Assembly (NCBI RefSeq): GCF_016803135.1
Contig: NZ_JAEVFE010000003.1
Span: 62,001-126,000 of the forward strand
Length of the DNA stretch: 64,000 nucleotides
DNA from: Altererythrobacter sp. C41
Lineage (GTDB): Bacteria; Pseudomonadota; Alphaproteobacteria; Sphingomonadales; Sphingomonadaceae
Reading direction: 5' to 3'
Shown here: piece after piece, positions 1-64,000 of the stretch
Position numbering within the stretch: position 1 is the stretch's first letter
Layout: every line of letters begins with the position of its first letter
Position numbers and translations under genes: made by a program
The notes under the pieces: generated by a model
Told to the model about the DNA's origin: nothing
Seen by the model: only the letters and a program-made list of their open reading frames with translations
Databases searched by the model: none

Positions 1-50
1 TGTGCGAGGGCGGCGGCCAGGCCAACGTCACGATAATCGAGAGGCTTTGA
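1..50 (+). CDS. Thiolase, C-terminal end only (partial)
   Basis: The first 50 bases encode the last 15 complete codons of a gene that began before the window, ending CEGGGQANVTIIERL and a TGA at 48-50. The CEGGGQ-type motif near the C-terminus is the signature around the second active-site cysteine of thiolases (acetyl-CoA acetyltransferase family). The next gene starts 3 bases after the stop, so this thiolase probably heads or belongs to the same acyl-CoA operon. A FadA6-like role would fit the neighbours, but this is inference from context, because only the tail is visible. Confidence 0.6.
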   Translation, partial: CEGGGQANVTIIERL

Positions 51-53
51 CGA

Positions 54-956
54 ATGGGGATCTGCGAAGGCAGGACTGTGATCATTACCGGCGCGGCGCG
101 CGGGCTGGGCCGCGCCTATGCGCTGGCCTTCGCCGCCGAGGGTGCCAATGTCGTCGTCAACGACATCGGCGCCTCGCTGGGCGGCGAAGGGCGCGACACG
201 TCGGCTGCGGACGCGGTGGTCGAGGAAATCGTTCGGAGCGGCGGGAAGGCCGTCGCCAACTACGACGACGTGACCGACTGGGACGCGGCCGGGCGGATCG
301 TCGAGACCGCGGTGCGCGAGTTCGGCGACCTCCACGTGGTGGTCAACAACGCCGGGATCGTCCGCGACCGGATGTTCGTCTCCGCCACGCTCGACGAATG
401 GGACGCGACCATGCACGTGCATCTGCGCGGGCACTTCTGCGTCAGCCGCCATGCGGTCGATTACTGGCGCGGCAAGGCCAAGGCGGGCGAAGCGCCCGAT
501 GCGCGGATCATCAATACGACCAGCGGCGCGGGGCTGCAGGGCTCGATCGCGCAGGCCGCCTATTCGACCGCCAAGGGCGGGATCGCCACGCTCACGCTGG
601 TCCAGGCGGCCGAGCTCGGCCGCTACGGCATTACCGCCAATGCGCTGGCGCCTGCCGCGCGGACGCGCATGACCGAGCAGGCCTTCGCCGAGAAGATGGC
701 GACCGAGGGCGACGCCTTCGACACGATGGACCCGGCCAATGTCGCGCCGGCGGTCGTCTGGCTCGGCAGCGCGCAGAGCGCCAAGGTGACCGGCTGCGTG
801 TTCGAGCTCGAGGGCGGCAAGATCATGCTCGAAGACGGCTGGCGCGAAGGGCCGTTCGTCGACAAAGGCGCGCGGTGGGCGCCGGGCGAGGTGGGCGAAG
901 CGGTGGATCGGCTGCTCGCCGAACGCATGCCGCCCCGCAAGGTCTGGGGCACCTGA
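54..956 (+). CDS. SDR family oxidoreductase (acyl-CoA/steroid hydroxy-dehydrogenase type)
   Basis: A 300-residue short-chain dehydrogenase/reductase. The Rossmann motif TGAARGLG lies at residues 12-19, NNAG at 98-101, and the catalytic Ser157, Tyr170 and Lys174 are all present. The C-terminal extension of about 40 residues beyond the classical 250-residue SDR core resembles the dehydrogenase domain of peroxisomal multifunctional enzyme type 2. That suggests a 3-hydroxyacyl-CoA or hydroxysteroid substrate and NAD(H) use. It starts 3 bases after the thiolase stop and ends 1 base before the next ATG, so it sits inside an operon of beta-oxidation genes. The exact substrate cannot be read from sequence. 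Confidence 0.85.
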   Translation: MGICEGRTVIITGAARGLGRAYALAFAAEGANVVVNDIGASLGGEGRDTSAADAVVEEIVRSGGKAVANYDDVTDWDAAGRIVETAVREFGDLHVVVNNAGIVRDRMFVSATLDEWDATMHVHLRGHFCVSRHAVDYWRGKAKAGEAPDARIINTTSGAGLQGSIAQAAYSTAKGGIATLTLVQAAELGRYGITANALAPAARTRMTEQAFAEKMATEGDAFDTMDPANVAPAVVWLGSAQSAKVTGCVFELEGGKIMLEDGWREGPFVDKGARWAPGEVGEAVDRLLAERMPPRKVWGT

Positions 957-957
957 G

Positions 958-1968
958 ATGGCATTCGCGCTCGACGAGCAGCAGCAGATGATCGCCGAGA
1001 CGGCGGCGGCGTTCTTCGCGGAGAACGCAGGGGGTGAGCGCACGCGCGCCGCGATGGCCAGCGGCATCGATCGCGACCTCTGGCGCGCCTATTGCCGCGA
1101 ACTCGGCTTCGGTGGTCTGACCGTGCCCGAGGATCTCGGCGGTGCGGGGCTCGGCCACGTGGAGCTGGCGATCGTCGCCGAGCAGGCGGGGCGCACGCTG
1201 GCGGCGATCCCGCTGCTGGGCCACGCGATGGCGACCGCTGCCTTGCTTGCGAGCGACGACCGGGCGGCGATCGATGCGCATCTTCCCGCGATGATGGCGG
1301 GAGACCGGATCGTCGCGGCGGGCGAGCGAGGGGGCGAGGGCTTGCTCGTGCCGCATGCGGCGCAGTGCGATCTGCTCCTCCTGCTCGGCGAAGGCGGCGC
1401 GCGCCTGATCGATGCCGGCGCGGCGACGGTCGAGCCGCTGAAGTCGCTCGACGAGACTCGTCCGCTCGCGCGGGTTCACGCATCCGGCGGCGATCCGCTT
1501 CCCGGCGGCACAGCGCCTTGCGAGGCGGCATGCGCAGCCGGCGTCCTGTGCCTCGCAGCGGAAGCGCTCGGCGGTGCGCAGGAGGCGCTCGATCGCACGG
1601 TTGCCTTTGCGCAGGAACGCGAGCAGTTCGGACGGCCGGTGGGCTCGTTCCAGGCTTACAAGCATCGCCTTGCCGACCGCGCGGTCGAGATCGAGCAGGC
1701 GCGCTCCGCCGTGTGGTGGGCGGCCTGCGCGCTCGACGAGGGGCACGAGACCCGCGCGCTGGCGCTCCATGCCGCCAAGAGCTTCTGCGCCGACACCTAC
1801 CTGCGCGTCGCGGGCGACATGATCCAGCTCCACGGCGGCATCGGCTTCACCTGGGAGCACGACGCGCATCTGTTCTTCAAGCGCGCCCGCGCCATCGCGA
1901 ACATGCTCGGCGACGGCCCGCATCACCGCGAGCGCGTCGCGCGGATCATGCTGGACGAAGCGGCATGA
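958..1968 (+). CDS. Acyl-CoA dehydrogenase (short subunit, probable heteromer partner)
   Basis: A 336-residue acyl-CoA dehydrogenase, shorter than the usual 380-400. It has the N-terminal helical domain, a reduced middle beta domain, and the C-terminal FAD/substrate segment around LHGGIGFTWEHDAHLFFKRA. The Glu in the TWEHD motif is where related steroid dehydrogenases carry a catalytic carboxylate. Its stop overlaps the start of a second, full-length dehydrogenase (ATGA, 1965-1968). Adjacent pairs of this kind form alpha2-beta2 heterotetramers in actinobacterial steroid degradation, so the two products probably make one enzyme introducing a double bond into a bulky acyl-CoA. The heteromer is inference; the family assignment is solid. 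Confidence 0.85.
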   Translation: MAFALDEQQQMIAETAAAFFAENAGGERTRAAMASGIDRDLWRAYCRELGFGGLTVPEDLGGAGLGHVELAIVAEQAGRTLAAIPLLGHAMATAALLASDDRAAIDAHLPAMMAGDRIVAAGERGGEGLLVPHAAQCDLLLLLGEGGARLIDAGAATVEPLKSLDETRPLARVHASGGDPLPGGTAPCEAACAAGVLCLAAEALGGAQEALDRTVAFAQEREQFGRPVGSFQAYKHRLADRAVEIEQARSAVWWAACALDEGHETRALALHAAKSFCADTYLRVAGDMIQLHGGIGFTWEHDAHLFFKRARAIANMLGDGPHHRERVARIMLDEAA

Positions 1969-3143
1969 AGCTGGGGTTCTCCGACATGGAAGAGGCGTTC
2001 CGCCGCGAATGTGCGAGCTGGCTCGACGAGCAGATGGCCGGCGAGTTCGCCGACATCCGCGGGATCGCCAATCTCGTCGACAAGCCCGAGCGCCGCAAGG
2101 CGTGGGAGCGGCGGCTGGCCGAGCATCGCTATTCGTGCATCGGCTGGCCGATCGCCTGGGGCGGGCGCGACGCCACGCTCAACGAGCAGGTCATCTTCGC
2201 CGAGGAATACGCGCGTGCCGGGGCGCCGAACCGGCTCAACCACATGGGCGTCGAGCTGCTCGGGCCGACGCTGCTCGCGCTCGGCAGTTCCGAGCAGAAG
2301 GCGCGGTTCCTGCCGGCGATCGCCGAGGGCACGGCGATCTGGTGCCAGGGCTATTCCGAACCGGGCGCCGGCTCCGACCTCGCGGCCATTCGCACCCGCG
2401 CGCGGCGCGACGGCGACGAATGGGTGATCGAGGGGCAGAAGATCTGGACCAGTCTCGCCCAGTTCGCCGACATGATCTTCGTGCTCGCGCGGACCGAGGA
2501 TGGGACCAGTGGGCGCGAGGGGCTGAGCTTCCTGCTCGTCGACCTCGACCAGCCCGGCATCGCAATCCGCCCGATCCGCCAGATCAACGGCGAGGCCGAG
2601 TTCAACGAGGTGTTCTTCGACGGCGCGCGCTGCCCGGTCGAGAACATGGTCGGCGCCGAGGGGGAGGGGTGGACGGTCTCGACCACGCTGCTCTCGTTCG
2701 AGCGGGGCATCTCGACCCTCGGCCAGCAGATGCAGTTCCGCAACGAGCTCGACGCGGTGATCGCCGCGGCCAGGCGCAACGGCAAGGCGGCCGACCCGGT
2801 GTTCCGCCAGCGGCTCGCGGAAGCCGAGATCGGCCTGCGGCTGATGCGCTACGGCGCGCTTCGCATGCTGGCGGACGGAAAGGGCGGCGCGCTCGCGGGC
2901 GCGGCGCTGACCTACAAGATCCAGTGGGCGAGCTGGCGCCGGGCGCTGGGCGAGCTGGCGATGGACGTGCTCGGGCAGGAGGGCGAGGTCGCGCCCGTCG
3001 ATGCCGAGGCATGGCCGCTGCTCACCAATCTCTATCTCTATTCGCGCGCCGACACGATCTACGGCGGCACCAACCAGATCCAGCGCAACCTGATCGCCGA
3101 GCGCGGGCTCGGCCTGCCGCGCGAGCCGAGAGGAAACGCATGA
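1965..3143 (+). CDS. Acyl-CoA dehydrogenase, FadE30-like
   Basis: A 392-residue acyl-CoA dehydrogenase translated from an ATG overlapping the upstream stop. FAD-contacting motifs are visible: WCQGYSEPGAGSDLA, then WTSLAQFADMIFVLARTE, and RADTIYGGTNQIQRN near the C-terminus. The position that is Glu in medium-chain enzymes (YEGT) is Gly here (YGGT), so a catalytic base elsewhere or in the partner subunit is expected. The flanking IpdF-like SDR and FadD3-like ligase match the neighbours of FadE30 in the mycobacterial steroid C/D-ring genes, where FadE30 acts on 5-OH-HIC-CoA. That specific substrate is inference from synteny and overall resemblance; nothing here proves it. Confidence 0.85.
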   Translation: MKLGFSDMEEAFRRECASWLDEQMAGEFADIRGIANLVDKPERRKAWERRLAEHRYSCIGWPIAWGGRDATLNEQVIFAEEYARAGAPNRLNHMGVELLGPTLLALGSSEQKARFLPAIAEGTAIWCQGYSEPGAGSDLAAIRTRARRDGDEWVIEGQKIWTSLAQFADMIFVLARTEDGTSGREGLSFLLVDLDQPGIAIRPIRQINGEAEFNEVFFDGARCPVENMVGAEGEGWTVSTTLLSFERGISTLGQQMQFRNELDAVIAAARRNGKAADPVFRQRLAEAEIGLRLMRYGALRMLADGKGGALAGAALTYKIQWASWRRALGELAMDVLGQEGEVAPVDAEAWPLLTNLYLYSRADTIYGGTNQIQRNLIAERGLGLPREPRGNA

Positions 3144-3922
3144 GCCTGACGCCGACCTATCCGCCCGGGCGCAACCTGCTTGCCGGAAAGACGGTGCTCG
3201 TCACCGCGGCCGCGGGAACGGGGATCGGCTATGCGGTCGCGAAACGCGCGGTCGAGGAAGGCGCGCGGGTCTTGATCAGCGACTGGCACGAGCGGCGCCT
3301 GGGCGAAGCGGCGGCGCGGATCGCCGAGGAGACGGGAAGCGAGCGGCCGGCGACGTTCGTCTGCGACGTGACCGATCAGGCGCAAGTCGACGCGCTGCGC
3401 GATGCGGCCGAGGCCGAGCTCGGCGGTCTCGACGTTCTCATCAACAACGCGGGCCTCGGCGGAGAGACCGCCGTCGTCGACATGACCGACGACGAGTGGC
3501 ACCGCGTGCTCGACGTCACGCTCAACTCGGTCTTCCGCATGACGCGCGCGTTTCTCCCCGGAATGTATGCGCGCAAGGCGGGGGCGATCGTCAACAACGC
3601 CTCGGTCCTCGGCTGGCGGGCGCAGAAGGGGCAGGCGCACTACGCGGCGGCGAAGGCGGGGGTCATGGCCTTCACCCGCTGCTCCGCGCTCGAGGCGGCG
3701 GAGCACGGCGTGCGGATCAACGCCGTCGCGCCCTCGATCGCGATGCACGCCTTCCTCGCCAAAGTGACCAGCGACGAATTGCTCGCCGAACTGTCCGCGC
3801 GCGAGGCTTTCGGGCGCCCGGCAGAAGTGTGGGAAGTCGCCAACGTCATGCTGTTCCTCGCCTCCGACCTCGCCAGCTACATGACGGGCGAGGTTGTCCC
3901 CGTGTCGAGCCAGCACGCATGA
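3140..3922 (+). CDS. SDR family oxidoreductase, IpdF-like
   Basis: A 260-residue SDR. Its glycine motif is the unusual VTAAAGTGIG (residues 21-30), followed by SDWHERR, NNAG at 102-105, and the catalytic Ser155, Tyr168 and Lys172 in NNASVLGWRAQ...HYAAAK. This combination is characteristic of IpdF, the dehydrogenase that oxidises the 5-hydroxyl of the steroid-derived indane propionyl-CoA intermediate. It overlaps the upstream dehydrogenase and the downstream MaoC gene by ATGA, giving an unbroken translationally coupled series. IpdF-like identity is recognised from memory of the family; activity on a steroid fragment in this organism is inferred. Confidence 0.85.
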   Translation: MSLTPTYPPGRNLLAGKTVLVTAAAGTGIGYAVAKRAVEEGARVLISDWHERRLGEAAARIAEETGSERPATFVCDVTDQAQVDALRDAAEAELGGLDVLINNAGLGGETAVVDMTDDEWHRVLDVTLNSVFRMTRAFLPGMYARKAGAIVNNASVLGWRAQKGQAHYAAAKAGVMAFTRCSALEAAEHGVRINAVAPSIAMHAFLAKVTSDELLAELSAREAFGRPAEVWEVANVMLFLASDLASYMTGEVVPVSSQHA

Positions 3923-4398
3923 GCGCGCCGCGGATATTCACTCGCCCCGCCGACCTGCTCGGCAGCGAGGGCGCTCCGCTCGGTCCCACCGCGTGGCTCG
4001 CGATCGAACAGGATCGCGTCGACGCCTTCGCCGAGGTGACGGGCGATCACCAGTGGATCCACGTCGACGTCGAGCGCGCGAAGGCGGGGCCGTTCGGCGG
4101 CACGATCGCGCATGGCTATCTCACGCTGGCGCTCGTGAACCATTTCCTGCCCGAGCTGATCGAAGTGCGCGGCTTCGCCCATGCGGTGAACGTCGGGGCG
4201 GACCGCCTGCGCTTCCTCGCGCCGGTGCCGGTCGGCAGCCGCATCCGCGCGGTGGGCGAGATCGTGAAGGTCGAGGAGATCAAGGGTGCGCTCCAGTCGA
4301 CCGTGCGCGTGACGATCGAGATCGAGGGCGGCGACAAGCCGGCCTGCACGATCGACACGATCAGCCGCTACTATCCGGAAGAAGGGGGCGCCGGATGA
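3919..4398 (+). CDS. MaoC-like hot-dog enoyl-CoA hydratase
   Basis: A 159-residue single hot-dog protein. The hydratase-2 signature is present: FAEVTGDHQWIHVD (about residues 37-50), with the Asp/His dyad, followed by GTIAHGYLTLAL. Members of the MaoC/PhaJ family add water to trans-2-enoyl-CoA to give the (R)-3-hydroxyacyl-CoA. It overlaps both neighbours by four bases (ATGA), so it is coupled to the IpdF-like SDR and the acyl-CoA ligase. It probably hydrates the enoyl-CoA made by the two upstream dehydrogenases. The chain or ring size of the substrate is unknown. Confidence 0.88.
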   Translation: MSAPRIFTRPADLLGSEGAPLGPTAWLAIEQDRVDAFAEVTGDHQWIHVDVERAKAGPFGGTIAHGYLTLALVNHFLPELIEVRGFAHAVNVGADRLRFLAPVPVGSRIRAVGEIVKVEEIKGALQSTVRVTIEIEGGDKPACTIDTISRYYPEEGGAG

Positions 4399-5933
4399 TC
4401 GATCCGTTGCCTCCGACCGTTCCGCATCTCGTGGCCGCGGCCGCGCGGACATGGGGCTCGCGCACCGCACTCGTCGAAGGGGAGGTGCGCTGGTCCTTCG
4501 CCGACCTCGAGCGGGAATGCCGCGCCGCCGCCTCGGCCATGCTCGCGAGCGGCGTGGGCGAGGGGGACCGGGTCGCGATCTGGGCGCCCAACGGCCGCAA
4601 CTGGATCGTCGCTGCGGTTGCGGCCATGACGACCGGAGCCGCGATCGTGCCGCTCAACACCCGTCTCAAGGGCCGCGAGGCGGGGGAGATGCTGCGGCGC
4701 ACCTCGGCCAAAGTGCTCGTCACCTGCGGCGACTTCCTCGGCACCGACTATCCGGCGCTGCTGGCGGGCGAGGACCTTCCCGCGCTGGAGCGGACGGTGC
4801 TGCTCGATGCCAACTGGCAGGCGTTCGTCGCCGAGGGGAACGGCGCGGACGATCCGTCGATCGACGAGGCACTGGGCCGCCTGACCGCGGGGCATGTCTC
4901 CGACATCATGTTCACCAGCGGCACGACCGGCGCGCCCAAGGGTGTGGTCTCGACCCACGACCGGATCGTGCCGATGTTCGCCGACTGGGGCCGCCAGATG
5001 GGGCTGACGAGCGACGATCGCTACCTAGTCATCAATCCCTTCTTCCACAGCTTCGGGTTCAAGGCGGGCTGGGTCGCGGCGCTGATCGCCGGTGCGCCGA
5101 TCTATCCGCTGGCGACTTTCGACATTCCGCGCGTGATCGAACTGATCGAGCGCGAGCGGATCTCCTTCCTGCCCGGACCGCCGACGATCTACCAGTCGCT
5201 GCTGGCGGCGAAGGCGGAGACGGATTTCGACACCTCCTCGCTGCGCGGCGCGGCGACCGGCGCGGCCAGCGTGCCGCCGGAACTGGTCCGCCGCATGCGC
5301 AGCGAACTCGGCCTGGTCGACACCGTCACCGCCTACGGCATGACCGAGTGCGCCACGATCACCTCGTGCCGCCGCGGCGACGATGCCGAGCTGATCGCCG
5401 AAAGCTGCGGCCGCGCGCTGCCGGGGCTCGAACTGCGCATCGTCGACGACGAGGGGAAGCCGGTCGCGCAGGGCGAGGCCGGCGAGGTCCAGGTGCGCGG
5501 TTACGGCGTGATGCTCGGCTACCTCGACGATCCGCAGGCGACCGCCGAGACGATCGATCCGGACGGATGGCTCTCCACCGGCGACATCGGCTGGATCGGC
5601 CCGGAAGGCTATCTGCGGATCACCGACCGCAAGAAGGACATGTTCATCTCGGGCGGGTTCAACGTCTACCCGGCCGAAGTGGAGCACCTGCTCGCCGAAC
5701 ATCCGGCGATCGCTCAAGTCGCGGTGATCGGCATTCCCGACGACCGCATGGGCGAGGTCGGCAAGGCCTTCCTCGTGCTGCGCCTGGGACAGGCTCTGGC
5801 CGAGGGCGAACTCGCCGAATGGGCGCGCGGGCGCATGGCGAACTACAAGGTTCCGCGCGCTTTCACCTTCGTCGAAGGCCTGCCGCACAACGCCTCCGGC
5901 AAAGTGACGAAGGAGGCGCTGCGCGATGGCTAG
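4395..5933 (+). CDS. Acyl-CoA synthetase (AMP-forming), FadD3-like
   Basis: A 512-residue ANL-superfamily ligase. Visible motifs are the P-loop TSGTTGAPKG at about 174-183, YGMTE, the STGD hinge region, DRKKDMFISGGFNVYPAEVE, and a C-terminal NASGK with the catalytic Lys at about residue 503. The stretch INPFFHSFGFKAG followed by LPGPPTIYQSLL is typical of FadD3, which activates the steroid C/D-ring propionate HIP to its CoA thioester. Its start overlaps the MaoC stop and it ends the coupled series. Length and motif set are intact. CoA ligase activity is secure; HIP as substrate is inference from likeness and neighbours. Confidence 0.88.
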   Translation: MIDPLPPTVPHLVAAAARTWGSRTALVEGEVRWSFADLERECRAAASAMLASGVGEGDRVAIWAPNGRNWIVAAVAAMTTGAAIVPLNTRLKGREAGEMLRRTSAKVLVTCGDFLGTDYPALLAGEDLPALERTVLLDANWQAFVAEGNGADDPSIDEALGRLTAGHVSDIMFTSGTTGAPKGVVSTHDRIVPMFADWGRQMGLTSDDRYLVINPFFHSFGFKAGWVAALIAGAPIYPLATFDIPRVIELIERERISFLPGPPTIYQSLLAAKAETDFDTSSLRGAATGAASVPPELVRRMRSELGLVDTVTAYGMTECATITSCRRGDDAELIAESCGRALPGLELRIVDDEGKPVAQGEAGEVQVRGYGVMLGYLDDPQATAETIDPDGWLSTGDIGWIGPEGYLRITDRKKDMFISGGFNVYPAEVEHLLAEHPAIAQVAVIGIPDDRMGEVGKAFLVLRLGQALAEGELAEWARGRMANYKVPRAFTFVEGLPHNASGKVTKEALRDG

Positions 5934-5975
5934 CAGCCTTCCGCTCTCACCGTTCCCGGCATTCGCCACCTTCAA

Positions 5976-5997
5976 GGACAGTGTGGCCACGCTGTCC
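5976..5997. promoter_or_regulatory. Near-perfect 22-bp palindrome upstream of TonB receptor (candidate operator)
   Basis: GGACAG at 5976-5981 and CTGTCC at 5992-5997 flank a GTGGCCAC core. All base pairs of the 22-bp inverted repeat match except one (T5982 against G5991). It lies about 80 bases before the receptor start, in the 145-base gap after the ligase gene, where a dimeric repressor such as a TetR or GntR family protein would bind. A second GTGTGGCC appears about 30 bases downstream. No regulator gene is adjacent. Confidence 0.5.
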
Positions 5998-6078
5998 GGC
6001 TTATCCATTGCGTGTGGCCGACTATCGTCATCGACAAAAGCTGTGCGCCAACGCGTGCACGATAAGGGAGAGGTTTTC

Positions 6079-8412
6079 ATGAAACGCACGAAGACGGCGC
6101 TGATGCTCGCGGCATCGGCACTCGCATGCTCACCCGCGCTCGCGGCGGCCCAGGACGCGGCAGCCGCGCCGGAGGAAGCGGAAACCACCAGCGCGCCTGC
6201 GACCGGCGGCAGCAACGAGATCGTCGTCACCGCGCAGCGGCGCGAAGAGCGGCTGGTCGACGTTCCGATCTCGGTCAGCGCGGTCAATCAGGCGGCGCTC
6301 GACCGCGCGCAGGTCCGCACGGTCAGCGACATCGCGACCGTCGTGCCCAACATCCAGATCAACGAGACGATCGGCAATACCTACGGCCCGCTGATCACGA
6401 TCCGCGGGCTCTCCCCATCGGCAGACACGAGCCTCGCGCGCGACCAGCCCGTGGGCCTCTACATCGACGGCGTGCCGATCGGGAAGTCGACCGGCGCAGC
6501 GTTCGACATCGTCGATCTCGAACGGGTCGAAGTCCTGCGTGGCCCGCAGGGGACGCTCTACGGCAAGAACACCATCGGCGGCGCGGTGAACCTCATCACC
6601 CAGAAGCCGAGCGGTGAGTTCGGCGGGCAGGTGTCGACCAGCTACGGAACCTACGACAATTTCGTCGGCAAGATGGTGGTCGATCTGCCCGAGGTCGCCG
6701 GCTTCAGCCTGAAGCTGAGCGGCGTGACCAAGCAGTACGGCGGCTACTACCGCAACTCGGCTACCGGCGAGAATTTCGGCGAACAGGATCTGTGGGCCGG
6801 CCGGGTCGACCTGCAATGGCAGCCGGCGGACAGCTTCAGCGCGCTCTACAGCTACGACATTTCCAACAGCAAGGGCACCCCCAGCCAGCTCGCTCTGCTG
6901 GCGGTGACGGGCGCCGGGTCGGTCGCGTTCCTCAACCCTCTGCTGGCGCCCTACGTCGTGGACGGACGGACCCGCACGACCGGCTCCAACAGCGCGCTGC
7001 AGAGCGACTTCGAGACCACCGGCCACGCGCTCACGCTGCAATGGGAGCCGGGCCTGGGCGATCTCACGCTGAAGTCCATCACCGCGCGGCGGACGGCGAA
7101 GACCCGCTCGATGAGCGACTTCGACGGCACCCCGATCGACCTCATGCGCTTCACGCTCAATAACGATTACGAGCAGTTCACGCAGGAAGTGCAGGCGCTC
7201 GGCACGCTGGGCGACTTCAAGTACACGCTCGGGTTCTTCTACCTCGACGACAACTACGACGTGTACAACCCGCGCTGGAACTTCCAGTTCGGCGGCAACG
7301 AGGTGTTCGACATCTCCGAGCGGGGCGGCGAGAGCAAGTCCTACGCCGGATACGGGCAGCTTGCCTGGACGCCTTCGGCACTCGACGGCCGGCTGACGCT
7401 GTCCGCCGGCGCGCGCTACAGCCACGAGGAGAAGTCGGCTTACGAACTGCTGCTGGCGAACACGGCCTACGCGACCAATCCGGCGAGCCCGAGTTCCGGC
7501 GTGTTCGTGCGCGACGAAAACGGCAATCCGGTCACGCGCAGCGGCCAGCCCGCGGCGGGCGCGCGGCCGGGGGCCGGCGGCATCGGTTACACCGACCTCA
7601 TTCCGCTGACCAACAGCGGAACGTGGAAGAAGTTCACGCCTGAATTCAACATCCTGTACAAGATTCAGCCGAGCTTCTCAGTCTATGCGCGCTACGCCAC
7701 CGGCTTCAAGAGCGGCGGCATCAACGATACCGCGGCGACCAATGCGGCGTTCCTGACGCCGTATGATCCGGAGAACCTCACCTCGTACGAAGCCGGCCTC
7801 AAGTATGCCGGCTGGAACGGGCGCGTGCAGCTCAACGCAGCCGTCTATCACTCGATCTACAAGGATTTCCAGGCCGGCGTGTTCGTGCCGACGCTCGTCA
7901 CCACGAACATCATCAACGCGGGCGAGGCCCAGTTCACGGGCTTCGAGATCGACGGTGCGCTGCGTCCGACGGACTCGCTGACGATCAACTTCGGCGGCGG
8001 CTATGTCGATGCGCGCTATACCGACTTCGTCCTGCCCGACGGGACCGACGTGACCGACAGCTACGTCCTCTCGCGCGTGCCGAAGTGGAACTGGCAGCTC
8101 GGTGCGGTGCATCAGGCCGACCTTGGCTTCGCGACGCTGGAGACGAGCGCGAACTATTCGTGGCGCTCGTCGCAATACTCCAGCATCGTGTCCGATCCGC
8201 TCTCGCAGATGCCCTCCTACGGGCTGCTGAACGCGCGGATCGCGCTGACCGACATCGAGCTCGGCAACGGCTCGACGCTGGAAGTGGCGGCCTGGGGCAA
8301 GAACCTGACCGACAAGGAATATCTGGTCAGCGCCATCAACCTGTCGGTCCTGACCGTCGGGCAGTTCGGCGAACCGCTGTCGGCCGGCGTGGAAGCCCGC
8401 GTCAAGTTCTGA
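6079..8412 (+). CDS. TonB-dependent outer-membrane receptor
   Basis: A 777-residue receptor starting at the ATG after GGGAGAGG; an in-frame ORF runs further upstream but has no signal peptide. A Sec signal (KRTKTALMLAASALACSPALAAAQ) is followed by the TonB-box/plug start EIVVTAQRREERLVDVPISVSAV and plug motifs such as LRGPQGTLYGKNTIGGAVNLIT. A 22-strand barrel follows, ending in aromatic RVKF. It would import a ligand across the outer membrane using TonB-ExbBD energy. Standing directly behind the acyl-CoA operon and before an MFS gene, it probably takes up the hydrophobic substrate that the enzymes degrade. The substrate is not determinable. Confidence 0.92.
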   Translation: MKRTKTALMLAASALACSPALAAAQDAAAAPEEAETTSAPATGGSNEIVVTAQRREERLVDVPISVSAVNQAALDRAQVRTVSDIATVVPNIQINETIGNTYGPLITIRGLSPSADTSLARDQPVGLYIDGVPIGKSTGAAFDIVDLERVEVLRGPQGTLYGKNTIGGAVNLITQKPSGEFGGQVSTSYGTYDNFVGKMVVDLPEVAGFSLKLSGVTKQYGGYYRNSATGENFGEQDLWAGRVDLQWQPADSFSALYSYDISNSKGTPSQLALLAVTGAGSVAFLNPLLAPYVVDGRTRTTGSNSALQSDFETTGHALTLQWEPGLGDLTLKSITARRTAKTRSMSDFDGTPIDLMRFTLNNDYEQFTQEVQALGTLGDFKYTLGFFYLDDNYDVYNPRWNFQFGGNEVFDISERGGESKSYAGYGQLAWTPSALDGRLTLSAGARYSHEEKSAYELLLANTAYATNPASPSSGVFVRDENGNPVTRSGQPAAGARPGAGGIGYTDLIPLTNSGTWKKFTPEFNILYKIQPSFSVYARYATGFKSGGINDTAATNAAFLTPYDPENLTSYEAGLKYAGWNGRVQLNAAVYHSIYKDFQAGVFVPTLVTTNIINAGEAQFTGFEIDGALRPTDSLTINFGGGYVDARYTDFVLPDGTDVTDSYVLSRVPKWNWQLGAVHQADLGFATLETSANYSWRSSQYSSIVSDPLSQMPSYGLLNARIALTDIELGNGSTLEVAAWGKNLTDKEYLVSAINLSVLTVGQFGEPLSAGVEARVKF

Positions 8413-8431
8413 TCCGGCGGAGGGACTGGGG

Positions 8432-9664
8432 TTGGAAGGCGTGTCGTTCACGCGTGGGCGGCACGTCTTCGCTTTTCTCGGCGTCGTCACTTTCCTGACG
8501 GCGATCGGCAATCTCGGGCTGGTTTCGGTCATGCCGACGATCGGGCGGGCCGTGGGCATGCCCGACTATCTCGTCGCGAGCGTGTTCTCGCTGTCGGCGA
8601 TGACCTGGGCGGTCAGTTCGCCGTTCTGGACCCGCCATGTCGCAAGGGCGGGGCCGAACCGCTACATCCGCGCGGGGCTGGTCGGCTTTCTGCTGTCGAT
8701 GGCAGGCTGCGGCGGTGCGGTCGCGTTCGGACTGGCCGGACTGATCACGCCGTTCGCGTGTTTTCTGGGCTTTTTCGTCTTGCGCGCGGTGTTCGGTTTT
8801 CTCGGCTCCGCCTCGGCGATCGCGACCCAGTCGCTGATCGCGCATGCGACCGCCGGAGAGCAGCGCACGCGCGTCCTCACCGGATTGGCCGGGGCGCTGA
8901 GCCTCGGCACGATCGTCGGACCTGCGGTGGCGCCATTCGCGATCGTGGAGCCCTTCGGCCTCACCGGGCCGATGGTGCTGTTCGCCGTGCTCGGCGCCCT
9001 GGCGCTGGCGGGGACCTATGTATTCCTGCCGCGCGGAGCGGATGCCGCGGCGCCTTCGGCGGCGCGCACGGGTTCGGACAACTCGATCCTGGCGGTCTGG
9101 CGCGGGCGGGGAAGCGGGCCGGCGCTCAGCTTCGGACTGCTGCTCTGCAGCGCGCAGGCGATCAACCTCTACACTATCGGCTTCGTCCTGCTCGACCGCG
9201 TGCGGGGCGGTCCGCTCGCGGCGCAGGACAGCATCGGCCTGACGATGACCCTTGGCGCGGCGATGGCGCTGGTGGCGCAATGGGGACTGCCGCGGATCAT
9301 GCGGCCGGTGCCGATGCGGATGATGCTGATCGGGACCGCATTGTCGCTCGTGGGCAACCTGATCGCGCTTTTCGATTCGAGCGAACTGGCGGCATCGGCC
9401 GGATTCGTCGTCGCCTGCTTCGGCTACGGCCAGGCGCGGCCGGGTTTCAGCGCTGCGGCCTCGTTGGGCGGAACCGATGCCGAACAGGTGGCGATCGCCT
9501 CCGCGACGTCGTTCATCGCAGGGGCTTCGATCATGCTGCCGCCGGTGGTCGCCGCTGCCGCTTACGAGGGCTGGGCAGGGGCGCCATTTGCGCTGGCGAT
9601 CGGCTTGCTGGTGCTCGGCATCGGTGCGCTCGCGGCAGGGCCCATTGTCTTTCGCGAGCGATAA
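8432..9664 (+). CDS. MFS transporter
   Basis: A roughly 410-residue hydrophobic protein with about twelve predicted membrane segments in two halves, separated by a hydrophilic loop around residues 200-225. The major facilitator pattern is clear, although the loop 2-3 motif is weak (SSPFWTRHVARAGPNR). The TTG at 8432 follows GGCGGAGGG; a GTG at 8441 is an alternative start. It lies 19 bases after the TonB receptor and is probably cotranscribed, giving an outer-membrane plus inner-membrane transport pair for the same compound. Direction of transport and substrate are unknown. Confidence 0.85.
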   Translation: MEGVSFTRGRHVFAFLGVVTFLTAIGNLGLVSVMPTIGRAVGMPDYLVASVFSLSAMTWAVSSPFWTRHVARAGPNRYIRAGLVGFLLSMAGCGGAVAFGLAGLITPFACFLGFFVLRAVFGFLGSASAIATQSLIAHATAGEQRTRVLTGLAGALSLGTIVGPAVAPFAIVEPFGLTGPMVLFAVLGALALAGTYVFLPRGADAAAPSAARTGSDNSILAVWRGRGSGPALSFGLLLCSAQAINLYTIGFVLLDRVRGGPLAAQDSIGLTMTLGAAMALVAQWGLPRIMRPVPMRMMLIGTALSLVGNLIALFDSSELAASAGFVVACFGYGQARPGFSAAASLGGTDAEQVAIASATSFIAGASIMLPPVVAAAAYEGWAGAPFALAIGLLVLGIGALAAGPIVFRER

Positions 9665-9777
9665 ACAGTTTGCTGCGGGGCGCTTTATCGCCGGCCGTGC
9701 GCGGCCTTATCCTCTCCGTCTGATTTCGAATGTGCGCGCCCGCCGAGGCGCGGCACGGATTTGTGGAGACGGATCAA

Positions 9778-10971
9778 ATGGATCGCTACCTGGTAATTTC
9801 CTCCGACGGACACGTGGGCCTCCCGCCCGAGCGCTACCGCGAATATCTCGACAGCAAGTATCACGAGCTGTTCGACGAGACGGTGCAGAAGGAGATCAAG
9901 GCGCGCGAGGAGCACGAGAAGCGCTTCCTGATCGACGACTTCAACAACAAGTGGCGCGCCAAGGTCGGCGACGGCCTCGAAGGCGCGTGGGACGGTGCGA
10001 TCCGCAATCGCATTCTCGACGGCGACGGCGTCGCGGCCGAAGTCCTGTTCCCCGACGGCATCACGGAGCGGAACGCCCCGCCGTTCGGCGCCGACATCGG
10101 CCTGCGCCCCAATGCCGACCGGGCCGAGCTCCAGTGGGCCGGCGCGCGCGCTCACAACCGCTGGCTGGCCGAATTCTGCCAGGACGATCCGCATCGCCGC
10201 ATCGGCCTGGCCGTGGTCCCCGCGCTCTACGATCTCGACGAGACGATGAAGGAGATCCGCTGGGCGGCCGACAACGGGCTCAAGGGCGTGTTCTTCCCCT
10301 CGTTCACCGAGGGCTACGACATGTACAACCACACCAAGTATCACAAGGTATGGGCGATGCTGGAGGAGATGAACCTCCCGCTGCACTTCCATTCGGGCGC
10401 CTCCCCGGCCTACGATACCACGCAGCCGGGCTGGATCGGCACTTACCTGTGCGAATTCGCCTTCTGGATGACCCGCCCGCTCTGGGGCATGACCTTCGGC
10501 GGCGTGTTCGAGGAATATCCGAAGCTCAAGGTCTGCTTCACCGAAGCCGGCGGCGAGTTCTGGTTCCCGTGGATCATGCAGCTCATGGACATCCGCGCCT
10601 CGGCCAAGCACACGAGCGGCAAGCTCGGCGACTACTACGCCAACATGAGCATGAAACCGAGCGAGTACTTCGCGCGCAACGTGTGGGTCGGCTGCTCCGC
10701 GCTGCCCGACGAGGAGACCACGCAGTCGTATTACGATATCGGCATCGACCGGATCCTCTGGGGCACCGACTATCCGCACCCCGAGGGGACCTGGCCGAAC
10801 ACGGCGGACAAGATGTTCGCCAGCCTCGGCGGCCTGCCCGACGCGGACATCCAGAAGATGCTCGGCACCAACGCGCTCGAGGTCTACGATCTCAACGAGA
10901 AGGCGCTGTGGGACATCGCGGCGAAGATCGGGCCGCGGCGCGAGTCGTTCATCAAGGAAGCGGCCGAGTAA
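9778..10971 (+). CDS. Amidohydrolase-family (PF04909 type) metal-dependent hydrolase/decarboxylase
   Basis: A 397-residue TIM-barrel protein of the amidohydrolase-2 family. The N-terminal metal motif is reduced to SSDGHVG, there is a HFHSG motif near residue 203, and the LWGTDYPHPEG motif near 330 supplies the catalytic Asp. Relatives include ACMSD-like decarboxylases and ring-cleavage-product hydrolases. The ATG at 9778 has a GGAG about nine bases ahead; an in-frame ATG at 9730 is less likely. It lies between transporters and a LysR regulator/Rieske oxygenase, so it probably acts on an oxygenated ring product. Decarboxylation versus C-C or ester hydrolysis cannot be told apart here. Confidence 0.82.
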   Translation: MDRYLVISSDGHVGLPPERYREYLDSKYHELFDETVQKEIKAREEHEKRFLIDDFNNKWRAKVGDGLEGAWDGAIRNRILDGDGVAAEVLFPDGITERNAPPFGADIGLRPNADRAELQWAGARAHNRWLAEFCQDDPHRRIGLAVVPALYDLDETMKEIRWAADNGLKGVFFPSFTEGYDMYNHTKYHKVWAMLEEMNLPLHFHSGASPAYDTTQPGWIGTYLCEFAFWMTRPLWGMTFGGVFEEYPKLKVCFTEAGGEFWFPWIMQLMDIRASAKHTSGKLGDYYANMSMKPSEYFARNVWVGCSALPDEETTQSYYDIGIDRILWGTDYPHPEGTWPNTADKMFASLGGLPDADIQKMLGTNALEVYDLNEKALWDIAAKIGPRRESFIKEAAE

Positions 10972-11011
10972 GCCGAACTGTCAACCAAGTCCGGACCGAT
11001 TGTTTTCCCGG

Positions 11012-11034
11012 GCGGCGATGCTAAGCGTCGCCGC
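11012..11034. repeat. Inverted repeat just upstream of LysR gene
   Basis: Ten-base arms GCGGCGATGC and GCGTCGCCGC surround a TAA loop with a single G-T wobble. It lies 13 bases before the LysR-family start codon. It could be a weak hairpin terminating the amidohydrolase transcript or an autoregulatory site; there is no T-tract after it, which argues against a classical terminator. Confidence 0.4.
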
Positions 11035-11046
11035 ACGGGAGAACGC

Positions 11047-11952
11047 ATGTCCAACTGGCGCGGCATCGAGGAATTTCTGGCGGTCGTACGCCACGGCAGC
11101 TTCACCGCTGCCGGCGAGAAGCTCGGCGTCTCCAAATCCTTCGTCAGCAAGACCGTGCAGGAGCTGGAGCAGCGCCTGGGCGTGCAGCTTCTCGTGCGCA
11201 CCACCCGGCGGCTGTCGCTGACGGGTGCAGGCAAGAGCTTCTACGCCGAATGCTCCGAGCTGCAGGACCGGCTCGAACAGGTGGAGCGCAGAGTCGCGCG
11301 CTACAGTTCCGAGCCTGTCGGCCGCCTGCGCGTCGGGCTGAGCGACATCTTCGGCTCCGACTTCATGTCGATGATGCTGGCCGAATTCAGCCGCGAGAAC
11401 CCGGCCGTGGTGATCGAGGCGATCGCCTATCTCGACGAGAACGAGATCTCGCAGGAACAGTACGACGTCGTCATCCGCTACGGCAATCTGCCGAGCTCGA
11501 GCCTGCGGGCCCGCATGTTCGGTTATCTGTCGTACTGCCTCTGCGCCTCGCCCGACTATGTCGAGCGCAAGGGCTGGCCCTCCAAACCGGCGGACTTGCG
11601 CAATCACGACTGCCTGACCGACCTTACCGCCACCATGCGGTTCAACGACGACGTCGAGGTCAAGGTCTCGCCACGCTGGCGCAGCAACAGCGGGATTTCG
11701 CTGCGCAGCGCGGTGCGGCAGGGAATAGGCATCGCGAGCCTGCCGATCTCGATCATGCGCCAGGGTCTGGCCGAAGGGACGGTGCTCGCGCTGGAGGAGG
11801 ACTGGGCCTATTTCGACCGCGAGTGCTGGGTCGTCTACTCGCCCGGGATCATGGCCGCCTCGACCCGTGCCTTCATCGATTTCCTCGTGCGCTACGTGAA
11901 CCGCGAGAAGGTGCGTCCGTCGCTCGCGGCCAAGCTGGCGGCGCGGTACTGA
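11047..11952 (+). CDS. LysR-family transcriptional regulator
   Basis: A 301-residue LTTR. The winged helix-turn-helix occupies residues 1-65 (FLAVVRHGSFTAAGEKLGVSKSFVSKTVQELEQRLG), followed by the linker helix and a LysR substrate domain beginning near residue 90. The S-K-S-F-V-S-K recognition-helix sequence and a short effector domain place it in the CrgA/AaeR-like branch. It lies between the amidohydrolase and the Rieske oxygenase on the same strand rather than divergent from a target, so its regulated promoter is probably the 145-base gap that follows it or a site outside the pair. The effector is unknown. Confidence 0.9.
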   Translation: MSNWRGIEEFLAVVRHGSFTAAGEKLGVSKSFVSKTVQELEQRLGVQLLVRTTRRLSLTGAGKSFYAECSELQDRLEQVERRVARYSSEPVGRLRVGLSDIFGSDFMSMMLAEFSRENPAVVIEAIAYLDENEISQEQYDVVIRYGNLPSSSLRARMFGYLSYCLCASPDYVERKGWPSKPADLRNHDCLTDLTATMRFNDDVEVKVSPRWRSNSGISLRSAVRQGIGIASLPISIMRQGLAEGTVLALEEDWAYFDRECWVVYSPGIMAASTRAFIDFLVRYVNREKVRPSLAAKLAARY

Positions 11953-12097
11953 GCCGCCAGGCGCGATTGTTCGCTCACATGCACGAAGAGTGCGCGACCG
12001 AAGCCTTCCGCACCGGACCCCAGCGGTTATTCTGCCATCAAATGAACAGACAGGCGAGTTCGCCCGACGGGTGAACAACGCCGGAGAAGAGAGGATA

Positions 12098-13114
12098 GTG
12101 ATCGTGCCCCAGGTGGAACGTTTCCCCATGCCCATCCCGTTCGGCTGGTTCTGCGTGGGCTATTCGTCGGACCTTGCCGTAGGCGACGTGAAGCCGCTCC
12201 GCTATTTCGGCCGCGATCTGGTGCTGTTCCGTAACGAGCAGGGCGAGGCAGGGCTACTCGACGCCTACTGTCCGCACCTCGGCGCGCACCTCGGCTACGG
12301 CGGACGGGTCGAGGGGGATTCGATCCGCTGCCCGTTCCATGCCTGGCAGTTCCGGCCGGACGGGTTCTGCTCGAAGATCCCTTACGCCAAGGCTTTCCCG
12401 CCGCGGGCCAAGCGCGAGCCGCTGGCGCAGTCCTATCCCGTCGCCGAAAATTCGGGCGTGATCTGGGCCTGGTATCACCCCGACGATATCGCGCCCGAGT
12501 TCGACGTGCTCGACTATCCCGAATTCGTCGATCCGGAGTGGGCCGAGCCGACCAAGCGCGAGTGGCGCTTCGCCAGCAATCCGCAGGAAATCGCCGAGAA
12601 CGGCGTCGACGTCGCCCACTTCGCCTACGTCCATTCGATGGACGCCGTGCCGGAGGGGGAGACGAAGTACGAAGGCGTGCGCCGCCATTCGTTCGTACAC
12701 GGTCACCGCACGATCCCGATGCCGTCGGGCGAGGTCAAGGAAGTGCCTTACTCGGTCGAGACCGTGCAGAACGGCGCGGGGCAGAAGTTTACGCGACTCA
12801 AGGGCCTGGTCGAGCTGAGCCTGCTGGTTCTCGCGACGCCGGTCGAGGCGGACGACGTCGAGCTGCGCTTCTGCTTCACTCATCCGAAGGTCGAGCCCGG
12901 CTCGATGGAGGAGAAGGTGGTGCAGGAAGCTATCGCCAACACCTGCGGCCAGAAGGGCGTCGAAGGCGATATTCCGATCTGGGAGAACAAGATCCACCGC
13001 GCGCAGCCCTATCTGTGCGACGGCGACGGCCCGATCCTGCGATTCCGCCGGTACTTCGAGCAGTTCTACGCCGAAGGTCCGGAAGGCGGCCGGTTGAGCG
13101 TCGCCGCCGAATAG
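12098..13114 (+). CDS. Rieske non-heme iron oxygenase, KshA-like
   Basis: A 338-residue oxygenase component. The Rieske cluster ligands are Cys58-Pro-His60 and Cys78-x2-His81. The mononuclear iron site is in ENGVDVAHFAYVH (His174, His179), with an acidic ligand expected further on. The C-terminal segment IPIWENK...GPILRFRRYFEQFY closely follows the pattern of KshA, the oxygenase of 3-ketosteroid 9-alpha-hydroxylase. The GTG at 12098 after GAGAGG is chosen; a GTG at 12104 or an ATG at 12128 are alternatives, and the ORF open to 11990 adds no conserved sequence. No reductase gene is beside it. Steroid hydroxylation is plausible but unproven. Confidence 0.85.
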   Translation: MIVPQVERFPMPIPFGWFCVGYSSDLAVGDVKPLRYFGRDLVLFRNEQGEAGLLDAYCPHLGAHLGYGGRVEGDSIRCPFHAWQFRPDGFCSKIPYAKAFPPRAKREPLAQSYPVAENSGVIWAWYHPDDIAPEFDVLDYPEFVDPEWAEPTKREWRFASNPQEIAENGVDVAHFAYVHSMDAVPEGETKYEGVRRHSFVHGHRTIPMPSGEVKEVPYSVETVQNGAGQKFTRLKGLVELSLLVLATPVEADDVELRFCFTHPKVEPGSMEEKVVQEAIANTCGQKGVEGDIPIWENKIHRAQPYLCDGDGPILRFRRYFEQFYAEGPEGGRLSVAAE

Positions 13115-13176
13115 GCGCGGCGCGGCCGGGCGCGGCCAAAAATTTCGAACAGAACGAACGAGAGAGGAGAAGTCTT

Positions 13177-13977
13177 ATGTCCAGGCTCCGCTATGTCGAG
13201 GGTCCGAGCGATAACCGTGGGGCCGGCATGCTGCGCAACACCGTCCACGGCATCCGCGCGACTTACGAGACCGACCGCGAAGTGATCGACGCCCTGCTGC
13301 CGCGCCCGCTGGAAGCGCTCGAGCGGCCCGAGATCTGGCTGCAGATGGTCCACGTGGCGATGCACCGGAGTGAGGACGAGACGATCGAGATCGGCGCGCT
13401 CACCATGACGGTGCCCTGCACGCACGAAGGCGCGCCCGGCGCCTATTGCTTCCACATGGCGATGGAGGGCGAAAGCGTCGTCACTTCGGGCCGCGAGCGT
13501 TACGGCGAGCCGAAGAAGATCGCCGAGACCCACTTCGAGCGTGACGGCGACCGCATTCGCGCGACCTGCACTCGCCACGGCATCCCCTATTTCGAGATCG
13601 AAGGCACGATCGGCGACAAGATCGACCAGCCGCTCGAGTTCGAGGAGCACATCTTCTGCTACAAGGGTCTGCCCTCGATCAGCACGCCCGGCGAGTTCGA
13701 CGGCGACGTATTCCTCACGCGCCTCAACTGGGAGCGCCGCTACACCGATCGCCGCGCGATGACCGGGAAGATCACCCTGCGTGAATCGCCGTGGGATCCG
13801 CTCGCGGACATCCCGGTGCGCAAGCTCGTCGACATGCAGTTCGTCGAAGGCGGCACGGCGACCGGCGGGCAACTCCTGCGCACGGTGCCGGGCGAATGGA
13901 TCGCGCCGCACTGGGTCGGCCGGATGGACGACCCGCGCAACGTCGGGATCGAACTCGGTCAGCGAAAGGCCGCCTGA
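13177..13977 (+). CDS. Acetoacetate decarboxylase family protein
   Basis: A 266-residue protein of the ADC superfamily. The motif GRERYGEPKKIA (residues 106-116) aligns with the acetoacetate decarboxylase active site, with Lys113-Lys114 in the place of the Schiff-base lysine and its neighbour. A strong AGAGAGGAG ribosome site precedes the ATG. Family members decarboxylate beta-keto acids or catalyse related hydratase/aldolase/dehydratase reactions. It follows the Rieske gene by 62 bases, and its stop overlaps the next SDR start (TGATG). It may process an oxidised ring-opened product, but chemistry beyond Schiff-base formation is not determinable. Confidence 0.85.
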   Translation: MSRLRYVEGPSDNRGAGMLRNTVHGIRATYETDREVIDALLPRPLEALERPEIWLQMVHVAMHRSEDETIEIGALTMTVPCTHEGAPGAYCFHMAMEGESVVTSGRERYGEPKKIAETHFERDGDRIRATCTRHGIPYFEIEGTIGDKIDQPLEFEEHIFCYKGLPSISTPGEFDGDVFLTRLNWERRYTDRRAMTGKITLRESPWDPLADIPVRKLVDMQFVEGGTATGGQLLRTVPGEWIAPHWVGRMDDPRNVGIELGQRKAA

Positions 13978-14846
13978 TGCAGGATTACTCGGGCCGCGTC
14001 GCGGTCGTTACCGGCGGGGCCAGCGGCGTCGGCAAGTGCCTTTGCACCCAGCTTGCGGAGCAGGGCGCGCATGTCGTGATCGTCGACATCGATCCGAAGC
14101 GGATCGAGGAGACGCGCAGTGCCCTCGAGGGCACCGGCAGCGGCCGCGTGCTCGGTATGGCCTGCGACGTGACCCGCGAAGAGGATGTGCGCGCGCTGGC
14201 GGAGAAGGTCTTCGCCGAGTTCCCGACCGTCCACCTGCTGTTCAACAACGCGGGGGTCGGTCTGGGCGAGGCGGCCAAGAAGATGTGGGACATTCCCATG
14301 AGCGATTGGCGCTGGGGGCTCGACGTCAACGTCCTCGGCGTGGTCCACGGGATCGCCGCCTTCGTACCGCGGATGCTCGCTGCCGGAGAGGAAGGGGTGG
14401 TGATCAACACCTCCTCCACCAACGGCGGGCTCCGTTCGCTGCCCAACACGCCGATCTACGCGGCGACCAAGGCGGCGGTGACGAGCATATCCGAAGTGCT
14501 GCATCAGCAATTGCTGCGCGAGGGCGGCAAGCTGCGGGCCGCGATCCTGTTCCCCGGGCCGCATACGGTGAACACCGGCATTTTGGCGTCGGGCGAAGTG
14601 CGACCCGCGCAGTACGTCGACAATGAGGATCAGAAGAAGGTCGCCTACCGCACGATGGACGATCTGCTGAAGACCACCGGCTTGCAGATGAAGCTGACCG
14701 AGCCGGAGGAAGTCGCCGAGTTCGCCCTCGCAGGCGTCAGGTCGGGCCGGTTCTGGCTGATCCCGGACAATCCGGACGGCGACAAGCTGATAGCGACCCG
14801 CACGGACCAGATTCTCGCCCGGCAGGACCCGCCGTCCGCATGGTAG
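13977..14846 (+). CDS. SDR family oxidoreductase
   Basis: A 289-residue classical/extended-length SDR with TGGASGVG at residues 12-19, NNAG at 90-93 and the catalytic pair Tyr161/Lys165. The start codon shares one base with the stop of the decarboxylase-family gene (TGATG), so translation is coupled. The C-terminal 90 residues, including FWLIPDNPDGDKLIATRTDQIL, resemble SDRs of aromatic and steroid degradation clusters rather than FabG. It is expected to oxidise or reduce an alcohol/ketone in the same pathway as the Rieske oxygenase. The substrate is unknown. Confidence 0.86.
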   Translation: MQDYSGRVAVVTGGASGVGKCLCTQLAEQGAHVVIVDIDPKRIEETRSALEGTGSGRVLGMACDVTREEDVRALAEKVFAEFPTVHLLFNNAGVGLGEAAKKMWDIPMSDWRWGLDVNVLGVVHGIAAFVPRMLAAGEEGVVINTSSTNGGLRSLPNTPIYAATKAAVTSISEVLHQQLLREGGKLRAAILFPGPHTVNTGILASGEVRPAQYVDNEDQKKVAYRTMDDLLKTTGLQMKLTEPEEVAEFALAGVRSGRFWLIPDNPDGDKLIATRTDQILARQDPPSAW

Positions 14847-16192
14847 CCGCTTCACCCGCCGCGTCGCAGGGAAGCGACGCCACCGCACCGCGCCTGGGCC
14901 GCTTTTATCCGTGGCTGGTCGTCGCGATCCTGTTCGTCGGTTACTGTTTCAGCGCGATCGACTCGCGCGTCCTGACCCTGATGGTCGGCCCGATCCAGCG
15001 GGATCTGGGCCTGTCCGATTTCGAGATGGGCCTGCTGCAGGGCTTCGCCTTCGCGATCCTCTACTCGATCGCGGCGCTGCCCATCGGCCGCTTCGTCGAC
15101 CGGACGAAGCGGCGGGCGGCGCTGATTTTCTGGGGCGTGCTGTTCTGGTCGCTGATGACCGCGACCTGCGGCTTCGCCAGCAGCTTCATCGGTCTGTTCA
15201 TTGCCCGCGTCGGTGTGGGCGTGGGGGAGGCGACGCTCAGCCCGACCGCCTATTCGCTGATCAGCGATTACTTCGACCGACGAAGACGGGCGCTGGCGAT
15301 CAGTTGCTACGCGATCGGCTACCCGATCGGCGGCGGCCTGGCGCTGTTGATCGGCGGCGGGCTGCTCACGTACTTCAACGACCGGGGCGGGCTCGTCCTC
15401 CCGCTCTTGGGGGAATTCGCCCCTTGGCAGGCGGTGTTCCTATGCGTTGCTGCGCCCGGCATACTGGTGGCGGCGGCGATGCTGCTCATCCGCGAGCCGC
15501 CGCGCCGCGAGATGGCGAAGGAACTCGCCCAGCAGAGCACGCTGCGCGAAGGTTTCGACTACGTGATGCGGCGCAAGGTGCTGTTCGGATCGCTGATCGG
15601 CTCGCTCGGGCTGATCGCGCTGCTCGCGATCGGCACGGCGCTGTGGTTCCCGACCTTCCTGATCCGCACTTACGGCATGAGCCCGGGCGACGTGGGGCTT
15701 TACTACGGCGGCGTGATGTTCGTGTTCGGGACGATCGGCACGCTGTTCGGCGGCTGGCTCTCCGGACGGTTGATGCATTCAGGGCGGGCGGACGCGAACA
15801 TGCGGATCGTGCTGTTCTCGACGCTGCTGAAGGGCTTCCCGTTGATCCTTGCACCGCTGATGCCCACCGCCACGCTCGCGCTGACGATGATGGCGCTGGG
15901 AACGCTGATCGGGCAGGCCTCGCAAGGAGTGATGCTCGCGGCGATCCAGGACGTGACGCCGAACCAGCTCCGCGGACAGGTCACGGCGATCGCGCTGCTG
16001 GCGGTCAACCTGCTCGGCATGGGCCTGGGGGCGAGCGTCATCGCCGCGATCACCGACTTCGGTTTCGGCGATCAGGGCGCCCTGCGGTACTCGATCGCGA
16101 TCACCGGCGCGGTGACGCTGCCGCTGATCCTCGTCATGCTGGTAGCGGCGCTGCCGCACTACCGGCGCGCGGTGGAGCAGCTCTCGAGCTGA
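14840..16192 (+). CDS. MFS transporter, Spinster-like
   Basis: A 450-residue, twelve-segment transporter. The first half carries LPIGRFVDRTKRRAAL, the classical MFS loop motif A, and ARVGVGVGEATLSPTAYSLISDYF, which is typical of the Spinster-related branch common in alphaproteobacterial catabolic clusters. The start overlaps the SDR stop by seven bases, so the Rieske-decarboxylase-SDR-MFS group ends here as one unit. It may import the substrate or export an intermediate. After its stop come 130 bases with a 12-bp palindrome before the respiratory genes. Confidence 0.88.
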   Translation: MVAASPAASQGSDATAPRLGRFYPWLVVAILFVGYCFSAIDSRVLTLMVGPIQRDLGLSDFEMGLLQGFAFAILYSIAALPIGRFVDRTKRRAALIFWGVLFWSLMTATCGFASSFIGLFIARVGVGVGEATLSPTAYSLISDYFDRRRRALAISCYAIGYPIGGGLALLIGGGLLTYFNDRGGLVLPLLGEFAPWQAVFLCVAAPGILVAAAMLLIREPPRREMAKELAQQSTLREGFDYVMRRKVLFGSLIGSLGLIALLAIGTALWFPTFLIRTYGMSPGDVGLYYGGVMFVFGTIGTLFGGWLSGRLMHSGRADANMRIVLFSTLLKGFPLILAPLMPTATLALTMMALGTLIGQASQGVMLAAIQDVTPNQLRGQVTAIALLAVNLLGMGLGASVIAAITDFGFGDQGALRYSIAITGAVTLPLILVMLVAALPHYRRAVEQLSS

Positions 16193-16258
16193 CGATCCGG
16201 CAATCGGTTTCGACCGGGCTCGGCCTCGCAGCGGGCCGGGCCTGGCGCTGCCTCGGAT

Positions 16259-16270
16259 GTTTCGCGAAAC
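16259..16270. repeat. 12-bp perfect palindrome GTTTCGCGAAAC
   Basis: A perfect palindrome in the 130-base gap between the MFS gene and ctaG, 30 bases before the leader ORF. It may be an operator for the oxidase cluster or a short hairpin. No other copy was noticed. Confidence 0.35.
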
Positions 16271-16299
16271 CAGGTGCCGCGCCCGGCGTTGGGAGAGGT

Positions 16300-16323
16300 A
16301 TGAGGGCGGCGGTTGATCCTTGA
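16300..16323 (+). CDS. Seven-codon leader ORF (MRAAVDP) upstream of ctaG
   Basis: An ATG at 16300 preceded by GGGAGAGGT, the only good ribosome site in the region, opens a seven-codon ORF whose TGA at 16321-16323 shares its last base with the ctaG ATG (TGATG). The ctaG start has no convincing ribosome site of its own. The geometry suggests that ribosomes terminating on the mini-ORF reinitiate on ctaG. That it is translated is inference. Confidence 0.4.
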   Translation: MRAAVDP

Positions 16324-17072
16324 TGGCTGGTAGGGCGCAGATCTGGCTCACCTATTGCGGTTCGGCGCCGGCACCTGCAGAACTCGCCGCGCGCTGGAAC
16401 TGGGATCCATGGCTGCTTGCCGCGATAGCCGCTGCGACGGCGGGTCACGTCCTGCTCGCCTCCCGGGACCGGATTCGTGATGTGGCCTTCGCCGGGCTTG
16501 TGCTGGCGGCTCTCGTGCTTTTCGTTTCGCCGTTCTGCGCGCTGAGCGCGGCGCTGTTTACGGCGCGGGTCGTGCATCATCTGGCGCTCGTGTTCGTGGC
16601 GGCGCCCCTGATGGTGATCCTGTGGGGCGAAGCCCTGCAGCGCGCGTCGGGATCCCTGACCATATGGACGGCCGTTCAGGCGCTGGTGTTCTGGGCGTGG
16701 CACGCGCCGGCGCTCTACGCCGGGGCGCTTTCGCACGACGGCCTGTTCTGGGCGATGCAGCTCTCGATCACCCTTTCCTCCGCCGTCTGGTGGGCCAAGC
16801 TCACGCGCGCGCCTGCCGCCGGTGCCGTCGCCGGCCTGCTGGTTGCAATGGTGCTGATGGGGCTGCTGGGCGCTTTGCTGACGTTCACGCCCCGGGCGAT
16901 CTACGAGCCGCATCTCCTGACGACCCAGCCCTGGGGCTTTGCGCCGCTGGAAGACCAGCAGATCGGCGGTGTCGTGATGTGGGCCCCGGGATCGCTGATC
17001 TATCTGCTGGCGGCGATGGCGATCCTGTTCCGCAAGCTGTTCCGCATGCCGACTGCGGAGACCGTGCGGTGA
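16323..17072 (+). CDS. ctaG: Cytochrome c oxidase assembly factor CtaG (caa3 type)
   Basis: A 249-residue membrane protein with about seven segments. It matches the caa3-type CtaG family: a conserved VVHHLALVFVAAPLMV segment, the VFWAWHAPALY motif and a QQIGGVVMW...YLLAAMAILFR C-terminal segment. The conserved histidines in HHL and WHAP are candidates for copper handling during oxidase assembly. The ATG at 16323 is preferred over the TTG at 16320. Its stop overlaps the start of the b561 gene (GTGA), and structural oxidase genes follow, which supports an assembly role for CuB or CuA. It is distinct from the Cox11-type CtaG of mitochondria. Confidence 0.85.
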   Translation: MAGRAQIWLTYCGSAPAPAELAARWNWDPWLLAAIAAATAGHVLLASRDRIRDVAFAGLVLAALVLFVSPFCALSAALFTARVVHHLALVFVAAPLMVILWGEALQRASGSLTIWTAVQALVFWAWHAPALYAGALSHDGLFWAMQLSITLSSAVWWAKLTRAPAAGAVAGLLVAMVLMGLLGALLTFTPRAIYEPHLLTTQPWGFAPLEDQQIGGVVMWAPGSLIYLLAAMAILFRKLFRMPTAETVR

Positions 17073-17740
17073 GGGAGACCATTGCCGAGTGGGCGGAGGA
17101 CTATCGCAGCCGCGGCCGCTACACGCCGGTCGGGGTCGCCTTTCACTGGGTCATGGCGGCGGTGGTCATATTCCAGCTCGTCTCCGGCTGGATGATGCAG
17201 CGCTATCCGGTCGGGGCGGACAAGGTCGAGGCCTACCGGCTGCACAGCGAAATCGGGCTGACGCTGCTGCTGCTGGGCGCGCTCCGTCTTCTCTGGCGGC
17301 TCATGGTGCCGGGCCCGATCAACGCGGCCGACCACATGGGCTGGAAGACCACGATGGCCCATGCCCTACACATCATCTTCTACGCCCTGTTCGTCATTCT
17401 GCCGCTGACCGGGTGGATCATGTGGTCGTCGATCGACCCGCCGATGCCGCTCAGCCTCGCCGGTCTGGTCGAGGTGCCGCCGATGCCGTTCGCGGACCTG
17501 ACGCCCGAATGGCGCATGTGGCTGCTCGACTGGGCGGAAGATGCCCATGCCGCCGGCGTGGTCCTGCTGACGCTGCTGGTTCCGGTCCACGTCGTCGCGG
17601 CGGTCAAGCACCACTTCTGGGATCGGGACGACGTTCTGGAAGGGATGCTGCCCGAGGTTCCCGACGATCCCTCGCATCCGGCGGGCCCGCAACACACGCC
17701 GCCACAGCTTGAAGTTCCCGCTCGTGCAACAGGCGACTGA
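17069..17740 (+). CDS. Cytochrome b561-family protein
   Basis: A 223-residue protein of the prokaryotic b561/DUF-type family with four membrane helices. Conserved histidines for two b hemes are present in HWVMAA near the first helix, LHSEIG, HALHIIFYALFVILPLTGW, and HAAGVVLLTLLVPVHVVAAVKHHF. It starts with a GTG overlapping the ctaG stop. The conserved domain ends near KHHFWDRDDVLEGML; the last 30 residues are extra and overlap the convergent cytochrome gene by 137 bases. It probably shuttles electrons between quinone and the cytochromes encoded next to it. Confidence 0.86.
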   Translation: MRETIAEWAEDYRSRGRYTPVGVAFHWVMAAVVIFQLVSGWMMQRYPVGADKVEAYRLHSEIGLTLLLLGALRLLWRLMVPGPINAADHMGWKTTMAHALHIIFYALFVILPLTGWIMWSSIDPPMPLSLAGLVEVPPMPFADLTPEWRMWLLDWAEDAHAAGVVLLTLLVPVHVVAAVKHHFWDRDDVLEGMLPEVPDDPSHPAGPQHTPPQLEVPARATGD

Positions 17741-18329
17741 CCTGGCCCATCGCCCCTTGGGGATCGCCGTACCGTTCGCCGCTGCGCCAGGCGCGCAACT
17801 GGCTTTCGTTGTAAGCCGCCGTCTGCCACGCGAGCGGCGGTCCCGCAGCACCCGCCCCGGCGAGATCTCGGCCATGACACGCGGTGCAGGCGGGCAGATT
17901 GCGGGAGGGGTCGCCGGAGAAGACGAGCCGTCGTGCGGCGGCGGTGCAGGCCGGCCCGCCAGCATCGGATGCGGGCGGCGCTTCCCTATCGGCGTAATAG
18001 CTCGCGGCGGCGTTGCGGGCGTCCCAGGACAGGTGCGCAGCGATCGCTTCCATTTCGGGGTGCCGTCGCTGCCCGATCTCGTAGAGCTCGAGCTGACGCA
18101 CGAAATAGCCCGGATCGAGCCCGGCGAGCCGCGGCGTCAGCTTGCCGTCGCCTTCTCCCTCGATCCCGTGGCAGACGATGCAGGCATTGGCCGCGCCGGC
18201 ATCGCCGCCGGACAGCGCGATCAGTTCGCCGCTCCGCTCGAAGGGGTCGGCGACGGGCGCGGTGTCGGTGCAGCCTGTGGAGAGCGTGACCGCGATCATG
18301 ACGAACAAGGCGTTTTTCACTCTCCCCAT
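17604..18329 (-). CDS. Diheme cytochrome c (c4-like lipoprotein)
   Basis: Starting at the ATG at 18329, the 241-residue product begins with a lipoprotein signal (VKNALFVMIAVTLSTGC, lipobox cysteine near 20). Two CxxCH heme sites follow, CIVCH and CTACH, each with a later candidate Met ligand, as in cytochrome c4. The ORF extends upstream to 18536 without signal features, so the internal start is preferred. It lies on the opposite strand from the rest of the oxidase genes. Its tail overlaps the b561 gene by 137 bases, and it is divergent from the monoheme cytochrome 44 bases away. It is likely an inner-membrane-anchored or periplasmic electron carrier to the oxidase. Confidence 0.82.
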   Translation of the reverse strand: MGRVKNALFVMIAVTLSTGCTDTAPVADPFERSGELIALSGGDAGAANACIVCHGIEGEGDGKLTPRLAGLDPGYFVRQLELYEIGQRRHPEMEAIAAHLSWDARNAAASYYADREAPPASDAGGPACTAAARRLVFSGDPSRNLPACTACHGRDLAGAGAAGPPLAWQTAAYNESQLRAWRSGERYGDPQGAMGQVSRLLHERELQAVAACVAGPPDARDRREPRAASLPERRPDPRSGA

Positions 18330-18373
18330 CGTGGGCAGGAACCGGCGCCGGGCATGAACGGTTCCCCAATCTA

Positions 18374-18778
18374 ATGGGGGAGTGCGATGCAACGATCGGA
18401 TATCGCTGGATGCAGCAAGTCGCGGTGGCGGCCGCCTTGCTGACAGTGGTGGCATGCAAGCCGCCGCCCGACGACCGCACGTCGCTCTCCGCCGACGCCG
18501 CCGAACGCGGCAAGGCGGTGATCGAGCGTGTCTCATGCGGGTCCTGTCATGCGATCCCCGGCATCGACTGGCCGCGCGGCGGTGCGGCTCCCTCGCTCGA
18601 AGACTTCGACGACGTCGGGCTGATCGCCGGGGCCCTGCCGAATACGCCGGGCAATCTGGCTGCCTTCGTCCGCGATGCGCCCGCGGCCAAGCCCGGCTCC
18701 ACCATGCCGCCGATGCCGATCACCGCCGCCGAAGCGGAGGATGTCGCGGCCTACCTCTATGGGATGAATGATGAATAA
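18374..18778 (+). CDS. Monoheme cytochrome c lipoprotein
   Basis: About 134 residues (122 if the internal ATG at 18410 is used). A hydrophobic signal (VAVAAALLTVVAC) gives a lipobox cysteine, then comes the heme site CGSCH and a later MPPMP with the axial Met. It is the usual class I fold at about 90 residues. The stop overlaps the coxII start by 11 bases, tying it to the oxidase. The nearby GGGGGAG is out of position for either start, so the exact initiation site is uncertain. It probably feeds electrons to the CuA/cytochrome c domain of subunit II. Confidence 0.82.
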   Translation: MGECDATIGYRWMQQVAVAAALLTVVACKPPPDDRTSLSADAAERGKAVIERVSCGSCHAIPGIDWPRGGAAPSLEDFDDVGLIAGALPNTPGNLAAFVRDAPAAKPGSTMPPMPITAAEAEDVAAYLYGMNDE

Positions 18779-19805
18779 GGGCGCAGCATCCGGCATCATG
18801 GAGGCGCTGTGGGGCTGGCCGCCGCCGGTGTTCGATCCGGCCGGGCCCTATGCAAGCAGCGTGACGACGCTTGCCTGGGTCCTTCTGGCCCTGGGCGTGG
18901 CGGTCACGGGCATCGTGATCGCGGCGCTCTACGTCGCGATCAAGGGGCCGGAACGCTGGCGGAAGAAACTGGGCGGTGAGAAGGCGGTGTGGATCGGAGG
19001 GATCGCCTTTCCGGCCGTGGTGCTTACCGGCCTGCTGATCTGGGGCCTGGCGCTCACCGCATCGCTGACCGAGCCGATCAGGGGGCGCGAGGCGCGCGTG
19101 CGGGTCACGGGCGAGATGTGGTGGTTCCGCGTCGAATATCTCGATCCGGCAGGCCGCGTGATCGTGCGCGACGCGAACGAACTGCACCTGCCGCTCGACC
19201 GGCCCGTTGTGCTCGAGCTGCGATCCGCGGACGTCGTCCACAGCATCTGGATACCGCACCTGTCGGGCAAGATGGACATGGTGCCGGGGCGGATCAATCA
19301 ACTGCGGGTGGAAGCGAGCCGGACCGGCCGGTTCGGCGGCGTCTGCGCGGAATATTGCGGCGGGCCGCACGCGCTGATGGGTTTCGTGACCCAGGTTCAC
19401 GAGGCGGCGGATTACGACCGCTGGCTCGCGGCGCGCGCGGCGCGGCAGGCGCAGCCGGTCGCGGCCGGCGCGACGCCCGGGCGGCCGGGCGCCGTCGTGC
19501 GCGACCCTGCGGAACCCCAGCGCTACGATCCGGCCCTGGGGTGGACGCTGTTCCGCGATACCGGGTGCGCCGCCTGCCACCGCATCGCGGGGACAGAGGC
19601 GAACGGCCTCGCCGGCCCCGATCTCACCCACGTCGGCAGCCGGCTGAGCCTGGGCGCCGGCATCCTGCCCAACCATCGCGGCACGATGATCGGGTGGATC
19701 GCCGACAGCCAGTCGATCAAGCCGGGCAACCGCATGCCCAGCTACGACCGGCTCTCGGCCGAGGAGCTCGGCCATATCGCCGCCTTCCTGGAAGCGCAGA
19801 AGTGA
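18768..19805 (+). CDS. ctaC: Cytochrome c oxidase subunit II fused to cytochrome c (caa3 type)
   Basis: A 345-residue subunit II. It has two N-terminal membrane helices (about 28-52 and 75-97), then the cupredoxin domain with the CuA ligands in HSIWIP and CAEYCGGPHALM (Cys-x3-Cys-x3-His-x2-Met). After a linker, a C-terminal class I cytochrome c domain has CAACH and a Met in GNRMPSY. This fusion defines caa3-type oxidases, in which the fused heme accepts electrons and passes them to CuA. The start overlaps the upstream cytochrome, and the stop overlaps the next gene's GTG. Confidence 0.93.
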   Translation: MMNKGAASGIMEALWGWPPPVFDPAGPYASSVTTLAWVLLALGVAVTGIVIAALYVAIKGPERWRKKLGGEKAVWIGGIAFPAVVLTGLLIWGLALTASLTEPIRGREARVRVTGEMWWFRVEYLDPAGRVIVRDANELHLPLDRPVVLELRSADVVHSIWIPHLSGKMDMVPGRINQLRVEASRTGRFGGVCAEYCGGPHALMGFVTQVHEAADYDRWLAARAARQAQPVAAGATPGRPGAVVRDPAEPQRYDPALGWTLFRDTGCAACHRIAGTEANGLAGPDLTHVGSRLSLGAGILPNHRGTMIGWIADSQSIKPGNRMPSYDRLSAEELGHIAAFLEAQK

Positions 19806-22345
19806 GCGAGACCGGCTTCGACCATTCGCTCTACGACCGCTTCCCCACGTCTGGCCCGCGTCCGGAAGGGGAACTGGAGAAGCTGGAGAAGGCCTGGCGC
19901 GTTCCGCCGGGCTGGGGCCTGCTGACCGAGGTCAACAACAACTACGTCGGCTTCTGGTACGTCGCGGTCGCGTTCCTGTTCTTCATTCTCGCCGGCATTC
20001 TCGCGCTGGTCATGCGGGTGCAACTCGCGGTGCCGCTGCAGGACATCGTGCCGATGGAGACCTACAACCAGGTCTTCACCATGCACGGCACGGTGATGAT
20101 GTTCCTCTTCGCCGTGCCGATGGTCGAGGCGATCGGCGTGCTGCTGCTGCCGCAGATGCTCGGCGCGCGCGATCTGCCGTTCCCGCGCCTGTCGGCCTTC
20201 GCCTTCTGGGCCTACGCGATCGGGGGAATCTCGTTCTTCTTCTCGCTGTTCGTCGGCCTCGCGCCCGATGGCGGCTGGTTCATGTATCCGCCGCTCACTT
20301 CGATCGCGTTCTCGCCCGGGATCAACGCCGATTTCTGGCTGCTCGGGATCGGTTTCATCGAGATTTCAGCCATTGCGGGCGCGATCGAGATCATCGTCGG
20401 CGTGCTGCGCACCCGTGCGCCGGGCATGACGCTCGACCGCATGCCGATGTTCGCCTGGGCGATGCTGGTCTTCGCGTTCATGATCATCCTCGCCTTCCCC
20501 TCGGTGATCCTGTGCACCCTGCTGCTGGAGCTGGAGCGGGCGTTCAACTGGCCCTTCTTCGACCCCACGCGGGGCGGCGATCCGCTGCTGTGGCAACACC
20601 TGTTCTGGTTCTTCGGCCATCCGGAGGTCTATATCATCTTCCTGCCCGCGGCCGGGCTGATGAGCATGATGGCGACCACCGTGGTACGGAAGAGCCTCGT
20701 CGGCTATCGGCTCAACGCATTGGCGCTGGTGGCGACGGGCTTCATCAGCTTCGGCGTCTGGGCGCACCACATGTTCGCAACCGGCATGCCGCGGGTCGCG
20801 ACCGGCTATTTCTCCGCCGCCTCGATGGCGGTCAGCCTGCCCGCCGGCATCCAGGTGTTCTGCTGGATCGCGACGCTGGCGAGCGGGCGCATCCGCTGGA
20901 ACACCGTGTCGCTGTTCGTGATCGGCAGCGTGCTCGTCTTCACCATGGGCGGGCTGACCGGCGTGATGGTGGCGATGGTGCCGTTCGACTGGCAGGCGCA
21001 CGACACCTACTTCATCGTCGCGCACCTTCATTACGTGCTGATCGGCGGAATGGTGTTTCCGATGTTCGCCGCCTTCTACCACTGGGCCGGGCTGACGAGC
21101 CGGAACGCGCTGTCCGAACGGGTCGGGAAGTGGGTCTTCGGCCTGATGTTCGCCGGCATTCACATCGCCTTCTTGCCGATGCACCTTACCGGCCTGATGG
21201 GGATGCCGCGGCGGGTCTATACCTACCTGCCCGACCGGGGGTTCGATCTGCTGAACCTAATCTCGACCATCGGCGCCTTCGTGATGGCTGCGGGGGTTGC
21301 GCTGTTCGTCTTCGACCTCGCGCGCCGCTTCCGCTTCACGGTCGATAAGGACGCGGGCAACGTCTACGACGCGGGCACGATCGACTGGCTGCCGACCGGC
21401 CTCTATTCGGTCCGTTCGATCCCGGTGATCCGCAGCCGCGAGCCGCTGTGGGACAATCCGGAGATCTGCCGCGACGTGGAGGAGGGACGCTACTTCCTGC
21501 CCGGAACCGCGACGGGCCTGCGGGAAACCATCATTACCTCCCCTGCCAATGCCGAACCCGAATATCTCCAGATCATGCCGGGGCCGTCGCCCTGGCCGGT
21601 CGCTTCGGCGGTGTTCACCGCGGGCTTCTTCCTGTCGCTGACCGTGCAGGCCTATACCTTCGGCTTCGCGTGCGCCGCGATTGCCGTGTTCGCGACGCTG
21701 CGCTGGCTGTGGGAGACCGATCGCCCGGTCCGGAAGCGGACGGCGGACATCGGCGCGGGCATCGAAGTGCCGATTCAGATCCCGGGTCCGAAAAGCCATG
21801 GCTGGTGGGCGCTGAATTCGCTCATGGCAGTGATCGGAATGATCGCGCTCATGGCGGGTTTCGCTTATCTCTACCTCTACGGCATCCATCCCGATGTGTG
21901 GATCGCCCCGCCTGCCTTGCCGGCGACCGGCACGATCATCGCCTTGCTGCTGCTGGCGCTCGCCGCCGCCTGGGGCGGGCGGCGCGTGCTGGCCCGGCAC
22001 GAGGAGGGCACCTTTGCCGGCCAGGTGCCCTGGCTGCTGGCCGTCGTCAGCGCGACGCTTTCGGGCGCGGCTTGCTGGTTCGACGTCGAGACCTGGACCG
22101 CCACCGGCCTCGCGCCCACGAACAGCGGGCAGGGCGCGACCGTCTTCGCGATGATCGCGCTGCAGGGCGGCGTGGTCTTCGTCGGCGCGATCATGGCGCT
22201 CTACCTCGGCCTGCGCAGCGGGCGCGGACTGCTGCGGCCACCGGTTAACACGACCATGGACATCGTCTCGCGCTTCCTTGGCTTCGCGGCCTTACAAGGT
22301 CTCGGGTTTACGGTCCTGACGCGGCTGGCACCGGGGCTGGCATGA
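19802..22345 (+). CDS. ctaD: Cytochrome c oxidase subunit I-III fusion
   Basis: An 847-residue fusion. The first about 560 residues are subunit I, with the low-spin heme His in TMHGTVMMF, CuB and crosslink residues in FGHPEVY (the E marks an A1-type proton path), WAHHMF, and the a3/a ligands in HDTYFIVAHLHYVLIGG. The rest carries the helices of subunit III. It catalyses oxygen reduction coupled to proton pumping in the inner membrane. It starts at a GTG overlapping the subunit II stop (GTGA) and ends overlapping a small membrane gene. I-III fusions are known in caa3 enzymes, so this is not a frameshift artefact. Confidence 0.93.
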   Translation: MSETGFDHSLYDRFPTSGPRPEGELEKLEKAWRVPPGWGLLTEVNNNYVGFWYVAVAFLFFILAGILALVMRVQLAVPLQDIVPMETYNQVFTMHGTVMMFLFAVPMVEAIGVLLLPQMLGARDLPFPRLSAFAFWAYAIGGISFFFSLFVGLAPDGGWFMYPPLTSIAFSPGINADFWLLGIGFIEISAIAGAIEIIVGVLRTRAPGMTLDRMPMFAWAMLVFAFMIILAFPSVILCTLLLELERAFNWPFFDPTRGGDPLLWQHLFWFFGHPEVYIIFLPAAGLMSMMATTVVRKSLVGYRLNALALVATGFISFGVWAHHMFATGMPRVATGYFSAASMAVSLPAGIQVFCWIATLASGRIRWNTVSLFVIGSVLVFTMGGLTGVMVAMVPFDWQAHDTYFIVAHLHYVLIGGMVFPMFAAFYHWAGLTSRNALSERVGKWVFGLMFAGIHIAFLPMHLTGLMGMPRRVYTYLPDRGFDLLNLISTIGAFVMAAGVALFVFDLARRFRFTVDKDAGNVYDAGTIDWLPTGLYSVRSIPVIRSREPLWDNPEICRDVEEGRYFLPGTATGLRETIITSPANAEPEYLQIMPGPSPWPVASAVFTAGFFLSLTVQAYTFGFACAAIAVFATLRWLWETDRPVRKRTADIGAGIEVPIQIPGPKSHGWWALNSLMAVIGMIALMAGFAYLYLYGIHPDVWIAPPALPATGTIIALLLLALAAAWGGRRVLARHEEGTFAGQVPWLLAVVSATLSGAACWFDVETWTATGLAPTNSGQGATVFAMIALQGGVVFVGAIMALYLGLRSGRGLLRPPVNTTMDIVSRFLGFAALQGLGFTVLTRLAPGLA

Positions 22346-22620
22346 GCGAATTCGACAACCGCACCGACTGGATCGCCGTCGTCGCCGCGTTGGTGATCTG
22401 GACCGCGCAATTCATGGCGAAGTGGGCGGCCAGCGTGATTTTCCCGGACGCCGCGCCGGGCCGCATCATCGGGCTGTTGCTTTCGCTCGCCGGGCTGGCC
22501 GCGCTCGCGTGGCTATGGCGTGCGCGACAGGTTCGCTCGCTGTGGACGACGGCGGGGCTGGCGATCGCGATCGCCGCGCTCGCAACGCTGTTCGACACGC
22601 TCCCTCCGCTGTTCGGCTAG
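22342..22620 (+). CDS. Small membrane protein, last gene of oxidase operon
   Basis: A 92-residue protein with three hydrophobic segments (about 11-30, 41-60 and 68-85), starting with an ATG that overlaps the oxidase stop. Position and size suggest a small oxidase subunit (subunit IV-like) or assembly partner, but no family motif was recognised. Its stop codon TAG interlocks with the stop of the convergent exchanger gene at CTAG (22617-22620). Confidence 0.75.
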   Translation: MSEFDNRTDWIAVVAALVIWTAQFMAKWAASVIFPDAAPGRIIGLLLSLAGLAALAWLWRARQVRSLWTTAGLAIAIAALATLFDTLPPLFG

Positions 22621-23651
22621 AGGGTGGCGAGCAGCCCCAGCCCGAGGACGAACAGCAGGATCACCGCCGCGGAATCGTAGCCCATTTTCAAGACCGTACG
22701 GTCGCGGTGCTCGAGTAAGCCGACCAGAAAGATGCCGATCAGCGCGGCACCTAGAAGCGCCGAGACGACCTCGAAGGTACCCAGTTCGTTGATCAGGGGG
22801 CCGCCGGCGAAGAGCACGTCGCCGAGCAGGATCAGCGACAGGTTGACGAAGTTGGTGCCGAGCACCTGACCGAAGGCCATCTCGGGACGGCGAAGGCGCA
22901 GGGCCGTGAGAATGGTCGCGAGTTCGGGCGTCGATGTGGCGAGCCCGATCAATGCGAAGCCGACCAGTGCGCTGGTCATGCCGGTCTGCTCGGCAATAGC
23001 GTCCCCGGTCTGCGACAGCGCGTAGCCGGCGGCGAAGATCAGGCTGCCGTCGATGGCGACCCGGAACCAAAGCGCGGCCGTGCCGATCGGTGCGTCTTCG
23101 GCGTCATCCGCTCCGCGTTCGGTCTCGTCCATGTCGACCGACCACGGAGACCGTGCGTCGTAGCCGGTCGCCAGCCGGAAGCAGCCGATGCTGAGCGCGC
23201 AGATCGCCAGGCCGCCCACGCCGACGCCGAACACGGTAACGTCGCCGATCGTGATCGCCAGCGCGACGGCGATCAGCACCAGCATGCACAGGGTCGCCAT
23301 CATCATCGTCGAGGGCCGGGCGACGATGCCGGTCACCGCATGGCGCCCGATCCATGCATCGGCGACCGCGAGCAGGACGACATTGATCGCCGCGCTGCCG
23401 AGCAGGTTGTTTGCGGCGAGCGCCGGGTTCCCCATCACGGAGGCGGTGGCGACATTCGCCACCTCGGGCAGCGAGGTGATGCCCCCGAGCAGCAGCATCC
23501 CCACGAACACCCGGTCGATCCGCAACCGCGCGGCGAGCGTGTCGAGGTTGCGGGTCAGCCGGACGCCGGCGAACCACACCACGATCCCGGCCACCAGGAA
23601 TATCGCGGCGTTGGCCCAGAGCGGGTTGGAGGCGGCGTCGGTCAGCGGCAT
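22617..23651 (-). CDS. Sodium/calcium exchanger family (CaCA) protein
   Basis: A 344-residue membrane protein with two inverted halves of about five helices. The two alpha-repeats are visible: GGITSLPEVANVATASVMGN...LLGSAAIN and GLATSTPELATILTALRLRR...VLGTNFVN. The acidic residues in SLPE and STPE are the ion ligands. A short acidic loop (about residues 170-190) separates the halves. It would exchange Ca2+ or another cation against Na+ or H+. It follows the stress SDR by 42 bases on the same strand and may be cotranscribed with it from the EcfG-like promoter. Confidence 0.88.
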   Translation of the reverse strand: MPLTDAASNPLWANAAIFLVAGIVVWFAGVRLTRNLDTLAARLRIDRVFVGMLLLGGITSLPEVANVATASVMGNPALAANNLLGSAAINVVLLAVADAWIGRHAVTGIVARPSTMMMATLCMLVLIAVALAITIGDVTVFGVGVGGLAICALSIGCFRLATGYDARSPWSVDMDETERGADDAEDAPIGTAALWFRVAIDGSLIFAAGYALSQTGDAIAEQTGMTSALVGFALIGLATSTPELATILTALRLRRPEMAFGQVLGTNFVNLSLILLGDVLFAGGPLINELGTFEVVSALLGAALIGIFLVGLLEHRDRTVLKMGYDSAAVILLFVLGLGLLATL

Positions 23652-23693
23652 GGCTTCGGAACGGGGCTGGCCGCCTGGGCGGGCGGCGGCCCG

Positions 23694-24566
23694 TTAGAGA
23701 ATGGTCCTCCCGCCGGTGACCCCGACCGTGGCGCCCGAGACGTAGCTCGCCTCGTCCGCCGCGAGCATGACATAGACCGGCGCCAGTTCCGCCGGCTGCG
23801 CGGGCCGTCCGAGCGGTGTGTCCTGGCCGAAGGTCTTCACCTGCTCGACCGGCATGGTCGAGGGGATCAGCGGCGTCCAGACCGGCCCGGGCGCGACGCA
23901 GTTCACCCTGATCTTCTTCTCTCCGAGCAGCTGGGCGAGGCCGCCGGTGAAGTTCTGGATCGCGCCCTTGGTGGTCGCGTAGGCAAGCAGGGTCGGCCGC
24001 GGCATATCGGCGTTGATCGAGGTCGTGTTGATGATCGATGCGCCTTCGCCCATGTGCGGCAGCGCGGCCTTCACCAGATAGAACATCGCGTGGATGTTCA
24101 CCGCGAAGGTCTTCTCCCATTCTGCGTCAGGAATGTCCTCCATGTTCTCGTAAGTCATCTGGTGGGCGGCGTTGTTGACCACGATGTCGATGCGCCCGAA
24201 CAGTTCGGCGGCCTTACCGGCGATCGTGCGGCAGTGATCGGCCGAGGCGATGTCACCCGGTACGAGCACGGCCTTGCGGCCCGCCGCCTCGATCCAGCGG
24301 GCGGTCTCCTTCGCATCCTCGTCCTCGCAGAGATAGGAGATCAGGACATCCGCACCCTCGCGGGCGAAGGCGATTGCGACGGCCCGCCCGATGCCGCTGT
24401 CGCCGCCGGTGATGATGGCCTTCTTGCCTTCCAGCCGGCCCGAGCCGCGATAACTCTCCTCCCCGTGATCGGGCCGCGGGTCCATTGCGTCGGTCGTGCC
24501 GGGGACCTGCTGCTGCTGGGCCGGCAGCGGCGGCGTCACGGTTTCGGGCGGTGTGGTCTGGTTCAT
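23694..24566 (-). CDS. SDR family oxidoreductase, general-stress (YdaD/YghA) type
   Basis: A 290-residue SDR with a long Gln/Pro-rich N-terminal extension (residues 1-45), then TGGDSGIG at 53-60, NNAA at 131-134 instead of NNAG, and catalytic Ser183, Tyr196 and Lys200. The extension with ESYRGSGRLEGKKA is typical of the stress-induced SDRs related to Bacillus YdaD and E. coli YghA. A GGAAC-N16-CGTT promoter lies 83 to 107 bases upstream, which agrees with control by an EcfG-type sigma factor. The substrate, probably a small aldehyde or keto compound, is unknown. Confidence 0.88.
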   Translation of the reverse strand: MNQTTPPETVTPPLPAQQQQVPGTTDAMDPRPDHGEESYRGSGRLEGKKAIITGGDSGIGRAVAIAFAREGADVLISYLCEDEDAKETARWIEAAGRKAVLVPGDIASADHCRTIAGKAAELFGRIDIVVNNAAHQMTYENMEDIPDAEWEKTFAVNIHAMFYLVKAALPHMGEGASIINTTSINADMPRPTLLAYATTKGAIQNFTGGLAQLLGEKKIRVNCVAPGPVWTPLIPSTMPVEQVKTFGQDTPLGRPAQPAELAPVYVMLAADEASYVSGATVGVTGGRTIL

Positions 24567-24648
24567 GGGAAGCGTTCCTCGATCGACATCTGCCGGGCAG
24601 TGCGGGCGTGCGGCGCCTCGTTGATCGAGGCGCGGCCTCGGTTTTCGA

Positions 24649-24673
24649 AACGAGCCTTCGGAAGCGCCGTTCC
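24649..24673 (-). promoter_or_regulatory. EcfG-type general stress promoter for the SDR gene
   Basis: On the minus strand GGAAC (24673-24669) is separated by exactly 16 bases from CGTT (24652-24649). This is the consensus -35/-10 of the alphaproteobacterial general stress sigma factor EcfG. It points towards the SDR start about 83 bases away, inside the 172-base gap after the DUF421 gene. Confidence 0.7.
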
Positions 24674-24738
24674 TGAAACTCTCGATCTCGAACGAGAGTG
24701 TAACGGCGGTGCTTTTCTCACCGTTTGAGACGCAGCGG

Positions 24739-25191
24739 CTACTGCGACGACGGGCGCGGGATTATCGTGATGCCCGCATCGTTCTCGAGCACGGCATGCT
24801 TGATCTGGTCGAGCCGCTCCAGACCATGCTGGGCGCGCGCGGACATCATGATGTCGGCGGTATCCATGCGGGTCTTCCTCAGGGCCCGTTCGTCGATCTT
24901 GCCGTCGTGGATCAGAAAGGTCGGCCGCCCGTCGATCACCTTGGATACGGCGGGGGACCAGCGCTTGAGATACGACAGGCCGATATCGAGCATGAACAGG
25001 GTAACGATCAGGAGCACGGCGTTGGTGATCGAGAAGTCGTCGCCCAGCAGCGCCTGCTGGGTTGTCTCCGCCACGATCAGAAGCAGGACGAAGTCGAACG
25101 GTGTGGCCTGTGCCATAGTGCGGCGCCCCGAGGCACGGATGATGACCACCAGCAACAGATAGATCGCGACGCCTCTGATTATGCTGTCCAT
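24739..25191 (-). CDS. DUF421 (YetF-like) membrane protein
   Basis: A 150-residue protein with three hydrophobic segments in the first 80 residues (starting VAIYLLLVVIIRASGRRTMAQ) and a C-terminal soluble domain containing DGKIDERALRKTRM. This is the DUF421/YetF layout; the family's biochemical role is not established, but it is often stress-induced. An AGGAGAG ribosome site precedes the ATG. It lies 9 bases after the preceding small membrane protein gene, in an operon with the hemerythrin. Confidence 0.85.
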   Translation of the reverse strand: MDSIIRGVAIYLLLVVIIRASGRRTMAQATPFDFVLLLIVAETTQQALLGDDFSITNAVLLIVTLFMLDIGLSYLKRWSPAVSKVIDGRPTFLIHDGKIDERALRKTRMDTADIMMSARAQHGLERLDQIKHAVLENDAGITIIPRPSSQ

Positions 25192-25200
25192 GCAGCTCTC

Positions 25201-25707
25201 CTAAGGCAGTACGACAATGGGCAGGTCCGCTGTCCGCGCGCCGTTCACCTCGAAACGGCCCATGTGGGAGGGCAGCAGGATCTGGCTCGGACGAATGGAG
25301 AAGACCACGCTCCGCTCACCGGGGGCGGGCGAGGAATCGAACGAATACAAATGGCCCTCGGCCGTTGCAATGACCGAGGAGGGGGACGGGCTGACCGCCT
25401 CGACGGCGAATACCTCCCCGAACTTCGCAGGCACGAGAATTTCGATCCCGTTGTCGGCCGGCTGGTCCACCTTGACGGTCAGATGATCGGTCGCGGACCA
25501 TCGGCCGACGCGCGGAATATCCAGCTCCGCCGTGCCCAATGTCACCTGCTGGCGGGATAGCGTCCCGCCGCTCCCCGTCAGCCCCGCCAGCGCGACGATC
25601 ACCAGCGCGAGCATGATGAGCCACACGATCCGGCTGAGAAACCAGTGCCGTTCCTGAAGCCGGGGGTCGACGTCTATGTCGATGGACTGTTGGGACGCCA
25701 TCTCCAT
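25201..25707 (-). CDS. Hypothetical single-pass membrane protein
   Basis: A 168-residue protein with one membrane helix at about 25-45 (IVWLIMLALVIVALAGLTG) and a beta-rich exported domain. No catalytic motif was recognised. An in-frame ATG two codons downstream is an alternative start. It is the middle gene of a three-gene stress operon (hemerythrin, this, DUF421), with 19 and 9 base gaps. Orthologs next to DUF421 genes would be expected if the pair forms a unit; this cannot be tested here. Confidence 0.7.
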   Translation of the reverse strand: MEMASQQSIDIDVDPRLQERHWFLSRIVWLIMLALVIVALAGLTGSGGTLSRQQVTLGTAELDIPRVGRWSATDHLTVKVDQPADNGIEILVPAKFGEVFAVEAVSPSPSSVIATAEGHLYSFDSSPAPGERSVVFSIRPSQILLPSHMGRFEVNGARTADLPIVVLP

Positions 25708-25726
25708 ATCCCGGAATTGCCGGTGG

Positions 25727-26224
25727 TCAGAGAGTGGTCGCTTGGGCGGGAGGGAGCCCGCTGGTTTCCGCCTGCGCCTTAAGCTCCTTCTTGCGGGCCA
25801 GCAATTGCTCGCCGAGCGCGTTCAGATCGACGTCGGTGGCGCGCGCCTGCTGGAACATGTTGCCCTGCATCTTCTCTTCCTCGCGCACGTGGTGCTCGAT
25901 CTGCTCCTTCAGCACCGAAACCTTGGCGTCGTAGAACTCCTCGTCGGGGCTGCCCTCGGCGATCTCGTTCACGAGCACCTTGGCGCCGTCGTGCTCGACA
26001 TAGGCTTCCTCGAGCAGGCTCTCCTCGATCTTGCCCTTGAGAGCGGGATAGAAGATCTCCTCCTCGATCATCGTGTGGATCTTGAGTTCGTTGCAGATCG
26101 TCTGCGCGATTTCCCTCTTGCGATCGAGGCCGGAGGATTTCTCGTATTTCGAAAACAGGTCCTCGACCTCGCGGTGGTCGGCCTGCAGGATGTGGGTTGC
26201 GTCGGTATCGGTTGTCGTCGCCAT
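25727..26224 (-). CDS. Hemerythrin HHE domain protein
   Basis: A 165-residue four-helix protein with the HHE cation-binding pattern: His in LQADHREVEDLF, HTMIEEEIFYPAL, VEHDGAK and EHHVREEEKM. A di-iron centre would bind oxygen, NO or peroxide. It is the first gene of a three-gene operon, and a GGAAC-N17-CGTC element 22 to 47 bases before its start marks it as a likely general-stress gene. A second HHE protein is encoded at 34 kb. Confidence 0.88.
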   Translation of the reverse strand: MATTTDTDATHILQADHREVEDLFSKYEKSSGLDRKREIAQTICNELKIHTMIEEEIFYPALKGKIEESLLEEAYVEHDGAKVLVNEIAEGSPDEEFYDAKVSVLKEQIEHHVREEEKMQGNMFQQARATDVDLNALGEQLLARKKELKAQAETSGLPPAQATTL

Positions 26225-26245
26225 GTTCGTGCTCCTCGGCAGGCA

Positions 26246-26271
26246 GACGCTCCCGCACGGTTCGTCGTTCC
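26246..26271 (-). promoter_or_regulatory. EcfG-like promoter for the hemerythrin operon
   Basis: On the minus strand GGAAC (26271-26267) is followed after 17 bases by CGTC (26249-26246), one base from the CGTT consensus. It ends 21 bases before the hemerythrin start codon, which would give a very short leader. The match is slightly weaker than the one upstream of the SDR gene. Confidence 0.5.
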
Positions 26272-26372
26272 TCTTTCAAAGTTGAGGAGGCTGCGAAGCG
26301 TGGCGCCTGCGCGCCCATCCGTGCGGGCAGTTAACCGATATCAAAGCGTGGGAATGGGGCGCCGCTGGAGGG

Positions 26373-27260
26373 TCAGGCGCGGCCCCTGAACAGCAGATCC
26401 TTGGGCAGACGCCGGCTCGGGCGCAGGACGATGACCAGCACGCCGGCGATGGCGATGGCAGCGCCGGCGAGCAGTTCGGTCGTCAGCGGTTCGCCCGCCA
26501 GCAGGGCGCCGAGCGCGACTGCCAGCAGCGGGTTCATCAGCGTCAGCGGCGCGACGACATTCACGTCGTGTCTGCCGAGGAGCCAGAAATAGACCGTGTG
26601 TGCGCCGACCGACACGACGAGCGCGGAGAAGAGCAGGACGCCGACGAAGTTCCAGCCGGCGTCGAGCGTGCGCGTGATCTGGCCCGACTCCGTCAGCAGC
26701 GAAATCGGGAGGAGCAGGAGCGCTCCGGAAAGCCCCGACCACGCCTGCAGCCGGAGCGGGGCGATATCGAGCTTCTTGAGCATGACGCTGCCGAGCGCGC
26801 CCGTGAGCGCCGAGACCGCCACGAATGCCAGGCCGAGGGACGCGGACAGCGCCCCCTGACCGACGAGCACGACCCCGATGCCGACCAGTGCCAGGACGAT
26901 CCCGAGCGTTCGCCGCCAGCGCACAGTCTCCCCGAGGAGCACGATGGCGAACAGCACCGCGGCCGGCGCGCTCGCGAGGCTTACGATGGCGGCGGACGAC
27001 GCGGTGGCGGTCCGCAGGCCGACGAACAGGAGCGCGAACGACGCTCCGCCAAGGAGGAGCGCGACCAGGACCGTCCTTCCGAGCGGGGAGGGGAGCGGGC
27101 GCAGCCATGGGAAGAGGACCGCGGCGACCAGCGCGGAGCGGACCGCGGCGAAGAAGACCGGCGGGAGGTCGAACGGCCCGACAGCGAACTTGCTCACCAC
27201 GACGTTGAGCGCCCAGACGAGGCAAACCCCGAACAGGATCAGAAAATCGCGAACGGGCAT
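26373..27260 (-). CDS. EamA/DMT-superfamily transporter
   Basis: A 295-residue protein with ten hydrophobic segments arranged as two EamA repeats, with the tandem WALNVVVSKFAVGPF and ALLGGASFALLFVGLR features of drug/metabolite exporters. Its ATG overlaps the stop of the GH13 gene (ATGA at 27260), so it is the last gene of a four-gene operon. It may export a sugar derivative or other metabolite made by the upstream enzymes. The substrate is unknown. Confidence 0.86.
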   Translation of the reverse strand: MPVRDFLILFGVCLVWALNVVVSKFAVGPFDLPPVFFAAVRSALVAAVLFPWLRPLPSPLGRTVLVALLLGGASFALLFVGLRTATASSAAIVSLASAPAAVLFAIVLLGETVRWRRTLGIVLALVGIGVVLVGQGALSASLGLAFVAVSALTGALGSVMLKKLDIAPLRLQAWSGLSGALLLLPISLLTESGQITRTLDAGWNFVGVLLFSALVVSVGAHTVYFWLLGRHDVNVVAPLTLMNPLLAVALGALLAGEPLTTELLAGAAIAIAGVLVIVLRPSRRLPKDLLFRGRA

Positions 27261-28909
27261 CAGGCGGTGACGGGGCCTTCGAACGCGGCCCAGCGGCAGC
27301 CATAAGGCTCCAGCTCGAAGGCCTGTGTCCGCTCGACCGTGTCGCCCACGGCTTCAGCGCGCGAAGAGAAGATGATGCGCCCGCTTTCGCTCTGCGCGGA
27401 GGAGAGGTCGATCTCCGCCCGGGCCTTGCCGCCGGAGAGATTGTGCAATGTCAGCAGCGTGCGCCGCTGGTGCTCGTAGGCGATGGCGACGACCGCGCGG
27501 TGGCCGCTGTCCAGAACCTGCGGCGCGGCGCTGCCGATTTCCCGGCACCGCCGCCGCGTGCGCGTGAGCTTGCGGATCCAGTTCAGCAACGAATCGGAAT
27601 CGAGATCCTGCACGGCGACGTTGACTTTCCTGTATCCGAACGGCCCCTTGCCGACCGGCTCGCGAACGGGCTGCGCCTGCGTGAATCCGGCGCCCCTGAC
27701 ATCCGACCATTGCATCGGCGTGCGAACCGCGTCCCGCCCGGCGAGGGAGAGGTCGTCGCCCATGCCGAGTTCGTCGCCATAGATGATCGCGGGAGACCCG
27801 GGCAAGGCGAACAGCAAGCTGTAGGCGAGCTTCAGTCGCTTCAGGTCCCCGTCCAGCATCGGCGCGAGCCGCCGACGGATACCGCGCCCGAAGATCTGCA
27901 TGTCTTTCCTGGGTGCGAAGGCCGCGAAGACTTCCTCGCGCTGCTCGCTCGAAAGGCGCTCGAGATCGAGCTCGTCCAGGTTGCGCAGGAAGTTGATCCA
28001 GTGGCAGTCACGCGGGATCTTCGGCAGCAGCTCGAGCGCGAACCGGACCGGCTCCGCCTCTCTTCGCGCGAGGGCGAGGAAGAGGTAGTTCGTCATCAGA
28101 AAATTGAGCAGCGCGTGCAGTTCGTCGTCGTCTCCGAAGAAGGAGGCGATCTCGTCGGGGTTCTCGTCCGCCTCGCCGATCAGCATGGCGTCGACGGTCG
28201 TGGTGTCCACGAAGGAGCGGATCTGCTTCAGGACGTCGTGGCCGGCCTCCAGCGGCGCATCGGCGCGGCCTTTCGGCTCGACCATGTGCGACGCGGCGTC
28301 GACCCGGAAGCCGCTCGCGCCGCACTTCAGCCAGAAGCGCAGAATGCGGTCGATTTCGCTGCGCAGCGTAGGGTTGGTGTGGTTGAGGTCGGGCTGGAAG
28401 CTGTAGAAGCGGTGATAATACCACTTCCCGCTGACTTCGTCCCTGGCCCAGACACTGTCCTCCACCCCGGGGAAGATGGGGCCGTTCCCGGGCATGGGCG
28501 GTGCCGGTTCGTCGGACCAGACGTAGAAATCGTGCTCCTCGCTCGCGGGATCGTTCCGCGCCTTTTCGAACCACGGGTGTTCGTCGGAAGTATGGTTCAG
28601 CACGAGGTCGAGGACGACGCGAATGCCGCGCTCGTTGGCAAGGGTGATGAATTCGATCAAGCCGCCGAAGTCGCCCACGTTGGGGTCGACCGCGTAATAG
28701 TCGGAAACGTCGTAGCCGTTGTCCCGCCCGGGCGTGCGGAAGAACGGCATCAGCCATACGCAGTTGACGCCGAGGTCCTCGATATAGTCGAGCCGCTCGA
28801 TCAGGCCGCGAAAGTCGCCGATCCCGTCGCCGTTGCCGTCCTGGAACAGGCCGACGTCGATGCCGTAGATGATCGCGTCCTTGTACCAAGGGTTCTGCGG
28901 GTCGGACAT
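27260..28909 (-). CDS. GH13 alpha-amylase family protein, trehalose-synthase-like, with altered motif IV
   Basis: A 549-residue GH13 barrel. Residues DLVLNH (motif I, 101-106), GFRVDAA (nucleophile Asp204), LIGEAD (acid/base Glu246) and RNLDELD (Asp312) are visible. In canonical GH13 enzymes the residue before the last Asp is a transition-state-stabilising His (NHD); here it is Leu311. Other features (WYKDAIIYGIDV, DLNHTNP, YGDELGMGD) resemble trehalose synthase. It lies between a flavin oxidoreductase and a DMT exporter in an operon with PQQ glucose dehydrogenase. Glycoside isomerase or hydrolase activity is likely but should not be assumed, because of the His change. Confidence 0.85.
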   Translation of the reverse strand: MSDPQNPWYKDAIIYGIDVGLFQDGNGDGIGDFRGLIERLDYIEDLGVNCVWLMPFFRTPGRDNGYDVSDYYAVDPNVGDFGGLIEFITLANERGIRVVLDLVLNHTSDEHPWFEKARNDPASEEHDFYVWSDEPAPPMPGNGPIFPGVEDSVWARDEVSGKWYYHRFYSFQPDLNHTNPTLRSEIDRILRFWLKCGASGFRVDAASHMVEPKGRADAPLEAGHDVLKQIRSFVDTTTVDAMLIGEADENPDEIASFFGDDDELHALLNFLMTNYLFLALARREAEPVRFALELLPKIPRDCHWINFLRNLDELDLERLSSEQREEVFAAFAPRKDMQIFGRGIRRRLAPMLDGDLKRLKLAYSLLFALPGSPAIIYGDELGMGDDLSLAGRDAVRTPMQWSDVRGAGFTQAQPVREPVGKGPFGYRKVNVAVQDLDSDSLLNWIRKLTRTRRRCREIGSAAPQVLDSGHRAVVAIAYEHQRRTLLTLHNLSGGKARAEIDLSSAQSESGRIIFSSRAEAVGDTVERTQAFELEPYGCRWAAFEGPVTA

Positions 28910-28922
28910 TCGTTCGTTCCTG

Positions 28923-29906
28923 TCAGTTGGCCCGGACGTTCGCCGGCAGCCGGGGAAGGACCTGCTCGCCGAACGCCGTCAGGAAGGCGCCCTGGTTGCC
29001 GCCGACGTTATGGAGGTAGAGTTCCTCGAAGCCGAGGTCGGCCACGTCCGCGATCGCCGCGACGAACCGGTCCGGATCGGAAGACATGATCACGTGGCCC
29101 TCGAGATCGTCGGCACCGAGGTCGCGCGTCGCCTCCTCGAACCCCTGCGGGCTGGGGCAGTTCTCCGCGATTGCGGGCTCGACCACGTTGAACCGCCAGT
29201 TGCGCAGCGCGAGCTCACGCGCCTCCGCTTCGGTCGGCGCCCACGACAGGTGCATCTGCAGGACGAGCCGCTTGCCGGCGCCCCCGCCGCGATGGAACGC
29301 CGCGACGATCTCGCGCAGTTGTTCGGACGGCATGTTCACGGTGATCAGGCCGTCGGCCCAACCGCCCAGCCATTCCGCAGTCTCGGCGCTGAGTGCGGCG
29401 CCAAGAAGCAGCGGGTGTGGACGGGCCGGCTGGGTGTAGAGGCGCGCGTCCTGCACGGGGATCGGGCGGTCGCGCGACACGGTCTCGCCGTTCCACAGCG
29501 CGCGGACGATCTGCGCGCCGGCTTCGAGGCGGCGGTTGCGCTCCGCTTTCGGAGGCCAGCCTCGGCCCACCACGGTCTCGTTCAGCGCTTCCCCGCTGCC
29601 GAGGCCCAACCAGCCGAGCCGACCGGGGAAGAGCCGCGACAGCGTCGCCCCGGCCTGCGCCACAATGGCGGGGTGGTATCGCCAGCCGCCCGGAACGGCG
29701 AGAGTGCCGAAAGGCACGCTCGTCGCCTGCATGGCCGCGCCGAGCCAGCTCCACGCGAAGCCGGACTGGCCCTGCAGATCGCTCCAGGGCTTGAAGTGAT
29801 CGGAGGACATCACCGCGTCGAAACCGGCGTGCTCCGCCTCCCGCGCCAGATGGAGGAGGTCTTCCGGAGGGAACTGCTCGTGCGATGCGTGGTAACCGAT
29901 CAGCAC
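28923..29906 (-). CDS. LLM-class flavin-dependent oxidoreductase, probable non-F420 type
   Basis: A 327-residue luciferase-like TIM barrel starting with GTG after AGAGG. Motifs YHASHEQFPPEDLL and SSDHFKPWSDLQGQSGFAWSWLGAA match the subfamily usually labelled probable non-F420 flavinoid oxidoreductase, related to F420-dependent glucose-6-phosphate dehydrogenase but found in organisms without F420. It lies 11 bases after gcd and 13 before the GH13 gene. Sugar oxidation using FMN is a possible role given the neighbours; no direct evidence is visible. Confidence 0.85.
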   Translation of the reverse strand: MLIGYHASHEQFPPEDLLHLAREAEHAGFDAVMSSDHFKPWSDLQGQSGFAWSWLGAAMQATSVPFGTLAVPGGWRYHPAIVAQAGATLSRLFPGRLGWLGLGSGEALNETVVGRGWPPKAERNRRLEAGAQIVRALWNGETVSRDRPIPVQDARLYTQPARPHPLLLGAALSAETAEWLGGWADGLITVNMPSEQLREIVAAFHRGGGAGKRLVLQMHLSWAPTEAEARELALRNWRFNVVEPAIAENCPSPQGFEEATRDLGADDLEGHVIMSSDPDRFVAAIADVADLGFEELYLHNVGGNQGAFLTAFGEQVLPRLPANVRAN

Positions 29907-29917
29907 GCAGGTACCTC

Positions 29918-32326
29918 TTATTCGGCCGGCAAAGCGTAGGCGATCAGTTCATCGCCGATCGGCGTCTCCATGAAGTGATGGCCGCCCGCCATGACGACCA
30001 CGTACTGGCGCCCGTTCGCCTCGTAGGTAATCGGCGTCGCCTGGCCGCCGGCGGGCAGCACGTCCTGCCACAGCGTCTCGCCGGTGCGCATGTCGATCGC
30101 GCGGAACAGGTTGTCGGTCGTCGCGGCGATGAAGATCAGCCCGCCGGCCGTGACCACGCTGCCGCCGTTGTTCGGCGTGCCGATCTCGAACGGCATCATC
30201 GAGGGGATGCCGAACGGCCCGTTACGCCGCGCCGAGCCGAGCGGGCGGTCCCAGATCGTCTCCCCGGTGCGCAGATCGATCGCGCGAATGCCGCCGTAGG
30301 GCGGTTCCTTGCACAGCAGGCCGGTGAACGGCAGGCGCCAGCCGGCGTTGACGTCGATCGCGTAAGGGGCGCCCATCTGCGGATCGCCGGCGCCCTCCGC
30401 GCCGCCGCCCATGTCCCCGCCGCGCGCCGCCCCGCGGGGAGCCCAGCCCATCTCGTCCGCCTCTTCGCGCGGGACGAGGCGGTTGTAGTTCGGCATGTCG
30501 TTGTAATTGGCGACGATCACGCCCCGGAGTGGATCGATCGCGATCCCGCCCCAGTCGGACCCGCCGTTGTAGCCCGGGTACTGGACCCAGCGCTGATCCG
30601 CAGTTGGCGGGGTATACATGCCCTTGTAGGACGCGCGCCGGAACTGGATGCGGCAGACCATCTGGTCGATCGGCGACATGCCCCACATGTCGCGCTCGTC
30701 GAGCTCCAGCCGCGCGAGCGTGTGGAACAGCGAGTAGGGCTGGGTCGGCGACCGCTGGGCAGGCTCGACGCCGCCTTGCGGCACCGGACGTTCCTCCACC
30801 GCCGTCAGCAGATTGCCGTTGCGGCGGTCGAGAACGTAGATGTCGCCCTGCTTGCTCGCGAGAACCACCGCGGGCACGCCGCCGGGTAGATCGATGAGCG
30901 TCGGCTGCGAGCCGAGGTCGTAGTCCCACACATCCTTGTGCACGGTCTGGAAATGCCAGGCGGGACGGCCGGTCTCCGCATCGAGGGCAACCAGCGAGGT
31001 CGCATACTCGTTCTCAGCCGGCAGGCGGTCGCTGCTCCAATAATCGCCGGCCGCGTTGCCCATCGGCAGGTAGACCAGGCCCAGCTCCTCGTCGGCGGCG
31101 GCCATGGTCCACATGTTCGGGGTTCCGCGGGTGTAGGTCTCGCCGTTCTCGGGTCGGCCCTGGCGATCCGGCGCGGTCATGTCCCACGCCCAGGCCAGTT
31201 CGCCCGTGACAGCGTCGAAGGCCTGGATCACGCCCGAAGGCGCGTCGAGCTTCTGGCCGTCGAGCACCTGATGCCCCGTAACGATGTTGCCGCGCACGAC
31301 TACGGGCGGCGAGGTGATCGAGACCATGCCCGGCACCACCGGGCCCATGCCGGGCAGGATGCTGACCGAACCGTTGGTGCCGAAGTCCTGGCAGGGCCGT
31401 CCGGTCCGGGCATCGACGGCAATCAGCCGCGCATCCAGCGTGCCTTCGATGATCCGCCGGGCACAGGGTGCATCCGCCTCGGCGCTCGCGACTTCGTGGT
31501 ATGCCACGCCGCGGCAGGCGGCGGTGTAGGGAATCCACTCGTCCGGGACCTGCGGATCATAGCGCCACCGCTCGTCGCCGGTCGCCGGGTCGAGCGCGAT
31601 CAGGATGTTCTTGGCCGAGCAGAGATAGAGCGTGTCGCCGATCTTGAGCGGCGTGGTTTCCGCGCCGTAGCTGTTGTCCTTCATGTCCTCCGGGAGATCT
31701 CGCGTATGCGCGACCCAGGCCCGCTCGAGCCCGCCGACGTTGTCGGGCGTGATCTGCGTCAGCGGGGAATAGCGCTGCGCGCCTTGCGTGCCGCCATAGG
31801 CGACCCAGTCGCCTTCAGGCGCGATGAAGGTGCCGCCCGCGGCGTAGTTCGCGGCCGGAAGCTCGCGCACGGGGGAGGAAGATTCGTTGCGCGCGACGAG
31901 GAACGTGCCGGCGGCCATGACCGCGACGAATACGGCGGCTATCCCGAGCGCGCCCGGCCAGCCCAGTGGGCGCCGGCGCATCAATGGGGCGACGAGCACG
32001 ACGAGAACCATCAGCACCGCGGGGCCGACGATACGTGGGACGAGGGCCCAGACATCCGCACCCGATTCCCAGAAGGCCCAGATCACCGTCCCGACGAAAA
32101 CCAGAGCATAGAGCCACACGCCCATGACGTTGCGCAGGGCGATCAGGGTGCCGCTGGCGATAAGGGCAAGGCCTGCGATGAGGTAGTACGGAGAGCCGCC
32201 GAGAGAGAGCAGCCAGATGCCGCCCGCGGTCAGCACCAGGCCGATCAGCCCCAGAACGATGCCGAGCGCGACCGCAGCCCAGCCTCCGCGCCGTTCGGTC
32301 GAAGTGCTCTCGTTCGTATCATCCAT
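29918..32326 (-). CDS. gcd: Membrane-bound PQQ-dependent dehydrogenase (glucose/quinate/shikimate type)
   Basis: An 802-residue quinoprotein. The ATG at 32326 is chosen because a GGGGGAAT ribosome site lies seven bases ahead and the 19 upstream residues are non-conserved. Residues about 15-130 form five membrane helices (ubiquinone-reducing anchor). The rest is an eight-blade propeller with repeats such as GGLIFIAATTDNLFRAIDMRTGE and ASKQGDIYVLDRRNG. It oxidises aldoses to lactones in the periplasm and passes electrons to ubiquinone. It leads a four-gene operon. PQQ synthesis genes are not in the window, so it may need external PQQ. Confidence 0.92.
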   Translation of the reverse strand: MDDTNESTSTERRGGWAAVALGIVLGLIGLVLTAGGIWLLSLGGSPYYLIAGLALIASGTLIALRNVMGVWLYALVFVGTVIWAFWESGADVWALVPRIVGPAVLMVLVVLVAPLMRRRPLGWPGALGIAAVFVAVMAAGTFLVARNESSSPVRELPAANYAAGGTFIAPEGDWVAYGGTQGAQRYSPLTQITPDNVGGLERAWVAHTRDLPEDMKDNSYGAETTPLKIGDTLYLCSAKNILIALDPATGDERWRYDPQVPDEWIPYTAACRGVAYHEVASAEADAPCARRIIEGTLDARLIAVDARTGRPCQDFGTNGSVSILPGMGPVVPGMVSITSPPVVVRGNIVTGHQVLDGQKLDAPSGVIQAFDAVTGELAWAWDMTAPDRQGRPENGETYTRGTPNMWTMAAADEELGLVYLPMGNAAGDYWSSDRLPAENEYATSLVALDAETGRPAWHFQTVHKDVWDYDLGSQPTLIDLPGGVPAVVLASKQGDIYVLDRRNGNLLTAVEERPVPQGGVEPAQRSPTQPYSLFHTLARLELDERDMWGMSPIDQMVCRIQFRRASYKGMYTPPTADQRWVQYPGYNGGSDWGGIAIDPLRGVIVANYNDMPNYNRLVPREEADEMGWAPRGAARGGDMGGGAEGAGDPQMGAPYAIDVNAGWRLPFTGLLCKEPPYGGIRAIDLRTGETIWDRPLGSARRNGPFGIPSMMPFEIGTPNNGGSVVTAGGLIFIAATTDNLFRAIDMRTGETLWQDVLPAGGQATPITYEANGRQYVVVMAGGHHFMETPIGDELIAYALPAE

Positions 32327-32558
32327 GGATATTCCCCCAAGCGACGTCGCGGATGCGCCCGGACCCTGGGCGCCCGCGATCAAAATGGCTTCGACCGAGG
32401 CGGGGTTCCCCGCGGCGGGATAAAACCTCCTAACTTATGTTGGTTTATCCGGGTTTTCGGATCACGCGCGGGAACGCGGCGGCGGCGGATTCTATTGACG
32501 TATTTGAACTGGCAGGAGGTCGAGACGTGCATGTCCGCGGCGTGAGGAGACCGGCAGA

Positions 32559-33062
32559 ATGACCCGGCGCATCGTGATCGGCATCGTGATCCTCGTCGCG
32601 GCGATAGTCGTCGGATGGATGCTGCTCCAGCCGATGGGGCGGCAGGACGACGGCACCTATCCTCCGCCCGACGCGGACTTCGGCTCGGTCGTCACGATCG
32701 CGGACGCCCGCATCGCTCTGCCGGCCACCGCAGGCGACCCCGCCGCGGTCCTGTTCGACATCACCAATCGCGGGCAGCGCACCGTCTTCCTGTCGGACGT
32801 GGTGGTCGAACATGGCGGGCGGGCGCAATTGACCGATCTCTCGCATCCCGACCCCAAGCCGCTCGACACCGTCGAGATCGAGCCGGGGCAAACGCTGCGT
32901 TTCGGCCCCGAAGCCGGTCGTGCAGTGCTGACGGATTATGACGAGTATGTCGTGCCCGGCGCCGCGGTCACGGTGGAGTTCACCTTCGGCAACGGGGAAT
33001 CGCTGTCGGTTCGGGCCGCGGTCGAAGAAGCCCGGCAGGATAGAGGCGCAGAGGAAGGCTGA
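32559..33062 (+). CDS. PCu(A)C-fold exported protein with degenerate copper site
   Basis: A 167-residue protein with an N-terminal membrane anchor/signal (IVIGIVILVAAIVVGWMLL) and a domain following the periplasmic copper chaperone PCuAC pattern: AAVLFDITNRGQRTVFL, then VEIEPGQTLRFGPEAGRAVL and VTVEFTFGNG. The H-x-M and Met-rich copper ligands of that family are absent; single His residues occur only in VEHGGR and SHPD. So it may have lost copper binding. It is monocistronic, divergent from gcd. A role in oxidase assembly is not supported by position. Confidence 0.65.
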   Translation: MTRRIVIGIVILVAAIVVGWMLLQPMGRQDDGTYPPPDADFGSVVTIADARIALPATAGDPAAVLFDITNRGQRTVFLSDVVVEHGGRAQLTDLSHPDPKPLDTVEIEPGQTLRFGPEAGRAVLTDYDEYVVPGAAVTVEFTFGNGESLSVRAAVEEARQDRGAEEG

Positions 33063-33077
33063 AGGCCGGCGCGGCCG

Positions 33078-33821
33078 CTAGCGGTCGTGCAGGGTGCGCA
33101 GCGCGAGCTCGCCGGTGCCGTAGAGATAGGAACCGTCGAATTCGCCCAGCCGCCGGATCAGCGCTTCGTCGAGGATCTCGATCCTGCCTTCGCCGCACGG
33201 CCGCAGCGCCCCGCGTTCGCGCAGCGTGCGGAAGCTGCGGTTGGCATGGACCGGCGTTATGCCGCATGCTTCCGCATAGTCGCGCTGCAGCAGCGGTATC
33301 GGCAGCACCCTGCCGTCGTAGAGCTCGACCAGGCGCAGTCGTTCGATCAGCTCCGCAATCAGATGTGCGATGCGCCCTTCGGCGTTGAGTCTGCCAAGTC
33401 CGAAGATCCACTCGCGGTGCATGGCCGCATCGAGCAGGGTGGAGAACCAGAGGGCCCGGCCGAGGTGCGGATAGGCGTCGATCAGTTCGGTAATCTTGCG
33501 GTGCGAGATCTGCGCAAGTGTCGCGCGAGTCAACGAGCCGACGTCGTGATCGAGACGCTTCATCGCATAGCCGTGCAGATCGACGAAATCGCCGGGAATG
33601 TGCACCGCCACCAGTTGCCGCTCTCCGCGCCGGTCGTCGATGTGCCGCAGCATCGTGCCTTCGACCAGGTAATAGCTGTGCTCGATCAGCTTGCCGCGCT
33701 CCACCAGCGTCGTGCGGGGGCGGATTTCGATCGTCCTGGCGACCGCGTTCTCAAGCGCACTCCGCTCTTCCTCGTTGAGGTCGTGGCGAAGACGTCCCTT
33801 GAGAAACAGTGCGGTAAGCAA
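33078..33821 (-). CDS. Crp/Fnr-family regulator
   Basis: A 247-residue regulator with an N-terminal cyclic-nucleotide-like beta roll (about 15-120, PGDFVDLHGYAMKRLDHDVGSL), dimer helix and a C-terminal HTH at about 170-215 (LLQRDYAEACGITPVHANRSFRTLRERGAL). No N-terminal cysteine cluster is present, so it is not an FNR-type iron-sulfur sensor. The start is a TTG with AGGAGGGG ahead. It is a close paralog of the gene at 57394-58161, sharing the PGDFVDLH and LDHDV segments and the LWFSTLLDAA stretch. Family members of this type respond to stress or nutrient signals in sphingomonads. Confidence 0.88.
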   Translation of the reverse strand: MLTALFLKGRLRHDLNEEERSALENAVARTIEIRPRTTLVERGKLIEHSYYLVEGTMLRHIDDRRGERQLVAVHIPGDFVDLHGYAMKRLDHDVGSLTRATLAQISHRKITELIDAYPHLGRALWFSTLLDAAMHREWIFGLGRLNAEGRIAHLIAELIERLRLVELYDGRVLPIPLLQRDYAEACGITPVHANRSFRTLRERGALRPCGEGRIEILDEALIRRLGEFDGSYLYGTGELALRTLHDR

Positions 33822-34101
33822 TTGTGGCCCCTCCTAGGTGAAGCCAGCGGATAAGCACAGGTTAAGAAGAGGGCTGTATCACCTATGTTAGCTGCTTGAC
33901 GGATTTATATTTTTTGCCGCGACCCGCCTGCGCGCGGGATCAGCGCTCGAACGGGCCGATTGGTTCCTCCGACTACCGCACTCCGGTGCCCCTTCTAATC
34001 TAGGTGATTGAGAAGCCGTCCCTTCTTGGGGTCAGATTATCTCGCTTGAAGCATCGGCGTCTGCCGTCCGGCGCGCCGGGACGTTTCGAAGGAGAACCCC
34101 T

Positions 34102-34674
34102 ATGTCGCTGCTCGATCGCATCGCCTCCACCGTCACCCCCGCGGCCTCGCATGAGGATCGCGCGGAAGCGCGGCGCAAGGTCGAAGGGCTCGCCGCGCAT
34201 GAGCCGTGGGTGCGGCTGATCGTCGACCAGCACAAGCAGATCGAGAGCCGATTCAGCGAGGCGCGCAACGCCCCCGAGCCGCACACTGCGGCGCGGGCGG
34301 TGGAGGAGCTCGCTACGCTCCTGACCGGTCATGCCAATGCCGAGGAAGCGGTGCTCTATCCGGAAGTCGCCGAGTACAGCGGGAAGAGCCACGCAGCCAT
34401 GGCTTACGAGGAGCATGCTATGACCAAGGTGCAACTCGCCAAGCTGCGAGACCTGAACCCGCAAGGGGAGGAATGGCGCGAGAAACTCGACCATATCGAA
34501 AGCGCCGTTCAGCAGCACGTCTACCAGGAAGAGGATAGCTGGCTGCCCGATCTCGCCGCGAATCTGCCGGCGGAGCGCAAGGACCTTCTCACGCGCCGCT
34601 ACGAGGAGGAATTCAGCCGCTACTACGACAACGAAGCCGTGGGCCGCGGCGAACGGCTGCCCGAAGGTCTTTAG
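34102..34674 (+). CDS. Hemerythrin HHE domain protein
   Basis: A 190-residue HHE protein starting after GGAGAACCCCT. Ligand-type residues lie in VRLIVDQHKQIESRF, LTGHANAEEAVLYPEV, AYEEHAMTKVQL and VQQHVYQEEDSWLPDL. It ends in a charged tail (TRRYEEEFSRYYDNEA). It is followed after 13 bases by a small hydrophilic protein gene, so the two are probably cotranscribed. It differs from the 25.7-kb hemerythrin in length and residues, so they are not a recent duplication. A 280-base AT-rich gap precedes it. Confidence 0.87.
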   Translation: MSLLDRIASTVTPAASHEDRAEARRKVEGLAAHEPWVRLIVDQHKQIESRFSEARNAPEPHTAARAVEELATLLTGHANAEEAVLYPEVAEYSGKSHAAMAYEEHAMTKVQLAKLRDLNPQGEEWREKLDHIESAVQQHVYQEEDSWLPDLAANLPAERKDLLTRRYEEEFSRYYDNEAVGRGERLPEGL

Positions 34675-34687
34675 CAGGAGGCCGACG

Positions 34688-34987
34688 ATGACCGGCGATG
34701 ACAGCAGGAAACCAACCCAGGCGGTTCCGGAGGAAAGCGAGCGCCGCGGTACGCCCGACGGCGTCAACAGCCAGGCCGAACGGGGCGCGACAGGCGGCAG
34801 CGATGACGCCGCGCCATATCCCAATCCCCATTCGGGAAAGAGCGACGAGGAACGTGAGCACGTGGCCGACGGCCCGCTCTCGCACGGGGGACAGTCCGAA
34901 ATCGGCTATCACGGATCGGGGCGGCTGGGCGAACGGAAGACGAAGCCGGAAGGCAATCTCAACGCCGGAGCAGGCGAGAACTCGTAG
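34688..34987 (+). CDS. Small hydrophilic low-complexity protein
   Basis: A 99-residue protein almost free of hydrophobic residues and rich in Gly, Glu, Ser, Asp and Arg, probably disordered. The ribosome site GGAGG precedes the ATG. It has no recognised domain, but its composition and its position behind a hemerythrin gene resemble desiccation/stress-induced hydrophilic proteins. It is a candidate general-stress protein; the reading frame could be spurious, though its coupling and start signal support it. Confidence 0.55.
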   Translation: MTGDDSRKPTQAVPEESERRGTPDGVNSQAERGATGGSDDAAPYPNPHSGKSDEEREHVADGPLSHGGQSEIGYHGSGRLGERKTKPEGNLNAGAGENS

Positions 34988-35046
34988 CCGCGCAGGCCCT
35001 GCGGAGAATGAACTACAACCGGGCTTCCTCCGTGCCTCGATTCGTA

Positions 35047-35463
35047 TCAGGCTGCGATGACATTGATATGGCTGCCGATCTCGTCCGCAAAAACGGAGTG
35101 CGCCCGGCGAATCTGTTCGGCGTTGGCCATGCCGACCACGCGATCGTGGGCGTCGAGCAGCGGGATCGTGTCGAGCTTTCCGTCGACCATGGCCAGCAGG
35201 ATGCTCTCGGGATCGTCGTCCGCGCGGCAGCACAGTGCCGGGGCGGTCATGAAATCACGGACGCGGGTGAGCCACCCGTCCAGACCTTCCGCGACCATGC
35301 GGATCACGATGTCGCGGTCGCTGATGGTGCCGACGAACTTGCCGTCCTGCGTCACCGGAAGAACTCGCGCGCCCGTGTCCCGCATCATCCGGGCTGCGGC
35401 CTCCAGCGTGTCGAGGTGTCTGAGGCAGGGCACATCCTGCGCGGCGGCGGGGGAAGGTCTCAT
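35047..35463 (-). CDS. CBS-domain pair protein
   Basis: A 138-residue protein with two CBS motifs, about residues 12-65 (GARVLPVTQDGKFVGTISDRDIVIRMV) and 75-128 (LDTIPLLDAHDRVVGMANAEQIRRAH). The internal ATG at 35463 with GAGAGGAG ahead is chosen over the ORF start at 35529. Stand-alone CBS pairs bind adenosine nucleotides and often act as stress sensors. It lies next to the hemerythrin/hydrophilic pair on the other strand. No partner domain is fused. Confidence 0.86.
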   Translation of the reverse strand: MRPSPAAAQDVPCLRHLDTLEAAARMMRDTGARVLPVTQDGKFVGTISDRDIVIRMVAEGLDGWLTRVRDFMTAPALCCRADDDPESILLAMVDGKLDTIPLLDAHDRVVGMANAEQIRRAHSVFADEIGSHINVIAA

Positions 35464-35576
35464 CGGATGCTCCTCTCGGGGGGGAGGTATTTGAAACCTT
35501 GGGAAAAACTGCGCACTAAACTGCCTCAATAACGGGGAGGGAATCCGGTGAACGGTGGCTCGCGAGCGATGAATGC

Positions 35577-36368
35577 CTAGCGGTCGAGCGGTTCGGCCAT
35601 GCGGCGCTGCATGGCGGCGACCACCTCGTCCGGCAGGATGTCGGCGAATGCCGTCCTGACCTTGTTCATGAACCCGGTCACCACCTGATCCTCGTCGTCC
35701 AGCATGGCCGCATATCCGGCTGCTGCGACGGTCGTGGGATCGGCCTTCTCCTGCCGGCCGATGCGGGTGTTCTCCATATGCGCGCGGCGGAAGAAGTTCG
35801 TTTCCGTGGCGCCCGGTTCGAGAACCGTAACCGAGACGCCGCTGCTGCGCAGCTCGTCCCGCAAGCCGATGCAGAAGTCGTTGAGGAACGCCTTGGTGGA
35901 ATTGTAGACCAGCTGGAACGAGCCCGGAATGTGCCCTGCGATCGAGCCGGTGACCATGATCCGCCCGGCATCGCGATCGCGCATCCGCCGACCCACGATG
36001 TGGATGAGGCGAAGCGTGCCGGTGACGTTGGTGTTGATGATCTGAAGCGCGGTGTCCCAGTCCTCGTCCAGGAACGGTCCGTTCGCACCCTGTCCGGCAT
36101 TGGCGAACAGGGCGGCGACGGGGCGGTCGCCGATCCGTTCGACCAGTGCGCTAACCCCTGCTTCCGTGCCGAGATCGCACTCCACGGTGTCGACCTCGTT
36201 GGCGCCCGCCGCGCGAACCTCGCGCGCAGCGGCGGAAAGGTCCCTGTCGGCAGCCAGCAACAGGTCCACTCCGTCGCGGGCCGCGCGTTTCGCAAGCTCC
36301 AGGCCGATCCCGCTCGACGCACCGGTGACGACGACCAGGCCCTCGAGCCTGTCGATCTTGCGGTTCAC
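35577..36368 (-). CDS. SDR family oxidoreductase
   Basis: A 263-residue SDR, start GTG at 36368 overlapping the stop of the zinc dehydrogenase (GTGA). Motifs are TGASSGIG at 15-22, FANAGQG at about 88-94 (in place of NNAG), Ser142, Tyr155 and Lys159. The C-terminal part (NKVRTAFADILPDEVVAAMQRRM) is typical of the DltE/YqjQ-like SDRs. It is the last gene of a START-domain, zinc dehydrogenase, SDR operon. The substrate is unknown. Confidence 0.86.
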   Translation of the reverse strand: MNRKIDRLEGLVVVTGASSGIGLELAKRAARDGVDLLLAADRDLSAAAREVRAAGANEVDTVECDLGTEAGVSALVERIGDRPVAALFANAGQGANGPFLDEDWDTALQIINTNVTGTLRLIHIVGRRMRDRDAGRIMVTGSIAGHIPGSFQLVYNSTKAFLNDFCIGLRDELRSSGVSVTVLEPGATETNFFRRAHMENTRIGRQEKADPTTVAAAGYAAMLDDEDQVVTGFMNKVRTAFADILPDEVVAAMQRRMAEPLDR

Positions 36369-37552
36369 TGCCGTGTTTCCATGCCGGGTTTCAGCACGAC
36401 TTTTGTCCAGGTGTTCTGCTCGTCGTGGAAGCAGCGATAGCCGCGCGGCGCTTCCTCGAGGGGCAGCGTGTGGCTGATGAGGAAGGTGGTATCGATCACC
36501 CCTTCCTCGATCATGGCAAGTAGCCGGTCGGTGTACCGCTGCACGTGGGTCTGCCCGGCGCGGACGGTGATGCCCTTTTCCATCAGGGCGCCGAGGGGAA
36601 ACTTGTCGGTCATCCCGCCATAGACCCCCGGGACCGAGAGGCGTCCACCCGGGCGGACCGCGAGCAGCGCCTGCTTGAACACGCTCGCGCGGTCGGCGCC
36701 GATGCCGACCTTCTGCTTCACTACGTCGAGCATGTTGTCGATCGCGAAGCCGTGGGCTTCCATGCCGACCGCGTCGATCGCGGCATCGACGCCGATGCCG
36801 CCGGTCATTTCCATCAGGGCTTCGCGCACATGCGTTTCGCGGAAGTTGATCGTTTCCGCGCCGAGCTTGTGCGCAAGCTCCAGACGGTGCGGATAGTGAT
36901 CGATGGCGATGACCCGGGCGGCGCCCATTGCCAGTGCCGACTGGACCGCGAACAGGCCGACCGGGCCGCAGCCCCACACCGCCACCGTATCGTCCGGCTG
37001 GATCTCCGCATTCTCCGCCGCCATCCATCCGGTGGGCAGGATGTCGGAGAGGAACAGGACCTTCTCGTCCTCCAGATGGTCGGGGACCACGATCGGCCCG
37101 ACGTCGGAGAACGGCACACGGACGTATTCGGCCTGCCCCCCTGAATATCCTCCGGTCATGTGCGAGTAGCCGAACAGGCCCGCCATGGGATGGCCGTAGA
37201 GCATGGCCGAGGCGTCCTGCTTCTCGACCGGATTGGAGTTCTCGCACGCCGAATATTGTTCGATCCGGCAGTGGAAACAGCCGCCGCAGCTTATGGTGAA
37301 AGGCACCACCACGCGCTGTCCTATTTGCAAAGTGCTGGCGGGGCCTGTTTCGACGACTTCGCCCATGAACTCGTGGCCGAGGATGTCGCCCGCCATCATG
37401 CCGGGAATGACGCCGTCGTAGAGGTGGAGGTCCGATCCGCAGATTGCCGTGCTCGACACCTTGATGATGGCGTCGCGCGGATTGACGATCTCGGGATCAT
37501 CGACGGTCTCGACCCGCACGTCCTTGGTGCCGTGCCACGTCAGCGCTCGCAT
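36365..37552 (-). CDS. Zinc-dependent alcohol dehydrogenase (formaldehyde dehydrogenase-like)
   Basis: A 395-residue MDR enzyme. Catalytic zinc ligands Cys38, His60 and Glu61 are present, and the structural zinc cysteines lie at 89, 92, 95 and 103 (CGGCFHC...C). A Rossmann motif WGCGPVG follows near 190. Overall likeness is to the glutathione-independent formaldehyde dehydrogenase/threonine dehydrogenase subgroup, which has the HLEDEKVLFLSDILPTG segment. It overlaps both neighbours by ATGA or GTGA. It probably detoxifies or oxidises a small aldehyde or alcohol under stress. The substrate is not proven. Confidence 0.88.
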   Translation of the reverse strand: MRALTWHGTKDVRVETVDDPEIVNPRDAIIKVSSTAICGSDLHLYDGVIPGMMAGDILGHEFMGEVVETGPASTLQIGQRVVVPFTISCGGCFHCRIEQYSACENSNPVEKQDASAMLYGHPMAGLFGYSHMTGGYSGGQAEYVRVPFSDVGPIVVPDHLEDEKVLFLSDILPTGWMAAENAEIQPDDTVAVWGCGPVGLFAVQSALAMGAARVIAIDHYPHRLELAHKLGAETINFRETHVREALMEMTGGIGVDAAIDAVGMEAHGFAIDNMLDVVKQKVGIGADRASVFKQALLAVRPGGRLSVPGVYGGMTDKFPLGALMEKGITVRAGQTHVQRYTDRLLAMIEEGVIDTTFLISHTLPLEEAPRGYRCFHDEQNTWTKVVLKPGMETRQ

Positions 37553-38208
37553 CAGGCATTCTCCATCTTGGCCGCGCGCGTCGCATCCTTGCGGCGCGCC
37601 GAGGTGGCGATCTCGCCGGTTTCCATCAGCATCTTGAAGCGCTTGAGATCGTGCCGTGCCTGGACCTCCGGTTCGCGCCGGAGGAGCTTGGCGGCCGCGC
37701 GGCCGGCCTCTCCCATCGGCGGGACATAGGCGATGATCAGCCCGACCCGCGTGCCGCGCTGGCCCGGCGCATCTTCGAACGTCACCCGGCCTTCCGTATC
37801 GATGTCCGATCCTTCGACGGAGCGCCACGCGATCAGCTCGCCGTCGACTTCCCGTGCGATGCGGGTCTCGACCTGGACCGTCTGGCCCCCTGGGGCGCGG
37901 ATGGTCCAGACCGAATGCCCCTCGGCGCCGGTCGGAGAAACCTCGTTCAGGTTCTCCATGAACTGCGCGAGATTGCCGAAGTTGCGCCAAAAAGCGAACA
38001 GCTCAGCCCGCGGCCGCGCAATCGTCACGCTCCGGCCGACGACTTCGTAGCGGCCGAAGTCGCGCCGGGCGGTGAAGCCGGGAGCGTCGTCGGCGGGGTG
38101 ATCGTGATGCCGCCGCCGGTTCTGCTGCTTCGCCGCAAGGGCGATCGCGCCCGCGGCGAGCGCAATACCGGCGGCAAGCGCGCCGTGAGTTCGTCGGTGT
38201 GAAGTCAT
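37552..38208 (-). CDS. SRPBCC (START/polyketide-cyclase-like) protein
   Basis: A 218-residue protein with an N-terminal hydrophobic segment (ALAAGIALAAGAIALAA, possible membrane anchor) and a helix-grip domain starting near residue 55. The motif VTIARPRAELFAFWRNFGNLAQFMENL is typical of the polyketide-cyclase/dehydrase (COG5637) group. It ends with a basic tail. Its stop overlaps the dehydrogenase start (ATGA). Such proteins bind hydrophobic ligands; this group recurs in stress operons with zinc dehydrogenases. It is the first gene of this operon. Confidence 0.83.
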   Translation of the reverse strand: MTSHRRTHGALAAGIALAAGAIALAAKQQNRRRHHDHPADDAPGFTARRDFGRYEVVGRSVTIARPRAELFAFWRNFGNLAQFMENLNEVSPTGAEGHSVWTIRAPGGQTVQVETRIAREVDGELIAWRSVEGSDIDTEGRVTFEDAPGQRGTRVGLIIAYVPPMGEAGRAAAKLLRREPEVQARHDLKRFKMLMETGEIATSARRKDATRAAKMENA

Positions 38209-38330
38209 CGCCTGGATTCCCGCTGTTTCTCACGGGATCAACGGGCGCGGACGGTTTCGTTTCTCGGACGCCTGCCACGTTCGTCCCGCAGAAAGAACGC
38301 TCTGCCTAAACTATTGAATATTATGTGAAA

Positions 38331-38358
38331 ATTATAACATGAGTTAAGTTATTGTCCG
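38331..38358 (-). promoter_or_regulatory. Possible sigma-70-like promoter for the START-ADH-SDR operon
   Basis: On the minus strand TATAAT (38336-38331) lies 16 bases after CGGACA (38358-38353), in an AT-rich island standing out from the GC-rich surroundings. It points to the SRPBCC gene, about 120 bases away. The -35 is poor, so confidence is low. Confidence 0.35.
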
Positions 38359-38371
38359 CCATCAAGGCATG

Positions 38372-39100
38372 TCAAATGGCGTCCCCTCGTTGCAGGCGAT
38401 TGCGTTTGCGGCCGAGATTCCGGGCCAGTCCGGCGGGGTCGTGCAGCGTCACGCGGCCGCTCCGCCAGGACAGGTCGCCGCTCCTGCGGCAGGCCTGCAG
38501 CGTGCGGTTCAGGTGAACGGGCGTAAGCCCCAGCGCGTCGGCGAAGCACTCCTGCGTCAACGGCATCGCGAACGTATTGCCCTCGGCCTCACCCGAGCGC
38601 TGGAGCCGTTCGAGCAGCTCGAGCAGCAGGTCGCAGACGCGCTCGCGTGCATCCATGCGTCCGAGCCGGGTGACGTTGTCGATGAGCTGCAGGCGGTGGG
38701 CCAGCCGCTCCTTGTCGTATGCAAGCGAGAGGCCAGAACCGTGCTCCGCTTCCGGCGCCGTGCAGAGAACGACGTTGTCGAGCGCAACCTGCGAGGTCAA
38801 TGCGGAGTGCTGGCAGCTCCAGCTTCGCCCGAAGAGTTCACCCGCAAGGGTGAAACCGACGATCTGCCGGCGACCGTCGGGCAGGATGCGCTGATGTGCC
38901 ACCCACCCGCGCAGCAGCAAGGTCGGCCTGGCGGGCTCCGCACCTTCGCGCACGATCTCGGTGCGCGCGGGGAAATAGCGTGCCTGGGCCGCGGCATCCG
39001 CGATTCTTCGGAGCTCGGATTCGGAGAGGCGGGCAAGCGAACCCAGGCGGCGCACCGCCGCCTGCTCGGGCTGGGCGATGGCATAGCTCCGGCTCAGCAC
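38372..39100 (-). CDS. Crp/Fnr-family regulator
   Basis: A 242-residue regulator. The beta-roll region spans about 20-115 and the C-terminal HTH about 180-215 (LTQECFADALGLTPVHLNRTLQACRRSGDLSWRSGRVTL). It is divergent in sequence from the two other Crp/Fnr proteins of the window, with cysteines scattered rather than clustered. Its start overlaps the receiver gene stop by seven bases, so kinase, receiver and this regulator form one coupled operon. This suggests that the three act in one stress-signalling circuit. Confidence 0.87.
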   Translation of the reverse strand: MLSRSYAIAQPEQAAVRRLGSLARLSESELRRIADAAAQARYFPARTEIVREGAEPARPTLLLRGWVAHQRILPDGRRQIVGFTLAGELFGRSWSCQHSALTSQVALDNVVLCTAPEAEHGSGLSLAYDKERLAHRLQLIDNVTRLGRMDARERVCDLLLELLERLQRSGEAEGNTFAMPLTQECFADALGLTPVHLNRTLQACRRSGDLSWRSGRVTLHDPAGLARNLGRKRNRLQRGDAI

Positions 39101-39468
39101 GGGCCGCTCCGGATCATGGCGCGGAGGGCGGAAATCAGCTCCTTGTCGCCGGCGGGTTTGGTAAGCCGCGGCTGCGAGAGATAGGGTTCGGGTAAATGCC
39201 AGCCGTCGTAGCCAGTTACGAACAGCACCGGAACCTGCTCCTCCATCAGGCGATCGGCCAGCCGGTAGGAGGTCTTGCTGCCCAGCTCTATGTCGAGGAT
39301 GGCTGCATCTGGTGCGTTGTCGGCGAGTGTCTCGTTGGCTTGGGCCACGCTCGCCACGGGGCCGATCACGATCATCTGGTCGCGCTGCAGCGCCCGCGTC
39401 AGGTCGGCGGCGATGAAGTAGTCGTCCTCCACCACGAGTATCCGCTTGCCCTTCAGCTGGTCACGCAT
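39094..39468 (-). CDS. Single-domain response regulator, FAT-GUY-like
   Basis: A 124-residue lone receiver with acidic pair Glu15-Asp16, phosphoacceptor Asp59 (AILDIELG), a LFVTGYDG motif and RLTKPAGD at the end. The FVTGY string corresponds to the PFxFATG[G/Y] signature of the FAT-GUY receivers, which in sphingomonads feed the general stress response. It overlaps the HWE kinase stop by eight bases and the Crp gene by seven. It probably receives phosphate from the adjacent kinase and passes the signal on to a PhyR or other target. Confidence 0.85.
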   Translation of the reverse strand: MRDQLKGKRILVVEDDYFIAADLTRALQRDQMIVIGPVASVAQANETLADNAPDAAILDIELGSKTSYRLADRLMEEQVPVLFVTGYDGWHLPEPYLSQPRLTKPAGDKELISALRAMIRSGPC

Positions 39469-40702
39469 CGGGCGCCTCCATGGCGGCTGCAGTCCCGCGG
39501 ATCTCGATCGGCGTGGAGATGAAGCACCGCACTCCGCCGCCGTGAATATCGAGCCGTGTCTCGGCTCCCAGGCGGTAGGGAAGCGCCTTTTCGATCAGCT
39601 CTTTGCCGAAGCCGTCTCGTTGTCCCACCACCGGCACGATCGGTACTCCTGTTTCCACCCAACGTAAGTTCAAGATCGGGCGGCCGCGTTCATCCATGTT
39701 AACCGACCAACCTATATCGAGCGTCGCACCCGGCACGCCGAGGGCGCCGAACTTGATCGCGTTCATCGTCAACTCGTGAATCGCGAGGCCGATGTTCTCC
39801 GCTGCGACGGCGTCGATCTGGACGGGAGGCCCGTCGATGATCAGCGTCGCTCCGTCGCCCTGGCCGACGCTGAGGAGCTCGTCGCGGATCATGACTTCGA
39901 GATCGACCAGACCCGAGGGGCTCTGCGCGACGATCACCTGCGTCCGTGCCAGCGCATCGAGCCGGCCCTTGAAATGCATCGACGCTTCGTCGATGTCGGC
40001 ACTGGTCTCGACGGTCCGCGAGAACACATAGCGGACGATCGAAAGCATGTTGCGCACGCGGTGCTGCAGCTCTGCCACCAGCACCTTTTGCCGTTCCATC
40101 GACTGACGCGCGGCCTGTCCGAAGCTGCTCAGCCGCCTCTGGTGGGAGACCGCATTCATCCGGTGCGCCGCACTCACGAAGGGGGAGATGGAGCCCATCA
40201 GGCGCAGGTCCTCTCGGTCGAACTCGCGCCGTTCGTCGTGGGACAGCAGCCAGATGAGGCCAACCGGGGCAGCGCCATGATAGAAAGGGATCAGCAGAGC
40301 CTCGTGAACGGGGATGCCGTCTTTGGACCCCGAGCAGAGCGGCCCGGGCTGCGCGACCAGCAGAGGCTGGTCCAGCACGATCGCCCGGCTGCAGGACCGC
40401 GCGTCAAGCGGCGGGGGCCCCTCCGCGCGGCTCCACGCTCCTGAACGCGCGATCTCGCGAAAGTCCCGCGTTGCGTCGCTCGTGGAAAGGACACTGATGC
40501 CTGCGGAGTGGGCCAGATTCGACTCGACGAGCAGATCGCACATGTCTTGTGCGACGCATCCAGGCTGTCTGGCCAGCGAGGATGCGAGCAGCACGAGAAG
40601 CTCGGCTTCCAGCTTGTGGTCTGGCGGCCGAGAGGAGCGGCACTTCAGCGACTCGATCGTTCGATCAGCACCAAGGTCCGCGGGCTCCACACTCGGCGTC
40701 AT
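39461..40702 (-). CDS. HWE-family sensor histidine kinase with GAF domain
   Basis: A 413-residue soluble kinase. A GAF-like sensor fills about residues 30-185, followed by the phosphoacceptor motif ELQHRVRNMLSIV (His214), typical of HWE/HisKA2 kinases, and an ATPase domain with the N-box (LAIHELTMNAIKFGAL) and RWVETGVP. No membrane segment is seen. It is the first gene of a kinase-receiver-Crp operon, divergent from a LuxR-type response regulator. HWE kinases of this sort feed the alphaproteobacterial general stress response. The ligand of the GAF domain is unknown. Confidence 0.88.
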   Translation of the reverse strand: MTPSVEPADLGADRTIESLKCRSSRPPDHKLEAELLVLLASSLARQPGCVAQDMCDLLVESNLAHSAGISVLSTSDATRDFREIARSGAWSRAEGPPPLDARSCSRAIVLDQPLLVAQPGPLCSGSKDGIPVHEALLIPFYHGAAPVGLIWLLSHDERREFDREDLRLMGSISPFVSAAHRMNAVSHQRRLSSFGQAARQSMERQKVLVAELQHRVRNMLSIVRYVFSRTVETSADIDEASMHFKGRLDALARTQVIVAQSPSGLVDLEVMIRDELLSVGQGDGATLIIDGPPVQIDAVAAENIGLAIHELTMNAIKFGALGVPGATLDIGWSVNMDERGRPILNLRWVETGVPIVPVVGQRDGFGKELIEKALPYRLGAETRLDIHGGGVRCFISTPIEIRGTAAAMEAPDA

Positions 40703-40937
40703 GCCAAAAGAAATGACAGCCGGGCGACGAAGTTCCCTGCACGCGGGACGAACTGTTTGGCGGCCGCGCCCGATCTACTTCGATGAATTATAACAAATAT
40801 TAGAGTTGCTGCTTGGTGATGCACTTGCAGTGTCGAGCCACAGGGGAGAGCAACGCGCTAAACCCAAGAATTATTGGGGCTTGCACCTTCCGCGGCTTAC
40901 GAGGCAGATCGCCTGAATTGCCACAGCGGATGCCGCG

Positions 40938-41555
40938 ATGACCACCAAGCACAGCATTCTCATCGTCGACGACCATCCGATCACGCAAAGCGGTCTGCGC
41001 CTGCTGTTCTCCCGGCACGACAAGTACGAGATCGTCGAGGCGCTCGATCGCGGGGCCACGGCCAGCGCCTTCGTCCAGTCGCAGCCGGTCGACATCGTCA
41101 TCCTCGACCTCAACATGCCGGACGTGCGCGGGGTGAACGTCCTCGCGGAGATCGTCGGCTCGCGCGACATGACGGTGATCATCCTGACCGGCGAAAGCCA
41201 GTTCCAGGAGATCGACTACGCGTTGAAGCTCGGCGCGCGCGGAGTCGTGAGCAAGGCCGATCCGCCGGACGAGATCATCGCCGCCTGCGAAGCGGCGCTT
41301 GCCGGCGACGTCTATGTCTCCCCGCAGATGCGGGAGGGCCTCAGCCGGCTGGCGGAAGCGCCGGTCGCGCTTTCCTCACGCCAGATGGCGATCCTGCACT
41401 ATCTGGCGCAGGGGGAAAGCAACAAGGAGATCTCCTATCGGCTGTCGATCGCGCAGCCGACCGTCTCGTTCCATATCGCCGAGCTGCGGCGCAAGCTCGA
41501 CGTATCGAACAACCGCAAGATCGTGGAGCGCGCGCAGGAGCTAAACCTCCTCTGA
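40938..41555 (+). CDS. LuxR-type response regulator (NarL family)
   Basis: A 205-residue regulator. The receiver has Asp11-Asp12 and phosphoacceptor Asp57 (VILDLNMPDVRG), with the Lys in VSKADPP. The LuxR HTH runs about 143-205 (LSSRQMAILHYLAQGESNKEISYRLSIAQPTVSFHIAELRRKLDVSNNRKIV). It converges on the 7TM histidine kinase gene, and the two coding regions overlap by 15 bases at their 3' ends. A cognate pair is likely. A 235-base gap separates it from the divergent HWE kinase. Confidence 0.9.
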   Translation: MTTKHSILIVDDHPITQSGLRLLFSRHDKYEIVEALDRGATASAFVQSQPVDIVILDLNMPDVRGVNVLAEIVGSRDMTVIILTGESQFQEIDYALKLGARGVVSKADPPDEIIAACEAALAGDVYVSPQMREGLSRLAEAPVALSSRQMAILHYLAQGESNKEISYRLSIAQPTVSFHIAELRRKLDVSNNRKIVERAQELNLL

Positions 41556-43835
41556 CACCGCCGCGAGAGCCGGATGGTCGCGCATCTCGCGGCAGAGCGG
41601 CTTGATCAGCATCATGCCGACCGTCTCGCTCAGCCGCCCACGCGTGACGGTCGTATCGTCGTAAGTTGCCGCGGCGACCCGCGTCTGCGGGACCGCGGCC
41701 GACTTGAGCGCGGCCCGGAACGCGTCCCGCCGGTCGAAATCCAGCACGCGCCAACCCGGCAGGGCGCCATCGAGCTCGCTCGTGGTGCAGGGCGTGACGG
41801 CGAGCTGCGCGCAGGGCAGGACGATCCGAACCCGGGTGCCCGCGGGACCGGACGAGATGATTTCCAGCGACCCCGAAAGGCGCTCGATCAGCCGTCTGGC
41901 GGAGCGGAAGCCGGAGCCGGTCCCCTGCCCGGCGCCTTCCTCGCGGGCGCGGGGCACGGCATCGTCGGCAAGTTGCCGGACCATGGCCGGCGTCATGCCC
42001 ACGCCGGTGTCGGCGATCTCGATGATTGCCCGCGTCGCGTCGATCCGCAGCGAGACGGTAGCGCCACCGGCTTCGGTATAATGATAGCTGTTGCTCAGCA
42101 GGTTCGCGAGCGCCCGCATGAGCATCGGCCGATCGGACACGATGATCGCATGATCGTCCACCTCGGAGGTCAGCGTCAGGCTCTTGCCCGCGAACAGCGT
42201 CCGGAACATCATCAGCAGTGGCTCGATCAGCGCCTGCCCCTTGAAGGCGCTGAGCGCGATGAAGCCCGACTCGTTGCCCACGATCGCGGCGCCCGAGATG
42301 GTCGTCGCGGCGATCTCGCTCAGGTAATTGGACGAGCTTTGCAGGATTTCGGTCAGCTCCCGGTGCGCGCCGGTTTCGTCGCTGCGTTTGAGCACGTCGA
42401 TGGCGCTGTTGAGCGCGAGGATGACCTGTCGGCTGTCGTGGCCCGAGGCATGGAGCAGCGCGTTCTGGCTGTTCACCGTTGCGAGCGCGAAAGCCTTCTC
42501 TTCGGCCAGTTGCTTCGCACGTTCGCTGATCGCCAGCCGCTCCGCCATCGACCGGGCGTAGTTCGCATCGGCTTCCTGCTGGGCGGCCCGAATCTTCTTC
42601 AGATTGAGCCCCAGCGCCAGCGTGACCATGATGGATTCGAACAGCCCGATGGGACCGGCAAGGTGCCAGTTGACCGGCAGCCAGGTAAACACGCCCATCG
42701 ATGCGATCGCCGCATAGATGATGAACAGCGCAAGGCTGCCCCAGCCGACCAGCAGCGGCCATAACTGACGCCCGATCTGGCGCATGGCGGCAAACCCGAT
42801 GAACGGCAGGAACAGCGCGACGGCGACGGTGATGAACCAGGTGCCGATATGCAGCATCTCGCGGAACGCCTGGTCGTAAACCGCGAGGCCCGCCTGAAGC
42901 ACGATCACCGCGAGCCCGGCCGCGATCAGCGTCTTGAGGACCAGATCGCGCCGCGGGAAAGTCGCGGCCGTGCGCACGAAGCTGCGGGCGAACTGCGCCA
43001 TCGCCACCGCGAAGGCGCACTTGATCGAATCCTCGATCGCGACGCCCAGCAGCGGCGCGTCGGGCAGGAAGAAGATCGTGAAATAGCCTTCCGAATGGAT
43101 CGTGTTGAGCGCGAAGAATCCCTCCGCCACGGCCAGCCACACGAACTCGCGGTGGCCCGTGATCGAGAAGAACATGAAATTGAGGAAGATCAGCACGGCG
43201 ACGCCCAGAACCACGCCCGACACCATCGCGATGTTCGCGCGCCGATCCTTGAAGAACGTGCCGTAGGTCTCGATCCGCAGGGGCATGTAGGTCGAGTTTT
43301 CCGACAGGAAGTCGATCAGGATCGTCTTCTCCTGCCCGGGCTCCAGCGCCAGTTCGGTGCTGAAGGCCTGATAGGTTCGCAGGTTCTCGCGCGCGGCCTC
43401 GGGATCGGTGCCATCGACCAGCAGCTCCAGCCGTCCGTCCTCCACTTCGTAGAGGCGGAAGTGGCTCAGCGATCCGCGCCCTGTGGTGAGGATCCAGCTT
43501 CCTGCCACCGTTCCGGCGTTGCGGACCTTGAGCGCGACGGTGGTGCGATCCCCAGGCGGGCCGAAATGGACTCCGCGGCCATCAAGCCGCTCCGACGCGC
43601 CGGCAACCACCTCGGCTGGCGGGCGGGCGGCGATGTCGCCTCCATCGCGGGTGTAGCGGATGTAAGGCGCGATGGCGGGTGCGTCGCTCCCCGCATGCAG
43701 TTGGACGGCGGGCAGCGAGTCCTGCGCCATGGCCGCCGGCCCCGATAGCCCCGTCAGCGCGAGCAGCACCGCGGCAGCGATCCACGCTCTCACCAGGTGA
43801 AACGCCCCCCGTTTCGAATCCCTGTCACCTTGCAT
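41541..43835 (-). CDS. 7TM-DISM histidine kinase with short receiver-like C-terminus
   Basis: A 764-residue membrane kinase. A signal peptide is followed by an extracellular 7TMR-DISMED2 type beta domain (about 50-190), seven membrane helices (about 200-420), a coiled linker, phosphoacceptor motif ASGHDSRQVILALNSAI, and an ATPase domain with N-box (LANLLSNSYHYT), G1 (IADTGVGM) and G2 (GQGTGSGFRSARRLIERLSGSL). The last 65 residues hold VLDFDRRDAF and an IKPL string, like the remains of a receiver lacking its phosphoacceptor part. It overlaps the LuxR regulator by 15 bases. It is likely a carbohydrate or envelope sensor. Confidence 0.88.
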   Translation of the reverse strand: MQGDRDSKRGAFHLVRAWIAAAVLLALTGLSGPAAMAQDSLPAVQLHAGSDAPAIAPYIRYTRDGGDIAARPPAEVVAGASERLDGRGVHFGPPGDRTTVALKVRNAGTVAGSWILTTGRGSLSHFRLYEVEDGRLELLVDGTDPEAARENLRTYQAFSTELALEPGQEKTILIDFLSENSTYMPLRIETYGTFFKDRRANIAMVSGVVLGVAVLIFLNFMFFSITGHREFVWLAVAEGFFALNTIHSEGYFTIFFLPDAPLLGVAIEDSIKCAFAVAMAQFARSFVRTAATFPRRDLVLKTLIAAGLAVIVLQAGLAVYDQAFREMLHIGTWFITVAVALFLPFIGFAAMRQIGRQLWPLLVGWGSLALFIIYAAIASMGVFTWLPVNWHLAGPIGLFESIMVTLALGLNLKKIRAAQQEADANYARSMAERLAISERAKQLAEEKAFALATVNSQNALLHASGHDSRQVILALNSAIDVLKRSDETGAHRELTEILQSSSNYLSEIAATTISGAAIVGNESGFIALSAFKGQALIEPLLMMFRTLFAGKSLTLTSEVDDHAIIVSDRPMLMRALANLLSNSYHYTEAGGATVSLRIDATRAIIEIADTGVGMTPAMVRQLADDAVPRAREEGAGQGTGSGFRSARRLIERLSGSLEIISSGPAGTRVRIVLPCAQLAVTPCTTSELDGALPGWRVLDFDRRDAFRAALKSAAVPQTRVAAATYDDTTVTRGRLSETVGMMLIKPLCREMRDHPALAAVSEEV

Positions 43836-44051
43836 GCCGTGGTTCCCCCCAGAACCCGCGAATCACCCTAAAATTCATTGGGTAGACGACAAGTGTTTGC
43901 GTGAACTAGCTCACGCCGACAAATTTTAATGGGCCGGCACCTGTCGGTCAGGGGCGCAACGAACAGAGCGGAACGAATGGCGGAGCGCGCATGGGCGCGC
44001 TTCGGGCGGCGTTTCCGCGCACGTGCACGAATTCAGGGGGAGTTTTCTGCC

Positions 44052-47000
44052 ATGACGAAATTATCCAAGTCGCATCTTCTGGCAACCAGCGCAGTCGCAG
44101 GCCTTGCCATCCTGCAACTGACGCCCGCTGCTCAGGCGCAGGACGCGCCCGAACCGCAGGTGATCACGGTGGCGGAAGGCGAGACGGTCGAGGGTGAGGT
44201 CGGCGTCTACGCCGATGCGGATGTCGGCAGGATCGAGAACCACGGCACGATCCGCGGCACCGTGCGCGAAGGTGTCTATGCGGCGACGCCCGCCGATGCG
44301 ACGCTCGAGATCGAGAATACCGCAGGGGCCGAGATCGCGGGCGCGACCTCGGGCGTGAGAGCGGAGACCGGCGGCGTGGCGCTGACCAACGCGGGCAGCA
44401 TCCGCGGCGACGGCCGGGGGGACGGCGTCAGCGCGCCGCCCGACGGCGGCGTCAGCCTGTCCGGCACGAGCTCGACCATCACCAACAGCGGCGAGATTTC
44501 CGGCGCGCAGTTCGGCGTGGTGACTTACCCGGTCTACGATCCGGAAACCGATACGCTGACCGGCACGATCGCAGACACCACCGTCGTCAACAGCGGCACG
44601 ATCACCGGCGAGAATGACGACGGCATCCGCCTCGCCGGCGGTGGCACCCTGACCAACTCGGGCACGATCCAGGGGCAGACGCAGAACGCCTTCGGCGGGA
44701 CCGACGGCGTCTCGATCTTCGCCCACAACGATCAGGATCTCGCGGGCTACACGGGCACGCTGATCAACGAGGAAGGCGGAGTGATTTCGGGCATCCGCTC
44801 CGGCGCGGCGCTGTCGAGCGGCGGCACGGTGACGAACGCAGGCACGATCACCGGCGAAGGGCAGGGCGTCTTCATCCAGGGCAACGCACTCGACGGGGTG
44901 GAGCGCGAAGGTCAGACCGGTACGCTGACCAACAGCGGCACGATCAGCGGCACGGGTAATTTCGGTGGAACCTGGGCCGGCGGCATGGGCGTAAGCTTCG
45001 GCAGCAATCTCGATACGGCCACGCTGACCAACAGCGGCACGATCATGAGCGCATTTGCCGAAGGTGTCAGCCAGGGCTCGCTTGCCGATCTGACGATCAC
45101 CAACGAGGAAGGCGGCGTGATCGAGGGCGGCACGTCGGGCATCTACGGCGGCTCGGAAGGCACCATGACGATCGTCAACGCCGGCACCATCCGCGGCAAT
45201 GGCGCTTACGACGGCTTCGATGCGCCGCCGGACGCCGGGATCACCATCGCCACTGCGACCTCCAGCGTGACGAACAGCGGCACCATCACCGGCGCCGGCG
45301 GCGGGATCACCTCGGCTTACGTCTACGATGAGGCGATCGGCGATGTTGTCGGCCTCGCCGTGGGCACGCAGGTGACCAACAGCGGCACGATCGTAGGCGA
45401 AAGCAACGACGGTGTGCGCCTGATCGGCGGCGGCACGGTCACCAACAGCGGGACGATCGCGGGCGAAGGCGCGCCCTTTGCGGATGGCGTGTCGATGTAT
45501 GCCTTCGCCGATCAGGCGAATGAGGACTTCAGTGCTTCTGTCGTCAACCAGGCCGGCGGCGAGATCGACGGCGAGCGCTTCGGCGTGATCTTCTCGGGCG
45601 GCGGCTCGGTGGATAATGCCGGGGCGATCACCGGCGTTGCGGGCGGTGTCTTCCTTCAGGGCACTGCACTCGACAGCGAGCAGGACCGCAGCGACCTGGT
45701 CGCGGCGGTCGTCAACAGTGGGACGATCGACGGCACCGGCGATTTCGGCGGCACGTACACGAACGGTTTCGGCGTCGGCTTTGGCAGCGACCTCGCCACC
45801 GCGACGCTGACCAACAGCGGCACGATCACCAGCGCGTTTGCCGAAGGCGTGATGCAGGGGTCGAGCGGCGACCTCACCATCACGAACGAAGCCGCCGGTG
45901 TGATCGAGGGCGCTACTTCGGGCATCTATGGCGGCTCGGAAGGCACGATGACGATCGTCAACGCCGGCACGATCCGCGGCAATGGCGCCTACGACGGCTT
46001 CGACGCGCCGCCGGACGCGGGCATCACGATCGCGACCGCCGATTCCAGCGTGACCAACAGCGGCACGATTTCGGGCGGGGCGGCCGGCATCACCACGGCT
46101 TATCTGTTCGATGCCGAGATCAACGAACTCATCGGTCTGGCCGTCGGCACGCAAGTGACCAACAGTGGCACGATCCTGGGCGAGAGCAACGATGGCGTGC
46201 GCCTGATCGGCGGCGGCACGGTTGCCAACAGCGGCACGATCACCGGCGAGGGTAGCGACCTTTCCGACGGCGTGTCGATGTTCCGCTATGAAGGTCAGCC
46301 GGCCGACGGCTACGCGGCAGTCCTGACCAACGCGGCGGGCGGTGCGGTCACCGGTACGCGCTTCGGCGCGATCCTCTCGGGCGGCGGCACGATCGAGAAT
46401 GCCGGCACGATCACCGGCGAAGGTGCGGGCGGCGTGCTCATCCAGCCGCAGGGTATCGAGGGTGAGACCGGCATAACCGGGACCATCGCCAACAGCGGCA
46501 CGATCACCGGCACCACCGGCTACGGTGCGGTGATCCTGGCGACGGACATGGGGACGCTCACCAACAGTGGCACGATCTCGGGGGCGACGTTCGGCGTGGT
46601 CGTAGAAGCGGTCGAAAGTCCCACCGAAGTGACACGGGTTGCAACGCTGACGAACAGCGGCACGATCTCCGGCGCGGGCGACTTCGGCGCAGCCGTGGCC
46701 GGCTTCTTCGACGAAGCGACCGTCGCTAACAGCGGCACGATCGCCGGTGAGAGCCATGGCGTGATCCTGGGCAATTTCGGCAACGCGGCGCTGACGAACA
46801 CCGGCGCAATCTCCGGCGGCCAGCTGGGGGTCTGGGGCGACGGCAGCGGCCCGGTCGTTCTCGACAATGCGGGAACGATTAGCGGCGGAAGCGGCGTCGC
46901 GGTCCTGCTCGGCGGCTTCGACGACAGCGTCACGCTGCGGACCGGCAGCAATATCGAAGGCATGGTCGATGCCGGAGAGGGCGTCGACAGCCTGACGCTC

Positions 47001-49403
47001 GAAGGCGATGTCCTCGAACTGACGGAGGAGCAGCAACTCGGCGCCTCCATCGGTTTCGAAACTCTCGACGTGGCGTCGGGTTACTGGACGACCGCAGGCA
47101 TGGTGGGCGAATTCGCTACCGTCACCATCGGCGAGGCGGGCGCGCTCCAGGTCAACGAAGTCGATCTCGGCGAGGACGGCCTGAGCTCGCCGATCCTGAC
47201 CTCGGCGGTCACGACCGACGGCCTGCTCGTGCTCAACTTCAGCGAGGACGACCTCGTTTCGCAGCTCGACACGCTGACCATCGATGGAACCGGCGGGATC
47301 GAACTGATCGGCGAGGCCGTGTTCACCGTCGATACCGACACGCTGACCTACACCGGCGGAACGACCATCTCGAACGGCGGCCTCGTCCTCACGGGCACTT
47401 TGCAGGGCGACGTCACGACGGCGGGCGACGGCTACTTCGAACTTGGCGCCGGCGGCACCGAAGGCACGTTCAGCGGCGACATCGTCAACAACGGCCGCTT
47501 CGTGTTCAACCGCTCCGACGATTACGACTTCCTCGGCGCCTTCTCCGGATCGGGCGTGCTCGACAAGCGCGGGGAAGGGGTGCTGACCTTCGAGGGTGAC
47601 TACGCCTTCCAGGGCGTCACCAACATCTTCGGCGGCTCCGTGCGGATCGGCGGGATCATCGATCCCGGCACCGACTTCAACCTCGGCGACGGCGGCACCC
47701 TCGACATCACGGGCAACGACCAGACGGTCGGCGGTCTCGAAGGCGAAGAGGAAGCCACAGTCGAACTGGGCGAGCAGACGCTCACGGTCGATCAGGAGGA
47801 GAACACCGAATTCGCCGGCGCGATCGGCGGACTCGGCGGAATCGTCAAGCAGGGTGACGGTATCCTCAACCTGACGGGCACCAACACTTACACCGGCCCG
47901 ACCGAAGTCAATGGCGGCAAGCTGGCGGTCAACGGCTCGATCGTCTCGAATGTGACGGTCAATGCAGGCGGCACGCTGGGCGGCAACGGCTCGGTCGGTG
48001 ACACGCAAGTCGGCGACGACGGCACGCTGGCGCCGGGCAACTCGATCGGCCGCCTGACCGTCGATGGCGACCTGAACTTCGCCGCCGGCTCGATCTACGA
48101 GGTCGAGGTCAACGCCGCGGGTCAGGCCGACCGGGTCGACGCCACCGGCGAGGTGACGATCGCCAGCACGGCCAGCGTCTCGGTCCTGGCCGAGGAGGGC
48201 AACTATGCTCCGCGCACCGACTACGTCATCCTGACGGGCGCGGAAGGGGTCACCGGCACCTTCGGTTCGGTGACCACCGACCTTGCGTTCCTCGATCCGC
48301 TGCTCCGCTACGGCGCCAACGAAGTCACGCTCTCGCTCTATCGCAACGACGTCGACTTCGCGGACGTCGCCACCAACGCCAACCAGGTGGCCGTCGCCGG
48401 AGCGGTCCAGGCGCTCGGTATCGACAACCCGCTGTTCGAAGGGGTGCTCACGCAGAACGCGGCCACCGCCAGCACCACCTTCGGCGACCTGTCGGGCGAG
48501 ATCAACGCCAGCACGCTGGCGGGCCTCACCGACGACAGCCGCCATCTGCGCAATGCTCTGCTGGGCATGGCCGCACCGGAGGCTGCCGGCACCTTCGTCT
48601 GGGGCTCGGCCTTCGGCGGCTGGGGCGACTTCGACGGAAGCGCGGACAACTTCGGCATGGAGACCGACCACAAGGGCCTCGTCGCCGGCGTCGGCTTCGG
48701 CGGCGAACGCTTCGCGGTTGCGCTTTCGGGCGGCATCGGCGGGTCGGACTTCAACCGCGACGGACGCAGCGATGCGGCCAGTGTCGACAGCAAGTACCTC
48801 GCTGCCCATGGCACCGTCGGAGCCGCAGGCGGCTTCCACGGCGCGGCAGGTATCGCCTATGCCTGGCACGAGGTTGAGACCACCCGGTCCGTCACCGGCG
48901 CTCCGCTGAGCCAGACGCTGACTTCGGACCGCGATGCGACCACGCTGCAGGTGTTCGGCGAGCTCGGCTACGACATGATGGCGGGGACCACCGCGATCAC
49001 GCCGTTCGCCCGCCTGGCGCACGTCAGCACGGAGAGCGATGCTTTCGCCGAAACCGGCGGCACGGCGGCACTCGAAGTGGCCAAGGCGGATCAGGAGACG
49101 ACCTTCCTCAGCCTCGGCGCCAAGGCCCGCTTCAACGCCGGCCAGCGGGGCTTCCAGCCCTATCTCTCGGCGGCGTGGAGCCACGCCTTCGGCGACCGCA
49201 CGGCACGGCTCTCGTCGCAGTTCGCCGCGGGCGGGCCGGTGTTCTCGGTCGTCGGCGCGGAGATCCCGAAGGACTCGGCCGAGGTCGAGGCGGGCTTCGA
49301 CTACACCTCGGGCGCCTTCACCATCGGCGCGGCCTACTCCGGAACGCTCGCCTCGGACCGCACCAGCCACGGTGCGCGGGTGATGGCGCGGTTCGTCTTC
49401 TGA
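44052..49403 (+). CDS. Giant autotransporter with repetitive passenger
   Basis: A 1783-residue type V secretion protein. The ATG at 44052 has GGGGGAG ahead; a signal peptide (HLLATSAVAGLAILQLTPAAQAQ) follows. The passenger is built from short beta-helix turns of the type TNSGTISG, organised in three large tandem units of about 261 residues. A PATR-like turn (LTGTNTYTGPTEVNGGKL) and a C-terminal beta-barrel of about 265 residues ending RFVF follow. It is exported by Sec and passes the outer membrane through its own barrel, giving a long surface fibre. It could be an adhesin. Divergent from the 7TM kinase. Confidence 0.93.
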   Translation: MTKLSKSHLLATSAVAGLAILQLTPAAQAQDAPEPQVITVAEGETVEGEVGVYADADVGRIENHGTIRGTVREGVYAATPADATLEIENTAGAEIAGATSGVRAETGGVALTNAGSIRGDGRGDGVSAPPDGGVSLSGTSSTITNSGEISGAQFGVVTYPVYDPETDTLTGTIADTTVVNSGTITGENDDGIRLAGGGTLTNSGTIQGQTQNAFGGTDGVSIFAHNDQDLAGYTGTLINEEGGVISGIRSGAALSSGGTVTNAGTITGEGQGVFIQGNALDGVEREGQTGTLTNSGTISGTGNFGGTWAGGMGVSFGSNLDTATLTNSGTIMSAFAEGVSQGSLADLTITNEEGGVIEGGTSGIYGGSEGTMTIVNAGTIRGNGAYDGFDAPPDAGITIATATSSVTNSGTITGAGGGITSAYVYDEAIGDVVGLAVGTQVTNSGTIVGESNDGVRLIGGGTVTNSGTIAGEGAPFADGVSMYAFADQANEDFSASVVNQAGGEIDGERFGVIFSGGGSVDNAGAITGVAGGVFLQGTALDSEQDRSDLVAAVVNSGTIDGTGDFGGTYTNGFGVGFGSDLATATLTNSGTITSAFAEGVMQGSSGDLTITNEAAGVIEGATSGIYGGSEGTMTIVNAGTIRGNGAYDGFDAPPDAGITIATADSSVTNSGTISGGAAGITTAYLFDAEINELIGLAVGTQVTNSGTILGESNDGVRLIGGGTVANSGTITGEGSDLSDGVSMFRYEGQPADGYAAVLTNAAGGAVTGTRFGAILSGGGTIENAGTITGEGAGGVLIQPQGIEGETGITGTIANSGTITGTTGYGAVILATDMGTLTNSGTISGATFGVVVEAVESPTEVTRVATLTNSGTISGAGDFGAAVAGFFDEATVANSGTIAGESHGVILGNFGNAALTNTGAISGGQLGVWGDGSGPVVLDNAGTISGGSGVAVLLGGFDDSVTLRTGSNIEGMVDAGEGVDSLTLEGDVLELTEEQQLGASIGFETLDVASGYWTTAGMVGEFATVTIGEAGALQVNEVDLGEDGLSSPILTSAVTTDGLLVLNFSEDDLVSQLDTLTIDGTGGIELIGEAVFTVDTDTLTYTGGTTISNGGLVLTGTLQGDVTTAGDGYFELGAGGTEGTFSGDIVNNGRFVFNRSDDYDFLGAFSGSGVLDKRGEGVLTFEGDYAFQGVTNIFGGSVRIGGIIDPGTDFNLGDGGTLDITGNDQTVGGLEGEEEATVELGEQTLTVDQEENTEFAGAIGGLGGIVKQGDGILNLTGTNTYTGPTEVNGGKLAVNGSIVSNVTVNAGGTLGGNGSVGDTQVGDDGTLAPGNSIGRLTVDGDLNFAAGSIYEVEVNAAGQADRVDATGEVTIASTASVSVLAEEGNYAPRTDYVILTGAEGVTGTFGSVTTDLAFLDPLLRYGANEVTLSLYRNDVDFADVATNANQVAVAGAVQALGIDNPLFEGVLTQNAATASTTFGDLSGEINASTLAGLTDDSRHLRNALLGMAAPEAAGTFVWGSAFGGWGDFDGSADNFGMETDHKGLVAGVGFGGERFAVALSGGIGGSDFNRDGRSDAASVDSKYLAAHGTVGAAGGFHGAAGIAYAWHEVETTRSVTGAPLSQTLTSDRDATTLQVFGELGYDMMAGTTAITPFARLAHVSTESDAFAETGGTAALEVAKADQETTFLSLGAKARFNAGQRGFQPYLSAAWSHAFGDRTARLSSQFAAGGPVFSVVGAEIPKDSAEVEAGFDYTSGAFTIGAAYSGTLASDRTSHGARVMARFVF
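44394..46520 (+). repeat. Three tandem units (about 783-789 bp) inside the autotransporter passenger
   Basis: Matching landmarks recur: the GxIRGxG turn starts at 44394, 45183 and 45966, spaced 789 and 783 bases. The second and third copies are nearly identical over long stretches (for example GSEGTMTIVNAGTIRG and GTQVTNSGTI); the first is more diverged. Each unit is about 261 residues. The third fades after about 46520. The pattern indicates duplication within the gene and is prone to further slippage. Confidence 0.8.
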
Positions 49404-49425
49404 CGGTTTGAACCCGGACGGCGGA

Positions 49426-49458
49426 GGGCCGGGGCGGCAATGCCGCTCCGGCCCTTTT
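49426..49458 (+). terminator. Rho-independent terminator after the autotransporter
   Basis: A GC-rich inverted repeat (arms 49426-49439 and 49441-49454, one wobble; the effective loop is CAATG) followed by TTTT. It begins 22 bases after the stop and ends about 20 bases before the 3' end of the convergent dehydrogenase gene. Confidence 0.75.
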
Positions 49459-49476
49459 CGTATCCGGCTTCGTGGA

Positions 49477-50646
<1,170 letters not shown>

Positions 50647-50659
50647 GATGCTCCGCCGC

Positions 50660-51529
50660 TCAGAGGAATTCGCGCAGTTCCGCCAGGAAGTCGTCGAAGC
50701 GGTCGTGGTGCACCCAGTGACCGGCGTTGTCGTAGTCAGTCACGGTGGCGGTGCGGAAATGCGCGATGCGCCCGTCCTTCGCCGGGTTCGACGCCCAGCT
50801 GTCGTTGCCGTAGATCAGGCGGGTCGGGCACTCGATCCGGTTCCACAGCGCTTCCATCTGGCGGTAGGTCATGTCCTCCGGCGGCCAGGCGTGGACGTGC
50901 GGGTCGAACTTCCAGCTGAACGTGCCGTCCTCGTTGCGCATCACCGCGTGCTGGGTGAGGTGGAGCGCCTGTTCCGCCGAAAGGTAGCTGTTCGCCTCGT
51001 GCATGCGGCTCAGCGCATCCTCGAACGTGGCATAGCGGCGCGGCTGGCGGGCGGCCGCCTCGCGCTTCTTCTCGAAATAGTCGCCCCAGATCTTCTCCGG
51101 TCCCATCGCCTCGCGCTCCGCCTGCCGTTCGGGGGAGGAGCCCAGCCCCTCGATCGCGACGAGCTTGCGCACTTTGTCCGGATAGAGGCCGGTGAAGCGC
51201 AGCGCGACGTTGCCGCCGAGCGAGTGCGCCACGATCGTGACCGGCGCCAGATCGTTGAGCAGCACCAGCTGCAGCAGGTCGAAGACGTAGCCCATCACCT
51301 GGTAATGGCCGGTGCGGCTCCACCCGCTGTCGCCGTGGCCGCGCAGATCGGGGCAGATCACGTGCCAGTCGCCCCGCAGCGCCTTCGCGGTCCAGTCCCA
51401 GCTCCGGCAGTGGTCGCGCCCGCCGTGGAGCAGGATCAGCGGCGGTGCCTCGGGATTGCCCCAGTCGGCGTAATGCAGCTTGGTGCGCTGCGAGATATAG
51501 CTGCGCGAGACGGGGCCGATCAGGTCCAT
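50660..51529 (-). CDS. Alpha/beta hydrolase
   Basis: A 289-residue hydrolase with the LLHGGRDH oxyanion loop (about 34-40), nucleophile Ser103 in VAHSLGGN, and a catalytic His in NAGHWVHHDRF near 272. The lid region (about 130-215) is long and Glu-rich. It lies 10 bases from the thiolase and 13 from the dehydrogenase genes. Likely roles are hydrolysis of an acyl-CoA, ester or ring-cleavage product in the same pathway. The substrate is unknown. Confidence 0.85.
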   Translation of the reverse strand: MDLIGPVSRSYISQRTKLHYADWGNPEAPPLILLHGGRDHCRSWDWTAKALRGDWHVICPDLRGHGDSGWSRTGHYQVMGYVFDLLQLVLLNDLAPVTIVAHSLGGNVALRFTGLYPDKVRKLVAIEGLGSSPERQAEREAMGPEKIWGDYFEKKREAAARQPRRYATFEDALSRMHEANSYLSAEQALHLTQHAVMRNEDGTFSWKFDPHVHAWPPEDMTYRQMEALWNRIECPTRLIYGNDSWASNPAKDGRIAHFRTATVTDYDNAGHWVHHDRFDDFLAELREFL

Positions 51530-51539
51530 GTGCGCCCCC

Positions 51540-52808
51540 TCAGTCCACGAAGTCTTCGACGCGCTCGATCACGATTGCGGGCGCCATGCCGCCTGCCGCG
51601 CACATCGTCACCAGCGCATAGCGCCCGCCCGTGCGTTCGAGCTCGTCGAGCGCGGTGCCGATCAGGATCGATCCGGTCGCGCCGATGGGGTGGCCGAGCG
51701 CGATGGCGCCGCCGTTCACGTTCACCTTGTCCTCGGGCAGGTCGAGGTCGCGGATGAACTTCGCCGCGACGACGGCGAAGGCCTCGTTGATCTCCCACAG
51801 GTCGATGTCATCCTTGGTCAAACCCGCCTTGGCGAGCACTTTCTTCGCCGCCGGAACCGGGGCGTTGAGCATCAGCGTCGGGTCGTCGCCCTGATTGGCC
51901 GTGGCGACGATCCGCGCGCGCGGCTTGAGACCGTGGCTCTGCGCATAGTCCTTGCTCGCCAGAAGAACCGCCGCTGCGCCGTCCACTACGCCAGAGCTGT
52001 TGCCCGCATGGTGGAAGTGCTTGATCTCGAGGTCGGGGTACTTCTGCGTGACCAGCCCGGCGAAGGTCGTGCCCTGCTTGTCGAGCGGGGTCTGCGCGAT
52101 CTTGGCAAAGCTGGGCTGGAGCTCCGCGAGCCCTTCCGCCGTCGTCTGCGGACGGGGGAATTCCTCGCGCTCGAGCACCACGTTGCCCTGATCGTCCACC
52201 ACCGTGACAAGCGACTTGTCGAACCGGCCTTCCTCGATCGCGCGCGCGGCGTTCTCCTGGCTGCGCAGCGCGAGCGCGTCGAGCTCCTCGCGGGTGAAGC
52301 CCTCGATCGTCGCGATCGCGTCGCCGCACACGCCCTGATGGCTCTGCGGGTGGACCTGGCGCAGTCGCGCGTTGCCCGAACCCATGCCCAGCGGCATGAT
52401 GCCCGCCTGCATCTCCTCCTGCGTGGAGGAGGCGGTATAGCTCATCATCTCGGTGCCGCCGGCAACGACGAGATCGGCCATGCCGCTCATCACCTGCGCC
52501 GCGGCAAGGTTCACGCTGGTGATCCCGCCGCCGCAGAAGCGGTCGAGCGTCATGCCCGAGCTCGTGATGTCGTAGCCGGCGTCGAGCGCCGCCATCCGGC
52601 CCAGGTCGCCGCCCTGCTTGCCCTTCTGCGTGCTGGTCGACCAGATCACGTCGTCGACGTCTTTCGTGTCGAGCGAATTGCGCTCCGCAATGGCCTTGAG
52701 CACCGTCGCAGCGAGGTGCTGCGGGTGCATGTGCGCGAGCGCGCCCTTGCCCACCTTGCCGATACCCCGCGGGGTCCGCACCGCGTCGATGATGTAGGCC
52801 TCGCCCAT
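51540..52808 (-). CDS. Acetyl-CoA acetyltransferase (thiolase II)
   Basis: A 422-residue thiolase with nucleophilic Cys92 in DRFCGGGITS, NEAFAVV, GGAIALGHPIGATG with His373, and Cys403 in MCAAGGM. All catalytic residues are present. The ATG at 52808 is chosen because the 24 upstream residues lack conservation. It thiolytically cleaves 3-ketoacyl-CoA or condenses acetyl-CoA; in this context degradation is likelier. It is the first gene of the minus-strand operon, divergent from the hydratase operon across a gap containing a palindrome. Confidence 0.92.
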   Translation of the reverse strand: MGEAYIIDAVRTPRGIGKVGKGALAHMHPQHLAATVLKAIAERNSLDTKDVDDVIWSTSTQKGKQGGDLGRMAALDAGYDITSSGMTLDRFCGGGITSVNLAAAQVMSGMADLVVAGGTEMMSYTASSTQEEMQAGIMPLGMGSGNARLRQVHPQSHQGVCGDAIATIEGFTREELDALALRSQENAARAIEEGRFDKSLVTVVDDQGNVVLEREEFPRPQTTAEGLAELQPSFAKIAQTPLDKQGTTFAGLVTQKYPDLEIKHFHHAGNSSGVVDGAAAVLLASKDYAQSHGLKPRARIVATANQGDDPTLMLNAPVPAAKKVLAKAGLTKDDIDLWEINEAFAVVAAKFIRDLDLPEDKVNVNGGAIALGHPIGATGSILIGTALDELERTGGRYALVTMCAAGGMAPAIVIERVEDFVD

Positions 52809-52843
52809 TGCAGCAATCCTTCCGTTCGTTTTCCGTAAATCGG

Positions 52844-52859
52844 TTGACGCATGCGTAAA
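52844..52859. promoter_or_regulatory. Palindrome around ACGCATGCGT between divergent acyl-CoA operons
   Basis: ACGCATGCGT (52847-52856) is a perfect 10-bp palindrome, extended to 16 bp with one mismatched pair. It lies in the 104-base gap between thiolase and hydratase genes, and TTGACG of one arm could serve as a -35. A single dimeric regulator bound here could control both operons, as TetR-type FadR/PaaR-like proteins do. Confidence 0.45.
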
Positions 52860-52912
52860 GCTTGGCCAGCAAGGGCACAAGAACAGTTTCGATAAGAAAT
52901 GGAGTGGATGGG

Positions 52913-53674
52913 ATGAGCGAGGAGCTGCTGACAGAGGTGCGCGACGGCGTGCTGGTCGTCACGATCAACCGCCCCGAAGCGAAGAACGCCATGAACAAGG
53001 CGGCGGCCGAGGGGATCGCGGCGGCGATGGACCGGCTCGACGCGGAGGACGACCTGCGGGTCGGCATTCTCACCGGCGCGGGCGGCACGTTCTGCTCGGG
53101 GATGGACCTCAAGGGCTTCCTGCGCGGCGAATCGCCGATGATCGAGGGGCGCGGGTTCGGAGGCGTTGTTCAGGCACCGCCGAAGAAGCCGCTGATCGCT
53201 GCGGTGGAGGGCTATGCGCTTGCCGGCGGGCTTGAGTTGATGATCGCCTGCGATCTGGTCGTCGCGAGCAGCCAAGCCAAGTTCGGCATTCCGGAAGTGA
53301 AGCGCGGTCTCGTCGCGGGGGCGGGGGGCGTGATGATGCTGCCCGACCAAATCCCGGAGCGGATCGCGATGGAGCTGGCGCTGACCGGAGATTTCATCGA
53401 CGCCGCGCGCGCTTACGAGCTCGGCCTGATCAACCGCGTGGTCGAGGGGGCCGCGCTCGACGGTGCGCTCGAACTGGCGGGCCGGATCGCGGAGAACGGC
53501 CCACTGGCTGTGCGCCTGTCCAAGCAGATCATCCGCGAATCCCGCGCCTGGCCGATGGACGAGCGCTACGATCGGCAGGGGCCGATGATCGGGCAGGTCT
53601 TCGTCAGCGAGGACGCGCGCGAGGGCGCGGCCGCCTTCGCCGAGAAACGCAAGCCGAACTGGAAGGGCAAGTAG
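52913..53674 (+). CDS. Enoyl-CoA hydratase/isomerase (crotonase)
   Basis: A 253-residue crotonase. The oxyanion loop is in GGTFCSGMDLKGF (58-69), and catalytic Glu108 (AGGLELMIACD) and Glu128 (FGIPEVKRGL) are both present, as in true hydratases. The start at 52913 follows GGAGTGGATGG; the ORF upstream is not conserved. It is followed by a racemase gene with no gap. It hydrates trans-2-enoyl-CoA in the degradation pathway shared with the divergent thiolase. Confidence 0.88.
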   Translation: MSEELLTEVRDGVLVVTINRPEAKNAMNKAAAEGIAAAMDRLDAEDDLRVGILTGAGGTFCSGMDLKGFLRGESPMIEGRGFGGVVQAPPKKPLIAAVEGYALAGGLELMIACDLVVASSQAKFGIPEVKRGLVAGAGGVMMLPDQIPERIAMELALTGDFIDAARAYELGLINRVVEGAALDGALELAGRIAENGPLAVRLSKQIIRESRAWPMDERYDRQGPMIGQVFVSEDAREGAAAFAEKRKPNWKGK

Positions 53675-53675
53675 C

Positions 53676-54824
53676 GTGGCGGGCCCGCTCTCCGGGCTGC
53701 GCATCGTCGAGTTCGCCGGAATCGGGCCGGGGCCGTTCTGCGGCATGATGCTGGCCGATCACGGCGCGGAAGTGATCCGCATCGACCGCGCTAGCGGCGG
53801 GCGCGGCGGGTCCCAGCCGGTGGCGACGGGCGACGTGCTGGCCCGCGGGCGCAAGTCGATCGCGCTGAACCTCAAGACGGCCGAAGGCGTGGTGCTCGCG
53901 CGCAGGCTCTGTGCCAGCGCGGACGGAATTATCGAAGGCTTCCGGCCCGGTGTGATGGAGCGGCTCGGGCTCGGGCCCGACGTGCTGCTGCAGGACAATC
54001 CGAAGCTCGTCTATGGCCGCATGACCGGGTGGGGGCAGACCGGTCCCTACGCTCCTTATGCCGGGCACGACATCAACTATATCGCGCTCGCCGGCGCGCT
54101 GGCGCACTACGGTCGTGCGGGCGGCAAGCCGACGCCGCCGATCAACATGGTCGGCGATTTCGGCGGCGGCGGCATGATGCTCGCTTTCGGCATGGTGTCT
54201 GCGCTGCTCAACGTCGCCCGTGGCGGGGAAGGGCAGGTGATCGACGCGGCGATGACCGACGGCACCGCGGTGCTCATGGCCATGATCCACGGCATGAAGA
54301 ACATGGGGGTCTGGTCGGAAGATCTCGGCGCCAACATGCTGGATACCGGCGCGCACTTCTACGACACCTACGAGACCGGCGACGGCAAGTTCGTCTCCAT
54401 CGGCAGCATCGAGCCGCAGTTCTACGCCGAGCTGCGCCGTCTCCTCGGGCTGGAGGACGACCGCGACTTCGACGCTCAGCACGACCGCGCGAAGTGGGGC
54501 ATGCTCAAGGACAGGCTCGCCGCACTGTTCAAGACCAGAACGCGCGACGAATGGGACGCGCTGCTGGAACACACGGACGTCTGCTACGCGCCGGTGCTGA
54601 CCATGAGCGAGGCTGCCCGCCATCCGCACAACGTGGCGCGGGAAACATTCGTCGAGGTAGACGGCGATGTGCAGCCCGCGCCGGCGCCGCGCTATTCCGC
54701 GACCGCGCCGGACAAGCCCCGATCCGCCCCAATGCCCGGCCACGATAGCGACGCGATCCTCGCCACGCTTGGCATGGATGCCGACGAGATAGCCGCCCTG
54801 CGCGAAGCGGGCACGATCGCCTGA
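53676..54824 (+). CDS. mcr: Alpha-methylacyl-CoA racemase (CaiB/BaiF family III)
   Basis: A 382-residue family III CoA enzyme. The residues His131 (GHDINYIALAG), Asp161 (VGDFGGGG) and Glu246 (GSIEPQFY) match the His126/Asp156/Glu241 set of the mycobacterial racemase with a constant offset of five. So epimerase activity rather than CoA transfer is likely. It inverts (2R)- to (2S)-methylacyl-CoA esters so that (S)-specific dehydrogenases can act. The GTG start follows the hydratase stop by one base. Racemases of this kind are used for sterol side-chains and branched fatty acids, which fits the neighbouring dehydrogenases. Confidence 0.88.
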   Translation: MAGPLSGLRIVEFAGIGPGPFCGMMLADHGAEVIRIDRASGGRGGSQPVATGDVLARGRKSIALNLKTAEGVVLARRLCASADGIIEGFRPGVMERLGLGPDVLLQDNPKLVYGRMTGWGQTGPYAPYAGHDINYIALAGALAHYGRAGGKPTPPINMVGDFGGGGMMLAFGMVSALLNVARGGEGQVIDAAMTDGTAVLMAMIHGMKNMGVWSEDLGANMLDTGAHFYDTYETGDGKFVSIGSIEPQFYAELRRLLGLEDDRDFDAQHDRAKWGMLKDRLAALFKTRTRDEWDALLEHTDVCYAPVLTMSEAARHPHNVARETFVEVDGDVQPAPAPRYSATAPDKPRSAPMPGHDSDAILATLGMDADEIAALREAGTIA

Positions 54825-54850
54825 CAGAACAACCGGAGAGGAACACTTTC

Positions 54851-56014
54851 ATGCCCGTTATCGACGTCCCCGACCCAGAGTTCATGCAGGACGAGGAGAT
54901 CGCGGTCTTCAGGGATGCGGTCGGCAAGTTCTTCGAGCAGCACGCGCCGGAGAAGCGGGTCGAGAAGTGGCGCGAAGACGGCATGGTCGAGCGCGAATTC
55001 TGGACCGAAGCGGGCGCGGCGGGGATTCTCGGCATGACGGTGCCCGAGGAATACGGCGGCCACGGCGGCGATTTCCGGCACGATCTGGTCGTGCTCGACC
55101 AGCAGGCGGAGAAGGGCGTCGACGGGTTCGCCGCGAGCCTGCACAACGTGATCATCCTTCCCTATGTCGTTCGCCACGGGACGGAGGAGCAGAAGAAGCG
55201 CTGGCTGCCGCGGCTCGTTTCGGGCGAGCTGATCTCGGCCATCGCAATGACCGAGCCGGGCGTGGGCTCGGACTTGCAGAGCGTCGCCACGACGGCGGTG
55301 AAGGACGGCAACGGCTACCGCCTCAACGGCGCCAAGACCTTCATCTCCAGCGGGCAGCTCGCGAACTTCATCGTCGTCGTCGCCAAGACGAACCCGAACG
55401 AGCGCGCCAAGGGCATCAGCCTGATGTGCCTCGAGACAGAGGGAGCGGAAGGTTTTCGGCGAGGCAAGAAGCTCGACAAGATCGGGATGGACGCGGCGGA
55501 TACCAGCGAGCTGTTCTTCGACGATGTTTTCATCCCGGGCGAGAACGTCCTTGGCGGACAGGAGGGGCGCGGCTTCTACCAGCTCATGGGCGAGCTGCCG
55601 CAGGAGAGGCTGGTGATCGCCGTCGGCGCGATGAGCACGATCGAGAAGGCGCTCGACAGCACGGTCGAATACGTCAAGCAGCGCAAGGCCTTCGGGCAGA
55701 CGATCTGGGACTTCCAGAACACGCAGTTCGTGCTCGCCGACCTCAAGGCGCGAGGCACAGCGGCCAAGGTCTTCCTCAACGACTGCATCGCCAAGCTGCT
55801 GAAGGGCGAACTCGACGTCACGACCGCTTCGATCGCCAAGTACTGGCTGACGGAGCTGCAAGGGGAGGTCGTCGATAAGTGCCTCCAGCTTCATGGCGGC
55901 TGGGGCTACATCAACGAGTACCCGATTGCGAAGATGTTCCGCGACAGCCGGGTGACGCGGATCTTCGGCGGTTCGAACGAGATCATGAAGATGCTGATCG
56001 CCCGCTCCATGTAA
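54851..56014 (+). CDS. Acyl-CoA dehydrogenase (long/branched-chain type)
   Basis: A 387-residue acyl-CoA dehydrogenase. Motifs are AMTEPGVGSDLQSV, KTFISSGQLANFIVVV, ELPQERLVIAVGAM, and HGGWGYINEYPIAKMFRDSRVTRIFGGSNEIM. The usual Glu of medium-chain enzymes is Gly in IFGGSNEI; the Glu in PQERL matches the base of long-chain and isovaleryl enzymes. It follows the racemase by 26 bases with an AGAGGAA ribosome site. It would act on the (S)-methylacyl-CoA delivered by the racemase. Confidence 0.9.
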   Translation: MPVIDVPDPEFMQDEEIAVFRDAVGKFFEQHAPEKRVEKWREDGMVEREFWTEAGAAGILGMTVPEEYGGHGGDFRHDLVVLDQQAEKGVDGFAASLHNVIILPYVVRHGTEEQKKRWLPRLVSGELISAIAMTEPGVGSDLQSVATTAVKDGNGYRLNGAKTFISSGQLANFIVVVAKTNPNERAKGISLMCLETEGAEGFRRGKKLDKIGMDAADTSELFFDDVFIPGENVLGGQEGRGFYQLMGELPQERLVIAVGAMSTIEKALDSTVEYVKQRKAFGQTIWDFQNTQFVLADLKARGTAAKVFLNDCIAKLLKGELDVTTASIAKYWLTELQGEVVDKCLQLHGGWGYINEYPIAKMFRDSRVTRIFGGSNEIMKMLIARSM

Positions 56015-56027
56015 GCGGGCGGCCGGT

Positions 56028-57332
56028 TCAGTCCTCGAACGGGCGGTTGCCGACGATCGACAGGCCGTAGCCTTCGAGCGCCACCAGCGAGTGGTGCGAG
56101 TTGGTCAGCAGTTCCATGTCGTGCACGCCCAGTTCGGCGAGGATCTGCGCACCTACACCGTAGTCGCGGAACTCCTCGATATCCTGCTCGATCGGCTCGC
56201 CGCGATGAAGGCGGGTGATCGCGGTCATGTCCTTGCCCGCCGACTTGTTGATCACCACGATCACGCCGGCGCCTTCCGCGGCGATGGCCTCCATCGATTT
56301 CTGCAGGAGACCGCCGCGCGGCGAATCCTCGCCGAAGATGTCGGCGAAGGGATTGAGCAGGTGCATGCGCACGAGCGTCGGCTTGCTCGGATCGATCCGG
56401 CCGAGGACGAGCGCCAGCGTATCGTCGCCGGTCGCCTTGTTGTGGAAGCCGATCGCGTTCCACGCGCCGCCGAAGCGACTGGCGAAACGGGTCTCGGCGC
56501 GCTTCTCGACCATATGGTCGTGCTTGCGGCGATAGGCGATGAGGTCGCGGATCGTGCCGACCTTCAGGTCATGACGGCGGGCGAAGGCGATCAGGTCGTC
56601 GAGCCGCGCCATCGTGCCGTCGTCGTTCATGATCTCGCAGATCACGCCCGACGGATTGAGCCCGGCGAGGCGCGAGATATCGACCGCCGCCTCGGTATGT
56701 CCGGCGCGGACCAGCACGCCGCCGTCGCGCGCGACGAGGGGGAAGACATGACCCGGCGTCACGATATCGTCCGGCCCGTGCGCCGCGTCGATCGCAACGC
56801 TGATCGTGCGCGCGCGGTCGGCCGCGCTGATCCCGGTGGTGACGCCCTCGCGCGCCTCGATCGAGGTGGTGAACGCCGTTTCGTGCCGGGTCCGGTTATT
56901 GCGGCTCATCGGTTCCAGGCGGAGCTGGTCGCAGCGCGCCTTGGTCATCGACAGGCAGACGAGGCCCTTGCCGTGAGTCGCCATGAAGTTGATCGCGGCC
57001 GGGGTGGCCATCTGGGCGGGGATCACCAGATCGCCCTCGTTCTCCCGATCCTCGTCGTCCACCAGCACGAACATGCGCCCGTTGCGGGCCTCGTCGATGA
57101 TCTCCTCGATAGTGGCGAGCACCGGGCGATCGTCGTTCGCCTTGAGGAACGCGGCCAGCTTCTCCAGCGTGTCGGCGGTCGGATTCCAGCCCTCGTCGCT
57201 GCAATCGCGCAAGGTGTTGGCGTGCAGGCCCGCGGCGCGCGCGATGCCGGCGCGCGACATCTTGCCGGCATCGACAAGGGACTGGATCTTCTGCTTGATG
57301 GCGGCTGTGCTGAGTTCGGTCATGCGCTGCAT
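56028..57332 (-). CDS. ribB: RibB (DHBP synthase) with N-terminal helix-turn-helix and degenerate RibA-like C-terminus
   Basis: A 434-residue fusion. Residues about 12-66 form an XRE-like helix-turn-helix (SRAGIARAAGLHANTLRDC...TADTLEKLAAFLK). Residues about 70-275 are 3,4-dihydroxy-2-butanone-4-phosphate synthase, with FVLVDDEDRENEGDLVIPAQ (metal/substrate acids) and RAGHTEAAVDISRLAG. Residues about 285-434 resemble GTP cyclohydrolase II but lack its three zinc cysteines (LNPFADIFGEDSPRGG replaces the Cys-rich loop). So only the RibB half should be catalytic. It makes DHBP from ribulose-5-phosphate for riboflavin. A palindromic operator lies just upstream. ATG 57323 is an alternative start. 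Confidence 0.9.
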   Translation of the reverse strand: MQRMTELSTAAIKQKIQSLVDAGKMSRAGIARAAGLHANTLRDCSDEGWNPTADTLEKLAAFLKANDDRPVLATIEEIIDEARNGRMFVLVDDEDRENEGDLVIPAQMATPAAINFMATHGKGLVCLSMTKARCDQLRLEPMSRNNRTRHETAFTTSIEAREGVTTGISAADRARTISVAIDAAHGPDDIVTPGHVFPLVARDGGVLVRAGHTEAAVDISRLAGLNPSGVICEIMNDDGTMARLDDLIAFARRHDLKVGTIRDLIAYRRKHDHMVEKRAETRFASRFGGAWNAIGFHNKATGDDTLALVLGRIDPSKPTLVRMHLLNPFADIFGEDSPRGGLLQKSMEAIAAEGAGVIVVINKSAGKDMTAITRLHRGEPIEQDIEEFRDYGVGAQILAELGVHDMELLTNSHHSLVALEGYGLSIVGNRPFED

Positions 57333-57344
57333 TTAAACAGCACC

Positions 57345-57387
57345 ATGTGATTCTGCAATGAGAAATCACATTTTAATGTGATTCTGC
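57345..57387. promoter_or_regulatory. Operator-like repeats upstream of ribB
   Basis: A perfect 20-bp inverted repeat AATCACATTTTAATGTGATT lies at 57364-57383. A third half-site ATGTGATTCTGC at 57345-57356 repeats 57376-57387 exactly, 31 bases apart. It ends 13 bases before the ribB start, within the 61-base gap to the Crp/Fnr gene, and is much more AT-rich than its surroundings. It is probably bound by a dimeric or tetrameric regulator, which may be the helix-turn-helix of RibB itself. No FMN riboswitch fits in this gap. Confidence 0.7.
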
Positions 57388-57393
57388 CCGATT

Positions 57394-58161
57394 TCAGTCC
57401 TGCGTATTCAGCAAACTGCCAATGTGCAGCGCCCCAGGACCATAGAGATAGGCGGGGTCGAAGTCACCGTGTTCCTCGAGCTTGGCGCGATCGGTGAAAG
57501 TCAGCGTCCCGCGCCGGAAGTCCGCCACCCCGAGCCGGCGCAGTTCCCCGATCGCGCGGTTCATGTGCACGGCGGTCGTCCCGCTCATGTCCGCGAGATC
57601 GGTCTGGGTCAGCGGAGAGCGAAAGCCGTCCGTTCGTGAAAGGCCGACCATATCGAGGCGATGCCAGATCTCCGCCAGCAGATGCGCGACCCGGCGGTTG
57701 GCCTTGAGCTGCTCGAGCTTGAGCAGCCATTGCCGGTGCAGGGCCGCGTCCAGCAGGGTCGAGAACCAGAGCACCCGTGACAGATGCGGTTCGGTCGTCA
57801 TGAGTTCGATGAGACGCTCGTGCATCACCGTGCCGACTTTGGCCGGGCCGAGGGTCACCACGTCGTGATCGAGCCGCTTCAGCGCGAACGCGTGCAGGTC
57901 GACGAAATCGCCCGGCACCTGCATCCCCACGATATAACGCCGGTCGTTCTCATGAATGGCGCGCACGATGAAGCCTTCGATCAACATCGTGCTGCGCTCG
58001 CACACCTCGCCGCGAGCGAGGATGCGGTGCCCGTCATCGTATTCGCGCACGTCGGTGATGCAGCTTTCGAGAATGTCCTTCTCACGGTCCGACATCGCCT
58101 GACGAAGGCGCCCCATCAGGAATCGACCGGTCAACGGATAGCGCTCGAGTTCGCCTTTCAT
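57394..58161 (-). CDS. Crp/Fnr-family regulator
   Basis: A 255-residue regulator with beta-roll (about 20-130) and a C-terminal HTH at about 185-220 (LTQTDLADMSGTTAVHMNRAIGELRRLGVADFRRGTLTF). It is a clear paralog of the 33.1-kb gene (PGDFVDLHAFALKRLDHDV, LWFSTLLDAALHRQWLLKLEQL). No cysteine cluster is seen. It lies 61 bases upstream of ribB on the same strand and is divergent from the PhoB-like regulator across a 115-base gap. Confidence 0.88.
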   Translation of the reverse strand: MKGELERYPLTGRFLMGRLRQAMSDREKDILESCITDVREYDDGHRILARGEVCERSTMLIEGFIVRAIHENDRRYIVGMQVPGDFVDLHAFALKRLDHDVVTLGPAKVGTVMHERLIELMTTEPHLSRVLWFSTLLDAALHRQWLLKLEQLKANRRVAHLLAEIWHRLDMVGLSRTDGFRSPLTQTDLADMSGTTAVHMNRAIGELRRLGVADFRRGTLTFTDRAKLEEHGDFDPAYLYGPGALHIGSLLNTQD

Positions 58162-58217
58162 CGTAGCGACTACGCGCCGTCACCGCCGCGGTTCCGAGCT
58201 GCAGGCCCGACATTCCC

Positions 58218-58235
58218 CTGTCACCAACCCGTCAC
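58218..58235 (+). promoter_or_regulatory. Pho-box-like direct repeat upstream of PhoB-like regulator
   Basis: CTGTCAC (58218-58224) and CCGTCAC (58229-58235) are spaced by exactly 11 bases, the hallmark of the Pho box (two CTGTCA repeats one helical turn apart). It lies 41 bases ahead of the response regulator start codon. One base of the second repeat departs from consensus. Autoregulation by this regulator or control by PhoB is inference. Confidence 0.5.
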
Positions 58236-58276
58236 AAGCACGGGGCAAGCCGAAAGCGACAAGGGGACTTGCCGCT

Positions 58277-58951
58277 GTGGACGCGATCAACATTTTCCTG
58301 ACCGACGAGCTCGCCGAGACGCTCGAGGGTTTCGAGCAGGCCGGCACGCGGTTTGCTTTTGCGCGCCTCTATCCGGACGGGCCGCGACAGCTCGTCGATG
58401 GCCCCATCTGGGCTTTCGTCGACTGGGTCATGGACGATCTCGCGGGGCTCGAGATGTGCCGCCGCTTGCGCGCCGACCCGCGGACGACCGCCGCGCACGT
58501 GACGATGGTGCTGGAAAGCGACGATATCGAGGACCGCCGGCGCGCGCTGCGGGCCGGGGCCGACGATTACATGATCGGTCCGCTGGATCGAACGGCCGTA
58601 CTTGATCGCGTGCTCGCGCTCCATTCCCACCAGCGCAAACGCCATCATGCGCAGCGCATCGATCTGGGTGATCTCGCGATCGACCTGGCTGCGCAACAGG
58701 CGCGCTGGAGCGGCAAGCCCATCCTGCTGCGTCCGAACGAGCTTCGCCTGCTGCGCTACTTCGCGGAGAATCCGAACCAGGTCCTCTCGCGCGGAGAACT
58801 GATCGCCGGCCTCGGCAAAGTCGATCCGCCGATCGACGAGCGGACGGTCGACGTGTGGATCGGACGCCTGCGCCGCGCGCTCAAGTCCGCCGGGGCGGAC
58901 AGCCTGCTGCGCACGGTCCGTTCGCTCGGCTACGTCCTCGACGCACCCTGA
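58277..58951 (+). CDS. OmpR/PhoB-type response regulator with atypical receiver
   Basis: A 224-residue regulator starting at GTG. The receiver has Asp49 (AFVDWVMDDLAGLEMCRRLR) as phosphoacceptor, but the usual acidic pair is replaced by FLTDE and the conserved Thr/Lys positions by LESDD and MIGPL. So phosphorylation may be altered. The C-terminal winged helix (about 125-224, ILLRPNELRLLRYFAENPNQVLSRGELI...VDVWIGRLRRALK...VRSLGYVL) is typical PhoB. It is adjacent to a TonB receptor/lipoprotein locus whose promoter region has similar TGTCA repeats. No kinase gene is adjacent. Confidence 0.88.
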   Translation: MDAINIFLTDELAETLEGFEQAGTRFAFARLYPDGPRQLVDGPIWAFVDWVMDDLAGLEMCRRLRADPRTTAAHVTMVLESDDIEDRRRALRAGADDYMIGPLDRTAVLDRVLALHSHQRKRHHAQRIDLGDLAIDLAAQQARWSGKPILLRPNELRLLRYFAENPNQVLSRGELIAGLGKVDPPIDERTVDVWIGRLRRALKSAGADSLLRTVRSLGYVLDAP

Positions 58952-58954
58952 CCA

Positions 58955-58985
58955 AAAAAGAACGGGCCGCCCGAAGGCGGCCCGT
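58955..58985 (-). terminator. Rho-independent terminator for the TonB receptor
   Basis: A perfect 10-bp stem (58962-58971 with 58976-58985, loop CGAA). On the minus strand it is followed by a T-rich run, TTCTTTTTT, so it terminates transcripts of the receptor. On the plus strand no T-tract follows, so it is not an ideal terminator for the regulator. Confidence 0.75.
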
Positions 58986-59009
58986 CAGTAGGGTGGACTG
59001 AGAGGTTGG

Positions 59010-61685
59010 TTAGAATTCGGTCGAAAGCGACAGCGCGAAGCTTTGCCCGACCTCGTAGCTGTTGATCTCGATCCGGTTCGTGCCGTTCGACTGATATTCG
59101 AAGTGATCGCGCCCGAAGATGTTGCGCGCCTCCAGCTTCAGTTCGACGGGCTGGCGGAACAGATCGAGTTCCTGCCGGTAGACGAAATCCACCCGCAGGC
59201 CCGGATCCTCGACGATGTCGGGAAGGCTCGAGGTGCCGCGCGCCGTTACCCGGTCGCTCGCGTATGAGAGGAGGAAGGTAAACTGCTGCAGACGGTCGAG
59301 ATCCTCGATGCCGAGCTGCAGGTTGACCAGATGGTCCGACTGGCCCGTCAGCGGCACGCCGTCGCGGAAGAAGTCCGTCGCGGGCCGTTCGCCGCTCGGG
59401 AACACCCAGGTCACATCGCCCGGTGACACTTTGATCTCGGACTGGGTGTAGGTGTAGTTCGCCACCGCAATTGCGCGTTTGCTGTCGAACCAGCCGCCCC
59501 ATCCGACGAGATCGTGGTTGTACTGGAACTCCAGCTCGGCGCCGTAGAGCTGCGCCTTCGGCGCATTGGCGAAGCCGCTGACCTGCACGTTGTCGGAGAA
59601 GGCTGAGAACACCTCGATCGGGTTCTCGATGTCCTTGTAGAACCCTGCCAGCGACGCGCGGCTGCCGTTGCCGAAGTAATATTCGAGCCGGCCTTCCAGA
59701 TTGGTCAGCTCGCTATCGATCAGCATCGGGTTGCCGTTGTACTGCCGGTTGGTTTCCGGATCGTAGTAGGTCTGGAAGATCAGTTCGCGGAACTGCGGCC
59801 GCGCGATCGTCTTCGAGGCGCTGATCCGGGCCTGAAGCGAATCGGTCACTTCCCAGGTCAGCGTGCCCGCGGGCAGATAGTAGTCGTTCCGCAGAAGCGT
59901 CGAGCTCGCCGAATTGATCGGCGTGGCGAACACTTCGACCGGGTTCACTGTCTGCTTGGCGTCCTCGTAGCGCACGCCGAGGTCGAGCGTGACCCCTTCC
60001 AGCGGATTGATGCGCGACTGGACGTAGCCGGCCTGGATCTCGAGCCCGGCTCTGAAAGCCGGGTCGGACTGCGTCGTCTCGATCAGGCCGATGCCGTAGT
60101 AATCGATCACCGCATCCCCGAGCAGGAGATCGGGCCGCAATGCACCTACGGCGTCTTCGAAGCCGGTGTCGGCATCGAACAGGAACTCACGCCGCTCCGA
60201 ATAGCGGCTGGTGTCGGTGTAGGCGTAACCGGCCGTCAGGCGCAGCCAGTCGGTGATCGGATAGCCGACGTCGATCCCGCCGTACCACAGATCTTCCTTG
60301 AGTTCCGAGAATGCGACTGACCCGCTGCCGCGCTGGCGATCGAGCACGTTGACGAAAATATCGCCGAGCGGATCGTTCTCGTTGTTCGTCCGCACGTAGG
60401 TGAAGCTGTATTCGTAAGGCGCCTCGCGCTGCGTCTGCGCGTAACCGCCGCGAAGGTCCACGTCGAGGTTGCCGAACTCCAGCTCGGCCACGAGCTGGCT
60501 GTCGATGAGCTGCCGCTCGTACCAGGCGGTGTCCTGCTGGAACTCGCTGTCGCCGTCCTGGAAATCCTCGCCCAAGGCGAGGCGCGACTGCTTGAGGCTG
60601 TCGCGGATGTAGAGGTTGGTCCAGCGGAACGTGTGGCCCCCGACCTCCAGGCCGAAGCCCAGAAGGCCATTTACCAGCATCCGGTTGTCGGTGACGAAAT
60701 CGCGGAAATCGGTGTTCAGATCGAGATCGGCGTTCCGCGCCGTCTGCGAAATGATCGAACGGTTGCGCCACTTGTTGCTGATTCCAGCCGTCGCGATCAC
60801 GCCGAACTCACCATCGGCGAAGACGGGGAACGAGGTCCCTGCGGTCAGCCCGGCGGACCAGTTGACGGGCAGTTCGTCGACCCGCTGGGTGAGGACCAGG
60901 TTCGGATTGCCGAGCTGTTTCGCGATCGCCTGCTGGTCGACCTCGAGATCGGTCATGCGCAGGCCGCTGTCGAAGAACTCCTGAAGGGCAGGCGGCGTAT
61001 CGCGGGTGCCGTCGTCGAAGCCGAACCAGTCGAAGTCCGACCCGTATTGGTCGATGCCGCCCGAGAAGGTGGTCTGTTCGTCGCCGCTGATCCCGGCGCT
61101 GATCTCGAAGAAGCTTTCCTCCGGGATGGCGCGGGTGGTGAGGTTGATCACGCCGCCGCCGAACTCGCCGGGGAAGTTGGCCGAGTAGGTCTTCTGCACG
61201 AGGCTGGAGGCGACCACATCGGTGGGAAAGATGTCGAGCGGCACCACGCGGCTGAGCGGCTGCGGGCTCGGCAACGGAAGGCCGTTGAGGAGCGCGAGCG
61301 AGTAGCGGTCGCCAAGGCCGCGGACGTAGACGAAGCCCTGACCCTGCACCGACAGGCCGGTTACGCGGCCGAGCGCACCGGCGATGTCGCCTTCGCCCGT
61401 ACGCGCGATCTGCTCGCTGGTGAGGACCGATACGACCTGCGTCGAGCTGCGGGTCACGTCCTGCCTGCGGCGGCCGGTGACGATGATCTCGCCGCCACCG
61501 CCGGGGATGGAGATCTCCGCTTCCTGCTCCGCTCCTGCGGCATCCTGCTCGTTCTGCGGATCGGGGGGTGTGCCCTCCGCGCCGGTTTCGGGCGTGCCAA
61601 CGGTTCCCTGCGCGATTGCGGCGCACGGAAACGTGAGGGCTGTGGTGAGCAGGAGCAGCCCCGCCAACTGCTTGCCGGTGGACAT
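59010..61685 (-). CDS. TonB-dependent receptor
   Basis: An 891-residue outer-membrane receptor. The ATG at 61685 follows a GGGGG run and gives a signal peptide (GKQLAGLLLLTTALTFPCAAIAQ). A long plug linker (about 30-70), TonB-box-like EIIVTGRRRQDVTRSSTQVV, the plug motif VYVRGLGDRYSLALLNGLPLP, and a large barrel ending STEF follow. This RGLGDRY class is typical of sphingomonads and Caulobacter. It is separated from the upstream lipoprotein gene by 112 bases containing a hairpin. The ligand is unknown; phosphate-linked compounds are a guess from nearby Pho-like sites. Confidence 0.92.
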   Translation of the reverse strand: MSTGKQLAGLLLLTTALTFPCAAIAQGTVGTPETGAEGTPPDPQNEQDAAGAEQEAEISIPGGGGEIIVTGRRRQDVTRSSTQVVSVLTSEQIARTGEGDIAGALGRVTGLSVQGQGFVYVRGLGDRYSLALLNGLPLPSPQPLSRVVPLDIFPTDVVASSLVQKTYSANFPGEFGGGVINLTTRAIPEESFFEISAGISGDEQTTFSGGIDQYGSDFDWFGFDDGTRDTPPALQEFFDSGLRMTDLEVDQQAIAKQLGNPNLVLTQRVDELPVNWSAGLTAGTSFPVFADGEFGVIATAGISNKWRNRSIISQTARNADLDLNTDFRDFVTDNRMLVNGLLGFGLEVGGHTFRWTNLYIRDSLKQSRLALGEDFQDGDSEFQQDTAWYERQLIDSQLVAELEFGNLDVDLRGGYAQTQREAPYEYSFTYVRTNNENDPLGDIFVNVLDRQRGSGSVAFSELKEDLWYGGIDVGYPITDWLRLTAGYAYTDTSRYSERREFLFDADTGFEDAVGALRPDLLLGDAVIDYYGIGLIETTQSDPAFRAGLEIQAGYVQSRINPLEGVTLDLGVRYEDAKQTVNPVEVFATPINSASSTLLRNDYYLPAGTLTWEVTDSLQARISASKTIARPQFRELIFQTYYDPETNRQYNGNPMLIDSELTNLEGRLEYYFGNGSRASLAGFYKDIENPIEVFSAFSDNVQVSGFANAPKAQLYGAELEFQYNHDLVGWGGWFDSKRAIAVANYTYTQSEIKVSPGDVTWVFPSGERPATDFFRDGVPLTGQSDHLVNLQLGIEDLDRLQQFTFLLSYASDRVTARGTSSLPDIVEDPGLRVDFVYRQELDLFRQPVELKLEARNIFGRDHFEYQSNGTNRIEINSYEVGQSFALSLSTEF

Positions 61686-61750
61686 GGTGGAAGACCCCCT
61701 TCGTCTCGAAAATCGGAGAAATGCTGCGGGCTCGAAGCCCTGAAAAAGGT

Positions 61751-61784
61751 GGGAGGCGGCCCGCCGAAAAGCGGGTCGCCTCCC
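61751..61784 (-). terminator. Intercistronic hairpin between lipoprotein and receptor
   Basis: A 14-bp inverted repeat (arms 61751-61764 and 61771-61784, one mismatch in minus-strand RNA, six-base loop). It is followed on the minus strand by CCTTTTTC, a partial T-tract. It could reduce expression of the receptor relative to the lipoprotein, or terminate the lipoprotein transcript so that the receptor uses its own promoter. Confidence 0.6.
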
Positions 61785-61797
61785 TTTCTGTTGCTCG

Positions 61798-63339
61798 TTA
61801 CGACGAGTAGACCGGCAGCGAGGTGCAATCGCCGACGTTGTCGCCGAAGCTGGCGGTTGCCGAGTTGCAGGTCCAACCCGCATACCAGGTGTCCGAAGCG
61901 TCGCGGACGGCGCCGATGTAATCGACGTTGTCGAAGAAGCTCGACAGCGCGGTCGGGTCGAAGGCCGCAACGGCGCTTTCGTTCGAACCGTTGATGAAGA
62001 GCCCGGTCAGCGTGCTGGTGTAGCCGGCGTTGTTGTTCGAGCCGGCTTCGAAGATGCCCTGCGTCTGGGCCGCGGTCACGCTGCCGCCGTCGCGGAAAGC
62101 GGTCGCGCAGTCCATGACGAACGAGTTGAACGTCGGCGCCGCAGCGACCGTTTCCGTGTCGTCGATACGGATGCAGGGGGTGTTCCCCGTCGCATCGACG
62201 AGCACCGAATTGACGATTGCATAATCGGTGCCGCCGCGGATGCGGATCGCCTGGTCCTGAGTCGCGCCGTTGTAGATGAACGTTGCGTTCGAGATCTGCG
62301 TGTTCTGCTGCGGCCGGTCGGCAATCTTCTCGTTGCTGGAGTCAGCCTCGATGATCGTGTCCCCGGCATTCGCGCGGCTGGCGACGATCACGTACTGCAG
62401 GTTCGCCCGAACGCCCGTGTCGGTGTCGAGCGCGTCGTCTTCCGAACCGACCACGATGAGGTTCTTGACGTTGGCATAGCCGCCGAAGAACTCCACCCCG
62501 TCGTCGGAGCTGTTGTAGCTCATGATGTGGCTGAGTTCGGTGCCGGTGCCGGTGCCGCCGGTCGTCAGCGACTGCAGCTCGTTATCGGCCGAAAGGACGA
62601 AGCCCGAGTAGCGGATCTGGACATACTGCATGACGCCCGAGCTGTCGTCGTCGGTCGCGCCGCCGAAGTGCGCCGCCTGAGAAGCGCCTTCGACCTGCCG
62701 CTCACAGCTTGCGGAGCCCGGGGTGGCCTCGGGGGCCACGGTGCAGTCGGTGACAGGCGCACGGCCGGCGAGCACGACGCCGCCCCACTGGCCCGAGGAG
62801 TTCTGGTTGTTCAGGCCAAGAACGTTGTCGCGGCTGGTGAAGACGATCGGCATCTCGGCGGTGCCGACGGCGTTGATCTGGTTGCCGCGGTTGACCATCA
62901 GGAACGAGGGGCCGCTGGCAAAGAAGGTCACACCCGGCTCGACCGTGAGCGTGACGTCGGTGTCGGCGTCGCTGGGGACGGGGCCACCGTCGGTGCCCAC
63001 GTCGACACGGCCGTCGAGCTGGTAGAGCAGGCCTTCGACGTACGGGAGCGTGGAGGATGCGGTGAGCCGGCTCGGCAGCGCGCAGACCCGATATTCGCCG
63101 GTCGGCCCGGTAATCGTACCCTTGTCGGTGAGCCCCGGGGAGGCCGCGATCGTCGGGCAACCGGCAGCCGGCGACACGGTGGACGGCGGCGGGGGCGGCG
63201 GCGGTGGGGGCGGCGGGCTCGTCGGCGGGTTGACGATGACATTGCCGCCCGTGCCGGGCGAGCTGATTTCGTCGGCGCCGCAGCCGGTCAGAACGACCAG
63301 GCCGCAGCCGAGCATGATGGATCGTTGGAGCATTTTCAC
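61798..63339 (-). CDS. Surface lipoprotein, beta-helix-like, partner of TonB receptor
   Basis: About 513 residues. The GTG at 63339 is preferred: AGGGGA lies nine bases before it and it adds a Lys to the signal; ATG 63333 also works. A lipobox (LTGC) is followed by a poly-proline linker (about residues 45-60), then a Thr/Asn/Gly/Val-rich domain with repeats such as MPIVFTSRDNVLGL, WGGVVLAGRAPV and LIVVGSEDDALDTDTG, typical of a right-handed beta-helix. Cysteines are few and paired. It is probably anchored at the outer membrane and captures a ligand for the receptor. The function is not established. Confidence 0.82.
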   Translation of the reverse strand: MKMLQRSIMLGCGLVVLTGCGADEISSPGTGGNVIVNPPTSPPPPPPPPPPPSTVSPAAGCPTIAASPGLTDKGTITGPTGEYRVCALPSRLTASSTLPYVEGLLYQLDGRVDVGTDGGPVPSDADTDVTLTVEPGVTFFASGPSFLMVNRGNQINAVGTAEMPIVFTSRDNVLGLNNQNSSGQWGGVVLAGRAPVTDCTVAPEATPGSASCERQVEGASQAAHFGGATDDDSSGVMQYVQIRYSGFVLSADNELQSLTTGGTGTGTELSHIMSYNSSDDGVEFFGGYANVKNLIVVGSEDDALDTDTGVRANLQYVIVASRANAGDTIIEADSSNEKIADRPQQNTQISNATFIYNGATQDQAIRIRGGTDYAIVNSVLVDATGNTPCIRIDDTETVAAAPTFNSFVMDCATAFRDGGSVTAAQTQGIFEAGSNNNAGYTSTLTGLFINGSNESAVAAFDPTALSSFFDNVDYIGAVRDASDTWYAGWTCNSATASFGDNVGDCTSLPVYSS

Positions 63340-63416
63340 AGCGAGCGGTCCCCTCAAAAAACCGAAGAATCGACAGATGCGAAATCGAGATCGCGACTCG
63401 CGAGGTAGGACCGCCC

Positions 63417-63534
63417 CGTGACAGTTTCTTTGCAGAAAATACTATTAGTTATATGACTGAAATACGACAAAGAAGTGTCAGAAATGACATGGGTGAAAAA
63501 TGATCCCACGTCGTTTGTTACACAACGATGACAT
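63417..63534 (-). promoter_or_regulatory. AT-rich promoter region with Pho-box-like TGTCA elements
   Basis: Minus-strand TGTCA elements start at 63533, 63489 and 63423, spaced 44 and 66 bases, both multiples of 11. One has a partner 11 bases on (TGTCAT then TGTAAC, 63533-63517); another is CTGTCAC (63424-63418) preceded 11 bases earlier by CTGCAAA. A perfect TGTCA-GAAA-TGACA inverted repeat is at 63476-63489. The 250-base gap is AT-rich and drives the lipoprotein gene. Phosphate control is inference. Confidence 0.4.
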
Positions 63535-63609
63535 TGTTTCATTTATGTTGCAGATAGACAAACTCTATGAGAAATTCGGCGAGTAAATGAAGCATTGGGA
63601 GAAGATGAA

Positions 63610-63969
63610 ATGAGTATTCTGGCTGGAGCCGCAGTGCTCATCCTGGCTCAGAGCGGTGTCGCGATGGACGTTGGTTCCGAGGAACTCATCGCGGAGCGCA
63701 ACGACGTCGCGATCGAGCGGATCGAGGCGAACGACCGGCTCGACCGCGACGATCCGGCTCGCCTTATCAACCTGGGGATCGCGCACGCGCGCGAGGGGCG
63801 TGAGCAGGAAGCGCGCCGGATGTTCCGCGAAGTCGCCGGCAGCGACGCCGCGATGCGGCTCGAGCTCGCCGGTGGCGAGTGGGTCGACTCGCGCGACCTG
63901 GCACGCCGCGCGCTGCGCATGCTCGACCGCGGGGAATTCGCGAGTCATAGCCGCATGACCATGCGCTGA
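63610..63969 (+). CDS. Small exported TPR-like protein
   Basis: A 119-residue protein. The ATG follows GGGAGAA, with a hydrophobic start (ILAGAAVLILAQSGVA, possible signal). The rest is helical: AERNDVAIERIEANDRL...ARLINLGIAHAREGREQEARRMFREVA, one or two tetratricopeptide-like helices. It is divergent from the lipoprotein gene. No catalytic motif was recognised. The 31 bases after its stop include GGAGGCGGAAC, so another gene probably starts just beyond the window. Confidence 0.7.
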   Translation: MSILAGAAVLILAQSGVAMDVGSEELIAERNDVAIERIEANDRLDRDDPARLINLGIAHAREGREQEARRMFREVAGSDAAMRLELAGGEWVDSRDLARRALRMLDRGEFASHSRMTMR

Positions 63970-64000
63970 TACCGCGGCGCTGCTAGGAGGCGGAACTTCG

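Follow-up and report, generated by a model that had tools for sequence, protein, structure and literature searches.

Whether an enzyme of riboflavin synthesis can repress its own gene is the question raised by one open reading frame in the 64,000-nucleotide stretch of DNA that was analysed (hereafter the window). The original prediction proposed that this DHBP synthase (RibB) starts with an XRE-like helix-turn-helix (HTH), that it would bind a palindrome just upstream of its gene in response to substrate, FMN or flavin level, and that this self-regulation would stand in for an FMN riboswitch. The proposed fusion is borne out by Pfam, a structural model and homology, which together divide the reading frame into a Cro/C1-like HTH, RibB and a cyclohydrolase-like domain:

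56028-57332, minus strand: open reading frame of the HTH-RibB-RibX fusion, 434 aa from the first ATG at 57332
56028-57323, minus strand: the same fusion from the conserved ATG, 431 aa, beginning MTEL
57132-57308, minus strand: Cro/C1-like HTH domain, spanning roughly residues 6-64 as numbered in the 431-aa form, from the AlphaFold model, Foldseek and dN/dS
57207-57227, minus strand: putative recognition segment LHANTLR, residues 33-39, named by alignment and not modelled as a full helix
56532-57107, minus strand: DHBP synthase (RibB) domain, from PF00926 and PDB relatives
56043-56504, minus strand: GTP cyclohydrolase II-like domain of the RibX type, without the cysteines present in RibBA 4i14

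The second ATG (57323) is common to relatives, so the natural HTH-RibBX product probably has 431 aa. Pfam finds both enzyme domains in the window reading frame (DHBP_synthase PF00926, E=1.9e-85; GTP_cyclohydro2 PF00925, E=1.6e-33), and the motifs DDEDRENEGD, PGHVFPL and GHTEA of the RibB domain are invariant in 48 relatives and resemble those of the PDB enzymes closely. Judged by these motifs, the RibB catalytic domain is intact. The cysteines that the cyclohydrolase-like domain lacks are zinc ligands of GTP cyclohydrolase II, and by alignment with 4i14 the window fusion is of the RibBX type. At the N-terminus, all Pfam matches of Cro/C1 HTH models to the full reading frame are below the cut-off, as is HTH_31 (E=0.0054) when the HTH domain is queried alone. 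An AlphaFold model of this domain has a mean pLDDT of 83 with helices at residues 6-18, 24-31 and 50-64; no helix is assigned to the recognition segment, of which residues 35-38 are helical in a full-length model that is poor overall (pLDDT 67, residues 136-209 below 50) and was left unused for the enzyme part. Foldseek matches the HTH model to XRE-type HTHs such as HipB, SinR and C.AhdI with probabilities mostly above 0.9 and E-values from 0.2 up; regulators of the XRE type make up most of the PDB matches, several having been solved on DNA, and the top TM-score (0.71/0.75) goes to the N-terminal domain of MuB. Within the recognition segment, L33, H34, N36, L38 and R39 are invariant among 48 aligned HTH-RibBs (protein alignment A6, full proteins above 400 aa only). 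Together with homology to phage Cro-like genes, the model and the fold comparison give us moderate confidence that the RibB polypeptide contains a DNA-binding domain.

Upstream of the gene, the following elements are found:

57364-57383, unstranded: strong (start-distal) putative operator, an inverted repeat with the core ATCACAT-N4-ATGTGAT at 57365-57382
57334-57351, unstranded: decayed start-proximal operator copy ATCACATGGTGCTGTTTA, 31 bp from the strong copy
57330-57358, minus strand: candidate promoter, picked by eye, with -35-like TTGCAG (57353-57358) and -10-like TTTAAA/TAAATG (57330-57337)
57370-57397, minus strand: alternative promoter-like site CTGAAA-16-TAAAAT, a consensus scan match only, with its -10 inside the strong operator
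57394-58161, minus strand: Crp/Fnr-type regulator gene, the tandem upstream neighbour 61 bp from the reading frame and outside the module

The strong copy reads AATCACATT-TT-AATGTGATT, with 9-bp arms around a non-complementary 2-bp centre, so that its first description as a perfect 20-bp palindrome is right about the inverted repeat and slightly overstated about its perfection. A third half-site had been noticed as well; it is present at 57345-57352 but belongs to the decayed second copy instead of standing alone. This decayed copy sits between the -35-like and -10-like elements of the candidate promoter, from which the ribB transcript would start a few bases from the ATG and be near-leaderless. 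Whichever of the two putative promoters serves ribB in the window, an operator overlaps it. All three occurrences of ATGTGATT in the window fall in the 61-bp gap (0.68 expected; at least three in 6 of 100 shuffles). With up to three mismatches, the 20-mer occurs once in the window (0.06 expected; at least once in 5 of 100 shuffles) and has a single match in the 3.2-Mb genome. The window also holds a second Crp/Fnr-type homologue (33090-33818, minus strand; 42% identical to the neighbouring gene). Elsewhere, the same genome (G000) encodes a second RibBX-like protein without an HTH (L032 2981-4102, minus strand; C12:25016-26116; 57% identical) in a catabolic-looking cluster that includes, as judged by eye, an IclR-type regulator, ring-hydroxylating dioxygenase-like subunits and an acyl-CoA synthetase-like protein.

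A sample of 99 genomes from 94 genera of the window's family, the Sphingomonadaceae, with genera such as Erythrobacter and Novosphingobium, has RibB in 95 genomes, of which 73 have HTH-RibB and 22 only HTH-less RibB. Each upstream region was scored by its best fit to ATCACAT-N4-ATGTGAT (14 scored positions) in the stretch that begins 150 bp upstream and runs to where the HTH match starts, all 73 loci being located by coordinates. Every HTH-RibB scores at least 10 and all but one at least 11 (10 in one, 11 in 15, 12 in 18, 13 in 20 and 14 in 19), with row G094 at just 10 and loci L005 (G020) and L019 (G009), which both carry the HTH, at 13 and 11; the reversed pattern reaches at most 9 in the same stretches, and 11 is reached by 6 of 1460 shuffles. 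Among 30 regions of 381 bp around HTH-less RibB starts (22 main copies and 8 paralogues), the highest score is 10, in a single region; the HTH-less paralogue of G000 and larger HTH-less loci, the genomes of four of which are included as L239-L242, stand outside this control. The same holds among the best 80 of 582 loci in named genomes, of which 78 were parsed (L111 and L133 were left out, the motif being unmatched): the HTH is fused to RibB and the score is at least 10 in all 78 (at least 12 in 70), and the reversed control reaches 10 in three. In a set of 30 loci from 40 related genomes, 19 with and 11 without the HTH, the palindrome, exact or nearly so, is visible by eye upstream of the 19. 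The conservation upstream of HTH-RibB genes on which the idea of self-regulation depended is thus found in both large samples.

The arrangement of the sites is similarly regular. In 62 of the 78 named loci (again from the best 80 of 582), 10-14 bp separate the end of the best site from the ATG. In the start-proximal site, conservation is 93-100% at columns 2-5 and 12-14 and 56-86% at other arm positions, and the middle two bases are variable; the flanks of the site are mostly below 50%, except for a box rich in T and G and an A immediately 3' of the site, and TTG stands just 5' of it in 44 of 73 loci versus a background of 8%. In 46 of 73 loci a second-best match, often weak (scores 6-11), is present at a distance of 30-33 bp. 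Among genes nearby, ribH is present in 60 of 81 loci, though nowhere in the window; it lies downstream on the same strand in all 21 checked of these 60, within 31 bp in 20. At L011 (G007), HTH-ribB and its operator are found within a ribD-ribE-ribB order (2828-3442 and 1489-2769, both minus strand; genes named by eye), which implies that a rib operon can gain an internal promoter with the module. In 15 of 78 loci (L109, L112, L114, L122 and 11 others; best 80 of 582), a tRNA-Lys(ctt) gene is found no more than 700 bp upstream of where the HTH is encoded. tRNA genes are common phage attachment sites; the recurrent tRNA-Lys(ctt) beside HTH-ribB probably reflects shared ancestry.

How exclusively does the site belong to HTH-RibB? 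With at most one mismatch, 44 of the 99 family genomes carry it, at 49 places in all, versus 2 of 99 genomes for the backward pattern. Most of these places (39 of 49) are just upstream of HTH-RibB and four lie in one prophage (genome G022), which is what a dedicated local regulator would show; the remaining six look like background. A wider regulon was considered and rejected, the site being unique at up to three mismatches in the window genome and found elsewhere in only 6 of 49 places across the family.

The G022 prophage points to the likely source of the domain. The HTH model also matches stand-alone genes, which encode phage proteins of about 60-140 aa. In G022, both RibBs of which lack an HTH, the match is a Cro-like reading frame of 84 aa (68 aa from its likely start) that diverges from an S24-type repressor gene and is directly preceded by two sites 31 bp apart; the surrounding region (L033/L326) contains by profile an integrase, a phrog_4 and S24 repressor, a primase and a terminase. 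A second operator pair, also 31 bp apart, is found about 2.8 kb from the first (L182 1872-1920), and we take the two pairs to resemble the left and right operators of lambda. A relative in G034 (L034) likewise lies in a phage-like region next to a repressor identified by profile as phrog_4/S24. Others are on IMG/VR contigs (one identical to the G042 gene), in a phage-like region of G057 (judged by eye) and in Pseudanabaena phage Pan3; the CI-type repressor neighbours of L177, L178 and L179 were judged by eye only, and the neighbour of L176 has just weak profile matches. By the profile-supported neighbours in G022 and G034, the HTH domain belongs to a family of phage Cro-like proteins encoded beside CI-type repressors.

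Operator geometry is often shared across this family too. An N4 palindrome ends 11-12 bp before the ATG in 8 of 11 near phage relatives scanned; in random 110-bp stretches, an N4 palindrome ending 10-13 bp before the end was found in 54 of 5280. Recognition segments of the form N[TS]LRD occur with the half-site TGTGA (L182, L276 and RibB), DT[TV]LR[HN] with TGCGA (L274, L275, L277 and L034) and NTL[LYN]G with ATATGCT (L178 and L292-L296). Segment and half-site agree in this way for 12 of 13 near phage relatives, in classes that were named after the sites had been seen. The exception, L291, combines an NSLYG segment with TGCGA words. Of four remoter relatives, L278, L279 and L280 are without any half-site word and L282 has one; this comparison does not include duplicates (L175-L177, L179, L281 and L283-L289) or the remote L290, and no gene could be read at the weak matches L188-L191 and L193. 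As far as sequences tell, HTH-RibB and its phage Cro-like relatives thus have operator geometry in common and a half-site that matches the recognition segment. An HTH of the same kind is also fused to the N-terminus of CoaBC, an enzyme of coenzyme A synthesis (PF02441 and PF04127; L324 988-2463 and L325 906-2390, both minus strand; reading frames of about 500 aa). The two genomes belong to another family of the order, in which the fusion is present in 2 of 29 genomes. Neither inspection by eye nor a palindrome scan found a clear operator at HTH-CoaBC, which would be a second capture by a cofactor enzyme.

Is the HTH maintained by selection? Mean dN divided by mean dS, computed from 568 pairs, comes to 0.15 in the HTH, 0.10 in RibB and 0.36 in RibX, the least conserved part; these values are rough since dS is high (mean about 1.1). 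HTH presence requires three gains or losses on a RibB tree of 60 rows, from which L028 was omitted as too short. With just three independent contrasts a sign test cannot reach 0.05, and we therefore base the argument on the conserved sequences, on exclusivity and on the phage match. With too few columns, the HTH tree is poorly resolved and is compatible with one origin of the fusion to RibB as well as with several. In a class-wide sample of 289 genomes, HTH matches below 1e-30 come from three of the four family members only, and eight other genomes have weak matches (best 6.8e-9). An order-wide sample of 147 genomes adds, outside the family, one phage-type gene and the two reading frames of HTH-CoaBC.

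Taken together, we consider it highly probable that HTH-RibBX is an enzyme that represses its own gene through a phage-derived HTH and the upstream inverted repeat. What can be read directly from the genomes is the fusion, the conserved operator, the near-exclusive association of the two, the phage homologues with their matching site geometry, the match between recognition segment and half-site, and the selection on the HTH. Physical binding by HTH-RibBX, binding as a dimer and repression rather than activation are what we infer from these features. RibB enzymes are dimers, and the N-terminal Cro-type HTHs of such a dimer would bind ATCACAT-N4-ATGTGAT over the ribB promoter, the dimer presenting two HTHs to the palindrome. 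The tandem copy about 31-32 bp away, three helical turns, would be bound as well, placing two dimers on one face of the DNA. Rising levels of HTH-RibBX would then block ribB transcription and, where ribH follows, the operator would probably control both genes. With regard to its history, a phage cro-like gene and its promoter-operator would have been joined to ribB, domain and operator probably having been captured together, and the pair would then have been kept in the 73 of 95 RibB-bearing family genomes that have it today.

Other explanations for the palindrome can be weighed against this reading. The Crp/Fnr-type gene lies directly upstream in the window, and this or another regulator could bind the palindrome while the HTH is incidental. 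We regard this as very improbable. A Crp homologue is present in just 10 of 81 loci, including the window, and the site occurs without it, so the site does not belong to that gene and the palindrome does not track it as the original prediction had allowed for; HTH-RibB and a single prophage that carries a Cro-like gene account for 43 of the 49 near-exact sites, which is unlike a global regulon. The CRP consensus is moreover TGTGA-N6-TCACA, with the opposite order of half-sites; a CRP-type site was rejected at the window for this reason, its order being TCACAT-N4-ATGTGA. An inverted repeat within a short 5' region could also form an RNA hairpin or a riboswitch-like leader element, an explanation that we consider extremely improbable: the letters of the site are conserved and not complementarity alone, 2-4 nt would make an unfavourable hairpin loop, and no such site is present in the 30 HTH-less regions. 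A search of the window with Rfam at gathering cut-offs gave no match, in agreement with the prediction that no riboswitch fits in the 61-base gap. As for the HTH replacing the FMN riboswitch, RF00050 was found in none of the 99 family genomes, including the 22 with only HTH-less RibB, by a search with strict filters that scored at most 29 candidates per genome and was positive in 7 of 14 controls; across the class sample (4 of 289 genomes in the family; the same filters and limited candidates), 50 of 289 genomes exceed the cut-off. Since the search found no riboswitch either with or without the HTH, the two do not trade places within the family, and riboswitch replacement is weakly supported, whereas self-regulation as such gains strong support from the comparison.

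A further possibility is that the HTH activates ribB from the distal repeat as an upstream activator site, and the window itself, with its strong distal and decayed proximal copy, would be compatible with that. Cro proteins repress, and in most named loci the best site lies so close to the ATG, with a TTG box 5' of the proximal site in 44 of the 73 family loci, that a bound protein should block polymerase. This position over the promoter argues for repression, and we consider activation unlikely. That HTH and operator no longer have a function and persist as vestiges would fit the decayed proximal copy and those of the 22 HTH-less genomes that may have arisen by loss. It is hard to reconcile with the low dN/dS of the HTH, the invariant recognition residues in 48 proteins and an operator in 73 of 73 loci, and seems extremely improbable to us. 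Ligand-gated feedback, with DNA binding dependent on substrate, product, flavin or a RibX ligand, is of another kind, being an extension of autorepression that does not exclude it. The enzyme-regulators PutA and BirA respond to metabolites and count in its favour, and RibX appears to be kept in HTH-RibBs, 76 of the 78 parsed (best 80 of 582 loci, named genomes) being longer than 400 aa. In PMC10012899, the X domain of a Shewanella RibBX is reported to regulate the RibB domain. RibX is, however, the least conserved part, and RibB with the same C-terminal part also occurs without an HTH; we see such gating as quite possible, if somewhat short of probable. Going one step further, autorepression by HTH-RibBX could be a standing riboflavin feedback switch of most sampled genera, built from a complete lysis-lysogeny part of a phage, the captured Cro-like domain with its promoter-operator, and gated by the state of RibB/RibX, with the same kind of HTH captured again by CoaBC—a scenario that we put forward tentatively and with more doubt than conviction.

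HTH-RibB is undescribed in the literature searched, which was covered by titles and the beginnings of abstracts and included few subscription papers; the accessible portions of PMC13028884 and PMC12542839 hold nothing on it. It is a candidate answer to how riboflavin synthesis is controlled in a family where no FMN riboswitch was found, and a compact natural candidate autorepressor with a defined 18-bp operator. Only a few enzymes are known to regulate their own genes, and HTH-RibB bears on how they arise, the likely source of its HTH and operator still being readable in prophages. The family offers many natural variants together with nearby fusion-less genomes as controls.

The closest idea in the literature searched is RbkR, an archaeal riboflavin kinase described as "bifunctional as gene regulator and enzyme" in PMC8305020. 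It resembles HTH-RibB as a riboflavin-pathway enzyme with an N-terminal HTH but is archaeal and a kinase rather than a DHBP synthase. RibBX proteins, as presented in the accessible part of PMC10012899, join a DHBP synthase to a GTP cyclohydrolase II-like domain that is inactive and from which cysteines are missing; they share both enzyme domains and the missing cysteines with the window protein but differ from it in that this part of the paper mentions neither an HTH nor an operator. The phage Cro-like repressors encoded beside CI/S24 have the HTH family and an N4 palindrome, in many cases 11-12 bp before the ATG, in common with HTH-RibB, including, in G022, tandem sites about 31 bp apart; they are stand-alone proteins of about 60-140 aa, whereas the HTH of the window is part of a metabolic enzyme. 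The trigger enzymes PutA and BirA regulate their own genes by DNA binding, with known ligands and with DNA-binding folds different from that of HTH-RibB. Compared to these, the DNA-binding part of HTH-RibB appears to be phage-derived, and we propose that it is an autogenous enzyme-regulator whose DNA-binding domain, and probably its operator too, came from a phage switch.
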